Shown piece after piece: positions 1-64,000 of a DNA stretch of 64,000 nucleotides. The first letter of the stretch is position 1. Each line of letters starts with the position of its first letter. Location of the stretch: NCBI GenBank assembly GCA_027596075.1, contig JADGJC010000065.1:98833-162832 (forward strand). Direction: 5' to 3'. The position numbers and the translations under genes were made by a program. The notes beneath the pieces were generated by a model, which searched no databases, had not been told where the DNA came from, and saw nothing but the letters and a program-made list of their open reading frames with translations. The stretch is from Rhizophlyctis rosea. Taxonomy: Eukaryota; Chytridiomycota; Chytridiomycetes; Rhizophlyctidales; Rhizophlyctidaceae.

Positions 1-615
1 GCAGGAGTGGTGATGGAGTATTGGAGAAGAACAAGTCACTTCTTGAATGCGTGGAGAGTCAGATTCGCGAAGTGTTGGAGACATGCTTCATGTCGGAGGT
101 GACGCTTCTTATGGAGGGTGGGGAGTGGGCTTCGTTTGGTCGGTGCTGGACTTGTTGTTCTTGTCGTGATTGAGATATTGCATGGTTTTACGAGAATGGG
201 CTGATTGGAGTGAAGATTTCATTGTTCTTTATGCGGTGGTCCTGCTTAAAAGCATGTTAATATACATGGCAATATCTTACCGATTTTGTGGGCTGGAGAT
301 TCATTTGTGAATGTTCATGGTCTGTTTTACAATACGAAAGGCTGTCCAAGGACACGCACACGTCGGCAGATGCACACAACAACATGCTATTACTGCAACA
401 ACAACCGCATCGCAACAGAATCAAATAGCAAAAGACCAGCAGCTAAACTAATGCGCCATAAACCCACCCTACCCCAGTGCACTATTCCTACATCAAAAAT
501 CGCCTCGCAACACATCAAATTGCATATGCATATCACTACAGTACACTACAGCTTCATCACAGTATGCAAAACCCGCTACCGATCCCTCCCTCCCTTTCCC
601 AGCCCATGCCAAACC
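1..615. other. No gene recognised (left edge)
   Basis: I see no protein-like frame with family resemblance here. Short open frames on the + strand are low-complexity. The stretch lies downstream of the first F-box/ankyrin gene, which ends at 616 on the minus strand, and probably holds its 3' flank. Confidence 0.4.
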
Positions 616-3378
616 TCAATTACCCTCCAAAAGCCGTGCAATATGCCAATACCCCGCACCACCAGCCCGCTCAATCGCCTTACACCCTTCGGCATACGGA
701 TTCACCCCCGCCCACAGTAAGAATTTGACAGTTCCATAATGCCCATTCTCGGCTGCCCTCGTCAACACTTTCTCGTCCTCAATATGCACATCTGCTCCAG
801 CAATGACGAGGAGGCGGACGACGTGTGTATGACCCCGTTTCGCGGCACCAAGAAGAGCTTCTTCATTGCGGGCGAACGCGCCAGCGTCCAAAAGTGTTTT
901 CACCGTATTTTCTTGCCCACCTTTTGACGCGATCTCGAGGGCCCAGTCCATTTTGTGTGATGGAACAGCTCCCGCACCAGCATTCAATATCAGGCGCACA
1001 ATGTCACAACAGTTCTTCTCCGCGGCAATGGCCAGTGCATCTTCTGCCCATTTGTGAACATTAGCACCTTTCCTCAGGAGGATCCGCACAATTTCCGTAT
1101 GACCGCCCTCCACCGCGCCCTCCAATGCTTCTGCCGTGACCGGGTATGCGCAGTTGGCCTTCGCAGCTGTGAGCAGTCGCAGCACAACATCCAAATGACC
1201 TCCCTTTGCCGCCCTTTTCAACGCAATCTCCAACCCAGTGTAGAAGTTGCCCATCGCCTCAAGGAGTATGCCTACAATCCCTAAATGACCTTTTGCCGCG
1301 CCGTTTGCCAGTCCCTCCTCCAGCCCTTGCGAGTTTTGAATCCGGCGCTCAGAAGGGAGCGAACGATGTCTTCATAACCACCTCGGGCTGCTTTCGCAAG
1401 ACATTTCCCATCACAGGCGTTGACATTTGCATCTGCGGCCGGAAGCACGTCCACCATGCCCCACTGACCGTCTTCTGCTGCGAAGATAAGGATTTTGTCC
1501 AGTCCAGCATGATTTCGGTTGCGGGTCTCCCAGAGCAATTGGACAATATCCCAATGGCTACGTTTCGCCGCAATGACCAATACGTCCTCATTCCTCCCAT
1601 GCATGGCACCAACAGAAACGAGAAGCTTGACGACATCCGTATCTCCCCAGTATGCTGCATACCACAAGGCTCCCTCACTCCGCGCATGCACATCTGCCCC
1701 CGCCTCAATCAGCAACTTTATAATTCCCACATTCCCCCGATATGCAGCACTAATCAGTGCTTCATCATCCCTGGCCCTAACGTTTGCACCCTTCTTAATG
1801 TACCATTTGATTCGGCTCATATTAAGCGTACGCACAGCCTGGACCAATACCTCGTCGTTGCCGCTGTGAATGTCAGCACCTGCATCGAGCAAAACGTTGA
1901 CCAAATCCCAGCTACCGTACCGCGCCGCCTCCCGCAGAGCAATCCCATCATTGTTGTTGATGACTGCTCGGCCTCCACAATCCAATAATGCCTTCAACAC
2001 ATCTGCGCACCCGGCATCGACTGCTTCTAGCAAGATCCTCCCTCCTCTAGCTCTGGCGTCGGCGCCGCCCTTCAGAAGGAGATTGACTATGGCCAAGTCA
2101 CCCCTTGACACGGCAACCAATAACGCTTCCTCCGGATTGCCATCCTCATCCGCTACGTGAACATCCGCGCCTGCATTCAGCAAGGTGGAAACAATCTTAG
2201 CGAAGCCTCCTTCAACAGCCTTCTCAAGTGCAGACTCTCCCCATGCAGATCTGTTAGGATCTGCGCCGGCGTTCAATAGGTTCTTCACCACTCTCCAATG
2301 ACCCTGAGAAGCAGCCAAGACTAATGCATAACCATTTCCCGCATTTACATCTGCCCCGGCATTCACGAAGAGAGGAATTGTATCCGCCAAGCCTTCGAAG
2401 ATGGCCGACAAGAAGACATCACTGTTGGTCTCTACTCCCGCTTGGAGCAACAGACAGGCGACATCGGAATATCCCATCTGAATTGCCTCCACCAAATTGT
2501 GCATGCGAGGGTGCGCTCCAGCACGCAGCATTGCAGCCGCCACTTTGATGCTTCCAAATTGAATTGCCGAATTGAAAACTCCAGTGATAGCTTCGTCACC
2601 TGGCTGGGCATCCAAGAAAAGAGGGATAAATTCAGAATGATCCGCCCTCACAGCTTCTGTCAGACCACCCGAGGGGTTTGCTCCTGCACTCAAGAGTAGC
2701 CTCACGACCTCTGTATGCCCTCGATGAATGGCTCGAGACAAGGGGCTGTGGCCATGTAACACACCATCAACATCCGCCCCTCCTTCTATCAAGTGCGCCG
2801 CGATCTCGGTGAGACCATATTCACTTGCTAATTCTAGTGCTTCCTGAAGTCTACCATATGCCCCCGCATGAAGTAGGAATTCAACAATTTCGAGGTTATT
2901 TCCGAGGATGGCATTTACAAATGGGTCATCGAAATATCCCGAAGTTCCCTGGATGTTCCCGCCAAATCGTACCAGAACCTTCGCCACGTCCGTGTAACCC
3001 CTCTTGCACGCCTTTGTCAACAATGGCTCGAGGTAATGTGGAAATGCGTAACTATCCCCAGAGGCCATCATGTCATCTATTACAGGTTGCACTAACTCCG
3101 CCTGGTTGTGTTTGACGCTAAATTTCAGAATTTGATCCCCGCTCGAAACGATCGAATTCAGGCACGAATTTCCGAACGATATGAGGATGAGCTTGGCGGA
3201 CAGCCCAAAGGCAACACTTGAAGACATCTTGGTAATACAGTCGCCAACATGCTTCCGCGTTGACCAGGTCGACTGGTAAGATGGCATGGTGAAGAGCTTT
3301 ACAGGAAGACCGAAGGTTTCGACCACTTTTCGGATCGCACCATTGAACGACTACTCGGAATAGCTCTGCTGGTAGCAT
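616..3378 (-). CDS. F-box/ankyrin-repeat protein 1, two single-base frame breaks
   Basis: The product is about 920 residues if read through the breaks. The ATG at 3378 opens an F-box-like segment (MLPAELFRVVVQWCDP, then SGRNLRSSCK) that matches the start of the three sister genes, which fixes the start. About 20 ankyrin repeats of ~33 residues follow, with the usual A-x(2)-G-H and LL-x-AGAD signatures, ending at 616. The frame changes twice. At the CCCC of 3137-3140 there is one extra base. At the CCC of 1324-1326 one base is missing; restoring it links the repeat ending LLSAGF to the next repeat, which begins at about 1254. Known family role: F-box proteins recruit substrates to SCF ubiquitin ligases, and ankyrin arrays bind the partner. 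The breaks may be sequencing errors or early decay. Confidence 0.8.
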
Positions 3379-4084
3379 AATGGGAAGGAGCGACGATTGA
3401 CGATCTGCATGCGAAGTAAATCAGAAAAAGCGACGAGAAGAGCAAAATATTGCGTCCAACCATTCCACTTACTTTGTGCTTCTTCTCGGGAGAGTCTACT
3501 TTGAAAGTCTGCAGATGAAGTATTCGTCCTGGCCGGCTGTGTTTGATCCATTGACAGGTTCGTGAGAAAGGCACGTACAGATGAAATTATTGGTTCGTAG
3601 CTAACCAACCTTGAGCAAGATCGGAAAAACGGACAGTCTCAAGTTGACAATGCAAGTTTGGAAGTTCGGGGTCGTTGATGCGATGCGCTTGCAGTGTCGG
3701 TTACGTCAGGTGAGAAGTGGACTTCCTAGGAAAGGAAGGGTATGGAACGGGGACAATGTTATCGAAAGATTAGTGGAGTTTCGAAGGAGGAGAGGGTTTG
3801 CGGATAGAGAAGCTTTGATCCAACTTCAAAAAACCGCGAAGTGGAGTAAGTGGCTCAATGGAACAATGTGTGAGCGTGGGAATAAGATGTTTGATACAGA
3901 GACTTTCAGCGCAGTTGTCCCGAGGTGTTTCAGTAAGCTTCATCAATTTGCATCGGTGTTGCGGGTGGCGCTGCCTGATAGCAACAGTATTTTCACATTG
4001 GTCATGTTTCAGATTTGATCCGAATGCCCCGCAACAGATGGACTTTCGCATCGAAAGTCAACACAAATGATACATCTCTCCATC
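3379..4084. other. 5' flank of F-box/ankyrin gene 1, no gene recognised
   Basis: This is the upstream region of the minus-strand gene starting at 3378. Open frames on both strands here (for example 3611-4018 +) resemble no family I know. A promoter for gene 1 must lie here, but I see no clear motif. Confidence 0.35.
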
Positions 4085-4262
4085 CTTTGACGAACAGCTT
4101 CGAATGACTGATGCCCGTTCCTGCCATCAGAATCTGCACCAGCTTGTGAGAGTATCAATAACTTCAAGGTGACCATTCGCGCTTGCAAAGGATAGTGCTC
4201 TCGAATGCCTGACGTCTGCTTCGGCTTGGACGAGTAGTTCAACTACTCCAGTGTAGGCCTGC
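4085..4262 (-). pseudogene. Ankyrin-repeat relic
   Basis: Read on the minus strand from about 4262, the translation gives AYTGVVELLVQAEADV, then LSFASANGHLEVIDTL, which is a recognisable ankyrin helix pair. It then meets a TGA at about 4120; a neighbouring frame continues with an AGAD-like loop. There is no F-box start and no long open frame. It lies between genes 1 and 2 and on the same strand, so it is most simply the remains of a further member of the tandem array. Confidence 0.6.
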
Positions 4263-4629
4263 ACATGAAGCCATACTCACGGCGTCGGCGTGAATTAAGT
4301 GGATGCTCGCAAATACCAATTTGGCAACTTGGTATACGATGACTGATGACAAACGACTGTAATGAAGCTCAAAACAATGACTAGCGGGACGTTGTACAAC
4401 CAATCTCCTGCTGGTTCAAGACACATTGGTAAGAAACATCACGAGTAACTTCCCGGTGCGTCGTTGCCTTGCTAACAAAATCCCATGAAGTTATGTACAT
4501 GGTACAGATGATATTTGCAAATGGACGTGATGTTTGATATCTGTTAACAAAAAATCGCATGGAAACAGATCAACCAGCAAATGCGCATCAACTAACTAAC
4601 TGGCCATAAACTTGCATAAACCTAGCCAC
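4263..4629. other. Intergenic, no gene recognised
   Basis: This lies between the ankyrin relic and the 3' end of F-box/ankyrin gene 2. I see no coding or structured element. Confidence 0.3.
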
Positions 4630-6625
4630 CTATCCGGTCATTTCCTCTCCTCGGATCCAAACCCGCCCACACCCACCCCCAACTCCCTCCAACAAACACT
4701 CCACAACCTGCAAGTACCCACCTCCCGCCTCCAACAAACACTCCACAACCTGCAAGTACCCACCTCCCGCCGCACTAACAAGTGCTTCCTCCTTCCAAGC
4801 ATGCACGTCAGCACCGGCTTCCAAAAGAACCCTAATCATATCCCCGTCCCCACGCTTCGCAGCATCCACCAACGCTTCCTCAACCCTCGCATGCACATCA
4901 GCACCACTTTCCAAAACGATCGCAACCTGATCCCTACGCCCGTGACGCGCGGCGTTGATGAGGAGTTCATCGTTCCCACCGTGAATGTCGGCACCGGCTT
5001 CTAGCAGCATTTTGATCATGTTCCTATTTCCGTACTTCGCCGCCTCCTGCAAGACGATGCCGCCAACTCTATTGACTTTGCCGCCGTGCTCCAGCAAAAC
5101 TCTCAACACGTCCCCACATCCATAGTCGATAGCGTGGAGCAGAATCTTTCCCTCCCCAGCTTGCACATTTGCTCCAGCCTGAATCAGAAGCTTGACAGCC
5201 CTCAACTGTCCGCACCTCACTGCAACCAACAGTGCAGCGTCCAGTTCATCCTCATCATCCTCATCACCTGATGCTTGAACGTCCGCCCTGAACTTCAGCA
5301 AAAGCGAAAGGATATCGCAATGACCTTGTTGAGCCGCATCACTCAATATACGGCCCCAAGGATACCTCCAGCCTCCAATAACCGCTTCACCACTTCCGTA
5401 TGGCCTTCGCGTGCAGCCCAACCAAGAGCCCAACCATCCTCAGCATTAGGATTTGCCCCAGCCTCCAGCAAAATGGAAATCATTTCCGCCTGCCCAGCAT
5501 GAGCAGCGCATCCCAAGACCGGATCCAAAGAGATCTTCCAGATCGCCCCGTGATTCAACAGTACTTTCAACATTTCAACCGATCCCACCAAGACAGCTGA
5601 CAACAAGGCATAGCCGTCATCGTAACTCACGTCTGCCCCGGCTTCAAGCACAAGATGAGCAATCTCCATATGACCGTTCCGAATGGCTTGTCCCAAGGCT
5701 CTTTCTGACGGGCTCCCCCCAGCATTCAACAAGATCTTCACCACTTCTAGTCGCCCGCAACGAACTGCCGTACCCAACGCTACATCGATGACTTGCTTAT
5801 GTGCGCCAGCTTCAATCAGGAAGAGAACGGACTCCGAGGAACCCTTCTCAACCGCCTGCACTAATGCACACTGCGAAGGAACTGCCCCAAGATGCAACAG
5901 CAGTTTCACCGTTTCCATACGTCCTTGTTGAATAGCATAAAACAAGGGGCATTCGCTTCCAGCGTGGGAATTGATGTCTGCGCCGGCCTGTATCAAGCGC
6001 AACCCGATCTCCATGTGGCCCCTTTCGAAAGCTTAGCACAATGCTTCCGAACACCAGGTTTCCGCTCCAGCTGCAAGGAGTAGTCCGACAATCTCAAGGT
6101 GACCCGCACTGCTGGCTTCATCCAAGGCGTCGCCGACGTCCAGTGGCATTTCTGAATGGATCTTTGCTCCGTTTTGTAAAAGGACTTTGACGGTTTCCGT
6201 GTGGCCCATGCGGCAAGCTTTCACCAAAAACGGGTGGAGGTGGCGCGAAAAGGGGTGAGGAGGCGTTGAGAAGAGGAATGCCACCAAGTTGCCAGAATGC
6301 ACTGGAAACCCGGAAACCCTCAAAGCATTTACTGCGATTTGGACCAAGTCGGCTCGGTTGTTGTTGACACTAACTTCGAGGAGGTATTCTCTGAGTTCGT
6401 CGACATCGGGTAGGATGTGATGAATGACGTCCATATGATCGTTGTTGACGGCCCAGCGCCAGCAGTTGACAATACTTCGGTAGTAAAGTGTCCAACACGC
6501 TTCGCCATACACGAGATCGCCCGGCAGGATTTCGTGCCTGATGCCTTGCAGGAAGCACGAAGGTTTCGACCGCTCTTAGGATCGCTCCACCGCGCAACGG
6601 TGCGGAAGATCTCTGGTGGCAGCAT
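4630..6625 (-). pseudogene. F-box/ankyrin-repeat protein 2, broken
   Basis: The ATG at 6625 starts MLPPEIFRTVARWSDP, the same F-box-like opening as the sister genes, followed by ankyrin repeats down to 4630. Read through its breaks it would be about 665 residues. Three lesions are visible. A missing base at the CC of 6544-6545 separates the F-box start from the frame reading GDLVYGEACWTLYY. An in-frame TAA lies at 6033-6035, with ankyrin sequence continuing in the same frame on both sides (SEALC, stop, AFERGHMEI). A missing base at the CCCC of 5354-5357 follows. The C-terminus also contains a 42-bp tandem duplication (4688-4771). The nonsense codon makes true pseudogenisation more likely here than in gene 1. 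Confidence 0.75.
4688..4771. repeat. 42-bp tandem duplication in F-box/ankyrin gene 2
   Basis: Two exact 42-bp copies lie head to tail (4688-4729 and 4730-4771). On the minus strand each encodes 14 residues including GYLQVVECLLE, so the duplication keeps the frame but repeats less than half an ankyrin unit near the C-terminus. Confidence 0.9.
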
Positions 6626-7420
6626 ATTGGACGATTATGCCTGACAGGTACAGAGTAGTACAGATGAATTGAAGTCGGTGTGAGGGAACAATGCAACGAG
6701 ACCAGAAACAAAGGTTGTCCCACTTACTGATATTCCTGAGTCTGCTATCGACAGTCTAAAACCTTGTATATCCTATACAATACGTTTCGCTGATAGGGCG
6801 ACGGATCGGTGAAATCGGTGAGTCCTGTTCCGTCTGAGGTGCAACGAGTTTGTTTACTCACGTTGTGACAAACGGCAGCCGAGGAAGTCTGTTGTGCCAG
6901 GCCTAAATTCGTTGTCGTTTGGACAGATCGGGTCACTGTACTCTCAGTTGACTGCGGCGGGTGAGCAATTTACAGGCGCTAACGGACTGTAGGTAGATAG
7001 GGATTAGATGGGAATGGGCAAATTACAAGTGGGAGAACAAAGTGCAAACGGAAACGACGTTTGAAATTGGAGCATGGAATAACCAGGGACGCGCTGCGCC
7101 ACGGGTCTAGGTGCACACACTACAGAGCCCGTTGCAATATTTTTCTATATGCACTTCGAGAGACTGAGAGCGTCAAAGATAGTAGGAGATCCGGTTCTGG
7201 CTGGGACGCTCAAATAGAAAGAAGGCAATTCCACGTTTTCAAGCAACACGATATATTGATAAGTCAACTAGTGAAACGGACCGAAACAAACGCAAGGCAA
7301 CTTCATACAAATAACCAGCAAAGACCACATCAATGCACAGTTTTCAAATTACTCGCCGCATACCATTCCGCCCCCCTCTTACAGAAACATACAGCATACC
7401 CAAGTCCCCTATCACCACTA
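6626..7420. other. Intergenic between F-box/ankyrin genes 2 and 3
   Basis: This is the 5' flank of gene 2 and the 3' flank of gene 3. No coding frame with family resemblance is visible; the gene 2 promoter should be here. Confidence 0.35.
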
Positions 7421-9832
7421 TCACCAACGCCTCTCCCTTACCGGCATAGAAGCCTGCGCCCGCTGAATAAGCCTCACAACCTCCCAATACCGACCCTTCC
7501 ACGCCGCCCCAACCGCCGCCCCATCTCGCACATCAACACCAGCCCCCAAAAGCACTCGCACCATCCCCACATCCCCACGCCCTGCCGCAATCACAACCGC
7601 CCGTCCCATCTCATCCGACGAAATGATGCCCCTCCTAGCACTTATAATAAGTTCCATAATCCTCCAACGACCCCTCTCAGCTGCATTCGCCAAAAGTTCT
7701 TCCGTCCGTCCACGAGATTTCGCACCCGATTCCAAAAGAACGAGCACAATCTCCTCAAACCCTCCTTTCACCGCGTTTGCCAGCGCGTCCTCCATCGAAG
7801 TGTAAGCATATGCTCCCATCCCCGCCTTCAAAAGCAACTTCACAACCTCAAAATAACCCCCTGCCGCCGCTTTGGCAAGTGCTCCCCCCAATCCCGTATA
7901 CAAATTAGGCTCCGCTTCGAGAATGTATTCCACCATCGCCACATACCCCCCTCCAGCCGCATTCGTCAACGCTTCTTCCAACCCCATGTGGCCGTCCTTC
8001 CCCGCACGGTGCAGAAGGGTACGAACAATACCGGAGTACCCGCCTTTAGCTGCCAGAGCGACAGCCTCGTCCACTCTGGTGGTAGGATTTGCGCCGGCGT
8101 CAAGAAGCCTATGAACAATGTACGTGTGCCCGCCTCCGGCCGCATTCACGAGCGCTTGCTCTCTCCTGGCGTGGACGTCGCTGCCGGCCTTCAGCAAGAG
8201 TTTGACCAAGTCCTTATTCCCAAGTTTCGCTGCATTGATGAGTGCGTCCTCGTTCCTGGCATGCACGTCCGCATCGCCTTCCAGGAGGAGTTTGACCATG
8301 TTCGTATCTCCCCGCTTTGCTGCATCCGTGAGTGGTTCTTCGTTCCTGGCATGGACGTCCGCGCCTGCATCTAGGAGGTATTTGACGTGACCGGTGTCTC
8401 CGCGATGCGCAGCGCCGACAAGAAGCTCATCATCAGCAACGTGGATGCTGACACCAGCTTGTAGCAGGAGCTGCACCATCGCCCAATCACCTCGGCTGTT
8501 CGCTTCCAGTAATCCTTTCCCGTCCTTGACAGTTGCAATCCCACCATAGTTCAACAAAAGCTTCACTATATCTACCCGTCCGGAACAGATGGCATCAAAG
8601 ACAATCCGTCCACTGCTAGCCTGTGCGTCCGCCCCGAAGTCCAGCAGGAGTTGAACGATCTCGAAATGACCCTCCGCCGTAGCGATTGCCAATGCACGTT
8701 CGGGCTCCCGGCGCCCTCCCGCGTGAACATCCGCCCCGGCCTCCAGCAACATCAGCACGACCTCGGTATGACCTCCCTGCACCGCCGGCCGCAATGCACT
8801 TGTCGGACTCGCCCCCGCACCCAGCAAGATCTCCACCATTTCTGCACGTCCATACGAAGCCGCCAAACAAAGCGCATACCCGTCCCCCGCATTAACATCC
8901 GCTCCCGCCTCAAGCAAAAGAGGAATGATCTCGCAATAATCATACGAGATGGCCTCTCCTATCGCCAACTTCGGAGGCTTCGCTTTGGCATCCAACAACA
9001 ACTTCACGAGGTTCGTCTTCTTCCACAAGATAGCTTCAAGCAAGGGAGTTCCATCATCGGTATTGACATCTGCCCCAGCTTCCAAAAGAGTGAGAACGAC
9101 CTCTGCAACACCCATGGTAACCGCTTTCACCAAAGCACGGCCCGTAGGCGTTGCACCGAGAGCCAATAACAGCTCCACCATCTTCGGTTGATTGCATTTG
9201 ACGGCGTCATACAATGGTGCACCGTTCAAACCATTGACATCCGCCCCGTGTTCAATCAAAAACATTGCCATCTCCAATTGTCCTTGTCCGACCGCCCCGA
9301 GCAATACGTTCAAGTTGCTGACGTCCGCTCCGGCTGCAATAAGAACTTTGGCCACTTCAAGGTGTCCCTCAATCGCAGCTCGAATCAATCCATCGTCCAC
9401 CCACGCCCCGCGATCCAGCAACAATTTCACGGTTTCGAGGAAGCCCATGCTGCACGCGTTCGCCAAGTGGGGCTGAAGAAACTGCGCCAGACGAAGGGGT
9501 TGGTTCGCAAACCTGGAAGCAGTGATCGTGTCGATCGCCATGGTTGCCAACTCGATACGATTGTTGTCGACACTGATGTCAAGTAGACAGTCCAAATGAA
9601 GGGCTTCAGCTTCAGGTAAGAGTTGTTGAATGACGTCAACATGGTTTTTGTCGCCGGCCCAGATCCAGCAGCTGCCGAAACCTTTATAGTGGAGTCGCCA
9701 GCATCCTTCCGCGAAGACGAGATCATCAGGCAGGATGACCTGCTTCCAACCCTTGCAACAAGCACGAAGATTTCGCCCAGAAACCGGATCGCTCAATCGC
9801 GCGACGATTCGGATAATCTCTGGTGGTAGCAT
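7421..9832 (-). CDS. F-box/ankyrin-repeat protein 3, intact
   Basis: This is a single open frame of 803 codons. I chose the ATG at 9832 over an upstream TTG because all sister genes begin MLPPE or MLPAE. Residues ~1-45 are F-box-like (MLPPEIIRIVARLSDP, then NLRACCKGWKQVILP). Residues ~45-120 are a shared linker with conserved Trp residues (CWRLHY, CWIWAG). From ~120 to the end there are about 20 ankyrin repeats, many starting ALxxAAxxG and ending LLxAGADVHARN. There are no membrane segments or signal peptide, so it is probably cytosolic or nuclear. It is the only complete copy of the four and the best reference for the family. Its role as an SCF-type adaptor is inferred from domain order. Confidence 0.9.
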   Translation of the reverse strand: MLPPEIIRIVARLSDPVSGRNLRACCKGWKQVILPDDLVFAEGCWRLHYKGFGSCWIWAGDKNHVDVIQQLLPEAEALHLDCLLDISVDNNRIELATMAIDTITASRFANQPLRLAQFLQPHLANACSMGFLETVKLLLDRGAWVDDGLIRAAIEGHLEVAKVLIAAGADVSNLNVLLGAVGQGQLEMAMFLIEHGADVNGLNGAPLYDAVKCNQPKMVELLLALGATPTGRALVKAVTMGVAEVVLTLLEAGADVNTDDGTPLLEAILWKKTNLVKLLLDAKAKPPKLAIGEAISYDYCEIIPLLLEAGADVNAGDGYALCLAASYGRAEMVEILLGAGASPTSALRPAVQGGHTEVVLMLLEAGADVHAGGRREPERALAIATAEGHFEIVQLLLDFGADAQASSGRIVFDAICSGRVDIVKLLLNYGGIATVKDGKGLLEANSRGDWAMVQLLLQAGVSIHVADDELLVGAAHRGDTGHVKYLLDAGADVHARNEEPLTDAAKRGDTNMVKLLLEGDADVHARNEDALINAAKLGNKDLVKLLLKAGSDVHARREQALVNAAGGGHTYIVHRLLDAGANPTTRVDEAVALAAKGGYSGIVRTLLHRAGKDGHMGLEEALTNAAGGGYVAMVEYILEAEPNLYTGLGGALAKAAAGGYFEVVKLLLKAGMGAYAYTSMEDALANAVKGGFEEIVLVLLESGAKSRGRTEELLANAAERGRWRIMELIISARRGIISSDEMGRAVVIAAGRGDVGMVRVLLGAGVDVRDGAAVGAAWKGRYWEVVRLIQRAQASMPVRERRW

Positions 9833-10505
9833 CGGGAATGACACGATCGCCAACTAACGAGGCAGGAAAGTCAGATCACACCAAACAGAATTTTCCACTG
9901 CCACGCGTCAATTTGAAACTTACTATACTGTCCAGCTTGACAAGTCGTCTTTGAAGTTTGAACCTAGCGGGTTGCTGTCTGAGTAGAAATCCTGTCGGGG
10001 GGGAAAGTGATCGAGCAGGGGAGCAAGCTGGAATTAGAAAGACAAGACCTGACGCAATCAACGAGTGCAAGAAGTTCGAAGCGTACCGACCTTGTGAACA
10101 CACGGTACTATACCAACGTTCTACTATGCAAGATCTGACTTTTGTGCGTCGTTTGTGCTGCCCAGATGCTTGTAGTCGCGAATGTGTCGAAGCTGGAATG
10201 TAGATTGGAGGCCAGAGTTTGGTGCACACGCACAGCTCGCGTGGGGCAGAGGGATCCATGATCATGGCTGGAACTGATTGGAGTGAGCACAAGGGCCATT
10301 GGATTGTGGCCATCCAGCCAACAAGTTGTGATGACACCTTTCGGAGGAAATTTGCTATTCCTTATGAATGAAGGGACTAACATACCCACACCCCTCTTTA
10401 ATTCTTGTACTCAAACGTCTAATGTAATTGATTACCTACGAATTCAAACAATGTGACACATATCGACTACATAAGAGCTAATGACGTCTCCAACCCTCCA
10501 TACTT
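9833..10505. other. Intergenic between F-box/ankyrin genes 3 and 4
   Basis: This is the upstream flank of gene 3. Open frames on either strand show no family resemblance, and no RNA gene is recognised. Confidence 0.35.
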
Positions 10506-12963
10506 CTACATACGGCGCCGCAAGCTACTAACCCTTCCACGACCCCCACCTGACCTTACTTCAACAAAGCCCCACCAGTCCGCCTTGGCCCATCGCTCCA
10601 CCTCCTCAGCACTAACACGAACCTCCGCTCCAGCCTCCAACAAGAACCTCACCACATCTCCATAACCCCCAACCGCCGCACCAACAAACGGGGCGCGGGG
10701 GCCGTGCGGGGGGCGGGGCGCGGCGGGCGGCGGGGGGGCGGCCGGCGGCGGGGGGGGCGGCGGCCGGCCGCCGCGCGCNNNNNNNNNNCTCCACCAACCT
10801 CCTCACAACATCCATATCCCCCCTCCTAGCAGCAGCCACAAACCCTCGTGTCATCTTCCCAGCTTGAATAGTCCCACCCCCAGCCCTCAAAAGCAACCCC
10901 ACAACATCCCCGAACCCCCCTTCCGCCGCAAACGCCAACGTATCCTCCGTCCGTCCGTGAACATTGGCACCGGCCTCCAAAAGCGCCTGCACAATCTCCG
11001 TATACCCGCCCATCGCCGCGGCCGCCAAGGCTTCTTCCATGGAAGTATATGAATATGCTCCCAATCCAGCCTTCAGCAACAGCAACACCACATCGAGATA
11101 CCCTCCCTTTGCCGCATTTGCAAGTGCCGCATCAAGCCCCGTCGCAAGATGAGCACCCGCATCCAGGAACGTTTGTACCATCTCCAAATCACCACATCCG
11201 GCCGCATTCGCAAGAGCCTCCTCCATTCCCATATGTACGTTGTTCCCAGCCTTCAGAAGCATGTGAACGATTCCCATATGACCAGCCTCCGCCGCCCGAG
11301 CAAGAGCATCGTCCATTCTGTTACTGACATTGGCGCCGGCTTCTAGGAGCATCTGGACGATATCTGCGTAGCCCCCTGCTGCAAACACAAGTGCCTGATC
11401 CCTTCTGGCGTGGACGTTGCTGCCGGCGTCCAGAAGGATTCTGACGATATCACTGCGTCCCTGTTCCACTGCTTTCATCAAAGGAGCATCGTCCCTCGCA
11501 TGTACGTAAGCGCCGAACGCTAATAGAACATTGATCATCGCCATATCCCCACATGCCGCCGCTTCCACCAATGCTTCATCATCTCTCGCGTGCAGGTTGG
11601 CGCCGAGTTCCAGCAGAAGCACCACCATTTCCGTATCCCCGCACCCCGCAGCAAGGATCAACGGTTCGTCCTTCTTAGCACGGACGTTGGCGCCAGCCGC
11701 CACGAAATTGTTCACACGTCCCTTCCTAGCTTCTGCGTCCGCTCCGCCCTTCACTAGCAACTCAACAATTTTCAAATTGCCTCCCTTCACCGCGAGCAAC
11801 AATGCTTCGTCTAGTCTACCGTTGACGTTCGCTAAGTAACCGTTCGGCGCGGCGTTCAACAAAATAGAAACAATGTCGGCAAATCCTCCGCCGACGGCGT
11901 TCTCCAATGCAGGCCACGTCGTTGGGTTCGCTCCGGCTTCCAACAATATCTTCAGAATTGCCGTTTTCCCTTGAGAAGCAGCTAAGACTAACGCAGACCC
12001 TTGCGCAGCATCAACATCGACCCCGACCTCCACCAAAAACGAAACGATATCCTCGAACCCAGCTTCCACCGCTTTATCGAGTGCGGCCTCCGGAAGAGTT
12101 GCCCCAGAATTGAACAGCAGCTCCACTAGCTCCATCCGCCCATGAGAGATAGCCGAGAGTAAAGCATGGCTACCTCCCGCATTGACATCCGCACCCGCGT
12201 CTAGCAGAATGAAGAATCCTTCATCAAAATAATGTCTAATGGCCTCCCCCAAAGCCATTGCCGGAATAGTTGCCCCTCCAGCCAACAATAGCTCCAACAT
12301 CTCCGTATGTCTTCGAAAAATGGCTGAAATCAAGGCATGTCCGCGCGCTGCATTGGCGTCGGCCCCGAACTGAATCAAGAGCTTGGCGATGTCGAGATGG
12401 CCCCCTAAACTTGCTGCTAACAGCACTGGCTGGTGCCTGACATTGGCTCCGACTTCAAGAAGCAACTTGACGATATCAAGGTGACCAGCCTGCGCCGCCT
12501 GATATAATCCATCTGGTTGCGTATTGCGCTCTGTATGAACTCTTACCCCGCGGTGCAAGAACATCCTGACGATATCCAGATGACCCGACTTGCACGCGCG
12601 CGTCAGGACCGGCTGAAGAACCTGCTGCCAGAGGGTCCGGTGTTGGAAATATGCAATTATTGCGTCCACCGCAAGCGTCGCAGGCTGTAGTCGGTTCCTT
12701 TCAACACTGACGTCAAGGAGGTACGTGAGATTGGCAGGTTGAGCTTCCGGTAGAAGGTGTCGAACGATGTGGACGTGATTGTCGTGAGATGCCCATCTCC
12801 AACAGCTGTCCAAACCACGATAGAGCCGCCAACAGGCTTCCGCGTCGACGAGATCACTAGGCAAGATGGCCTGCTTCCAGCCCTTGCAACATGCGCGTAG
12901 ATTTCGACCGGAAAGAGGATCACTCAGTCGCGCGACCAGTCGGATGAGTTCTGGTGGTAGCAT
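10506..12963 (-). CDS. F-box/ankyrin-repeat protein 4, interrupted by an assembly gap
   Basis: The ATG at 12963 begins MLPPELIRLVARLSDP and NLRACCKGWKQAILP, close to gene 3. Ankyrin repeats run continuously to about 10790, where GC-rich junk and 10 N interrupt the frame. Past the gap, the minus strand at 10680-10506 reads GGYGDVVRFLLEAGAEV and ends at a TAG (10506-10508), so I place the true 3' end there and not at the artificial stop at 10612. Compared with gene 3, about two repeats are missing in the middle: the chain passes directly from an ADAEARKGRV segment to AAGANVRAKKDEPL without losing frame. Confidence 0.8.
10691..10788. other. Assembly gap (N 10779-10788) with GC-rich junk
   Basis: About 88 bases of almost pure G and C, with long G runs, precede 10 N. 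The sequence fits neither the ankyrin frame on either side nor the base composition of the locus. It is most likely a poor-quality contig end joined by scaffolding. Confidence 0.85.
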
Positions 12964-13439
12964 TTTGGAGGACTATTTGAACGAGTTTAGTTGGTCCGAA
13001 CTGGGAGAATACGCGAAACAACACGTTAAACGTGTTCGCTTACCAAGTCGACTTCCGGGTCTTTTTTACGGTGATGTGTTTGTACTTCAGATCACCGCGT
13101 GGTGCAAAGCGTGGGAAACAAGATGAGATTGGAGCACGAGAAGAAGTCATCTTGAGGCCGACAACATATAGTCAATCCATCTTGGTTGCAGTGTGAATAA
13201 TAGTTGATTCATATCTGGCTCTCCAGCCAGCACGCAGATGCGGCCAACACGTGGCGTGGCACAAGAATCCAAATCCTCCCATGATGAGTCCCATCCCACA
13301 CCAACCTTCCTCCTCCTCCTCCATCACATTCCCACCATACCAGCGAGGCATAGTTGGGTCGCCCCACAGAATCCGCATCCTCCTCTCAGCCCAATCGCGA
13401 CCCTGCCAAAGAGCGCTAATTGCTGATCAACAAGCCAAC
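12964..13439. other. Spacer between F-box/ankyrin gene 4 and SEC62
   Basis: This is a divergent intergenic region: the ankyrin gene runs to the left and SEC62 to the right. It presumably holds both promoters; I see no further gene. Confidence 0.4.
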
Positions 13440-14861
13440 ATGGTACGTTTGTGACTTCGAAAGTCGTGCCACTGACAGGAACGGGGTCCAAAAACAGGCA
13501 ATATGGGAGGCATACCGGGTTGGAGCTTCAACGCAAGTCACTAGCTTCACAAAAGTGCCAAGCCGGGGGTGCCGTCTTTGTGGTGTGAAATAGGACCACT
13601 TTGGCGAATAGCAGCTGCCTGTGCCGCTCACCAAACTCGCGGAGATCAGTTTGCCTTCCAAACCCCTTTTTCTCACCGTACATCTCTAATACTATCGTGC
13701 TCCGTCAAAATAACAGGACTTGAAAGAAGTACCAAAGGACATCCTCGCCGCAGCGGACTACCTCAAATCATCAGCCTCGGGCTTGAAAATCCGGGATGGT
13801 GTACTCAACGGCAAGCGCGTGCAGTACTTCAAGGGTGCGTACTCGTCCCCAAGTCTGAAGTACAGCGGGTGATGGGAAGGGAGGACAAATATGGACAGGG
13901 TGGATGGGCTGGGGCTTTATGACAGTTGGAAAGAGGAAGCTGAGCCAAAACGTGCGAAGGAAATCAAGGATGAGGTGATAAATCATGCACAATGATGCAA
14001 TGAAGAACCCCACCCGTCAAAATACCGATATAACACTTCGACCCAAACACCACTCCCATCCACCCATCTAACCCAAATCCTCTCAAACCCCCAAACAGGA
14101 AAACACGCCGTAAACGCCCTCCTCCGCGACCAATACCAAACCACAAAAAACACCCCGCAAATCCCCGACCGCCCCGCCGGCGAATCCCTCCTCTCAACCC
14201 TAAACCGCCACGGCTTCTTCCTAAAAGTCGACAAACCCCCAAAAGCAAAAACACTAACCCTAATCCCCCAACAAAACTTCGTCCCGGACGCATACTACGC
14301 CTGGATCTACGAAGGAAACACTTGGTGGAACACCGTCCTCGGTACCGGCGTTCTCGCCGTCGTTTTCGCTGGTGTGCTTTTCCCACTGTGGCCAATGCCC
14401 ATGCGGACGGGGGTGTATTATCTGAGTTTAGGGTTGTTGGGACTGATGGGGGTGTTTATGGCGATGTGTGTGTTTAGGCTTGTGCTTTGGTTGGTGTTGA
14501 AGGTTACGACGGGGAGGGATGGGTGGTTGTTCCCGAACTTGTTTGCGGATGTTGGGGTGGTGGAGAGTTTTATTCCTACTTGGGGGTGAGTTTGTGTGAC
14601 TTCTTTTGATTGATCACCATTTCCTTGTCTATGCATTTCATGTTTCACGTTTTGGTGTATTTTGCACCCTTACGAATTGTGCGGAACCGTTATAAACCTT
14701 TCTCTAACGACGCATTGTCCTCTTCCAGATGGGACGACAAGAAACCCAAAAAGAAATCCGGGAAGAGCAAGTCGGACAAATCGGCAAAGGCGGTTGCGGC
14801 GGCAAGTGATGATGGGAACGGGGGGGATACCGGTTCTCGGATTGAGGAACTCGATGATTAA
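13440..14861 (+). CDS. SEC62: Sec62, ER protein-translocation subunit
   Basis: Sec62 works with Sec63 and the Sec61 channel in post-translational import into the ER. The inferred exons are 13440-13442, 13717-13834, 14099-14585 and 14729-14861, giving 246 residues with all phases matching. The conserved Sec62 signatures are present: LNGKRVQYFKGKHAVNALL near residues 30-49, the first membrane span ending FPLWPMPMR (~118-143), a second span ~146-168, then WLFPNLFADVGVVESFIP and the WGWDD junction. The C-terminus is Lys/Ser-rich. The first coding exon would be the ATG alone, immediately followed by a GTACGT donor; that choice is inferred from phase and from MDLKEVPKD resembling the family N-terminus. 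The length is shorter than in Ascomycota, which carry long N-terminal extensions. Confidence 0.88.
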
Positions 14862-15179
14862 GTTGGGGGTTGTGCGGAGAGCGGTTTTGGGGCGTTTGGT
14901 GTGGATGCCAGAAATAGTGGGCGAAAGTGAAAGAAGAAGTTGGGGAGGAGCCCATGTATAGTATTAGGCGGCCTGTTTGTAAAAGTTAACCTTTTAATTA
15001 TATTGAGATTGAGCATGATGGTTTCTTGGGTACTGGAGGCTTTTGGGCGTGACGAGGCAAGATTTGCATGATCTCTCAAAGGTAGTGTATTGTAGTGGCG
15101 GGCCACTCATTGGGAAGATCTTTCGTGCTCCTTAGTATACAAGACGTCGATCGGAACACTCTCAGCAGTACCCATCTCT
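14862..15179. other. Convergent 3' spacer, SEC62 and pICln
   Basis: The two genes end towards each other across 318 bp. I see only non-coding 3' flank. Confidence 0.4.
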
Positions 15180-16188
15180 TTACCGCTGCGCCTGCTCATC
15201 TGCATCAGCGAATTGTCCCTGATCCGTATGGCCGTTAGTCTGCCCCGTTTGTTGAGTGCCAGATGATTGGGCGGCGGCCGGTGGGCGGTCGAAGACTGTG
15301 TCGAGGTGACTTTGAATTGCCTGGATATCCTTGATGACATTACTGGATGATTTGTAACGAATGATTGGGAAAGCGTCAGTTACCTCCTGAAAGTCGCTCA
15401 TCTCAGCCTCATTGCTGTCAGCAGTGAACCACTGATGGTCTTCACCAAACTCTTCTTCCTCGTCGTCGTCCTCCATGGGGTCGGGATGCAAGGCGGCACA
15501 GTCCGAGAGAGCTTGGAAGATCGCGTCCACTACAAAAGCCAAAATCTGTAAACAAAAGAACAAACTTCCCCTTGCAGCAAAGTAATTACGCCCAGCAGGA
15601 TACCCACAACTCCCCGCATCATCCGGCACAATTCTCACTTCCATCGTCACTTCCTCTTCCTCTTCCTCGGCGTCACCCATATCCGCATCTCCATCAGGAC
15701 GGACGCGGTTCCCATTGACGTCACGCCCGATGCCCGTGCCGTCTTCGCTGATGATGGACGGCCCTTCGAGCTGGCAGTAGATGCAGGGGGCGCGGACGAT
15801 GGGGTCGCCTTCGCGGGAAATGGCGTGAATGACGATTGAGCGGCAGTCTATGCATATTGAGGTTGTTGTTTCGGGGTTGTGGTGGATTAGTTGGCTGTGG
15901 AGGGAAGACGGCTGGTGAGCAGAGTTGACAAATGAGGATTGCAACCGGCAAACATAAGTGGATCACTTGTGAGTATTACCTCTCAGCAATGTAAAGATCG
16001 CCTTTTCCGCCGACGTTGGAATTCTCAAGGGGAGGGTCGAATTTGATGAGGACGTTGCGTTGCAGGTGGCGGACGAGGGGAGGCTTTGCGGCTGCGTCTG
16101 GAGCGGAGGATTGGGAGGCTGCTCCGGGGGGCCATGCGTCGGATGGGGTGGTGAGGTCTGGAAGGTGGCTGAGGATGTGGATGGGCAT
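15180..16188 (-). CDS. pICln, methylosome / snRNP assembly chaperone
   Basis: pICln delivers Sm proteins to the PRMT5 methylosome during snRNP assembly. The inferred exons on the minus strand are 16188-15980, 15894-15608, 15529-15384 and 15320-15180, giving 260 residues. Family marks include GKGDLYIAES after the N-terminus, SIVIHAISREGDP, EVRIVPDD, then the diagnostic DCAALHPDP followed by an acidic run, and GQFADADE at the C-terminus, which matches the tail of animal pICln. Introns 2 (78 nt) and 3 (63 nt) are multiples of three and stop-free, so the unspliced frame also stays open; I infer them because removing them restores the family spacing. The gene is divergent from the bL21m gene, 280 bp away. 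Confidence 0.85.
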
Positions 16189-16468
16189 CGTTGCGTACTA
16201 CTGTGCTGATTCAGGAGTGGGTGGATCAGAGTATGGGAAAGAGTTGCAAAGGGAAGAATGGAGGCCAAATGGAGGATCAGCCCATTAGAATGCAATTGGA
16301 ATGCAATGGCTTGCTGCGCAGTGTGGCTGACAGTGTGCTGCGCCATGTGGTACAAGCTTGCTGACTCAAAATGCGTCGGGTGAGGGTTCAACTTCCCTAC
16401 ACATTTTTATCTGAAGAACTAGAAGAAGTCGGGACACTTCCATTATCCATCCCACAACTAACACCGCA
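16189..16468. promoter_or_regulatory. Shared divergent promoter region
   Basis: Only 280 bp separate the start of pICln (minus) from the start of mitochondrial bL21 (plus), so both promoters must lie here or overlap. I identify no specific motif. Confidence 0.45.
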
Positions 16469-17332
16469 ATGCTAGGAAAGTCTTGTCTGTCACTAGGGCG
16501 CTTACCGTCGGCAACGGTGAAGGCCAATGCACAAATACCCGCTATCAGTAAGTCCACACACGCGAGATCACAGGCGGTACTTAGTCGCTCACAGTTTGGT
16601 CGGTGTTTAGGTTCACGGCTTTCCCAAAGCCGATCACTAGATAGTTGGAACCCACATAAGCCGCCAAAAGAGTTTGAGCCAGGAGGTATGCGTTCAGTCC
16701 CATGCGAAAGTCGCACTTTGATTGCTCCCTTTGTCCTTACGCAGCTCCTTTACGTCCAATTCTCAAACAAAACAGAAAAAGACCTACCACCCAAACCCCG
16801 CACCTCCCTCCCCTACGACCCACCCTTCGTAACACCCATAAAACGCTGGTTCCCCCCCTCTAAACGCCGCGCCCCCATCCCCCAACACACATCAGAACCT
16901 CAACCCCTCTACCCCCCCGCCCCAGCCCCCTCAACCTGGTCCCCCCAAACCGCCACAGCCCTCGCCCAACTCCGCGACCAAAAAAAGCACTACGCCATCG
17001 TCGAACTCCACGGCAAACCCTACTACGTCCACCTCCACGACACCATCGTCTTCGACGGTCTCCGCCACTATGACAACGGCGACGTCATTACTTTGGATCG
17101 TGTGCGGGAAATCGGGAGCGAGGAGTACATTTTGCAAGGGAAGCCGTATATTGATCCGGGGTATTATACTATTAGGTGCGTGATTGTGGATCAGCCTACG
17201 ACGAGGGAGAGGATTCGGATTCGGAAGATGAGGGTTTCGCCGAATAAGATTCAGAGGGATCATTTGTATCTGTCGATGTTGAGGGTGGTGGAGATTAGTA
17301 TTAATAAGCCGGGTGGGGCGGCATCATCGTAG
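16469..17332 (+). CDS. Mitochondrial large-subunit ribosomal protein bL21m
   Basis: This is an open frame of 287 residues from the ATG at 16469. The C-terminal ~105 residues are a bL21 domain: HYAIVELHGKPYYVH, the DGDVITLDRV-like strand (NGDVITLDRVREIG), KPYIDPGYYTIRCVIV, then a basic stretch (RIRIRKMRVSPNK) and a final LRVVEISI. The N-terminus is rich in Ser, Arg and Lys, as expected of a mitochondrial targeting sequence. Residues ~90-180 are Pro-rich and lengthen the protein well beyond the usual 160-210. A GTAAGT...TTTAG segment at 16548-16610 is 63 nt and stop-free, so it could be a spliced intron; the annotation above includes it as coding. Confidence 0.85.
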   Translation: MLGKSCLSLGRLPSATVKANAQIPAISKSTHARSQAVLSRSQFGRCLGSRLSQSRSLDSWNPHKPPKEFEPGGMRSVPCESRTLIAPFVLTQLLYVQFSNKTEKDLPPKPRTSLPYDPPFVTPIKRWFPPSKRRAPIPQHTSEPQPLYPPAPAPSTWSPQTATALAQLRDQKKHYAIVELHGKPYYVHLHDTIVFDGLRHYDNGDVITLDRVREIGSEEYILQGKPYIDPGYYTIRCVIVDQPTTRERIRIRKMRVSPNKIQRDHLYLSMLRVVEISINKPGGAASS

Positions 17333-17807
17333 GACTGTTCTTGCGGAGTGAATGATTGCTGCAACTAGGGGATGGGAATGTCCAATAGCGCATTGTGAAT
17401 AGATTCCACTAATTTTATTGTGAGTGAACAGATCCGTCGCAGAAACACGTGTGATATTGTTCGAAGGGATGGGTGGCAGTCACTGTTTAGCATCAAGAGA
17501 AGCGCATCACTGAATGTGCGAAGGGCAATGTCATGTTGGAATGAGAACCAAGCAATGCGCACGAGATGGGCAAAATGCGACGGAATTGGAGGACACAATT
17601 GCAGATGTGGCTTGGCAGGAGCTGTGACCTCCGCTCATGGGTTGATAGCAAAGATTTCTGTGAACTCAATCATCTCTCGGTTTTCCTCCACGTATTGTAG
17701 GCTTCTCTCCTCGCAGCACGCGACGGTTGTGAGGGTATTGAGTGCCTTTCCAGGTGACCGACCACTATTATGTTTACAGGTCGTATCACCCTTTGAAGGA
17801 CGCGACG
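17333..17807. other. Intergenic, no gene recognised
   Basis: This lies between bL21m and the next + strand gene. The short open frames show no family resemblance. Confidence 0.35.
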
Positions 17808-20800
17808 ATGCTATCGAACAGTGACTCCCAACCGCAAACCACTCCCGGCACACAACCGGGAGCGGAAACCAAAGCTTGGCCTCCTGTCTCATACCAAAGG
17901 CGACATGCGCCGAAACGATTGTCAGGAAGTTCTGGCAATCCTGGTGTCATGAGCACCTCCCCATACCCATTTGCAGATGAGGTAAAATATTTGCGCCCAA
18001 TGCACTCCAAAGAACGTGAGAAGACTAAATATATGATATCAATAGAGCGCAGATAGCATACCCACACAAGAGGAGCAACCCAGCGGGCGGTAGGACTTTC
18101 CGTCTTCAATTGAACCTGTTAAAACGCGTCACCACACAATACCATTATTTACTAACAAAACCCCCCTATTCCCCTCAGAAAAACCCACAGACCTCTCCCA
18201 CCACCTCCAAAAACTCCGCTTCCCCCCACGAAACGCATCCCTCCCCTTCCTCCCCCTAACACTCTCCATTCCCACCCGCGCTCAAAAACCCTCACATAGA
18301 CGTCACCCTTCCTCCCTATCCTCCACCACATCCTCATCCTCCTCGCCATCATCACATACGTTACAACCTGGTGTGTGGAGTGGAAGGCAGAGGTGTACTG
18401 GAGTGCATACAGATTTATCGGATGATCTCTGGTTACTGATATTAAGTTATGTGGCGGTGGAAGCCGGGTATTGGAGGGATTTGGTGGGGAGGTGGAGTTT
18501 GGTGAACAGGAGGTTTCATAGGTTGGTATTTAAGTGTGATTCTTTTCTATTTTTCTTTGTGTCGTCTGTTTGTTTTGTGCGTCTGAGTTGGGCCTTCTGT
18601 ATTGGGAGTGGAGAAAGGTGTGGTGATGGGGGGCATGTGAACTGGAGATGGTAGGGACGAGCGAGTGGAAGTGCGGGTTGTGCGGGTTGTGCGGGCGGTG
18701 GGAGGATGGGCAGACGGGCATGTGGGCGGGTCATTTCGCCGGGTTTGGCAAACTCCCAACGGATAGATTTGGGGATCGAGTTCAACGAAGGTTGGACCTG
18801 TGTCTGCCATTTTTGTGAAAAGGCGAATGGTGCGCATTGGAGTCGGAAAATTTTACGAAGGGAAATCCGCTATGGAGAAGGGCAACTGGGGACTGAAGCG
18901 CAACGGGAATTGGACGAAAGGTTTGGAAAAGCGGATGGGGGACAAGCCACGTTCTGTGATGAAGGTTTAGTTCTGTGATGAAGGTTTAGTAGCGGCGATG
19001 GATGGGACGGAGACCAAGGAGCTTTCGTGGTATTTCAAGCAACCTACGCAAAACAAACACTAACGCAACCCACCTCTCCCCACACAGCATAATCCAAACC
19101 AACACCCTCCACCACCTCTCCTACCTCACCGCATTCCCCTCCCTCTCCACCTCCCTCCCCTACCGCCACGCCTCCTCTCCGCACCCCCCAAATTGGTCGC
19201 AAAAACTCCGCACATCTCTCAGCACAATAAAACACTTCCAATCTATTGCCCGACGCGCCCTATCCACCCCCACACCACCCCCACAAACAGAAGAACAAAC
19301 ACTCACAGGCTGGGCGTCGTTGGATCGATTTGCGTCTAGTTTAAGTGCCGGAACGGGATCAACACATACTTGGCCACGACTTTCCCGGTCTCTTCGTACA
19401 AAACAGTCTATCTACACACCAGTTATCCCACATGACGTTATCACAACACACTTGAAGAGTCTTCATCCCACAACAACGACGCCAACGACATACAAAATCG
19501 CAACCCTAACACCAGACATAACGATATCCAACCCATCCTTCTCATCCTCCCCATCGTCAGAATCAACCCGCATAGCAGCACTAACACTCCACCACCGCAT
19601 CCCCTCCACGGACCAACCGCCCACATACTTCCACCCCGCTCAGGAACTTCATTCCACAATAATCTTCACATCCCTATCACACCCATCACCAACGCAACAA
19701 CAACCGCAGATTCTTGGATCATTGACGTTACCCACAACCGGTCCCAACCGAAACTGGAACTTCCGCAACCTCGAATACCTCGACGTGACGAAAGGGATTT
19801 TTGTGGTTTGTGAGGAGGATGATATCAGGAATCGGTGGAGTTCTTTGAGCGTCTTCACGTTTGGGAAACTCGATACGGGTGTGTTAGGTCATGCGAAGAT
19901 CCTCGCAACTTCTGAAATACCCGAGGACGTCACGGCGTTTGGTGTATTGCCTTACCCTGTGGAAATCGGTGTGCCGAGTCCGAGGAGGGATCGGCGGGGT
20001 GGGGAGGACGAAGCAGAGTTGGAAGCGGCGGGTGGAGTGGATATGATACCGGATTTAGCGGCATTGGAGGGCACGTTGGTGTTGCCCTGTATATCGGATG
20101 AGAGTGTTGGGGTCATTTTGTTGATTTCCCCACCCCCGCACTCAAACCCTACGCCTTCGCCGTTACCGACAACAACCACAACACGTTTGACGTACGGACA
20201 CGACGTCACAGCCATATCATTTTCCCTCTTCCCCTTCTCCTCCTCCTCCTCTAAGCGGGGGTTAGTCATAACCGGCCACAACGACGGGCGCTGCTCAGTC
20301 TTCGATTTCATTACGGGGTGTTTGTTGGTTGAAGTTGGCGGTGAGGGGCGTGGGGAAGGGCCGGTATTAGGCGTAACAGTTCTCGACGACCCGACAGAAT
20401 GGACGTCGACACCCGAATACTCCACCGCCATTAAAGTCGTGGTATTCTCCGACGTGGCAGGATCGGAAGATGATGAGGGGGAGGGAAGTGTAGAGGCTAT
20501 GGGGAGTAGTTTTACCGTCTACGACGTCGATAGCGAAGTTCGTCATGCTTTATCACGTATCCTTTCCTCCTCCTCCTCTGAAATGGACATCGACTCCCCA
20601 CCACCCTCACCAATCCACACGCAATACCTCCTCCCACCGGTAACACCCTACCCACCACGTAACACATCCCTACCCCGATCAATCCGTTCCAACATCGACT
20701 CCTCCCGCTCGAAACACCTTACACACACCTTACCAAACCTGGAAATATCGACATTCTTCGTTGGGAACCCCGTCGTCATCACACTCTCCACGACTGGGCG

Positions 20801-20975
20801 GGTGGGGGTTTTGGATCTTGAGGGCGGGTGGGTTGGGGATTGTGGGAGGTTACCGAGTCGGGAGGGAGAGGGTGGGGGAGGGGAAGGAGGGGAAGAAGGT
20901 GTTGGTGGTATATTGAGAGTTGGAGGGGAGTGTGTGGTTTGGAACGAGGGGGGTGTGTGGTGGGTTGGGAAGTGA
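17808..20975 (+). CDS. F-box protein with WD/propeller-like C-terminal part, disrupted by a 19-bp duplication
   Basis: The strongest parts are an F-box (DLSDDLWLLILSYV, then WSLVNRRFHRL) at about 18417-18525 and a long open frame 19088-20975. That frame contains a WD-like unit (LTYGHDVTAISFSLFP, then GLVITGHNDGRCSVFDF). Inferred exons upstream are 17808-17981, 18053-18089 and 18179-18525; the last follows a TTACTAAC branch site and a pyrimidine tract. A middle exon, from about 18656 to 19029, is joined to the final one by a CACTAAC/ACACAG intron. The 19-bp duplication at 18952-18989 shifts this middle exon; reading one copy keeps it open into the splice site. A GTGAGT donor overlaps the final stop, so an exon may be lost in the G-rich junk beyond. 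The exon chain is inference. Confidence 0.55.
18952..18989. repeat. 19-bp perfect tandem duplication
   Basis: Two identical 19-bp units lie at 18952-18970 and 18971-18989. Since 19 is not a multiple of three, the duplication shifts the inferred coding frame and brings in a stop codon. Confidence 0.9.
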
Positions 20976-23900
20976 GTGAGGTTTTGTTTCGGGAGGGGGG
21001 AGGGAGGGGGGGGGGGGGGGGGGGGGGGGCGCGGCGGGGGGGTCGGCGGGGCGGGGCGCGCCCCGCCGGGGCGCCCGGCTCCACCCGCGGGCCGCACGGA
21101 GGGAAGGGATGGGTGTTTGGATGTATGATGATGATAGGACCTCTCGGTTGGGTTGTACCTACCTCTTCTTTTCTTCATGTAGTTTTCTTTTTTTGTTTTT
21201 TGCTTGTACGTAGTTCCGCTGTGGTCTTTAGTGAAGCTCTTCCTTCTTCAGTAATGCAGGTCAATACCCTGTACGTAGTACGACACCTCTAATTCTTGCG
21301 TTGTAAGATCAAATAGAAAAGCTGTTTTGTGATACATCATGCGCCATCGTGGTTGGATTCTGTTCTTTTTCGAGATATTTGTGTTTGTCCGCAGTTTCCA
21401 CCCATAGGGGTCAGAGGTAATGCGGATGGTTGGTGAGGAGCTTGGGGCCTGCATTTGATCGTGTGGTTGAGAACGAGAACAACGGCATCCTCCAAAGCGT
21501 CTTAATGAATTTTTTGATCACCTTATCACACTTGCAGCCAAGCCCGGTGAAAGTTAAGGATTGAGTTCCGACCGCGATTTGAAAAGCGGCGAAAACAAAC
21601 GATAGCAAACGACCACGAGCAGCAGCACGTCACTGAGCAAGATTCTGGACATGCCATCGCATCTCCATCGTTACGATGCAATGCTATGGTTTCCGCTCAG
21701 ACATTGGTCTAGCAGTTGATCAATCTACACAACATCTCTACAAACTTTCAGCCAATCAGCTGTCGGTGCAAATTTGGTCGGAACACGTTTTTGACCCCGC
21801 TCTCAGCAGCGCGGGTCATAGACATGCCTGAACACCCACATCCTTCCTTTTTGCTTAACCAGAAAGGAAGATAGGTACTGTCGTGCAAATGTCCTGCCTC
21901 ACCAACATGACAACTTGTTGCCATATGCACAATGAAAAGGGTTCCAATCGCTACAAATACTGACATTCGGAAAAATTTTGCTTTCCAACATCTCCATCCC
22001 TCTTTGATCGACAAGTCTCTTTGTCAGGATTTCTTTTTTCGAGGCTCTTGCAAAATCGTATGCACCCGAAAAAGAAACGGGCTTTTCAACCAACACACAA
22101 GTTGGATCATCATTTGAGACAGAAGAGTCTGTTTTTGATTACATCGTACGACGCGCCGGTATCTGTTTTCTTTTCAAGCATTGGTGCCGGTGTCCACGCA
22201 GCATCATTCTTAGGGCTAGGTATCATGAAGTGGCAAGAGCTCGGGCCGGTGTTCAGTTGTTCTGTGCGTAACTTGCCATCATCTCTCCCCTTCCGTGTGA
22301 TCCATTTTTGTTCATCGCATCCATAATTTGTGAGCAAAAAGGAATGCAGACAGTAGCTCGGAGGATTGGGCATGGACTCCACATGAAGACTGGCAGCACA
22401 GTCATGACAAAACATGGTATTTGGGAAACCCGCCTTTTTTTCGTGGGCAACATTTGCCCTCGGTTATCAAGCCCGAATTGTTGCAAGAGTTTTCCATCAG
22501 GAGCGCCTCCCGGCCAGTCCTTCCTCTAACTCAATGAACCTTCCAAATCCGCCTCATAGTTTGTTTCGAACTTCGAGACGCAGCACATTCGTCAAACATA
22601 CCCTGCCCAAATTATAAGTCCTTCCCTTTTTCCTTTCTTCAAATGGGAAGAAGTTGCACCGTTGCACCCCGCTTTCATCCATTTGCCCGCATGGACCGCT
22701 GTCCTACATATGCATGACTAACGAACACGGCAAGAGTCTCCACACGGAGTCTTCTCATATCTTCAAATCAGGCGACCAAGACATGCATAGATGGGAAGGT
22801 GATTGAGGCCACTTTTGAGAAAAACTTATTTTCCCGTGTGTGTCTTCCAATCGTGCCCTTCCCCAACATGAACTCAGTCCCACTGCAGGCTGGGACTGAA
22901 AGTAGCTGAACCTGGCCTTCAGGACTCAAGCTCCTTACACACACAACAGTAAAACAGGAAAGCAAAACAGCCGACTGTAAAGCTGGGAACAACATTCGAA
23001 CATCGCTTCCCCAAAATTTGGGCCTGAACCCCTCACAACTGCGGCCCTCCCTTTTACCTCCACAGCATCTCTGACCATTAAAGGTGCCATGTCACACATG
23101 ACACTCCTCGTCTGTATCCCCTATTATGTTGGTGGGCAAGCCAAGCGGAATGTTTGGCCGGAAGAATGATGTCCTCTCTCACCCGCTACAGATGGGTCAA
23201 AATACCCAGTTGCAAGATGCCACATCTCAACTACGTCGCGCATGGGGGGCACAATCCGAGATTGTGAGATGGTGAGAATTCTCCGAGAAGATGGGGTGGT
23301 GGGCGAAGAGGGATGTGGAAGGAGTTTTGGAGAGTAGGTGTAACCGAGGCAGTCGTCAATGAGTACCGCTGAACACCCTACAATGGCATGGCACAAACAG
23401 CCAAAAAACCATTCAGTCAAAGCATACTATGCAAACACCAGAGAAGGTAGTGGCTCTCCTCTCTTGCAAGCATTTCGCTCATTTGTAGCGGCCTTCGAAA
23501 CAACAAACCGCGTCGCTTGGTCTTATGCAAAGTATCAAATGGGGGGCATGATAAAAGGTTGATGAAATTGCCCAGACAATACCTGACTTCGAGTCGAGTA
23601 GCATAAGGCAATCATGACCAGTGGTCGGATCTATAGACAATTCGTCACGACTGATGTCTTCCACCTTTAAGCCACTGCACACGGAGCTCTACCACCATAT
23701 GACACCTGCCAGTGCAATGGCGACAAGAAAAACGAGGGGATGAATGCGGCATGAGTGCAGATTCATCCATTGATGATCTACCCAACAAAGTCAGTGATGG
23801 CATAAGCTATCTTCCACAATACTTCAGAGAAGTCCAAGCCATTATTTCTTCTTACTTCTCGGCTGCCGTTGGCCTCCAGAGTCTAGTGCATGTATGACGT

Positions 23901-25562
23901 TCCCGGTACATCCATCTTCCCTCAAGAAAAGCTTGATGTCAAAGAAGCCCAGTAAGCCCGCAAGCACGGCAAAGCGAATGGTTCGTAAGATGTTCCATAC
24001 TCAGCACTACAATTGGACCCATATACTGTTCTTTCTATCCTTTCGGTTGCATCGGCTTCATTTCACTGTGGGTTAGAACCAGTGTGTGGAGGACATGGAG
24101 AAAGCGCCAAGGTGCTCCGGGCCAGGGCGGTGCACTGATGGCAATGAAGACGTCTCACATCATCGCGGCACGTTACATTCCTTGAACTTATGTGCTTCTT
24201 CCTTTCGAGATCGTGCACTTGATAACCGGCCGTGAAGCGGGTGGAAGATTCGGCTGATGGGATTTGACAATTAATGGAGCTTTCATACATCTGATGGGTT
24301 TGAGGGTTGGCATATATATAGAGGAGAAACTTGCTCCAGGCCCGGAGAAACCAACGCGGAATCGCACAGAATGAAAAGCATCTTTATGGATGCCTTTAGT
24401 CCTTCTATTCCGAACAGTGCGTCTCACGCCGACAAAGGGCATGTAGTGTCTCTCAGCGGGATTTTTGTTTTTGTGCAGGAGTGACCGCTCCAGCTTATGC
24501 AGCAGGAGATTGGAGAAAAGGAATAAAGTTACATTCAATGGCGACCAGCACGGACACTCATTCAAATGCTGCCCGGACATACCAACGCCCCTTGCTGCCC
24601 TCCTCTTCATGCACTATCCATCTCCAAACCTCCCACTTTGTTACTGCTCGAACTTGGTAAACCGACGGGTATACACGGATTCCGTAATCGAGACATCCGG
24701 CCCCCAACCATCAAACAGGTGCGGACGACTGCCATCTGCCCGCAGAACTTCCTTTTTGCGCTGCCATATATTGCCCGCCCTCCACCACTTCAGAGCGATC
24801 CTTTTTTGAACATTGAAGCCATAGAGAAAAAAACATTCAAACCGCAAGACTGTGAGCTGTCGATATGCTCATACCAATGTGATCACTCACGTGCCCGCCA
24901 TACTTCGCTACCTCATCGGAACCGCAGCGGGCATGCATCGACCACGCGGATTGGGACCCCGCTGCAACTTGGGTCTGTGCTGGTATCTTCTGAACTGTAT
25001 GTACTCAGTTGCATGAACTCGGAGTCTCAACATCAACACTGCCCGCAAACCAGTCTGGCTCGCAACACCGTCTTGCCTTTATCCTCTCCCCAACACGATC
25101 CCCTCCTAATATCGACGTCATCTATGCGCCTTCCGAATAGGGATAATGAATGACAGAACTCACCCATTTCAAGACATCCATTGCCTATTTCGGATGTTTG
25201 GGTTTCCCAACCGACTGGACCTGGCACTCCCACGCCTCAATCTGGTCAGGTCATCCAGCCGCATCGGCTGATCACGGCAACAAACGATCGCTTGGATTCC
25301 TCCAATCCCTCAAGGAAACGGAAATCTTCCCCCACTTCCTCCCGCCTCCGAGCTGAGCAAAGCAATTTCTACCTAGGCATGGATATGCATCTCGCCAAGC
25401 AATTTCGTCGACCCCGGTCGCAGTCCGCCCTTTTCGACAATACTTGTGTATCGAGGGACAATTGCATATATATTGCAGTGCGAATGCTCGGATCATATAA
25501 CGGGGCAGACTTTCAAAAAAACACACCGAGCCTACTCCTACAATTCAGAGCACAGACGAAAT
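20976..25562. other. Gene-poor stretch with poly-G junk at 21000-21095
   Basis: A G homopolymer (about 21005-21029) followed by a GC-only run occupies 21000-21095 and looks like an assembly artefact without a marked gap. From there to 25562 the base composition is mixed, and open frames on both strands are short and resemble no family. I recognise no RNA gene or transposon. Confidence 0.4.
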
Positions 25563-25945
25563 ATGATGTCGCGGGGCTGGACGATTGTGCTTTTGGCATT
25601 GCCAAGTGAGCATCATCAAATCGCCCGCCAAGTGTTCCGTACTCATTCTCCGAAGCAGGCTTAGTGCAAGATTGGATCGACACCGTATCTACCGACGGTT
25701 CTGTAAATTGCACTGCTAATCCTCGAGACAGCTACGCCAACTGTCAAGCATATTGCGTCAGTGTCGGGGCGAAGGCTTCTGATGCTATAGTATATGGATG
25801 CGCAGTAGCGCTGCCTCAATCTGCCAAGAATCGTGGAAGCGGAGACGATCACTCCGTCTGCGAGTACTCCATCACTCTAAATTCCAGTGGAGATTGCAGC
25901 AACGGCACCTGGTTTACACAATGGGCTTCGCATTGTCAGAGTTAG
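25563..25945 (+). CDS. Small cysteine-rich secreted protein A
   Basis: Two exons, 25563-25605 and 25665-25945, join in phase 1 to give 107 residues. Exon 1 (43 nt) encodes a signal peptide core (MMSRGWTIVLLALP). The mature part has cysteines spaced C-x10-C-x3-C-x14-C-x19-C and ends with CSNGTW before the last Cys. The same spacing, the NxTAN/SAN start and the CSNGTW motif recur in the gene at 29720-30223, whose first exon is also 43 nt and also ends in phase 1. The function is unknown; extracellular location is inferred from the signal peptide. Exons at 26082-26432 may belong to this gene or to a neighbour. Confidence 0.65.
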
Positions 25946-26081
25946 AGCCGCATTGTGGGAGAGTGACGTTGCGGGAATACAACATCTCCTACAATATGGT
26001 GATTTGAGGAATCTGAGTCTTTATCTCTTTGAATCCACCTTACAAAATCGCTGATTTGCACCCTTTCCCTCCTGTTAACAG

Positions 26082-26432
26082 AGTGAATGCACATCCCCAA
26101 ATGCATGGTTTCCGAATGGTAAGTATCATGCCCATTACTCATACCTATCATCCCTACTCATTTTTTTCCCCACAGATGCGACCTGTCGAAAGTACTACCG
26201 CCAATGGCCAGCGCAGTGCAAAAGGCAGCCAAAATCCTTCATATGCTTCTTGCCCAACCTTTGGAGCGGCATGTCCTGTTTCGAATGTCCGGGTTTCCAA
26301 ATCATAGCCCCTACCCGTCTCTCAGTCAGGGCAACCGCACCTTCATCAGCCGGGTGGCCGTTGGCGACTTTGACTACGGTACAACTCACGGTTTTTGTAT
26401 CTTTGGTGGCGGCAACCTTGTATGGGTGCTAG
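26082..26432 (+). CDS. Possible C-terminal exons of a Cys-rich, GPI-anchored protein
   Basis: Two exons, 26082-26118 and 26176-26432, join across a GTAAGT...CCCCACAG intron. The translation begins ECTSPNAWFPND, continues with DATCRKYYRQWPAQCKRQP and several Cys, and ends in a hydrophobic tail preceded by SSAG and terminating AATLYGC, as in GPI-anchor signals. I cannot connect it in frame to the upstream Cys-rich exon at 25665-25945, so its N-terminus is unknown. It may be the true 3' part of that gene or a separate one. Confidence 0.35.
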   Translation, partial: SECTSPNAWFPNGKYHAHYSYLSSLLIFFPTDATCRKYYRQWPAQCKRQPKSFICFLPNLWSGMSCFECPGFQIIAPTRLSVRATAPSSAGWPLATLTTVQLTVFVSLVAATLYGC

Positions 26433-27283
26433 GCAGTGGGCTTCAACCCCTTCCGTTCATTTGTGATACGCTTTTGTAAGCTTCATCTTTTGTGTCCGTT
26501 GTTTCTTTTTCACTATTATTTAGATGTGCCCTTTGTGATAGCTATTGTCGAATAAACAAATCTTTTCTATCGTGTTTTGTCGCGCTTGTTGCGATCTCAT
26601 CCATCCATAGACATAGTTGGTTGTGCTCATCATGAGAGCTTATAATGTTGAATGACCAACCACGCCATACTGGCGACTCCTCAATGCCAATAACATTGCT
26701 CCAACTGTCCCATGCTGACGCTGAGTTTAGCATCATAGTTTATCTTCCCGCTGATCTGGGGACTTGAGAAGTTTGAAAGCATGCAGCGCCAAAGTCCCCG
26801 GATACTCGACTTTTCGGCATCGTCCTCAACCATTATTTTGCCCGTCGTTCTGTGGTATACTCGGAAGGTACACCATTCAAATTTGATTTGAAGTCAGCGC
26901 ACTTCTCCTATACTCACTGAAGTACAGTTCATCGTGAATGAGGAATCCACTTATTCACAACTTCACGAGCAATGCAAGCAGCAGCCCTCCAAGTCCCAGC
27001 TCATGGTGGCACAGAGAGAATTTTCAAGCCACAAGCCACGTTCATTTGATTGTATCACGATAGATATCTATACAGTTTGTAACACTTGGCGCTTGTGTTT
27101 TTGTGTGCCCCACCATGCAAACTTCGCCCAGATGGAGCTGTAAACCCCCAGATGGGTGCTGCAGAATGTTCTTCCTTCTCGAAGAAAATCATTCAGAACA
27201 CTTCCATTCCGCCTCTGTAAAAATAACTCCCAGAACGGACTGAACGGGTTTGCTCCCATCCGCACACCATCCATGACTTGAAA
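26433..27283. other. Intergenic, no gene recognised
   Basis: This is the upstream flank of the membrane-protein gene starting at 27284. I see no supported coding frame. Confidence 0.35.
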
Positions 27284-28481
27284 ATGAGATTGAGTTCCAT
27301 CTATGCGCATGTCCAGTCCGCCATTCTCTCAACACTGCTCATGACAACCAACGCCTCGAGTCCCCTTAACCTTCCCAACAATGTCGTCGTCACGCCCCAA
27401 ACACCAACGTCTTTCAGTTACCCCTGTATGTCAGACATCCTTGTCGACGACTTTTCTACAGAACGAAAATGGGCGACCGGCATTCCTGTAGGCTCAACCA
27501 TGTACACGCTGAATGCCCTGGGCGGAGATTGGAATGTCTACGGTGGCTCCTACAAAATCGACACGAGCTCAAAGACATTGGCTTTGACACCACCCACTGG
27601 GAACGGAGCTATTTCAAACTGGTTTTTCACGGACTTTGTAAGTGAGCAATCCAGTCATCAGATAGCAAGCGGTTACATGCTTATCCATAACCCCATCAGT
27701 CCAATTGGCAACTTTCTGGGAGTGGCGGAAACATGTGCGCCGACCTCACACCCTTCGAAGCATTAGAATTCGAAGCCCTCGCCCCGGCAGGGTTCCAATT
27801 CAGCATCTTCTTCACTGCACGACAGGACGGGAACTGCTCTGCTGACGGACAACGTACGTGATCCTCAATAGCACATGTTCCGACCCATATACTAACCCAC
27901 AACATCATCCAGTGTCATCCTCACATCCATTCACAAAATACTACACCGTGCCCGGATTTAAGCAAATCGTGCGCATCCCTTTCCAAGACTTCAGCATATC
28001 AACCAACGGAACATACTTCAATTTCGGATGGATCAAAACCCTATTCTTCCAAAACATCTATGGGGCACACGAGAACGACTCCCTAGTTATATCGAATGTA
28101 TGGCTAAGAGGCAGACAGTCTTGCAGCACCTCGTTTCCCACACCATCGGACTCGCCCCATTATGAGGACTCAACAAACACTATGCGGCACAACGTAGTTG
28201 TTGGTGGAATAATAGCATTAATCTTGGTTTGCGTCATTCTTGCAGGGTCTTGGTTCTATTACAAGAACAAACGAGGGAAGGCAAAAGCTAAGGGCGGGAG
28301 CCATGAAATGCAGGCAGCAACTAGAAATACTGGTAGCGCGGGGAAGATTCCTAGAGCGAGTGTTGCTGTTGGGGAGGTCAGCCCATTGCCGTGGGCCTCG
28401 GCTGGCGTTGAACAGCCCAATAGACCGGATGTTGCGCCGCCGCCGCCGGTTTTGAAAGAGCATGCTGGAGCTGGGAAGTGA
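27284..28481 (+). CDS. Type I membrane protein with CIA30/galactose-binding-like ectodomain
   Basis: Exons 27284-27637, 27700-27853 and 27913-28481 join with matching phases to 358 residues. The start is the ATG at 27284, followed by a signal peptide ending near TTNASS. The ectodomain begins with ILVDDFST and LNALGGDWN and has strands typical of a beta-sandwich of the CIA30 / galactose-binding type (assignment by resemblance only). Several N-glycosylation sequons are present (NCS, NGT, NDS). A single membrane span lies at about residues 264-285 (VVVGGIIALILVCVILAGSW), followed by a basic stop-transfer segment and a Pro-rich cytosolic tail. It lies between the two paralogous small secreted proteins, so the locus may be a cell-surface cluster. 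Confidence 0.75.
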
Positions 28482-29719
28482 ACTCCAGAGCATTTAGAAT
28501 AGAACTTATAGATAAACCTCACACCCTATGTGGACTATAATGGGAGTCAGATCCGAAGCCTGTGGTTTTCCGGAATAGAAGGAATGGAATCAGCTCGTCA
28601 AGTGGACCGCCCACCACCTGTCCTATGTAATGACAAACATTCCCCAATTTACCAAATAGCAAAGGCTAATTGGCTAACCCACGCACTGTGGGAACACATG
28701 GGATTGGATTCCTTCTTTTATTGCTCACTATTTGCTCCACAGGGCATGGCTTCAGTGGATCCGCCAAACGGCCACCTCCGGACTATCATGAGGGGGGGTG
28801 TCGCAAATTGCACATGGAACAGGCAGCGAAGTCAACTTCCGCCTTGATGGAATGGTGTCATTCACAGTCGAGCCGGTCTTTCAGTCCGTCTTTGTGTTCC
28901 GCTTTGTTGCCCTATGTGCTAGCTTTTCTAGCCATTTAGAACATCTCCTACACAAATTGCAACACTTGTGGCCCAAAAAGGAGAATGGAAGAGGAGAAGC
29001 AGTGGATGAATCATTCTGAGCCTGGTCCTACTCAAAATGCTCCTTCCGCGACAGCTACCTCAAACCTCAGTGCTTCAACAGACCAGTGGAAGTGAAGCAT
29101 CACCTCATACCAATTTTGGGGTTTCCAAACGCCCGTATGGGCTTACTTAAGTCTGAAAAATCGATCACAAGATGTCCATAGATCCACCTACTCCATATCG
29201 TCTTGGGATGATGTTGCAACCCCTCCCAAGGGCAAGCACTAGCTTGTTCGAAGACGAGATTGCTGCGAAATGGATTGGAAAGCGATGCACCTGTTGCGAC
29301 TGGGAGACAGGAATCAGGTAGCGTGGCTATGTTTTACATTGCCAATGGGACAAGTGAGTTACTTCCGCCCAGCACGTCCTGCACTGCCCACAAAAAATAA
29401 AGCAGAGAAGTCCGCAAAGTCCGCAAGCAGCCCGGATTTCTGAGGTGTTGAACGTTTTGGTGAATGCGGACCACCGTCAAGGTGCCTGGGCAGCAGGCAC
29501 ATCAGATGATCGGGTGCGTTCACTTGCCAGGATTCTTTTTTGTCAAAGCGCCTGATCGCTACTTCTTGTCATTGGTTGCCCGGCGCGGGCCAAAAAGGAA
29601 AAGAAGAAAGCATACCTTTATGATTCAAGACTACCGATGGTGTGTCAGGTTCCTCAATGAACGAGGAGAGTACAATAACATCTTGTTTGGAGCTTATTGG
29701 TAACATCACCGATACGTAA
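28482..29719. other. Intergenic; one weak coding hint
   Basis: At 28670-28939 (+) an open frame has a hydrophobic leader-like stretch and ends in a hydrophobic tail (LLPYVLAFLAI), which resembles a GPI-anchored protein, but it lacks an ATG start and a family match. I see nothing else. Confidence 0.3.
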
Positions 29720-30223
29720 TCAAGATATTCTATCCGTTCCGCGATAACCAACTTGACTTGATCGAAGCTCAACTATTTGTATATCTGTCCAGATCTTCTC
29801 TTCTTCAGCGGGACACTCTATTGTCAACATTGACGGGTCCAGCGGTTTTTCACTGGTTCCTTTCTGCGAAATGCACTGTGTTTGCCAAGTGCCGTTGCTA
29901 CAAGCTCCAATGGGCGTCGGTGGAGACGGAGTATCGCAGATACACATCCGATATACACTTCCTTGATTCTGAGGAGTCTGAGGCATGTTCACTGTGCATC
30001 CATATGACGTGGCAAAGGCCCCAGGCCCACGGCTCTGACAGGACGCTTGACAGGCGCCGAAAGCTTCTGCGCCGTTCGCGCTGCAATTGGCCGCAGCCAT
30101 GGTGGAAACGCTACCTTGCGCCAAGCCTACTTCCTAGCATGAGTATCGAATATACTCAACCTCAACTCCATTGCACACACTTTTTGATGCTAAAAGCGCA
30201 AGCGGCAATGCCCAGGATATCAT
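29720..30223 (-). CDS. Small cysteine-rich secreted protein B
   Basis: Exon 1 is 30223-30181 (43 nt, signal peptide MISWALPLALLASKS) and exon 2 is 30126-29720, joined in phase 1 across a 54-nt intron, giving 149 residues. The cysteine spacing C-x10-C-x3-C-x13-C-x17-C and the CSNGTW motif match protein A (25563-25945), as do the length and phase of exon 1, so the two are paralogs. B has a longer C-terminal tail after the domain, without a clear GPI signal. The two genes are in opposite orientation and flank the membrane-protein gene. The function is unknown; secretion is inferred. Confidence 0.65.
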
Positions 30224-33200
30224 GTTTCGTCTGGTTGGATGATTAAAGTTGCAGTTGGAGCAAGTTTGATATGTGTTCTCGGCGAAGCTCTGCCTTTTTA
30301 TCAACCTCAATTGAATATAGTTGCAAAATACCCACGCAATGCGCCGCCACTTTGCCAGCTGATTCGATCGGGGTCAGTTACCGAAAAACGGTCTATAATG
30401 CGATATCAAACACGAGGGGTAGCGGCGTAGCTCAAGCCCTGCACTGCTCAAGTGCAACCCAAAATAGATTGAATTTGAGGCACGGAACTTATCTTTTGCG
30501 CCAGTAGTGACACGCTGGTGATGTCGGGCTATATAGTGTTTTACGGTAGGATGGACGCAAGGGTCTGAACAATGGCGCGGGGGTCGGGATTGCCGGGCTG
30601 GGGCCGAGGAGGAGACCTCCTCCTGTAAACATCAATCATTTTATGACATGCAAACTTCGCATGGGCACGAAAGATTACAAACAGTCCGTTCCTTACAATG
30701 ACTTTTGACGTGGCTCAATCGGTCCACACACACGCAATCTTCAACATCCATCTATACCCAAGTTCATTGATCCCCTGCAACAAACTCCGCAGAGCGAAAA
30801 TCCTCCTCGGGTGCAAATATGATGGCTCGACCTTTGCGGATGCGCGGCTATCCAAATTTTTCGATTTTGATTTCCATCCATGGCGGTTTCAAGACGTACA
30901 GATCGTGCAAGCATTCGTTGGGAACAACGAAATACAACCAAATGACTCATCATCGAATGCATCATCTACAGGCACACCAACAATAACCTTGCTCCTACTT
31001 CCTGCATCATCCCATTTCTCAAGTGCAGCAACACGGCATTGCAATGAGGATGAGAACGTGCACAGCACCGCCCCGCCAAAAAGAACGTATTTACCTTCGT
31101 GTCCAAAATACGCGAGGTCACATCCGTTCAAGAACTGCAAATGCTCATCCCCGGAGCAAATCATAAATATAGATGTTGGAAGCCACACTGAGTGTCTTCT
31201 CACAATGTCATCGCCCTGGCCGGACTTCAACAAAACACAACAAAACAAAACCTTCTGATAATAGCATGTTTTGGGACGGGTGGCAGCCTTGCTCCAAATG
31301 AACATCTCAGATATCGCATCAAAGACATTTCATTCCAGGACATGCCGCAAAAAAGGGCATTCCTGCAAGAGAATACTCTGTCCATGGAGTACCTTTAATT
31401 TTTCCATTCTCCCCCTTCCGAATTTATAGCACGGAACCGTCCGCCCTAAAATCAGCTGACGTTTTGAGAGGAACCCTAGTGATCCACGCATAAAGGCAGC
31501 GTGGCAACACGGTCACGTCGAAACATCAAATGTCAGCACAACCACGGATAAGGATAACGTATGTGTCCGATTGGAAACCAAAATGGATGCACATGGGCAG
31601 AAGCCGCATGCTCAACGGTTCAAAACTACCGAAGGATCCTTCACACGGTGCCACCCACATCCCTTTTCGTCTTGGAAACGTCGCAGTGTACCGTTTTGCT
31701 CCTAGATAACTGGGATGGTCCAATATCCCTCGCAAGCAATGGAGAAAACCAAGTGTCATTCTTTATGACTACGCACAAATCGGCAAATGACCGCGTCTCC
31801 TCTTCCAGCATCTCTTCCTTTTGTTCCCACAATAGTCACAATGCTAATCGCACGCATCCATTCCATACCTACTGATCGAACGACTTCGCACAGGAAAATC
31901 CTGCTGCTTTCCCCGGTCAATCCTGCGGCAATGTGCCCGGGTTCCTTCTTTGTGAATAACACGAGCGAGATATGTTTTGGCCGCCCATATTGACAAAAGG
32001 AAGCAACAGTATGAATAACATTATCAGCCGAAAACAAGTGAAGCAAGCGCATTCGACGCACCATGCTTGCTCTTCATTCGTTTTGCAATATTCGAAGACA
32101 ATCTTCTCGCAAAAATTCATCTCGGGCGGGTTTGCAAAAACAGAAAGTTACCGCCTCCCAGTGAATATCTCTCTCAAGGGAACTGACCCCATACGTGCCA
32201 ACCAGTGTGTAATCAAGAATGTGTCTGTACTCACCATGTATTCCACCGAAAGATGGGAGGTGCACGAGGTTGGAGGAGCCGGAAAAACAATGGTTTAATT
32301 GGATAACTTACCAACAAGCTTGTATCCGGACGTCGAACCCAGCTCTCGGCAGTTTAGTGATTGCGATGAACGTTTGTCAGGTTGGTAATTTGTTATCTGA
32401 GCCTATGGCGTAAATAGAACTTGCTATCCGCTGGAAGAAATTGGATCAGTCCAATTAGGCCACTGGATGGCAAGAAGCTCAACACTCATCGCCATATTTC
32501 TAATGCATCTATGTGCCCGATCGCCTATCTTGTCCTTATATATAAAGCGGGTGAAGATAAAGCTAAACTTCAAAGTCTCGCAAAATATACCGTGCCTGAA
32601 CCCATAGAGAACATGCAGCAGGTATGGAGTCCATGGTTCACAATTGTGGAAGTGAACCTATAAGGCACTCATGATGTTGGCGCTGTTCGATTTACAGTTC
32701 GGAACTCTGATCAGGGAGAACACTGTGAGCATGTACGTTGACTCTCAGCTATTGGAAGGTGTCCTGGGTGCAGGAGACTCATACAATAGATCTAAATGGA
32801 CTGGTGTGCCCTTACTGAACTCGCATGTCCGCTCACTACCTTTCTGACGTTTTGAGCCCTAGGGTCTAAGCGCATAGTGACTAGGGTAGAGGCAAGAAGG
32901 TCTAGTGAAGTGGAAGTTACTTTAATCGAAAGGATAAAGCTCAGATAACCACTTAAGCAGGGAGAAAGCGTTGCTTTGGTTTGGAATAGCTTGATGTGTG
33001 ATTTGTCTGCACGTTTTCCGGTTTGGACGTTGCTTACTCTACTAGACGCGGAGAGGGGATGATGTCTTTCAGTCTATCAACAGCAACTCGTTTCAAGTAT
33101 AACAGCCACGTAGGTGCGTTCAACAATCTCCAGTCTTTTGGGATTAGTTCCCTCATGGTGATCTCATGTGTCCGATGCTCACTTTTTGGCAGGTTCCAAC

Positions 33201-34381
33201 ATGACCAATTTATTAAATAAGGGAGGGAATGACTCACTGCTTTGTTGCGTAACAAGCTGTGAAAAACATATGCGCCTTTGAATGTGCAAATTTAGTCTTT
33301 GAACTCTTTGATTTTCCTTTCGATAGGTCCACCTAGACTAGTGGAGAAGTGTGAGGCAAAAGGCGCTGTCTCTGGCTTGCGTAATTAGTATGTCAGCACT
33401 ATTACGTCAGCACCATTACGCCACCCTGCTCCTGCGACCACAACCTTGTATGGCCCGATGATGCAAGAGTCGCGTGACTGCCACCTAGATGCTAAGCCAC
33501 ACCGCTGCACGCATGTCCAATACCAATGTCCTCCAATGAACACAAATCTGGTCATCAGCCGGGGTGAATCATACTGTTACTCTGTACAGAAGGGCGTGTG
33601 AACCAGCCCCACAAAGCCCCCGGCCGCAATCAGAGAAAACACACTCCCCTCCTTCAATTCACACACACGCACCCTTGTCAAGACCGTGGGAAAGAAATAA
33701 GGTTATTACGTCGAGGAGGCACACTGCTATTAGGTATCACTTTCACATACAAATCTAACCACGTCAATCGCCACAACCGGGGTCACAAATACTAGCATAG
33801 TTATCCGAGTAGTTATAGCTTATAGAGGAAGTCGTAGGAGTGGGTAAAGTCGGTAGGTTGAAGGGAGGGAAGCGCGTATTGAACTCATCCGGGATTTTCT
33901 CACGCTATTGTTTTCTCATTCCCACCAGTACACCCGCGCCCACATTCTTCTCACGCTCCATTTCATACGGAGAAGCACCTAAGGTGAGAAGCGGTTAAGT
34001 GAAGCGCAAGTTGACAGTGAGGAAAACGAGTCCGTTCGTCGACGCAAACGCGGATGATCGTGGATCATCTTATACACGCGAATGACGATATTGGCGACAA
34101 CGAGAGAAAGGGAGTGGATAAGCATAGCATAGCATAAAGGAATACATGAAACAGTCTCGCGCTATACGCTGGATGGGCCAATCCTAGACATAGCTTACTG
34201 CGAACCGGGCCGTTCCCTTTTGTTGACGCGTTTGCCCACCCATCATTTCCTTGACTATTTTTGTCATTTTGGTTCCAACATCATGATCGTCTTGCTGACC
34301 CGCTTTAATTGCACAGTTTCGTCCATAACCTTCTCCTCATACCCACTCGTTTCCCGATTCCAACTTTGACATATCATTAAT
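30224..34381. other. Gene-poor stretch
   Basis: I recognise no family over these 4.1 kb. An open frame at 30698-31258 (+) is long enough to note but has no signature. A short inverted repeat (AGGAGG-AGA-CCTCCT) lies near 30610. Upstream of the phosphatase gene, a short AGCAT repeat occurs near 34120-34135. Confidence 0.35.
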
Positions 34382-36457
34382 ATGGGGCAGACACTTTCCG
34401 AACCCGCGACAGACAAGGTGCGTGCGATTAATGCTGGTAGCTGTCTTTAGTTGACTCATAAATGCGATGCTTCCGATTGCGCAGCATACCACAGAGGACC
34501 AAGATGAGCGTCTTGCTTACGGCGCCTCTGCCATGCAAGGGTGGAGGATAAGTGAGTATTGACGTGGGTCATATGGGTCATGAGGGCGTGAGAATGAGGG
34601 ATCAGCTGGGGATGTTTGCGGAAAGGAGTGGCTGTGCGGCTGCGCATTCATTCATACTACGCCGAGGGGGAAGTGTCTGGCATAATATGGTGAAGGGATT
34701 GATGGATATCACATGCTGAGAGTTTGGTGAACGGACCAATGGAGGAGACTCATTTTGGTGGAATATCATTGAAGATAGAGATGGAAGGCTCATCCTTTCA
34801 GTTGGAGCGATGGGAGCTGGCTTTCTGATGGGACGGCACTTTGCGGCAGAATTTGACAATCAGGGGTTCGAGAAGGACATTTGGCATATAGGATCAAGCT
34901 GCGCAGTCTTGTCATCGCTTATTAGTCATTGGATCAACGAAAGTCTGTCATTTCGCCCGGCTAACCTTTTCACTTTCTCTTCACCTTCTCTTCCCCTAAA
35001 AGGCATGGAAGACGCCCACACGACAATCCTCAACCTCCTCAACCCGTCCTCCTCCGACTCGACCTCCGCATCACCACCATCCAATAGCAACAATTCAAAA
35101 CACCTATCCTTCTTCGCAGTCTACGACGGTCACGGCGGCCAAGCTGTCGCCAAGTACAGCGGCGCGCAGCTGCATCAAAAGGTCGTCCGGGACGAGAACT
35201 TTGCGAAGGGGGATTATACCCTGGCCATCAAATATGGGTTCTTGGCTACTGATAGTGATTTGAGGGGTGGTGAGTGATCTGGTGATAGTTTCGGGGGTTT
35301 GGAGGGGTGGTATGGAAAGTGGGAGGCGGTTCGGCGGAGAGCTCAGAAGAGTGTGGGCTTGGTTCCCATCACTCGATGCATTGGGCCTACTGTTCCATCA
35401 TCAACTATTATAATCATCTGTTGACTTTCCCACCTATTTATCATAGACCCATCATACGCCAACGACCCATCCGGTTGCACGGCCGTCGCGGCGCTCATCA
35501 CGGACGACTGGAGGATCCTAGTCGGCAACGCCGGCGACTCCCGTGCCGTCTTGAGTGAGAACGGGAGAGCGGTACCCCTAAGTTTCGATCATAAGCCTGT
35601 CAACCCTGGTGAGGCGTAGAATGTGGGAAGGATTGAATTCTGTGGACGGTGAACTGACTGGTGATGGATTTGAACGTTTGTAGGAGAACATTCACGGATC
35701 ACGAGCGCTGGTGGATTTGTCGAATTTGGGCGTGTCAATGGTGAGTGGAGGAAATTCAAACTTTTTTTGACGGATGGACCTTTTTGCACCCACGGGCGCT
35801 GGTCAATCCGATATGTGACGAAACTCATCTCGCGTCAACAGGCAACCTTGCCCTGTCCCGCGCCATCGGCGACTTTGAGTTCAAGAACAACAGCAACCTT
35901 CCCCCTGAGGAGCAAATCGTGACGGCCAACCCGGACATTGTTGAGCGGCAGTTGGGCGAAGGGGACGAGTTTGTGGTCATCGCTTGTGATGGTGGGTTGT
36001 TTTGTACTATTTCGGGTTTGCGGCAGTGTGAGGGGGGAAAACGCTGAAAGCCCGACTTTCCGCTGGGATGCCACTGGTTCAATCATTCAAACCACCACCA
36101 TAACAAATCATCTCTATTCCCACAGGAATCTGGGACTGCCTCTCAAACCAACAAGTAGTCGACTTCATCCGCCCGCGCATCGCGCAAAACATCCCCCTGG
36201 GCCAGATCTGCGAACAACTCATGGACAAGTGTCTTGCGCCCGATTCGGAGGTGGGGGGTGTCGGGTGCGACAATATGACTGTCGTCATCGTCGGACTGTT
36301 GAAGGGACGGGGCAAGGAAGGGTGGGTTGAGTGGGTTAAGGGGAAGGTTGGCGCTGGTGGTGCGGTTGGGGAGGAGGAGGGGGCGGTTGTGAGTTTGGGG
36401 GGGAAGGAGGAGGAGGGGAAGGAGGTTGGTGGGGGGGAGGAGAAGGTTGAGGTTTAG
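34382..36457 (+). CDS. PP2C-type Ser/Thr protein phosphatase
   Basis: This is a Mn/Mg-dependent phosphatase of the PTC2/PTC3 type. Seven exons (34382-34417, 34485-34551, 35003-35269, 35447-35608, 35684-35740, 35842-35991, 36126-36457) join without phase conflict into 356 residues. The PP2C motifs appear in order: GWRISMEDAHT with metal-binding Asp/Glu at 37-38, [10 protein letters not shown] (76-80), [57 protein letters not shown] and [10 protein letters not shown]. The N-terminus MGQTLSEP fits a myristoylation site, as in membrane-associated PTC2-like enzymes. The C-terminal ~50 residues are a Gly/Glu/Val-rich low-complexity tail. Intron 2 is 451 nt, much longer than the others. Confidence 0.92.
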
Positions 36458-37579
36458 GATGGGCGGAGGTGGGGTTTTGTGGGTGGGGAGTGGGAGTGGG
36501 AACGGGTACGAAAGTTAGCTTAGTTGTGTTGTTTCTTTTACCTTTTGTATGTGGTTTTCGGGTGGGGTGAGGAGGGTGGTTAGGTGATTAGGATATAGCT
36601 GTTATTTTTGTTTCGTTCGTTTTTGTGTTCTTTCCGACTGTTCTTCTCTTTTTCCATCTTTGAATGTTGTTTTTCTTTGTTTGTTTGTTTTCTTTTGTCT
36701 GTTCATTTTGTGTTGAGAATCTTTTCCTGCTATTAAAATCTGATTAGATGAACGTTGTTTGTTTGGGCTGTGCGGTGGCAGCGTTTTGTGGGTTCGAGGG
36801 CTAGGCAGGAAAAAAGGATTAGAGGAGTTGAAGGTGGTGAGGTCAGTGCGTGACGTGATCGAATGTGCACACCCGACTGGGGAGCTTCTTTGATTGGGAA
36901 GGGAGTAGGGACAATGGACAGTCGATTTTACAGTCTCATGTTGGGGCTTTTGACATTGTGTGATGTCCATGTCCTTCCGAAGTGCTCAACGAAAGATGCA
37001 AAGTGTTGTCAATTGAGTGTGTCTCTTGGTACAGGGGTTCACTGCTCATGCATCGTCCTCGCCAGTGTCTGCAAAGCTTGCGGATGTGCTTCCTTTTTGC
37101 GTGGCCAAGATCTTGGCACTGGTAAGGGGAAGCCAAGGACGCATTCGTGAGACAATGTGGGATGAAACAAAGACGGGTGCACTTCGCGAGGAAGTCGGAA
37201 GAAGGTGCGTTTGATTGGGTCTGATCGGCAACCAAACTTACGAGTGGACAGCATCGGAGAACTTCGAGCTGAAGAGTTACCAGGTTTGCATTCTCGGCAG
37301 CCGGCATTGCCGGTTCAGAACCTAATGATCAGGATATTCTCCATAACCACCATCTGTCATCACACCTACCATGGACGGAACCACAACCAAGGCCTAACGT
37401 CCTGATCCTCCCACCAATGGCCAGTCTTCTCTTGTCCAGTCCCACCTGGGTTGTCTCGAAAAGTTGCTCGCGGGGGGGGGGGGGGGGGGGGGGNNNNNNN
37501 NNNCCCCCAACCCCCCCCCACTCGCCCGTCTTGTCTTGTGTCTCCCCCCCTGGGTTTTTTCCAAAACTTTTGCCCCCCC

Positions 37580-37610
<31 letters not shown>

Positions 37611-39952
37611 AAAAAAGAAGAAAAAATGTATTGAGAATCATGACGGGAAGACTGCAATTCTTGCATTCGAACGTTGATTGCAAGCCCCTTTTCTATTTGG
37701 AAGGGTGCCATTGGCATATGTGCGCAGCACACTTGTGATATATAATTTTCTCGATGGCATGGGGCTTACCCTAAGGGTTGCAAAAAGGGATGAGGGCATG
37801 GTTTAACTGCCACATCGAACAAGTGCATCGTCCTCGATTGTAGCTCACTGCGGCATTTGCAGTGCCATTCCAAACGAGTATGCTGGCACCCACAGTTGCT
37901 CTCGAAGGTGCAGGGATTTTTCCGTCCTCCGAATGACATCATGCGACTTTCTCTCATTGAACTCTTCTTCAAAATAGCGAGATGCCTTTGACTGTGTGAC
38001 GAAAGCGCTTCCGTTCAATTCGCATACGTTCTGTGCTAGCTCAACTGATTTATTGTTCCTTGGTGAAAGTTTGGTGTTTGAACGCAACCGAGTCAAGACA
38101 AAAAGGATTCCTACTTTTGAAGGTTTACTGTACCTTTGGGGGGGCAGGACTGTGAGTCGGCCCAGCAGGCGAAGATCATGTCTGAACTGTTCCCTACTTG
38201 CTTAACTCGCTGCGCTGCAGGTGATGGGGGCTCCCTGCCGGTTCAACGTGGACTCAAAATGAAAGTGCAAACGATGACGCGGATGCAGTGTAGCGTATGA
38301 GGTTTGTGTTGCTTCTCCAGCTATCCGTGGGGGCCGACATTTGTATGTTTTGACTTTGCAGTTCTTAGGAAGCCGCGTTCAGCCCGTATGCCGACTGAAA
38401 TGTCGAGAACTACCATGGTTTGTTGGTGATAGCCACCAAACCAAGAACAAATGAGAGATGTCTTGCGAAGATGAGATCTTTCCATCAATGACTATCTACA
38501 CGCCCCCTAGCAAGCTCCTTTTGCTCCTTTGCATTCCCCATGTCCTCATCACTGAGACCTGAAACAGAGCATACTACTTTGTGGAAGGAGGACTCCAAAG
38601 CACAAAATGAAGTCCTAGGAAACAGTGGAAACGTCTTTCAAGTGCGGCGAAATGGTTTTGCCTTAATTGAACACGTGATTTGCGGGATCCCAAAGGTGAC
38701 GGCCATAAACTCACCGAACATAAATATATGCTACGTAGAAGAGTCAGAAGTGTTTCAGTACAAGCTTGGGGAAGATTACAGTTTGCCACCATTGTGACTA
38801 TTGTGGTTCAGGCTAAAACGTGGTGAACCACCACAACCAACTCAACCGCGATCAAATGAGCATATTTGCCATGAAATCCAGAGGTGCTACCATTGCAAAA
38901 GGTGTACAACTCATCACCCGTCAACCGTACTGCCTTTCCTTTTTCCCTTCCGCGCACGAGCGTCCCCCGTTCGATCAAATCAAAAAAGGAGTTCGAAACA
39001 AAACCAATATGCAGCAAGGCGATGGAGGGAAGCAACGCCATTCTTGCGATTGTGGCAGGCACGCCAAGGTCGGTCTTTTCAAGAGCACCCATTGAATGTG
39101 TGCGGTACCAAGCAAAGTGCAAAATCTTTGCAGTGAGACCGGTTACTTCCCAAAGAGCTGCAAAAAGGATTTCAGGAGGGATCGGGTGACAAACTGCTAC
39201 ATTCGCACTGCTCGCGAAAGGTAGACGATAGTACTGAAGGGAGAGCCTCCAGCATCAATGCAACTTGACTTCGAATGCTCACAATCCGAAACTTCCGAAT
39301 CGGTGGTGCTTTACTGTTGAAGGTGGCAGCGTAAGGAGACATATATGGCGATGATTCCCATTTTTGAAGGAAATAGAGGGGAGCTTGCCCTATTTCCCGT
39401 TAGTTCGGAATAGAGATATGCCCTCGTCTGGATTTTATGTATGTTCACTGCTCCACCGGCAAATCGCAGGGGAGTTGCTCCAGGACGGCATCGCTGCCAA
39501 AGGCAGCATACACTTCCTGAAGAGATGCTGCAACTACTACATGGTTCCTTCGAAATCGTGGCACGCTATTAATACCTATCTACCTGGCTCTGTGCGGTTT
39601 CGGCACTCTGCTTCCTCTACCCAGCAATTCTGCAGCACCCGTATTTTTTGTTGAGTGGCAAAGTCTGAAATTTGGCCCGCTGCGCCACACGCGACGTGTC
39701 AAGTTCCACTTGTCGTTCCAGCTGTTCGCATGAATGGTTGCTGGTCCGGCAACGCAGCTGCCGTTGGGTGTGCCACGCATGAGGAAATTGACGTTCAATT
39801 GCGCAGTCAGTACGGGAGGCTATAGACACGACCGGCAACTTCGCAATCAAATGGATTAAATTGTAGGTGTCACGGGCGTTCCCTTACAGAACGAAGTGTA
39901 GGTTCGGCTAAGCAGCCTTGCAGACATTTTTCTGACGAGTCCTCACAATACA
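36458..39952. other. Gene-poor stretch with assembly gap
   Basis: The T-rich 3' flank of the phosphatase gene (36480-36730) is followed by unassigned sequence. The gap region at 37472-37616 is described separately. An open frame at 38540-38797 (+) starts with ATG but resembles no family. I recognise no RNA genes. Confidence 0.35.
37472..37616. other. Assembly gap (N 37494-37503) with poly-G, poly-C and poly-A
   Basis: A G run leads into 10 N. After the N there is a noisy copy of the sequence just before the gap, then about 27 C and 16 A. The two flanks align by eye (GTCTTCTCTTGTCC against GTCTTGTCTTGTGT, and CCTGGGTTGTCTCGAAAAG against CCTGGGTTTTTTCCAAAAC). It looks like low-quality read ends assembled twice, and is not genomic structure. 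Confidence 0.85.
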
Positions 39953-42844
39953 ATGACCTCCAGAGCAACAGCACGACGGGTGCTGCCAGTCTTTTTGGTG
40001 ATTACGGTTTTATTCGTCGCGGTTTCCGCCAATTCATCACAATTACGGTATGGTTCGTTACGGTCTCATTCATCCATTTGCAAATTATGTCAGCGAACTG
40101 TAATATAACGCTGCTGAGAGTGGAGGTCCAACTAATTACCTTCAAAATCTAATCCTTTTTTGCAGGTTGGAAAGTCCAGACCAACAAACCGGCTCTGTGA
40201 ATGCAAGTGCGAGACTTGCTGCCTCCGACTTGAAAGACATCTTTCATCAAAAGTTCACAAACCTGAAGAACCATCACTCCTCCGAACCCCTGACAGCATC
40301 CTCAAAGGGCTCTGATATAGATCAAATTACATTCAATCCCACAACCGCAACTTACTTCGACTTCATCAACACCACTCCATGGTCAGCCGTCAACAACCTC
40401 ACAGACTCTCAACTCTCCCTCCTGAAACAAACCGGCTTCGTAGTCCTAAACCGAAACCTCAGCTCCTTGGGCGACTTCTACCATCACGCCTTCAAAAACG
40501 ACCTACCCGCCTACATTACCCCAGACGCCATCCTCCACGCCTACCACCGTTCCTTCGACGACCTCGAAACGCATTTCCTAGAACCGAGTTTAAAAGCCCT
40601 CCTCAATGGAATGCACCGGGTGTTGAACGAAACCGTGTCACAATATCTCGCGAATGACGAAAGTCAAGCAAAATCACCAGGTCTTCTTAGAACGTTTAAA
40701 GACGTCGACACCTTCCTAACCGTCGCCCGCCGCCTCCTCTTCCCATCCCCCATCCTCGACAATGAACGTCAATGGCGTGACCTCACCTTGCTGTGGGATG
40801 ATTTCGCTCTGGCAGAACACCATCTCGAGAACCTGCAAGAAGGTCCTAGATCCACCTCCCCACACGACAGCGGGGCATACCAAGAATGGTCACAACAAGT
40901 CGCCTGGGCGGAAGAGGAACGTCAAGATTCCTTAAAATATTTAGAAGAGGGTGGGTATGATAGAAACAACACGGATTTGGAGCAGGCGCTGAGGAGGGAC
41001 TGGTTGGTAAGGCGGATCCGATGGTGGGAGAAGGAGATTGAGGGTTGTAGAAAGTCGAAATTCCATCATTGTGAGGATGATGCAAGGATGGAGAAAGTAA
41101 CGACGGACCTTGAGAGGCGGAAGTGGGAGTTGGAGGAATTAGGACCCGATACGTCGACCGGTTGGCGAACTCGGCAGATGCGGGAAGCTGTGCCGTCATT
41201 TTTCGGCAAAGTTTCCGGACATGAGGAGACGGAAACACACATCACGTCAATCCTTTCCGTTATTCTCGACCATGCACCGTTCAGCTTCGTGACGCTCTTT
41301 GGCGTCACCGATGAGGAATTCGACGGACGCACTTCATTCCGCGCGGGCATTACACCAAGTTAAAGGTTTTGGAACGGTATCTTAGGACCATGATGTGGTT
41401 GGGGAAGTGGAAGTTGGATGTGACTGGTGGAGAAGAAGGTCGGTTGGAGGGAGTTGCTGCGACTGTGGTTATGAAACATTTGTTGGATGGGTTGAATGGC
41501 GGGTGGGAACTTTGGGAGGGGATTCAAAGCTTTTTGACGAATATGTTTGGATCTGGGACCACGTTGAATTTAAGTGACGTGCGGACATTGCTGGAGAGGA
41601 CGAGGCGTACGGGGCAGCAACCCCCTCGGCCAGCCAACTGTTAAATTCTTTATCTCGAACCGTGAACAACTCCATACACTGCAACTCGCCATCCTCCCCA
41701 ACTCTCGGCCTAAACGGCTTCATCTCCGCCGCCCGCGAATTCCGTACACACGACGTCCGAAAATTTGCGTTCATGCCTCAACGCTTTACCCTCGACTCCT
41801 TCCCTCTCGCTCACGCCGTCAAGGACAGCATGCCCAGTGCCCTGGACGTGGCATACAGTGTGTTTGACACCCAGGCGGCTGGAAGTTGGTTGGAAGATCA
41901 TATTGCGCAGGCAGAACGCAACGGCTATATGGAAGCCAGAGAACTCCGCAGAGACCGCGTTAGGGCATTGAAAGATGTGATGAACGAGCTTAGCGACAAC
42001 ATCTGGACTCATAGTATCTACTCCCTCTGGTTACGGACCCTCCGAAATCGCTCACCCAACACCGCCACCCCTCCTCACCCACAAACAATGCGAACCACCC
42101 AATGGGCTTCCCGAACCATGGACGCACAATTATCATCCTGGACTCAACTCCGCCACGACACGATCCTCTACGTCGAACAATCCGGTGCCATGATGACTTG
42201 CGAGCATCCGGCCATTTACGTAGATCCCAACCCCCCATTCTGGCAAGCCTTCATCGACATGACTACACGAACTGCGGAAGTCGTCAATGACGCTCAGGGT
42301 ATGATGGAAGCGTTACGAAAAGTCGAGACACACCCAACCACCCATTCCTACCGCAACGCCACACGCATGACGGACCACTTCACCCACTTCACCTCAATCC
42401 TCTCCACCCTCCACGATGCTTTACGTACCCTTGCATCCAACCAACCCCTAAAGCCGGAACAATTCACCGCCCTAAAAGACATCCTCCACCACACCCCCGG
42501 CTACGACTGTGGGCCCTCCCCAACATACGACGGATGGTACCCCTCCCTTTTCTACACCTCCCCCTCACAATGCATGGACGCCGAATACCTAGTCGCCGAC
42601 GTACACACCCAACTCCTCAGGCGGAATCCTTCACGAGGGACTTGGATACATTCAACCGATGGTAGTGGTTGTTGATGGGGCCGATGTTGGTGGGGGTGAG
42701 ATGGCGTTTGTTGGGCCTGTTTGGAGTCATTATGAGTTTGTGGAGACGAAAAATAGACTGAAGGATGAGATGTGGGAGGGACGAGTCAGGGGAGGAAGAT
42801 TGCCGGGGAGGGGTGGGTGGACCTTGGAGTATTTGAGGGATTGA
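39953..42844 (+). CDS. Secreted DUF3160-family protein with three frame breaks
   Basis: Exon 1 (39953-40047) encodes a signal peptide (ATG, then VLPVFLVITVLFVAVSA). A 118-nt intron leads in phase to the main exon at 40166. DUF3160 marks follow in order: TGFVVLNRN, LPAYITPDAILHAYHRSFDD, FIPRGHYTKLK with RYLRTMMWLGKW, FAFMPQRFTLDSFPL, MPSALDVAYSVF, SSWTQLRHDTILYVEQS, VDPNPPFW, and finally VADVHT and MAFVGPVWSHYEF. The frame breaks at about 41330 (one base missing in a GG pair), about 41595 (one base missing in a GG pair) and about 42615 (one base extra). No enzymatic role is known for the family, which I know mainly from prokaryotes. The intron and signal peptide show it is at home in a eukaryotic genome. 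Confidence 0.8.
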
Positions 42845-43825
42845 GCGATCGAGCAAGCCCAGTTCTGTATTTTTTGGGTCTAGATATGTTTGTGCTTTTC
42901 TCGAGCCATCGATAATGATCATCAATACCCACTCACCGAACGCTATCTTGACCACATCTTTGATCACTGTTGTTTACTGAAATCAATTATCCCAACGCAT
43001 ATACTGCACACGACAACCTGAACCGGCAGTCCGCGCAAGGCAATCAATGCATATGTCAGACAGACATGACAGAAGAGACACATCGGGTTAGTAACAAGAT
43101 GCATGATGGCGAGAAATTGATCATATCTTTTAAGCTCTACCAATTGCACAAACGAAATACCACGCTATTTTTTCGACATGTACCAAAAGTATGCAGGAAT
43201 ATCACAAAACCAAGGATTCTCAATGAAGGTCGATGATCACATTGAGAGTGTCGCTGCACACTAAAGGTGCTCGCCAATACTAGCGTTTTTGAGTGAAAAA
43301 GCTCATACAGAGCGCCGCCATCGGCGCAGCACCATTTCAGTCCCGCCAATGTCGAGCATATGTGAGATGCAGTTTGCAATCTCATCGCAATTCCTGACCC
43401 ACCATATGAACGTCCTTTTTTCCTACCTCCCTGGAGCAACGACCAGTTTGGGAGTGGCAGAATGACATGTGTTTTTACTGCCTATTCGATAACCCAGACT
43501 CCCTGCATCATTACTCAGGAGAGCTAATGTGTTGGTGTAACTCAGTTTTTTGCAGTTGGACAATCTAAAGGAACGTCGCAAGCTGATGCCCTTCGATGAA
43601 AAAGAAAACGAATAGAGGTCCGGTACATGGGGCGGGCAGGTGTGTGCCCAAAGCTTCGTAGCCTGCAGTGTGCAAATAATGCGACATTTTTCAGCAATGA
43701 CATCACCGCATCGGTTCTCCCAATATTCTGTCGCTGCGTCACACTCACTTCGAATCTGATTTTGGAGCCTGATCAAAAATGAATGTATTGGAATCAGGAC
43801 CTGCACAATTGGACGGCGTAAGTGT
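42845..43825. other. Intergenic, no gene recognised
   Basis: This is convergent 3' flank between the DUF3160 gene (+) and the ERD2-like gene (-). I see no supported coding frame. Confidence 0.35.
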
Positions 43826-44846
43826 CTAAATCACTACAAGCACATCCCTCTCCTTCGTCAAAACCGCATCCCCAGCATCGTCTTCCTCACTCCCCACCGC
43901 AACATATCCACCCCTAAGTACCCTCCTCCTCCACCCCCACAAAACCCACACATAAATCACAACGCCTCCAGCAGCCATAGCTTGAAAGACACCCGGCAAG
44001 AACGTATCCGTATCAATATATCCCAAGCTATATGCCATCATGATCGACCAGCGAATCAGGTAGAGAAACCGATATGCAAACATTGCTGTCAAGTAGATGG
44101 GAAGAGAGAGGGGTATGTTGGGTGTAAGGGAGATGAGGTCGGAAGCACGGATGGTTGGGTCGGCGGATTTGAGATCGTCGTAGGGGAATTTGATATGGTA
44201 TGCGGCAAGGAATGGCGTGAGAGATTCCATGTGCAGGGAGAAGTTGACGAGGAACTGATTGGGAATGTGCCAGTGGTTATCAGCACATTTACAATTACGG
44301 GGTACCTCACAACTACGACCAATGGGTACTCACATCGCGAACACTATTCCCCTGTCCCAAGAACCAAACCCTCCATATGTTTAAAAGAATTGCCAACAAT
44401 AACAACAGCCAAGGTCTTCGGTGGCATTTGTGGAAAGCTCCTTGGAAGAGGAAACTCGCCACAAGAAGGGCGGAAACGATGATGATGTAGACTTGTATCC
44501 ATCCATAATATTCAAGAGGATATCCGCTGAAAAGTGAGGGGATGTAACGAGTGAGGCTAACGAGGAGGTAGGAGAGTTCGTAGAGTGGGGAGAACGCTAA
44601 ATGGACAAGTTGAGAGGAGGAACTAATATGTATGCCGCATATGTGATACAGCAGAGCATACCTTGATTGTCATTCCCAAAATGGAGCTTTGCCAGCAATG
44701 CCGTGGGAGCGACCACACGGATGAGGTCACCTACGAGGGTTCTGTTACTATTTCACATTTTTTCAAGACCAACCGAAGCATTACCTACCGACGGCCCTCA
44801 GGCCTGACAGTGGCGCAGAGTAGTGTATGACAAGCGAGCTCGGCAT
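43826..44846 (-). CDS. ERD2/KDEL-receptor-like multi-pass membrane protein
   Basis: Exons on the minus strand are 44846-44789, 44730-44662, 44596-44334 and 44254-43826, all in matching phase, giving 272 residues. The layout follows ERD2: GDLIRVVAPTALLAKLHF near the start (ERD2 GDLSHLLAIIILLLKIW), YELSYLLVSLTRYIP (ALVFTTRYLDLF), FLVNFSLHMESLTPFLAAY (FSIYLESVAILPQL), then YRFLYLIRWS and a final span with FQAMAAGGVVIYVWVLW. About seven hydrophobic segments can be counted. It differs from true KDEL receptors in the second loop and lacks their C-terminal ending, so it may be a divergent ERD2-related protein and not the HDEL receptor itself. Golgi/ER location is inferred from the family. Confidence 0.7.
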
Positions 44847-45560
44847 CTCTGGAAAAACGTCAGGGGGAGATATCCGACACGAGCAATCCGTCCAGGGGCC
44901 GAGAAGGGGTGGAGATGTTATAGACGATGCCAAGTTGAAAGTGCGCAGCGTGCGATCGTGGTGACCTGGGTCGGAGTGGCTTGCAAATCATCTTGATCTC
45001 CATCATGATCGGATCGCGTCACCCACGGTTACTTTGGATGTTCTCATTTGTGCTAATAATAGTAACCAAAATATATTCCAGTGTGACACCCGTGCAATGG
45101 TGTGTAACGCGCAGCTCCGGCACATCCAAATCGAGATTATACTGAATCCATCCAAAAATGTCCGCCTTTCGCTACTATTGTCCAATCTCTCAATCTCTTC
45201 CCCATTCATTCCCGGACAGCCGTGTTCCTTATGGAAGCATTGTTTGAAGACTATGCCTTACGCGCTAGCATATCATCGAGCCTCCTAAATGGGACTTTTC
45301 AAGCCGGTGGCTCTGCATTCTGCAAGTCTTGCATAGCGCGGGTTTCAAATGTCCCACTCAAAACGCTCAAAGCTGCAGCCTGCTCAATGATCAAATGTTC
45401 CAAGCCGGTGACTCTGCAAGTCTTGCGCAGCGGCCGCTCAATGTGCCGCTGTTGAGATGGATAGCAGTCCTGCAAAGGACTGTCTTCAAAAGCCGAAAAA
45501 ATCTGTTCAATCCCGCTTGTCAACATCCCTGCCAAATTTCCCTTCTATTAGATTTGGCCA
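44847..45560. other. Divergent spacer with imperfect repeats
   Basis: This lies between the ERD2-like gene (-) and the membrane protein (+). Two imperfect copies of a segment containing CAAGCCGGTG and CTGCAAGTCTTGC occur at about 45300-45340 and 45400-45435. Open frames here resemble no family. Confidence 0.4.
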
Positions 45561-47339
45561 ATGGCATCATACATAGAACTTCAAAACTATCAGGTCCAGC
45601 TCATACTCACGATAGTAGAGATCATCGTCGTGCTCACACTGCAATCATGTGTCCTTGCAATCCTAGCCCACAAGAACCTTTACGACTGCAAAGTGGTCCT
45701 GGAAGCCGGCGGTCTATCCCGCTTTCTCCGCTCGATCGGTTTGGGACGTAAGAGAGGATGGGTGGTCGTTGGCGCACTCATCCTTTTTCAAGTCGGGGGC
45801 CTCATTGACACCCTCCTCTGGGCCACGGCATCGAAGACCGTACAAGCATCTTACGACACGACTTTTACCGGTTTAGGCACAACACTAAAGGCGGACGGAA
45901 CCCGGAATACACAATTCTTCTCTAGTTTAACGGACTGGGACCCCAATGCCAAACTTGCTTCATTGGTTTTGGGCGACGGAGCCAGGGAACCCTTCCGCGT
46001 AGACAACGGATCCATCATCATTCCACCCTTCAACATAACAACCAAATTTGGCTATAACTGGATTATGTTCGAAAAGAGCAACTATTACGTCGCCATCAAA
46101 TTACCCGGGAACCTGACAAAAACAAGCACGACCGACGACGTACAATTCTTCACAGACTTTCCATGTAATCCATCCGTCGATCACTGCCTCCAAATCGACA
46201 TGCGAAAACCCGAAGCCTTCTACCGAGGTTACGGCGACATATTCGACCTCGGCAACTCCCAAGCAAGTGGGCAACTCCTCCCAGACATCACAACCCAACA
46301 GCTCGACACCGCAACATACCAATTCGGAACAACAATCCACGAAGACGGCACAGGCTACATGGTCGAAACCATCAAACGCGCATTCACATTCGCGAACTTC
46401 TGTCCGGGCAACCTCACCACCGCCTCCCAATGCCTCTCCAAAGCCTCAACAATGGATCTCGCAACATCCACAGCATTCCTCTCCCGAGTCTCAAACGCGA
46501 CATACTTTATACAAGGCATGCGCATCAAATCCTCCGGCAACGCACCAGCCTTGTTCTGTTCCATCAGCGTGACCTCTACTGATTCCGGTGCCATTAGCGG
46601 TGAATGCGTCTCCTACTCCGTCACCCTCTCCCCAATCCGCCACAGCATCCCCATCTCCTCCCTCCCCACCGTCCCCCAAGTCGACTGCACCCCAACGGCA
46701 GTAGTAAGCTTCCTAGGCTACAACGGCACCACCCTGAGACCCACCTGCGTAGGCCGTAAAGGTGCCGGCCTATTCATCGAATGGCCCGTCATGACTTACT
46801 TCGGCATGGAACTCCGCGAAAGTCTCTTCACAGGTGGCGTAGAACATTATGACCGACCAATCATAAACCCCGACGCGATGACTATCCGTGGAATGGGTAG
46901 CAACATCGAACTCCTCTTCCACCCCTCATCGCAATCCACACCCTTCACACTCTCCGCAAAAGGCACACACCTCCTCCCCCGAACCCGTCTCAGCCTCCTC
47001 CCACTCCTCCTAACCGTCATACCCGCCATAATACTCCTCATCCTCTCCACACTCTACCTCCACCTGCGTCCAACCGCCCGACATTACCGCCTGACGCTGT
47101 CGCAGACACTAGCCGAGGGGACTGTGCGCACTGAGGAAGAATCAAAACAATTGAGGGGGCGAGAGGTGTTCTCCTTGATTAGGGAGGAGGGAGAGGGGAG
47201 GCCGGTAGTGTGTATTACCGACGAGGCCATACCGATTGTTATGGGTGGACGGGTTGGAATTGAGGTTAGGAGGGGGGTTGGGGAGGGGAGTGGAGAAAGT
47301 AAGGAGGTGTTGATTGGGGAGAAGGGTCATACCGTCTAG
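45561..47339 (+). CDS. Multi-pass membrane protein of unknown function
   Basis: This is one uninterrupted frame of 592 residues from the ATG at 45561. Hydrophobic segments lie at about 12-35 (LILTIVEIIVVLTLQSCVLA), 66-87 (GWVVVGALILFQVGGLIDTL) and 478-502 (SLLPLLLTVIPAIILLILST). Between the second and third is a large ~390-residue domain with repeated Cys and N-glycosylation sequons, so it is probably extracellular or luminal. The C-terminal ~90 residues are charged and presumably cytosolic. I do not recognise the family. It lies between the ERD2-like gene and the OTU-GTPase-RING gene, with no evidence of a functional link. Confidence 0.75.
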   Translation: MASYIELQNYQVQLILTIVEIIVVLTLQSCVLAILAHKNLYDCKVVLEAGGLSRFLRSIGLGRKRGWVVVGALILFQVGGLIDTLLWATASKTVQASYDTTFTGLGTTLKADGTRNTQFFSSLTDWDPNAKLASLVLGDGAREPFRVDNGSIIIPPFNITTKFGYNWIMFEKSNYYVAIKLPGNLTKTSTTDDVQFFTDFPCNPSVDHCLQIDMRKPEAFYRGYGDIFDLGNSQASGQLLPDITTQQLDTATYQFGTTIHEDGTGYMVETIKRAFTFANFCPGNLTTASQCLSKASTMDLATSTAFLSRVSNATYFIQGMRIKSSGNAPALFCSISVTSTDSGAISGECVSYSVTLSPIRHSIPISSLPTVPQVDCTPTAVVSFLGYNGTTLRPTCVGRKGAGLFIEWPVMTYFGMELRESLFTGGVEHYDRPIINPDAMTIRGMGSNIELLFHPSSQSTPFTLSAKGTHLLPRTRLSLLPLLLTVIPAIILLILSTLYLHLRPTARHYRLTLSQTLAEGTVRTEEESKQLRGREVFSLIREEGEGRPVVCITDEAIPIVMGGRVGIEVRRGVGEGSGESKEVLIGEKGHTV

Positions 47340-48662
47340 GAGGTTGCAATTTTGGAAGAGTTGGCGTAATGAAGGGCCCTAGGTTGGGGATTTAAATTCG
47401 GTCTGGCATCGAAATTCGGGAAAGGAATAGTTACCAGGTTGTGAAGCAGCATCTTCCCTTCCTCTAGGTGTGGGTTTTCTTATCATGTATACACTATATT
47501 TCGTAGAACGGAACGTAACGTTCCATCATCACGGGATCAAAGAGGTGCTGAACTCTGGTTTACGCGATGCCGGGCATTGGTGATTCGTCCCTGAGGGCTG
47601 TACCAGTCGTTCGGGGTACACGGACTGAGATCAAGGTGATGAGAAAAAGAGGGGAGGGAAGTCGGGAGCGTATGGAAGTGTTGATGGAGGAAAAGGGCAG
47701 GTTTTCTGGTCAGATAAGAGGAATGTCATGTGAAGAAAAATAACAAAGAAGTAACATTTTCAAGATTTGATTTACATGTGCTGAAGTTCGAAACCAATTG
47801 AGTGTTCGTTCCCTCATGCCTCAAAATCTCAGTCCACGAAGACCATACTGATGTTTGGAGTTTCAGAAATAGCAATACAATTGATGAGCTCTATGGAACG
47901 GGGCAACTGCAGTGGCGGCATGGTCTGGGCTGTCACAGCATATTGACTCCGTTATTGTCAAGTGGATCCGGTTTCATAGCAATATCATAATGCAGAGAAA
48001 CTGTGAAACTGGAGCCATATGGGTGGTGCAATCGACGTCAAACAGAACGCTGGTTCAAGGAATCTATGTTCACAGCCTACCAACTTTGTGCACCTGTGTG
48101 ACGGTGCCGAAGGCTTCCGCTGTTTGAAGTCACGCTGAAATCATGGTCATATGCAACAAAAAGACTTCTACAGAGCGGTGAAATTCGACACGAGCCGTGC
48201 TTGCGAAGGGAGCTGCGGGGGCTGCGCACTGCACCTCTCCCGCCGGTCGCAGCCTGGGCGCGTCCACTGTGAGTGGCATTAGCAAAAGGCAAATTAGGCT
48301 AAAGGTGAATTCCCGTCATCATTCCTTGCTGATGAATCCATCAGACCGGGAGTGTGGGATTACATGTTTTGGGAGTTGCACAGTCGGGGGATTCTTGTGG
48401 CTTAGACGACGCGTGAGAGTGGAAGGGATTGTGACACCATGTTTTCCCGACACGCAGCCGGGACGCCCAGATGGGCACCGTGGAATGCCCGCACGCCTTT
48501 CTCCGCCTCCCGACACACCAGATTCTTCAGGCCACCTGGCCACATATGTACCAAAGCAACAAGATCGCCCTGTTGGAATCTTCGTTGCTGTTTTGTTATG
48601 CTGCTCATGATTGAGAGCCGACCGGCGAACACACTTCTTCTCGTAAGCCCGCACTAAACAAG
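47340..48662. other. Intergenic, no gene recognised
   Basis: This is the upstream region of the OTU-GTPase-RING gene. Short open frames on both strands have no family resemblance. The promoter of the downstream gene should be here. Confidence 0.35.
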
Positions 48663-51600
48663 ATGTTATCAGCCCACGAAGAAGGTCCATCTACCTCCGC
48701 AACAGACCCACAACGTAAAACATGGGAGGAACCTCAATTGACGTCGCTGGGTGGGTACTCCCATTTCTACTCTCTCTTGTCAAGCGCGTTCCACATGTGT
48801 AGCTAAATGGCATCTCCCAGAATTTGGCGACAAGGCGAGGGAATTCTTCCAGATGTTGGAGCGTGTGGAATCACACACGCCTGAGCTTCAACTTGGTATG
48901 GCTTTGAAGGAGTTTGCTATTAATTTCGAAGGGAGTTCTGAACTGACCTGACGGGGTTCATCAGTGACTACCAGTTTTGTTGGCGATTGCCTATTTGAGG
49001 CGCTGGCCATTGGGGAGGGAAGGAAACGAGACGCACAAGCAGTTCGGTTGGCAATCACTCTCTATCTGCGCAACCATCCCCATCAACTCGAATCTCTCGT
49101 TCGAGACGAGGATCTTGGCGGTCCTCATCAGCAGACCACGATTACTACGATCGACCAGTATATTTCATCGATGGAACGTCCCGGCACCTGGGGAAGTCGC
49201 CATGAGATATTGGCGTTTGCTTCTTGTACAAATCGACCTGTCGTGATAATCACTGGCCGCGAGCACATCAACCCCGTTTGGCCACCGATGCAGCCGGGTC
49301 CAATGGGTGAGCCCATTTATGTAGCTTACCTTGAGGGCACCAACCATTATTTCGGAGTGACTTTGAAAAGAGGTCAGTAGATATGTTCTCCCAAATGCCA
49401 TGTCGCCTTTTGACCGAGTCAGTTTTTTTTAGCCGAGCTGCCCTTACGAGAGATGCTCATCCATCAATCTGAAGTCAACCGTATGGTCACAAAAGCACAA
49501 CTGGCCCTCGACAGACTACCACCTAGTGTACCTTCTCCCCTCCGTGAACAAACTCGACTTCATTTGGAAGGCCTGGAGCGGGAACCATTCGTGGTGACTT
49601 TACATGGGCCAATGGGGGTGGGCAAAACCTCACTCTTAATCCGCATCCTTGGCAAGGACTGTTTAGTTGATGGGGATGGGGGACGAAGTGTCAGTGCTGT
49701 GCCTGTCGAAATATCATCGAACGAGGGCGTAGATTATCACATAGGGGTGCAGAGTTTTACCCGGGAGGAATTAGAGGGAGAGATCTGTCCTGAGCTGCTC
49801 AAAATGGCATCGGACTTCCCACCTGCAAAGAATTTGCTTGAGGCCTTGTGCTTGCATACCAACTTTCGCACTTCTGAAGACGGGCCGGCGGAGGATCCTC
49901 GTTTTGTGTTGCGTGACGAGGTCCTCGAGCTCCTCCAGTCCAACACCTCTTTGAGACCCCTCGAACGTATTCCGACCCAAACCGAACTCCGTCGTAGCCT
50001 CAAACTCGCCACGGCCTATACCACCAAAGATAAGGACAGCCAACTCTACCTACGATTGATCACCACCAAACGTGTCACTCTGTCTGGTCCCTTCCACTTC
50101 CCTCCTGGTCTCACTTTTGTTGACCTTCCCGGAGAGCTCGAAGCGATGACATTCTACTGGCGTAAACTCTACGAAAAATCCGACTTCAAACTCTATCTAC
50201 AGCCCATTAAGCGAGCAATCTCCGACATGGAAAGCATGACAGCAAGGGGCATCACCGAGAAATTCCCGTTTATCTTTTCGTCCGACAACGCGGCTCGGGG
50301 TGTCCTAGATCGTTTTGCGGTGATATTCACCGAGAGTATGACGTTGTCGGGGAGACTAGGGAACGCAGGTGACATGTACGGCTTTGATGAGACTTATGGG
50401 TTGGAGAAACAGGTGTTATGGGCGCGCAATGAGGATTTGCGCAGTAGGGTGCGCAAGTTAGTTTATGATGCATATCTCCAATTAGTCCCATTCGATAACC
50501 ACCATCTTCTCGAGTCCGCTAGCCGCTTGCCAATCCTGACGGTGGACTCGGATCCGGGTGATAGACTTACAGATCGGCCTTGGTTGAGGGGTATCGACAA
50601 ACTGATGGAATTGTTAATATCCCGCGCAACTGGTCAGCGTTTGTGCAGCACACACGAAGATTTGAGACGGTTGTTCGGTGGGGTGGAGGATATGGTCAAC
50701 CATCCAACAAATGACCGGCAACGTGTCGCAACGGACTTACAAAATGTCCTGGACGGTGTGCAGCAATCTGTCGAGGGTCGAATCACCAATTTCCTCAATG
50801 CGGTATCATGGGCGGACTATGAGCGTCTGCTGGGAGCAGGGCCGGAGTTTGGGATGCTGGAACCTGCAATGTGTGGGAGGATCTGGTTCATCCGTCGTCA
50901 GAAGAAGGTGGCCTGGAACACCTTTCAGAAAGCCTTGGAAGTGGGAGGTACTTATCACAATAGAGGTCAAGCCGTGGACATCTCCAATTCCCTGGCTGGT
51001 GTGATCGTCCTTGAGCGGGCGTGGGCAAATTTCTTCCACGATACCCAGTTGCTGCGGGATAGTATCTACAATGACCGGTTCAACCCCTCTATCCATACCC
51101 TCCCGATCAACATTGCTCAAAACCTTGGCAACGGACTACTTCGAGTGGGGGAAATTCTCGCCCAATCGACAGCGCGACTCGGTTCACGTATCCAATCCAT
51201 TATCGAAACCAGTATTCAACGCACGATTGGGTCGCACTACCACAATGCGCTCGTCCGTACACAACAAGGATGTTACGATCAAATGGAAGAAAATGTCAAA
51301 AACATTATCCGCATCAATTTCCCTGCCTTCCAAGCCGATGCCGTCCCGAGGCTCAATCAGGAGCTCGCCCAATTTGCCCGCGATGTAAGTTGCTCGTATG
51401 CAAGAGAAGATCTAATAAATAGTCACATAACACTGGAATCAGCTGCAGAATTTGTCCCGAGAATTTCATCGTTCAACCTACCCAACAGTCGAAGCGTATC
51501 TCAGTGAGCTTGACGAATCTTACCGTGAATCTTGCAAACCCCTATTGGAATGGGCCGGGAAATTCTTGCAAGAAATCACGCCGGAATCAAACGTAAGGCG

Positions 51601-51806
51601 TCCAGTAACCGTAGTACCCATGCGATCGAAGTCTCAAACTCACTTCAACTTTGCAGCGGTTCAATGTAGACAAATGCATCATTTGTTTGGATAGCATTTT
51701 CGTGGGGCGGAACAAACAGTTGGGTTGTGGGCACATTTACCATGCACTTTGTATTGATCCCTGGTTGGATGACCACGATTTTTGTCCAACGTGCCGTCGA
51801 AGCTAA
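48663..51806 (+). CDS. OTU protease - large GTPase - RING-H2 fusion protein
   Basis: Six exons (48663-48750, 48803-48895, 48965-49372, 49433-51384, 51443-51592, 51657-51806) join with every phase matching into 946 residues. Residues ~61-196 are OTU-like: GDCLFEAL puts the nucleophile at Cys69, PGTWGSRHEILAFA is the conserved middle, and NHYFGVTL gives His188. Residues ~240-600 hold a GTPase of the dynamin/GBP-like class: P-loop GPMGVGKTS (255-263) and switch II FVDLPGE (DLPG 427-430). A long alpha-rich stretch follows to ~897. Residues 904-943 form a RING-H2 finger: C904, C907, C921, H923, H926, C929, C940, C943. So a predicted deubiquitinase, a mechanical GTPase and a predicted E3 ligase lie on one chain. 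Joining of the first two domains rests on a 60-nt GTCAGT...TTTTAG intron that removes an in-frame TAG. Confidence 0.82.
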
Positions 51807-53387
51807 GCTCAACCCATGGATAGTATGATGAACACATTTGCGGATGCTGGGAAGAGTCCCACGCTTAGCCTATCTCTAGTATCAGTCTATCATAGAAACC
51901 AGATTATCACCAAGAATTTTGTTTCATCGCATTCTTATGGCAATCATGGACCAAACGTATCATTGTCTAACTTCTTGCATTGTCATATTGTTTGGTGATG
52001 TTGTAGACCATTATTGCCACTGGGTCGTGCTGATCCCGATAGGCATACTAGCCCTTTTTGATGCCGACTTTCTAAATGTTCAATTATATGCCCAAGAGCT
52101 TTCGGAAGTCTGCGACGAGCATGTGGACTATCTGTCATTTGAGGTACGCAGGTGGCGTGTTCATCGCAGATGATGGTGGAAGCATTGACGCCAGATTACC
52201 TTACCATTCAGGCAATGGCTTGAGGATAATTGAAGAGCATCTTCACATGTACCGTTGAGGTTTGTTATGAAGGCACGGACCGCCTCTTCTTTGTTGGAGC
52301 ACAAAGAGTTGAAATTATGGAAGGGTTGAAAGAAACGACGAGGGGTTGATTGGTGGCGCAGGAATTCGGTCTGGAATCGAACATTGGGAAACTGATGGCA
52401 GCAGAATTTAGAACACATACACATCCCTACCTTCTATGTTTGAGCCGCCTGTTCATGTATAAATCCATTGTATGATACTAAAATCTTTATCAGTCCTCTT
52501 GATTCTCTTTCTCACTCGTGACGATTGACCCTCTCAAGTTGATGCATGCTGTATGCCTTTCCACCTTGACTTGCACGGCGTCTTTCATAGGTTTCATGCA
52601 TTTTTCGGCGATTGACAGCGTGGAGTCGGCAGCCGTGACGCCAGATACAGTTTCACAGGGAGTTCCACAATCCTTCTCATCCAGTGCATGATGCGACAAG
52701 TGCCACACGGTTTCATCTTCTGCCAGGGGAACGGGGCGTTTCAGTGACTGCCTTTCTCACCCTTCATTAGACATTGTCGTGTGGCGGCACCAGGTAATGA
52801 GACATTCAGATGCAGTTACCACAAACAACCGCGCATCTGTTTCCTTGAGTGTCTTACTTGAAACCCAGCTGCGCAAATGAAATATGGTTCCCTGCTGGGT
52901 CCTGACTCGGCCGCATGAGCATCTCATATATGCTCTGTTTCATTGCGGCCAAAATGCCAGCCACTTGATCGTTCATAGCTGTTCTACGGGTATGTTGATT
53001 GATTCACTGCGCGCGGTATTCACATGTTGTAATGGATTGATTCATGATGTGGAGAAGTCTTGTTATGCAGAGACAAACTGTTCCGCTGATCTGATTCTGT
53101 AACGCTGCTTTCTCAAGAGTGGTGTTCGCTGCGTTCTTATAACATGACTGAGCTTCACCGCCCTTCCATCAGAATCGCGGATTCATTCCTCCTGTGCGTC
53201 AATTACCGTCGTTCCCCTGTCGCCCTACCGCGGAGCGAAGTGGTAAAGTCATCAGAATGTCAATCGAAGGACGCGGCATTGTCACCACGGTAGAGTCCGC
53301 CAGTGAGTGTCAGCTTTGTTTTTCATGAAGAACTGTTGATGCATCGGAAGTTGGACCTCAATTCTTATCCCTCTCGTCCCATAATCC
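51807..53387. other. Intergenic, no gene recognised
   Basis: This is the 3' flank of the OTU-GTPase-RING gene. I see no supported coding frame and no structured RNA. Confidence 0.35.
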
Positions 53388-54201
53388 ATGCACTCAGCGC
53401 TGGGAATCACCGAGCTCGTGCTAAGATCCGTCGCAAACAAAGACCTGCGAAACGTCCGTCACCTCTCGAAGCACTTCAATAAGTCCACGATTCAGGCATA
53501 CAAAGATCGACGCTCAACTTTCGCCCTTCTCTCCCTCGCTTCGAGCCTCCTACGGTCCCAGCGCCACCAATTTGCAACGTGACCTCCTTTCCACCGCTAT
53601 CAGAACGGGCGATACGAAGGATCTTCCCGAGGGATTCAGATTCCTCAATATCATACTGCGATGCAAGGATCACCGGTTGGTGGAGGGGCGCCGGCTGGCC
53701 ATGGAGTTCACCCCCGTCGACAACGCCACAGCGCCTCGTGTTGACGGGAAATCAACCATTGGGATGCAGTTCGCACCCATTCCCGCCATTGACCCCACCA
53801 CCCCGCCAAACCCGTCCACAGTCCCTCAACAAATCATATCTCGTCCAGCCATATTCCGGTTCATCAACCTGCTATGGTCCCGACTTCATATTGACACTCA
53901 CTGATACTGATGAATAAAAGCCTTCTGGGACGAGTATGGATTTGAATCGACCCGGGAGTTCATCAACGTCAATTACGAAAAGCCAGCGCCACTTCAGCAC
54001 AGCATCTACCCGTGCAGACCATGGCGACAGCTGTACGAGCCCATGTCTCCGTTCTTCTCAGACTCCGAATGTTCCGTACGTAAATGCGCAAGCGCTTCAT
54101 GGGAATATATACGCAACCTCAAGGGTCCCGCTGGACGACGTGACCGTGAAGGCTTCAACTGCTGCAAGATTGAATGCTGTCTTCCCTTATGGCGCACTTA
54201 A
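53388..54201 (+). CDS. Small F-box-like protein, one frame break
   Basis: The ATG at 53388 opens a short F-box-like segment (ITELVLRSVANKDLRNVRHLS, then KHFNKSTIQAYKD), a form common in fungal F-box proteins. The frame then shifts by one near 53560, continuing as LQRDLLSTAIRTGDTKDLP. An intron with a CTGAT-type branch site probably ends at 53920, followed by FWDEYGFESTREFINVNYEKP and a Cys-rich end (CCKIECCLPLWRT) that stops at 54199-54201. The donor of that intron is uncertain (GTCCAG near 53841 keeps phase). The frame break could be a sequencing error or decay. The substrate-binding part resembles nothing I know. Confidence 0.45.
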
Positions 54202-57200
54202 TGGCTCAACCGCTGCTGAGATGAGTTGGCGTTCATAAACTGACGTACAACAGCGTGCGCTCAGCCAGTGCAACCGGTGTTGGACAATAGAGGGCATCAA
54301 CTTTTGGTCACGACGTTGTGCTGATGTACAACGCATCCACCGCTAATCCAAGCAGCATTAATTTTATCGTATTTACAACCTTACACTCCTGACCGTCTAT
54401 AACTTGTCAGGCGTCTAGGTTAGCATGGGTGAGTTTTGTAAAGCCGCCGCTCACACATACGACTTTCAAAGAAAAGTGACAGCGCCGTTGGAGTTACCGT
54501 ACTTAGTACCTTGATCAAAACAAGGTCGTGTGAACTTCCATCGATAGTCGGTTGGGAATGGTCCCTCCCGGCCTTCACTTTTCCATCGTCTTCCGCCCAC
54601 ATACTCCACGTTGTGCAATTCACACCCCTTCGGAACTTCTGACGCAAAAAAGATTGCTGAATCATGATGATAACGAAAAGTACGCCAGCCGCCAAGTTTT
54701 GGTTGCTCGTGAAGTACATCAAAATTGTTGTGTGGTGTTATTCTACAGAGAGTGCGGGTGTCGATCGATTTCCACATCAGCAGACACACCCTCGCCAGCA
54801 GTTCTTGCTACGACGTAGTGGCAATGAGTCATGGGGCGGCGACACGTATGGCGATGCTTGTCCACCTATTCAGAACTGTTTTAGGACATTATATGATGAG
54901 GTGTATGACTTCCGGCAAAGTCATGGAGTTAACTACGGTGGGGTTTTCCGGTTGTCGAAAGTGTGGATAATGGCGTACGGGTCGTCTCCGATGCTGCACA
55001 GCAAGCGAACGTTGCCAAATGCTAACTCTTCCCCTTCCCCTTTCGCATCCCCCTTCCCCTTCCCCGTCCGCTACATATGCTGCAGAATCAAATCTCTCAT
55101 GGCCATGTAATTCTTCGACGGCCCGTACCAACATCCTGCCGGTTATTCACGGATTGTGAGGGGGCATCCTCTAAAGACCCAGACTATAGATGGACAGCCT
55201 CAGATATGCCTTTTTCTCCTCCGTTTCCGAAGTCCATTACCAGGGCGAGCCTCTTCAAAAGAATTCCATAGCAAATACAAAAAGGTGAGAAAGGAAGTTG
55301 TCTTATCTGAACGACTACTAACGACTGTTTTGGACTGAACATGAGAGGCTTCAAACTCTTCGAATGCATGATGCTGGTCATGTTTGGAATGCTCGTGATG
55401 GTTTATTGTCAACCGCATAAGCAGACTACCAAACTTCGCTACTGCACGCCTTTCACAGCCACAGCTGAACACCGATTCCATATCAAAGAATTTTGTTAAA
55501 AACTCCAAACTGATCGTCGGTTCCAGGGTCGTTTGCTGATTAGGGTTTCGGGGAATCACAAATCACATTGAGGACCTCTCCAAAGGTACCCACGGCTTAA
55601 AGAATGATCGCGTCAAAGTGTTCCCATTTTTGCTACTTATCGGTCATTATGACGGTCTTTTGACAATCTAAAAGGTTTAGAGGATATGAGCGGGTTTTCG
55701 AGAGTTCAAGGCCAGCTCAGCGCCATGCAAGTCGAGACCCTGAATTCATGCATACAAAACCAATCCCATCCGCATAAGCGGTTTTGAGCTGTTTTTGCAT
55801 ATGGCAGCCATTGTAGTCGTTGTCATTGATTCAGCGAACTCAACTGAGGGAATCCCCGCATAGAATACTTCTGGATTGCACCGTCCTTTGCAATTTATGA
55901 TCAACCACTTCAACCCCAGCCCCAGCAATGTACCACCAAGTCGAGAAGAATTTCAGGAGCGGGACTTCGTTTCGTTCCTACAGCAACATCGATGGTGAGG
56001 TTTGCGTGTGAGATGAGCGTTCTTCTTTTGCTTCTCAATACTCCTTCCATTCTGTGCATTGAGCGGGCTCAGAACATATCAAATACGAAGAACATGTGGC
56101 ATATCCTCAAGCGGGTTTGAACGCTTTGTCATTTAGCTTACTGTCTCTTTGTGCTGCCATATTTGCTCTTCTTCCAATGGGAAGCGATCACTGGTGAGTG
56201 AAAAAATAGCTCATGAAAGCCGCAGCCTCGACATGCAGGCCGGGGTCAGGGGAATAGACGGGGAGGAGCTATGCATCTTGATGCGCACGCCATTAGCTGT
56301 CATATTTTGAATTGTACGCCCGCTGAATACTCAATCTCTGTCTCCGCCGCTGCTGGAGAATGTTGACAGTGACCGCGAGTTGATTGAACATAGGGATTCA
56401 TTATCACGTGGTAATGCTGCAAACAAACATATTGTACAAAGGTGGAGCTGAGAGGAATCACGGTTTGTCGTCCCCGGCTATTATGTGCAACTCTTCTGTT
56501 CGACTATGGCACTTGAATCAGTTCGATGAGACGTTCAATGGGGAAGTAGAAATCCGCGCCCATTCTCAAAAAAAGAAGCAAATGACTCTCAAGCCTATCT
56601 CAAAGTCAAAGGCACATGTGACAATTCCAGTGACTGCAAGTACGGCAGTACTCCACCTCAAGTTGCCCTGTGATTCGGGAGCAGATCAACCCATCAGGAG
56701 GCCCCTTTGACACAGTCCGTTGGGTGTTGACCTCCCCGACCATCCCCAATCTTGCATGGCCCGTTTGCGTCTGCCGTGATTCACTTCACTCACATTTCAG
56801 CAGCTAAGAAGAGTGTGGATTGACGTGACAGCAGATAAGCGCCTCAGCGCGGCAACTTTGGATTGTGTGGACCAGGTATATGTTGGTCTAGTACCACCAA
56901 CAGACAGAGCCGCCGCCTCCAAGACGTCGTCAACAAATCTTACTGGGAGGGTGGGAACCAAGTCGTGAGACTGCAGTACGTATGGTGGACTGATATCCCC
57001 ACGTAGCAACATATGAGGTTGGCTTTCCAATCCCTTCTTTTTTTCCGAAAGCGGGTGATGTTCTGTACGAGATGATGCATATCAACTCTCATCGTTCCAT
57101 TTGAATGTATGTCGCCGATTGATGTAGCACCTGCTTGTGTGATTTTGCAAATATACGGCAGAATGAATGTCGCATTCTCATTGGACATCGGAACTCTGGC

Positions 57201-60200
57201 AGGACATACACCATCGAGAGGGCATTGGGGTAAGCTGAAGCTGGGCTTCTTGACATCAAACCAATACATTTTTTTCCGCAGCGCTTGCAATGATTCGGGT
57301 TGCGTCTGCGGGCCAGACGGAAGTTGGTACTCCTTTCATTGGGAAAAAAACCTTACAAGTGCAAAGGACCCCAGACGTGCCAGGTGCCCCCAGAATTGGA
57401 AGAACATCAGATCGTTCATGCCATCATTCGTGTCTGAATATTCCGGACCATTCATCAAGATTGTCGAGATGATCAGTTTGCTACTGACAGGAAACTCTAT
57501 ATCGATGGCAAAAACACCGAGCGACACGGGCTTGACTTATGACGGGTCAATCCTGGCTGGACTCGACGTACTCAACTGAAAGTTCCTTACAAGACTCCAA
57601 AACGACGAACATTGAACGTCCCCAAAAGCAATCGATCCGCGCCATACGGGCAATGTGATTGCTTAATCTCATTTATTGATTGGTTGATCTGTGTGTCATA
57701 TCAGATCAATGGTCAAGTTGTGCAAGCTGGATCTCATTTAAGGTCTCCGGCATTTTTATGGCAGTGGAACTCCTCAAGTAGCATGAAGGAGCGATGAAAT
57801 CGCCAATGGACTTCACTTCGGATAAGGAGTACTAATACCCACCACATTTCCTCAAAAAGAGTGGGAGGCTTCGTATGAAAACTACCGATACGCAGCACTG
57901 TGGCAGCATTTGTGCACTTCCTGTCATGAGATTAGCGATGTCCTGTTACATCGTCATTGTTCCTCACAAATATTTGTGAAACAGTCAACATATGTCCTGT
58001 CGTCGACCTTATTAACGCTTTTGCCCTAATCTGCCATGTTATGACTACCATCACAATTTCGGAACAGGGCTCCGAAAGCACTGTGGCAGTGCTGAAATAA
58101 GCGCTTCAATGGCAATTCCTGTTAACTCATCGAGTTGCTTGATCAAAGCTGGCAAGTGAGTTGCCATACAGGGGCATTGTGCAAGTGCTTTGGGAGCAGA
58201 TTGTCATTTTCATTCGACTTGACAGCAGACCATGAAGGCACAGTTTCAGCAACTGATGATCCAGGGGCTTGGCAAATGAACCGGGGTCCTGCTGTGACAG
58301 CGAGTGGGGCAGTTTTGCATGAAAATCAATCTGCGGAGCTGAGGTGACAGCGTACGTGCTGAAACAGGCGGAATTAAGCGAGTCACCAACATTGTGAAGA
58401 CTGCGCATTTCATTCATGACAGATGAAGATGTACTGCTAGCACGTTATGCGCGGACTTTGTCGAGGCAGATCATACACCTCTTGAGCCATCGTATATTTT
58501 TTCCGAAACATACAGGATATAATAGGGCTTGTTGGGTGGGCTATCGTATTTCCAAACTGCTAAAGTCCTGTTCAGCATCATATCTGACCCTTGCAATCGA
58601 TCTGCGAAATTCCGGCGTTCAGAATCATGTGATACGGGACTTCATTTTATTTGAAGTGAGTAGACCAACTTGTGGCTGTTTGGAGGAACCAAAAAGAAAT
58701 TCAAAGCAATTCTTCTGGCATGGAGTGAGGTGGCGGTGAACCCACTGAACAAGCAATGAGGACTCGATTCAAATGTACATGTCCGTTTGATATTTTACTT
58801 CCCGATGTACAGTGTTTGTGCCGACTTTTTTTTTTTTACCAAGAGCATTAACAATATCAAATGGTCAGTGCCGGGGGAGGTAAAAGGAAAGATAGGGCCC
58901 CCGTGACAAAAACATTCTGGAGCAACAACTCTTGGGTATTGCACGTGCTGGAGAAGTCAACGACTTTGCTCCTCATTACTCCCTGTTTGAAGATGGGAGT
59001 ACTACATCCACTTCCCCGACACTATCTGGGAATAAAGATTTTGATCATCTTGACCAAATAGAACATACTCCATCTATGGAGGGCAAATGATTTCTATGGA
59101 TGCGATATGCATTACGGTGTGTATTGTTCACTGAAGAATAATCCGGTTGAGGACCACTCCTCCCTTTTCGGCCCTGTAATCTTGACCTACAACCAAATAA
59201 TCTATTTGTCAAAAGATCGGTAGTAATTGAGGGAGAAGAACGATTGCCGGAGCGTTAATCGGGGTATCAGTGTGGTTGTATCATTGTTGATGGCCGTCTT
59301 GATTGTGCCCCCATTGCTACATACCAGTGGTTTTTGGCCTGGGCTTCATTTTTTCAGAGTGGCTGATAAGGGCTTTCACTCATTACTGATTTTGGAAAGA
59401 AGTTAAAGAACCGACTTTGAAAGTCAACCAAGGCAAATCAAGATTGTCTGCGATCAATAACTGGCAGATCTCCCAAGCTAGCGTGTTGTACTTCATTGTC
59501 AAAGGATGCAGTTGGTCACTTTGGTCTTTTGGCTGGCGCCGTCCCAGGGAATCTTCCCAACATTGATGTCTGTATCAGCTCACAGGAAGTTTGCACCAAA
59601 CACGAAAAGAAGAATGAAGCTAGGAAGCGCGTGAGCAACTTCCAAGTGTCAGAACCCAGGCCTTGCCTTAAAGGCCAAAACATTTCATGAGCAAATCCCG
59701 TCTTCTGCGGAGCCTTGATGCCGGCACCCATTGTGAAGAAAAAGGGGGCAGTCTTTGTAACTAGGATTCGTCCGGCAGCGAAGTATGCATCAGGACATAT
59801 GAATTGCGTACATTACAGTTTCACGGTGGATAGTCATGAAGGCGCGACATCCAAAAAACTCACAAAGTTCAAAAAACAGTAAAAACCAGAGCTGGCCGTG
59901 CCACGGGAAGGACCCTTGGAACTTTTGTTACCACGCCGCCAGGGTCTTTGTACTGGTCCTCCGTCACCATGAGTCATTCCCATTCCCGACCCTCCGACAC
60001 GGTGCATGCGCCACCCCAATAGCGGGAAAATGAGAGTGTGCCACAAGTGCCACAGTGCCAGGGTTTCACGCTGATGACATGAGATGATGGGCGCAGTCAT
60101 GCATGCTCACTGACAGTCTGACACTCATTCCCTTGTTACATTGTCATGACTCTGTTTTGTGTGCCAGAACCCCGTAATAGCTTACAGGTGCTTACACTTA

Positions 60201-61035
60201 CTACTACATATATACATACTCGGTATTATACCTAAGGCCCCCCACGCATACCGGTAGTACCCCCCGTGTGAACAGAACAGCAGAAGAGGCCCCCCACGTC
60301 AGCACACTGCTCATCTGGCCCAAAAATATAGTCCTTGGTACACGCGTATGCTCATCCGTGCTTTCCCACGCCTCGTTTTCTTTCTCATACCATTTACAGT
60401 CAATCTCACAGGAACCAGACCTCGCCCTAACTTGAACATCTGGCCCACCGCCATATCACATCGGAGGGTGTGAGAACACCGTGTGCATGTCACCACCGCG
60501 TCCCTTTGTAAGTGTCTCACGGCTACTCATTGGGGCAACTCATCTGCTGGAGATCTCGCGCGTCCCAATCTTTATCTTGAGTGTGGGATCACAGACGTAG
60601 CGTGGGAAACGCGTATTTCTCACGTGGCAATGCTATCCTCGCTTTGTCCTGCGGGATATCGCCCGCTGGCGGAAAAGGCGAGATGGGAAAGGGGACTTTG
60701 GAAGTGAGGCTGGAGGAGTGGAGGGGGCGGATCGAAGAGGAGGATAGGGATGTGGAGACACGAAGCGAGGGGGCCTTAGCAATGGTGTCTGTCGAGGAAA
60801 GTAAAGGAGGAACCAGAGACGGTGAAGGAAGGAGGGGGGAAGGGAACGGACGTTGATTTTGGGGGGAAGAAAAACGGGAGAAGGATAGGTGACACGGAGG
60901 GAATGGGGGCAATTAATCGTTTTCAAGAATTTCCATTTGACCATTTGATGTCTCATCCCATCCCCATCCGTAGCTCCTCCCACGTATCAAACCCAACCTC
61001 ATACCCACCCACCCACAACCCCAAAAACACCAACA
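54202..61035. other. Long gene-poor stretch
   Basis: Across 6.8 kb I recognise no protein family, RNA gene or transposon. The most protein-like open frames, 56384-56710 (+) and 57109-57579 (+), lack signatures. Near 55030-55070 there is a short C-rich pyrimidine repeat. The last ~100 bases before 61036 are C-rich (CACCCACCC) and probably promoter or 5' UTR of GUT2. Confidence 0.35.
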
Positions 61036-62541
61036 ATGTTCCGCTCAATTCGATCCATACGCATACGCCCAATACCCCTCTCCCTAGCCCTCTCCTCAAC
61101 AGCAACAGCCGCGTACCTGTACTACAACCATGCTCCCTCCTCCTCCGACTCGTCATCTCTACTGCCACATATCATCCCTCACGCTTATTCTGATGGGTTG
61201 AAGGGAGTGCAGGGGTCGATTGATGGGTGAGTTGGCGTGGGCTTGATTGGGTGGTGAGGTGGGGTGGGCCGGGTGGGATGGGCTTGGTTGGGTGGGGTGG
61301 GTGGGATGAGTGGGTGGGTGAGGTTGGGAGGCCATGGGTGGGGTGGGGAGGCAGGATGGATGTGCTGAAGGCGTGAAGTGATTGGGTTGGATGGCTGGTC
61401 GAATGGGGTGGATGGGTGGGGTACGGAGGTCATTCGCAGGATGGGTATGCCGAAGGCACGGAATGAAGGTGCCAGCTGGTGTACGGAGATACTGAGTGTT
61501 GGCGACCGTAACTGGGTTGGCGAGCAAGGTGATGGGACTGGAGGGATTGGGGAACAACAAGTAAATTGGGCGCGAACTGGAATTTTTGCTTGCTGCATAC
61601 GTACAAGTGGACTCGAATGGACTGCCGCTCCTGACCGGTCTGGCTGTATTTGCTGGACCTGGATTGCATTGGACATGGAGTTCCATATCACATCCTCACA
61701 CCCCTCCACCCCACACAGCACATCAAAAGACGGCCAACCCCACTCAATGTGGACACCTCCATCCCGCGCAGAAATGCTAGCCGCGCTCAAGGGCCAATCC
61801 CCATCTCCCTCCTCCCCTTCAACACCATCCCCATCTCCGTCAATAGAACAACAACAACAACGCGCAGAATTCGACCTCCTGATCATTGGAGGCGGCGCAA
61901 CGGGCACGGGGTGCGCATTGGATGCTGTGACGAGGGGGTTGAAGGTTGCGCTTGTTGAGAGGGATGATTTTGCTAGTGGTGAGTTTTTGTGGGAGGAGTG
62001 GGAGTGTGGGTTTATGTTGTTGGGGGAAGAGATGGGGGGGTAGGTGTAGGTGTGGAGCATATGAGTGGGGGGTTGATGGGACGGGATGAAAGGAGCAAGG
62101 GGTTTTTGGTGCATTGAGCAGTTGACGGTGCGGGATGTGGTGGAGATTTGGGATCTTTGAACGCTTTTTTTTTTTGGGGGGGGGGGGGGGGAGTGTGGAA
62201 ACAATCCGGAATTTTTTACTTATGTAGGGAGGGGGTTGGTGGGATTGGAGCGTGGGTTGATACCACATTCCGCGGCATTGTGTAATCATCCTGGTAAAAC
62301 TACTTACACCCCCCTTTCACCAGGCACATCCTCCCGCTCCACAAAACTCGTCCACGGCGGCGTGCGATACCTCGAAAAAGCCTTCCTAGAACTCGACTAC
62401 GAGCAATTCAAGCTCGTTCGTGAAGCTCTTCACGAACGTGGCGTATTTTTGCGGATCGCGCCTTATCTAAGCTACCAACTCCCCATCATGTTACCGATAT
62501 ACAAGTGGTGGAAGGTGCCGTATTATTGGGGTGGGAGTAAG
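61036..62541 (+). CDS. GUT2: Mitochondrial FAD-dependent glycerol-3-phosphate dehydrogenase, N-terminal third only
   Basis: The enzyme oxidises glycerol-3-phosphate to dihydroxyacetone phosphate at the mitochondrial inner membrane and feeds electrons to ubiquinone. Exons 61036-61226, 61719-61978 and 62324-62541 join in phase to 223 residues. There is an N-terminal Arg-rich targeting sequence with a hydrophobic stretch, then [21 protein letters not shown] with the FAD-binding GGGATGTG at 121-128, [37 protein letters not shown] and [18 protein letters not shown]. The family is about 600 residues, but after a GTTCGT donor at 62542 no further part is found on either strand before the window ends. 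The gene is truncated by a real break or an assembly misjoin. Intron 1 (492 nt) is unusually G-rich. Confidence 0.85.
62165..62191. repeat. T11-G16 homopolymer pair in GUT2 intron 2
   Basis: Eleven T are followed directly by about sixteen G, inside an intron. This pattern often comes from sequencing or assembly error, so the true length here is unreliable. Confidence 0.8.
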
Positions 62542-62605
62542 GTTCGTGTTCGTCTTTCTGTTTTGTTTTGTGTGATTACGTCATGGTGGTAGTTTTTCCA
62601 ATCAA

Positions 62606-62671
62606 GTGTGTGTGCGTGTGTGTGTGAGAGTGTGTGTGGTGGAGATGGGTTGCGGGACGGACGGACGGACG
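62606..62671. repeat. (TG)n microsatellite and (GGAC)4 repeat
   Basis: An imperfect TG repeat at 62606-62638 and a GGAC tetranucleotide repeat at about 62655-62671 lie just after the point where GUT2 sequence ends. They could mark a breakpoint or a collapsed repeat. Confidence 0.8.
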
Positions 62672-62878
62672 GGGTACACTCTGTGAGAACAGTATGCGCA
62701 GCCGAGCAGTGCGCACGTGACACCTCACACCTTTCATAGCATCATGACAGCATAAGACTTGGGTGTTTACTAAGAAAGTCATTTGACATGCACGAGATAT
62801 TCTAACTCATCATTCACTCTTTCTACGCCATAACAGCCTGCACAGGCACAGGCATCCGAGCAACATCCCCACACCCAA

Positions 62879-64000
62879 TGCCCTCCTCATCCCCACCCCA
62901 ATCCTTCCCCTTCCCCACCCCACGCACCCTCCCCCAACCCATAAAATCCACCTCCCGCTCCCCACAACGCCACCTCTCCCCCCTCCGGCAACCCATCAAA
63001 CCACCACCCACAACAACAACCACCAACCCACCCTCAGCCTCCTCCTCCACATCCTCCGAATCCGACTCCGACTCCGCTCCCCTCTCCCGAACAAGCAGCA
63101 CAACCCTCCCAACATCCCCCTTCACACCCTCCTCCCCACCCTCCATCCGCTCCTCCTTCGGATCGTCGAATGTCTCGTTGTCGAGTAACACGTCCTCCCG
63201 TAAACCCCACCACAAACCCTCAGCATCAACGTCCTCAATTAACCACACCCCTTTATCGCAATCGTATTCCTCGTCCCTCCCGCCGTTCCAGTACCCGCTT
63301 TCGCATCATGCCGGGGGGACGGCATCACTAGATTACGCGCGCACGAGAACAGGCGCTACACGTCCACGCGCCATGTCTGTCGTTGGTGTCCGCGACAGTA
63401 TTAACTTTGAAGACCGGGACGAAGCTAAATCGGATGTAGGGCGTCGACCTGGGTTTGGGGACACGGAAGACGAAGATGATCGGATGAGTCATGTTAGTGA
63501 TGGGAGTTCGCTTGTTTCTGGTGGTGGTGGAAGGGCGGTGGGCGGTGGTGGTGTGAGGATTCGGAGTGGGGATTGGGGGGCTGCGCATTATATGCAGTAT
63601 CGGAGGGGGAGTGGAGCTGGGTTGGCGAGGAGGGGTGGAGGTGGTGTTGGTGGACGGAGTCGGAGTCGGGGGTATGGAGGTGGGTCGGGAGCTGAGTGTA
63701 CTGGGAGTGGGAGTGAGGGTGATGTCGAGGATGAGGACGAGGATGAGGAGAGTAGTGAGGGTGAGGATGGAGGGGGTGGACGGGATGGGAATATCATGCC
63801 GACGTTGCCTAGGCGACAAACAGCGACATCCATAACATCGCATTCTCCATCTTCTGTTGCGTCTTCACATACTCACCAACATCATCATAACACTGCGTCC
63901 ACGACACATCAGCAACTCAAACACTCACAACCCCGCAAACGCCCGCAAAAACCCCTCGTAGAAATCACATCCCCACCACGCACACCAACAACACCACCTT
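62879..64000 (+). CDS. Ser/Pro/Gly-rich protein, runs off the window
   Basis: An open frame without stops runs from at least 62840 to the end of the window (374 codons from the ATG at 62879). The start is a Ser/Pro/Thr-rich region, then a moderately complex core (RPRAMSVVGVRDSINFEDRD, DTEDEDDRMSHVSDGSSLVS), then Gly/Arg-rich and acidic tracts and a His-rich end. It looks intrinsically disordered, as in fungal regulatory or signalling proteins, and I recognise no domain. The frame stays open despite an extreme switch from C-rich to G-rich DNA, which supports coding. An upstream exon is possible: a pyrimidine tract and ATAACAG precede it at 62818-62837. Confidence 0.5.

Follow-up and report, generated by a model that had tools for sequence, protein, structure and literature searches.

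A predicted chytrid protein joining an OTU domain, a SLIP-GC-like P-loop core and a RING-H2 finger

RNF213, in which an AAA+ core occurs together with a RING, is a parallel for the pairing of an NTPase with a RING, and the ubiquitin-editing protein A20 (TNFAIP3) contains, to our knowledge, neither a P-loop core nor a RING. A20 is described in the cited passages of PMC9110840 as a single chain with an N-terminal OTU domain and a C-terminal zinc-finger E3 module, and as carrying seven zinc fingers. The same passages report that a point mutation in either the OTU domain or ZnF4 of A20 does not cause in mice the severe inflammation seen in A20-null animals, which implies, as far as that account goes, that catalysis is not the whole story in A20. 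An earlier note on the locus studied here had proposed that a single polypeptide able to write and erase ubiquitin under control of a GTP-driven switch would be novel; with the arrangement described for A20 (PMC9110840) as precedent, the claim of novelty for writing and erasing in one chain is weakened. The chytrid protein resembles A20 in having the OTU domain first and the E3 module last within a single chain, but it differs in having one RING-H2 finger and a P-loop core, so that three modules are found in one protein where the known precedent combines only two.

The window analysed is a stretch of 64,000 nucleotides (contig C573, 98833-162832) from the genome of Rhizophlyctis rosea (44.1 Mb, 634 contigs), a chytrid of the order Rhizophlyctidales. 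Within positions 48663-51806 of this window, six exons join into an open coding sequence of 2,823 nt that encodes 940 residues followed by a single terminal stop.

48663..48750, + strand: exon 1, residues 1-30, with the start ATG; same in the GenBank model
48821..48895, + strand: exon 2, residues 30-55; same in the GenBank model
48965..49372, + strand: exon 3, OTU domain, residues 55-191, with Cys63, His182, V60 and F184
49373..49432, + strand: intron 3, between OTU domain and core, GTCAGT...TTTTTTTTAG, 60 nt, phase 1
49433..51384, + strand: exon 4, P-loop core, residues 191-841, with G1 at 249-257, G3 at 421-424 and a degenerate G4 at 490-493
51443..51592, + strand: exon 5, residues 842-891, C-terminal part with PLLEWAG (PLLDWAQ in the paralog)
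51593..51656, + strand: intron 5, GTAAGG...TTTGCAG, 64 nt, phase 0; left unspliced in the GenBank model
51657..51806, + strand: exon 6, RING-H2 finger, residues 892-940 and the stop

All five introns are GT-AG and 58-70 nt long, and introns 1, 2 and 4 have in-frame alternative splice sites whose use would change a few residues. The in-phase joining of the six exons, which had been claimed before, thus holds for the whole coding sequence, and at the two introns singled out for checking (49373-49432 and 51593-51656) the sequence has GT-AG borders and the frame is kept. The GenBank model HDV00_010772 (hypothetical protein, Rhizophlyctis rosea; 924 residues) is identical over exons 1-5 (891 residues). 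In the spliced protein we recovered GPMGVGKTS (249-257), FVDLPGE (419-425) and a complete C3H2C3 RING (896-938), all as previously listed, together with the two OTU motifs, GDC and NHY; the motifs are therefore present, but the residues formerly numbered Cys69 and His188 are Cys63 and His182 here. A Pfam scan of the 940-residue protein gave zf-RING_2 (2.5e-10) and OTU (8.3e-9), both over their curated cut-offs, and Dynamin_N (0.007) below its own, so that of the profile matches looked for at this locus PF02338 and PF13639 were obtained but a dynamin family was not. The OTU and RING matches exceed chance. In agreement with the earlier note, the locus is best read as a single gene that encodes an OTU domain, a P-loop core and a RING, in that order.

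The RING-H2 finger is the best Pfam match of the protein, with PF13639 (zf-RING_2) scoring 46.8 bits (3.5e-12) on the open reading frame and 40.9 bits on the spliced protein against a cut-off of 27.3. All eight zinc ligands are present with C3H2C3 spacing, as in RING-H2 E3 ligases (PF13639), from which the chytrid RING differs by being attached behind a P-loop core. It also has an Ile after Cys1, a Trp, and an Arg after Cys8, residues that in RINGs have roles in E2 binding and allostery. The RING open reading frame (51615-51806) contains no Met, and splicing of intron 5 puts it exactly in frame with exon 5. Because HDV00_010772 retains this intron it lacks the RING, and its tail consists of 33 residues read into intron 5 and past it before a stop. 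Were retention the normal state, as that model has it, the RING would not be made and the product would be the annotated 924-residue OTU-core protein. This we consider very unlikely, since the intron has the borders GTAAGG...TTTGCAG, an intact Met-less RING follows in the exact splice frame, and in a paralog the corresponding place is likewise occupied by a RING. The annotation of HDV00_010772 probably needs correcting at 51593-51806, where one retained intron has cost the public gene model a whole domain.

That paralog was the only one found when the genome was searched with the core (C223:102059-102823, 33% identity, E 4.6e-10), and it is broken by one TGA and two TAG codons in the aligned part. 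The locus (L007:4460-5940, C223 ~101959-103439) corresponds to the C-terminal half of the core, interrupted by stops and broken frames, and then a RING-H2 finger: PLLDWAQ is followed by a RING with complete ligands (zf-RING_2, 1.7e-9), at the same place as the PLLEWAG-RING junction of the intact gene. A tblastn search of 9.9 kb around it gave nothing above noise for either the G domain or the OTU. The genome contains at least 105 zf-RING_2 candidates in 44.1 Mb, 10 of these at E <= 1e-8. Should the real total be close to 105, the probability that a RING lies by chance no more than 1 kb from any one gene would be ~0.002, and for both loci ~6e-6; two chance placements behind homologous regions are therefore unlikely. 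That the RING frame has no Met, and that the RING of the paralog follows a homologous C-terminal region, argues that the core and the RING belong together.

The junction between the OTU domain and the core was weighed separately. The unspliced OTU frame has no Met upstream of its Cys motif, so that an upstream exon is needed, and it stops at a TAG (49378-49380) only 72 nt before an in-frame ATG (49453). These positions would accommodate a pair of neighbouring genes, one for a small OTU protein that stops at the TAG and one for the P-loop core and RING that begins with the ATG, and the paralog, which shows no OTU, fits such an arrangement. Moreover, an open, in-phase join is given by 6 of the 18 GT-AG pairs examined across the OTU-core gap, and phase by itself therefore supports the join only weakly. 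Two separate genes nevertheless seem improbable: intron 3 combines a GTCAGT donor with a T8AG acceptor that looks strong by eye, 72 nt leave little room for a promoter, the GenBank prediction also joins OTU to core through intron 3, and the PLRE just before the Met at 49453 aligns by eye with the IRxL with which SLIP-GC proteins begin (alignment A1). No second locus with an OTU joined to the core was found in the genome, the C223 paralog aligning only from about residue 521. Judged from these features, the OTU domain is very probably fused to the core in one protein.

Within the core, G1 (GPMGVGKTS) and G3 (DLPG) are intact, and TESM is found where relatives have the G4 motif SK(T/S)D (alignment A1, 29 relatives), so that the phosphate-binding but not the guanine-choosing motif is kept. 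In the G2 region, RACTAV of the core is aligned to RSVSAV, with Thr in place of Ser. The Dynamin_N match (16.8-17.7 bits, E 0.004-0.007, below the cut-off of 27) spans the P-loop to past G3. With G4 replaced and Dynamin_N below its cut-off, the description of the core as a large GTPase goes beyond what the motifs allow, and the label is unproven.

The genome contains a clear SLIP-GC-type gene on another contig (C613; Dynamin_N, 2.8e-17), with which 667 relatives were found, including one that bears the name Nuclear GTPase SLIP-GC; among the 120 of these that were listed, regular expressions matched G1 in 120/120, VDLPG in 119/120 and TFICSK[TS]D in 111/120. The core shares with this fungal family G1, RxxxAVxxEIS, a WPLI-like stretch, VDLPG and PIxRAxxD, with their order kept, but differs in having TESM for the SLIP-GC G4 SK(T/S)D. 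Aligned to a SLIP-GC profile built from 46 of the 120 listed relatives, the G region of the core gave an hhalign score of 56.7 over 245 columns, a value reached by none of 400 P-loop-fixed shuffles (mean 33.4, highest 42.8), and its plain HMM score of 8.2 bits was equalled by none of 1000 shuffles. Controls from the same genome pointed the other way. In the HMM search, four P-loop frames outside the SLIP-GC gene scored 12.5, 11.4, 8.6 and 8.2 against 7.5 for the core; nine control frames gave hhalign scores of 28.6-60.8, six of them at 51-61 and one above the core, over 31-109 columns; and with the P-loop removed the core scored 26.4, which 2/200 shuffles and 2/9 control frames (28.6, 28.9) exceeded. 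The C-terminal part of the core, at 4.0 bits, did not rise above the level of shuffled sequences, the best of 1000 reaching 3.9 (profile from 16 of the 120 listed), and the paralog frame scored 0.7 bits with the same profile. A firm assignment to the SLIP-GC family was set aside on the control-frame, P-loop-removed and C-terminal scores, and we describe the core as SLIP-GC-like rather than as a member, with kinship likely. Two AlphaFold2 models made from SLIP-GC alignments were poor (mean pLDDT 47.4 and 50.7).

Neither a RING-like nor a DG[ND]C OTU-like pattern occurs in any of the 120 listed SLIP-GC relatives (of 667), and PF02338 and PF13639 are not among the Pfam domains listed for them. 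Further SLIP-GC-like loci of the genome lie in pieces at L039 ~4204-5021 (C628) and L040 ~4272-5291 (C198). No RING pattern was seen near either in 9.9 kb each, read as piecewise frames that a split RING would escape. In the SLIP-GC-type gene itself (L024:901-2940), G1, G3 and G4 are present in the part spliced by eye, and an intron at ~L024:1847-1903 is best read as GC-AG.

The OTU domain matches PF02338 with 41.5 bits (2.3e-10) on the open reading frame and 36.5 bits on the spliced protein (cut-off 23.3), in an alignment that stops at residue 178, short of the catalytic-position His182. Cys63 and His182 align with two of the three other OTU loci of the genome. The third catalytic residue can occupy either of two reference positions: in CG3251 (CG3251/OTUD4 type) the triad is predicted, in the cited text of PMC4654579, as D37-S40-H143, with the Asp three residues ahead of the Ser at the nucleophile position, and in OTULIN it is given as Cys129-His339-Asn341, with the Asn at His+2 (PMC3690481, cited passage). 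In an alignment with two OTUs of the same genome, the chytrid OTU has neither an Asp at Cys-3 nor an Asn or Asp at His+2, these positions being V60 and F184. It thus resembles OTU deubiquitinases in its PF02338 match and in the retained Cys and His, but departs from them at both acid/Asn positions and in its fusion to a core and a RING. Another OTU of this genome (C135, L008:3289-3771) likewise has neither residue, with Thr at Cys-3 and Ile at His+2, and the absence is therefore a reason for caution, not proof of inactivity; the Asp at Cys-3 is present at the L009 locus. A different residue elsewhere in the domain could act as the third. The capacity to erase ubiquitin that had been ascribed to the domain is accordingly put in doubt. 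A PDB sequence search with the OTU domain gave a weak match only, to OTU domain-containing protein 2 (0.053).

These residues bear on whether the protein is a true ubiquitin-editing enzyme in the manner of A20, its OTU cutting one chain type, its RING building another, and the core switching between them according to its nucleotide state. The shared order of an OTU first and an E3 module last, as described for A20 in the cited part of PMC9110840, and the conserved Cys63 and His182 would suit such an enzyme; V60 and F184 and the lost G4 would not, nor would the Pfam matches up to E 0.01, among which there is no A20-type zinc finger, and we regard it as doubtful. The missing G4 and OTU acid, together with the fact that the sole paralog found is broken (one TGA, two TAG), could alternatively mark a former ubiquitin enzyme drifting without present function. 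Decay of this kind is most improbable for a gene in which 940 codons are open across five introns, a 697-codon frame runs without a stop, and the RING ligands, the P-loop and DLPG are all intact.

Searches for relatives and for the same domain order covered several collections. Parts of the protein compared with 5.8 billion proteins found only the protein itself at E <= 10, in a search that detects relatives sharing exact 5-residue words, scored the best 7994 candidates by shared words for one query part and all 834 for the other, and can miss distant relatives. A PDB sequence search with the core found nothing significant (best E 0.17), NCBIfam gave no match near a cut-off, and DUF7605 had no match in the genome at E <= 0.1. 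In viral contigs two stretches fitted the search pattern, neither of which codes for a relative, and no relative was found in phage records. Beside the other OTU loci of the genome (C135, C355 and C29) no core was seen by eye in the lists of open reading frames, and six-frame pieces of these stretches, unspliced, gave only OTU-level or chance scores against HDV00_010772. No description of the OTU-core-RING order was found in open-licence literature among the best matches by title and start of abstract. Within these limited searches, the earlier statement that no protein of this order had been described stands, and the gene brings known modules together in a new way, seen in a single species to date.

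With moderate confidence we propose that this single 940-residue protein is a nucleotide-binding RING E3 scaffold with a SLIP-GC-like core and an atypical OTU. Its zinc ligands suggest that it would act as a RING-type ubiquitin ligase. The core, which would be related, though diverged, to fungal SLIP-GC-type proteins of the dynamin superfamily, may bind nucleotide, assemble, or both, and in its nucleotide-bound or assembled state could position or gate the RING. The N-terminal OTU would most likely bind ubiquitin, or weakly trim it, on the substrate of the ligase or on the ligase; since neither of the usual positions carries the third catalytic residue, we do not assume a fully active deubiquitinase. 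Every activity, nucleotide, substrate and cellular role that we give to the chytrid protein we infer, and the roles in innate defence, self/non-self recognition or organelle quality control once suggested for it are indicated by none of our results. If the core does gate the RING, the protein would offer a compact example of ubiquitin transfer under NTP control in an early-diverging fungus. A bolder form of the proposal, which we think unlikely, is a nucleotide-gated ubiquitin editor in which a dynamin-superfamily-like core with changed nucleotide choice would switch between chain building by the RING and holding or cutting by the OTU; the searches made found no described example of such an OTU-core-RING editor.

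Elsewhere in the window, two adjoining frames at 40104-42672 match the start (2.1e-17) and a later part (9.2e-46) of DUF3160, and probably belong to one spliced gene.
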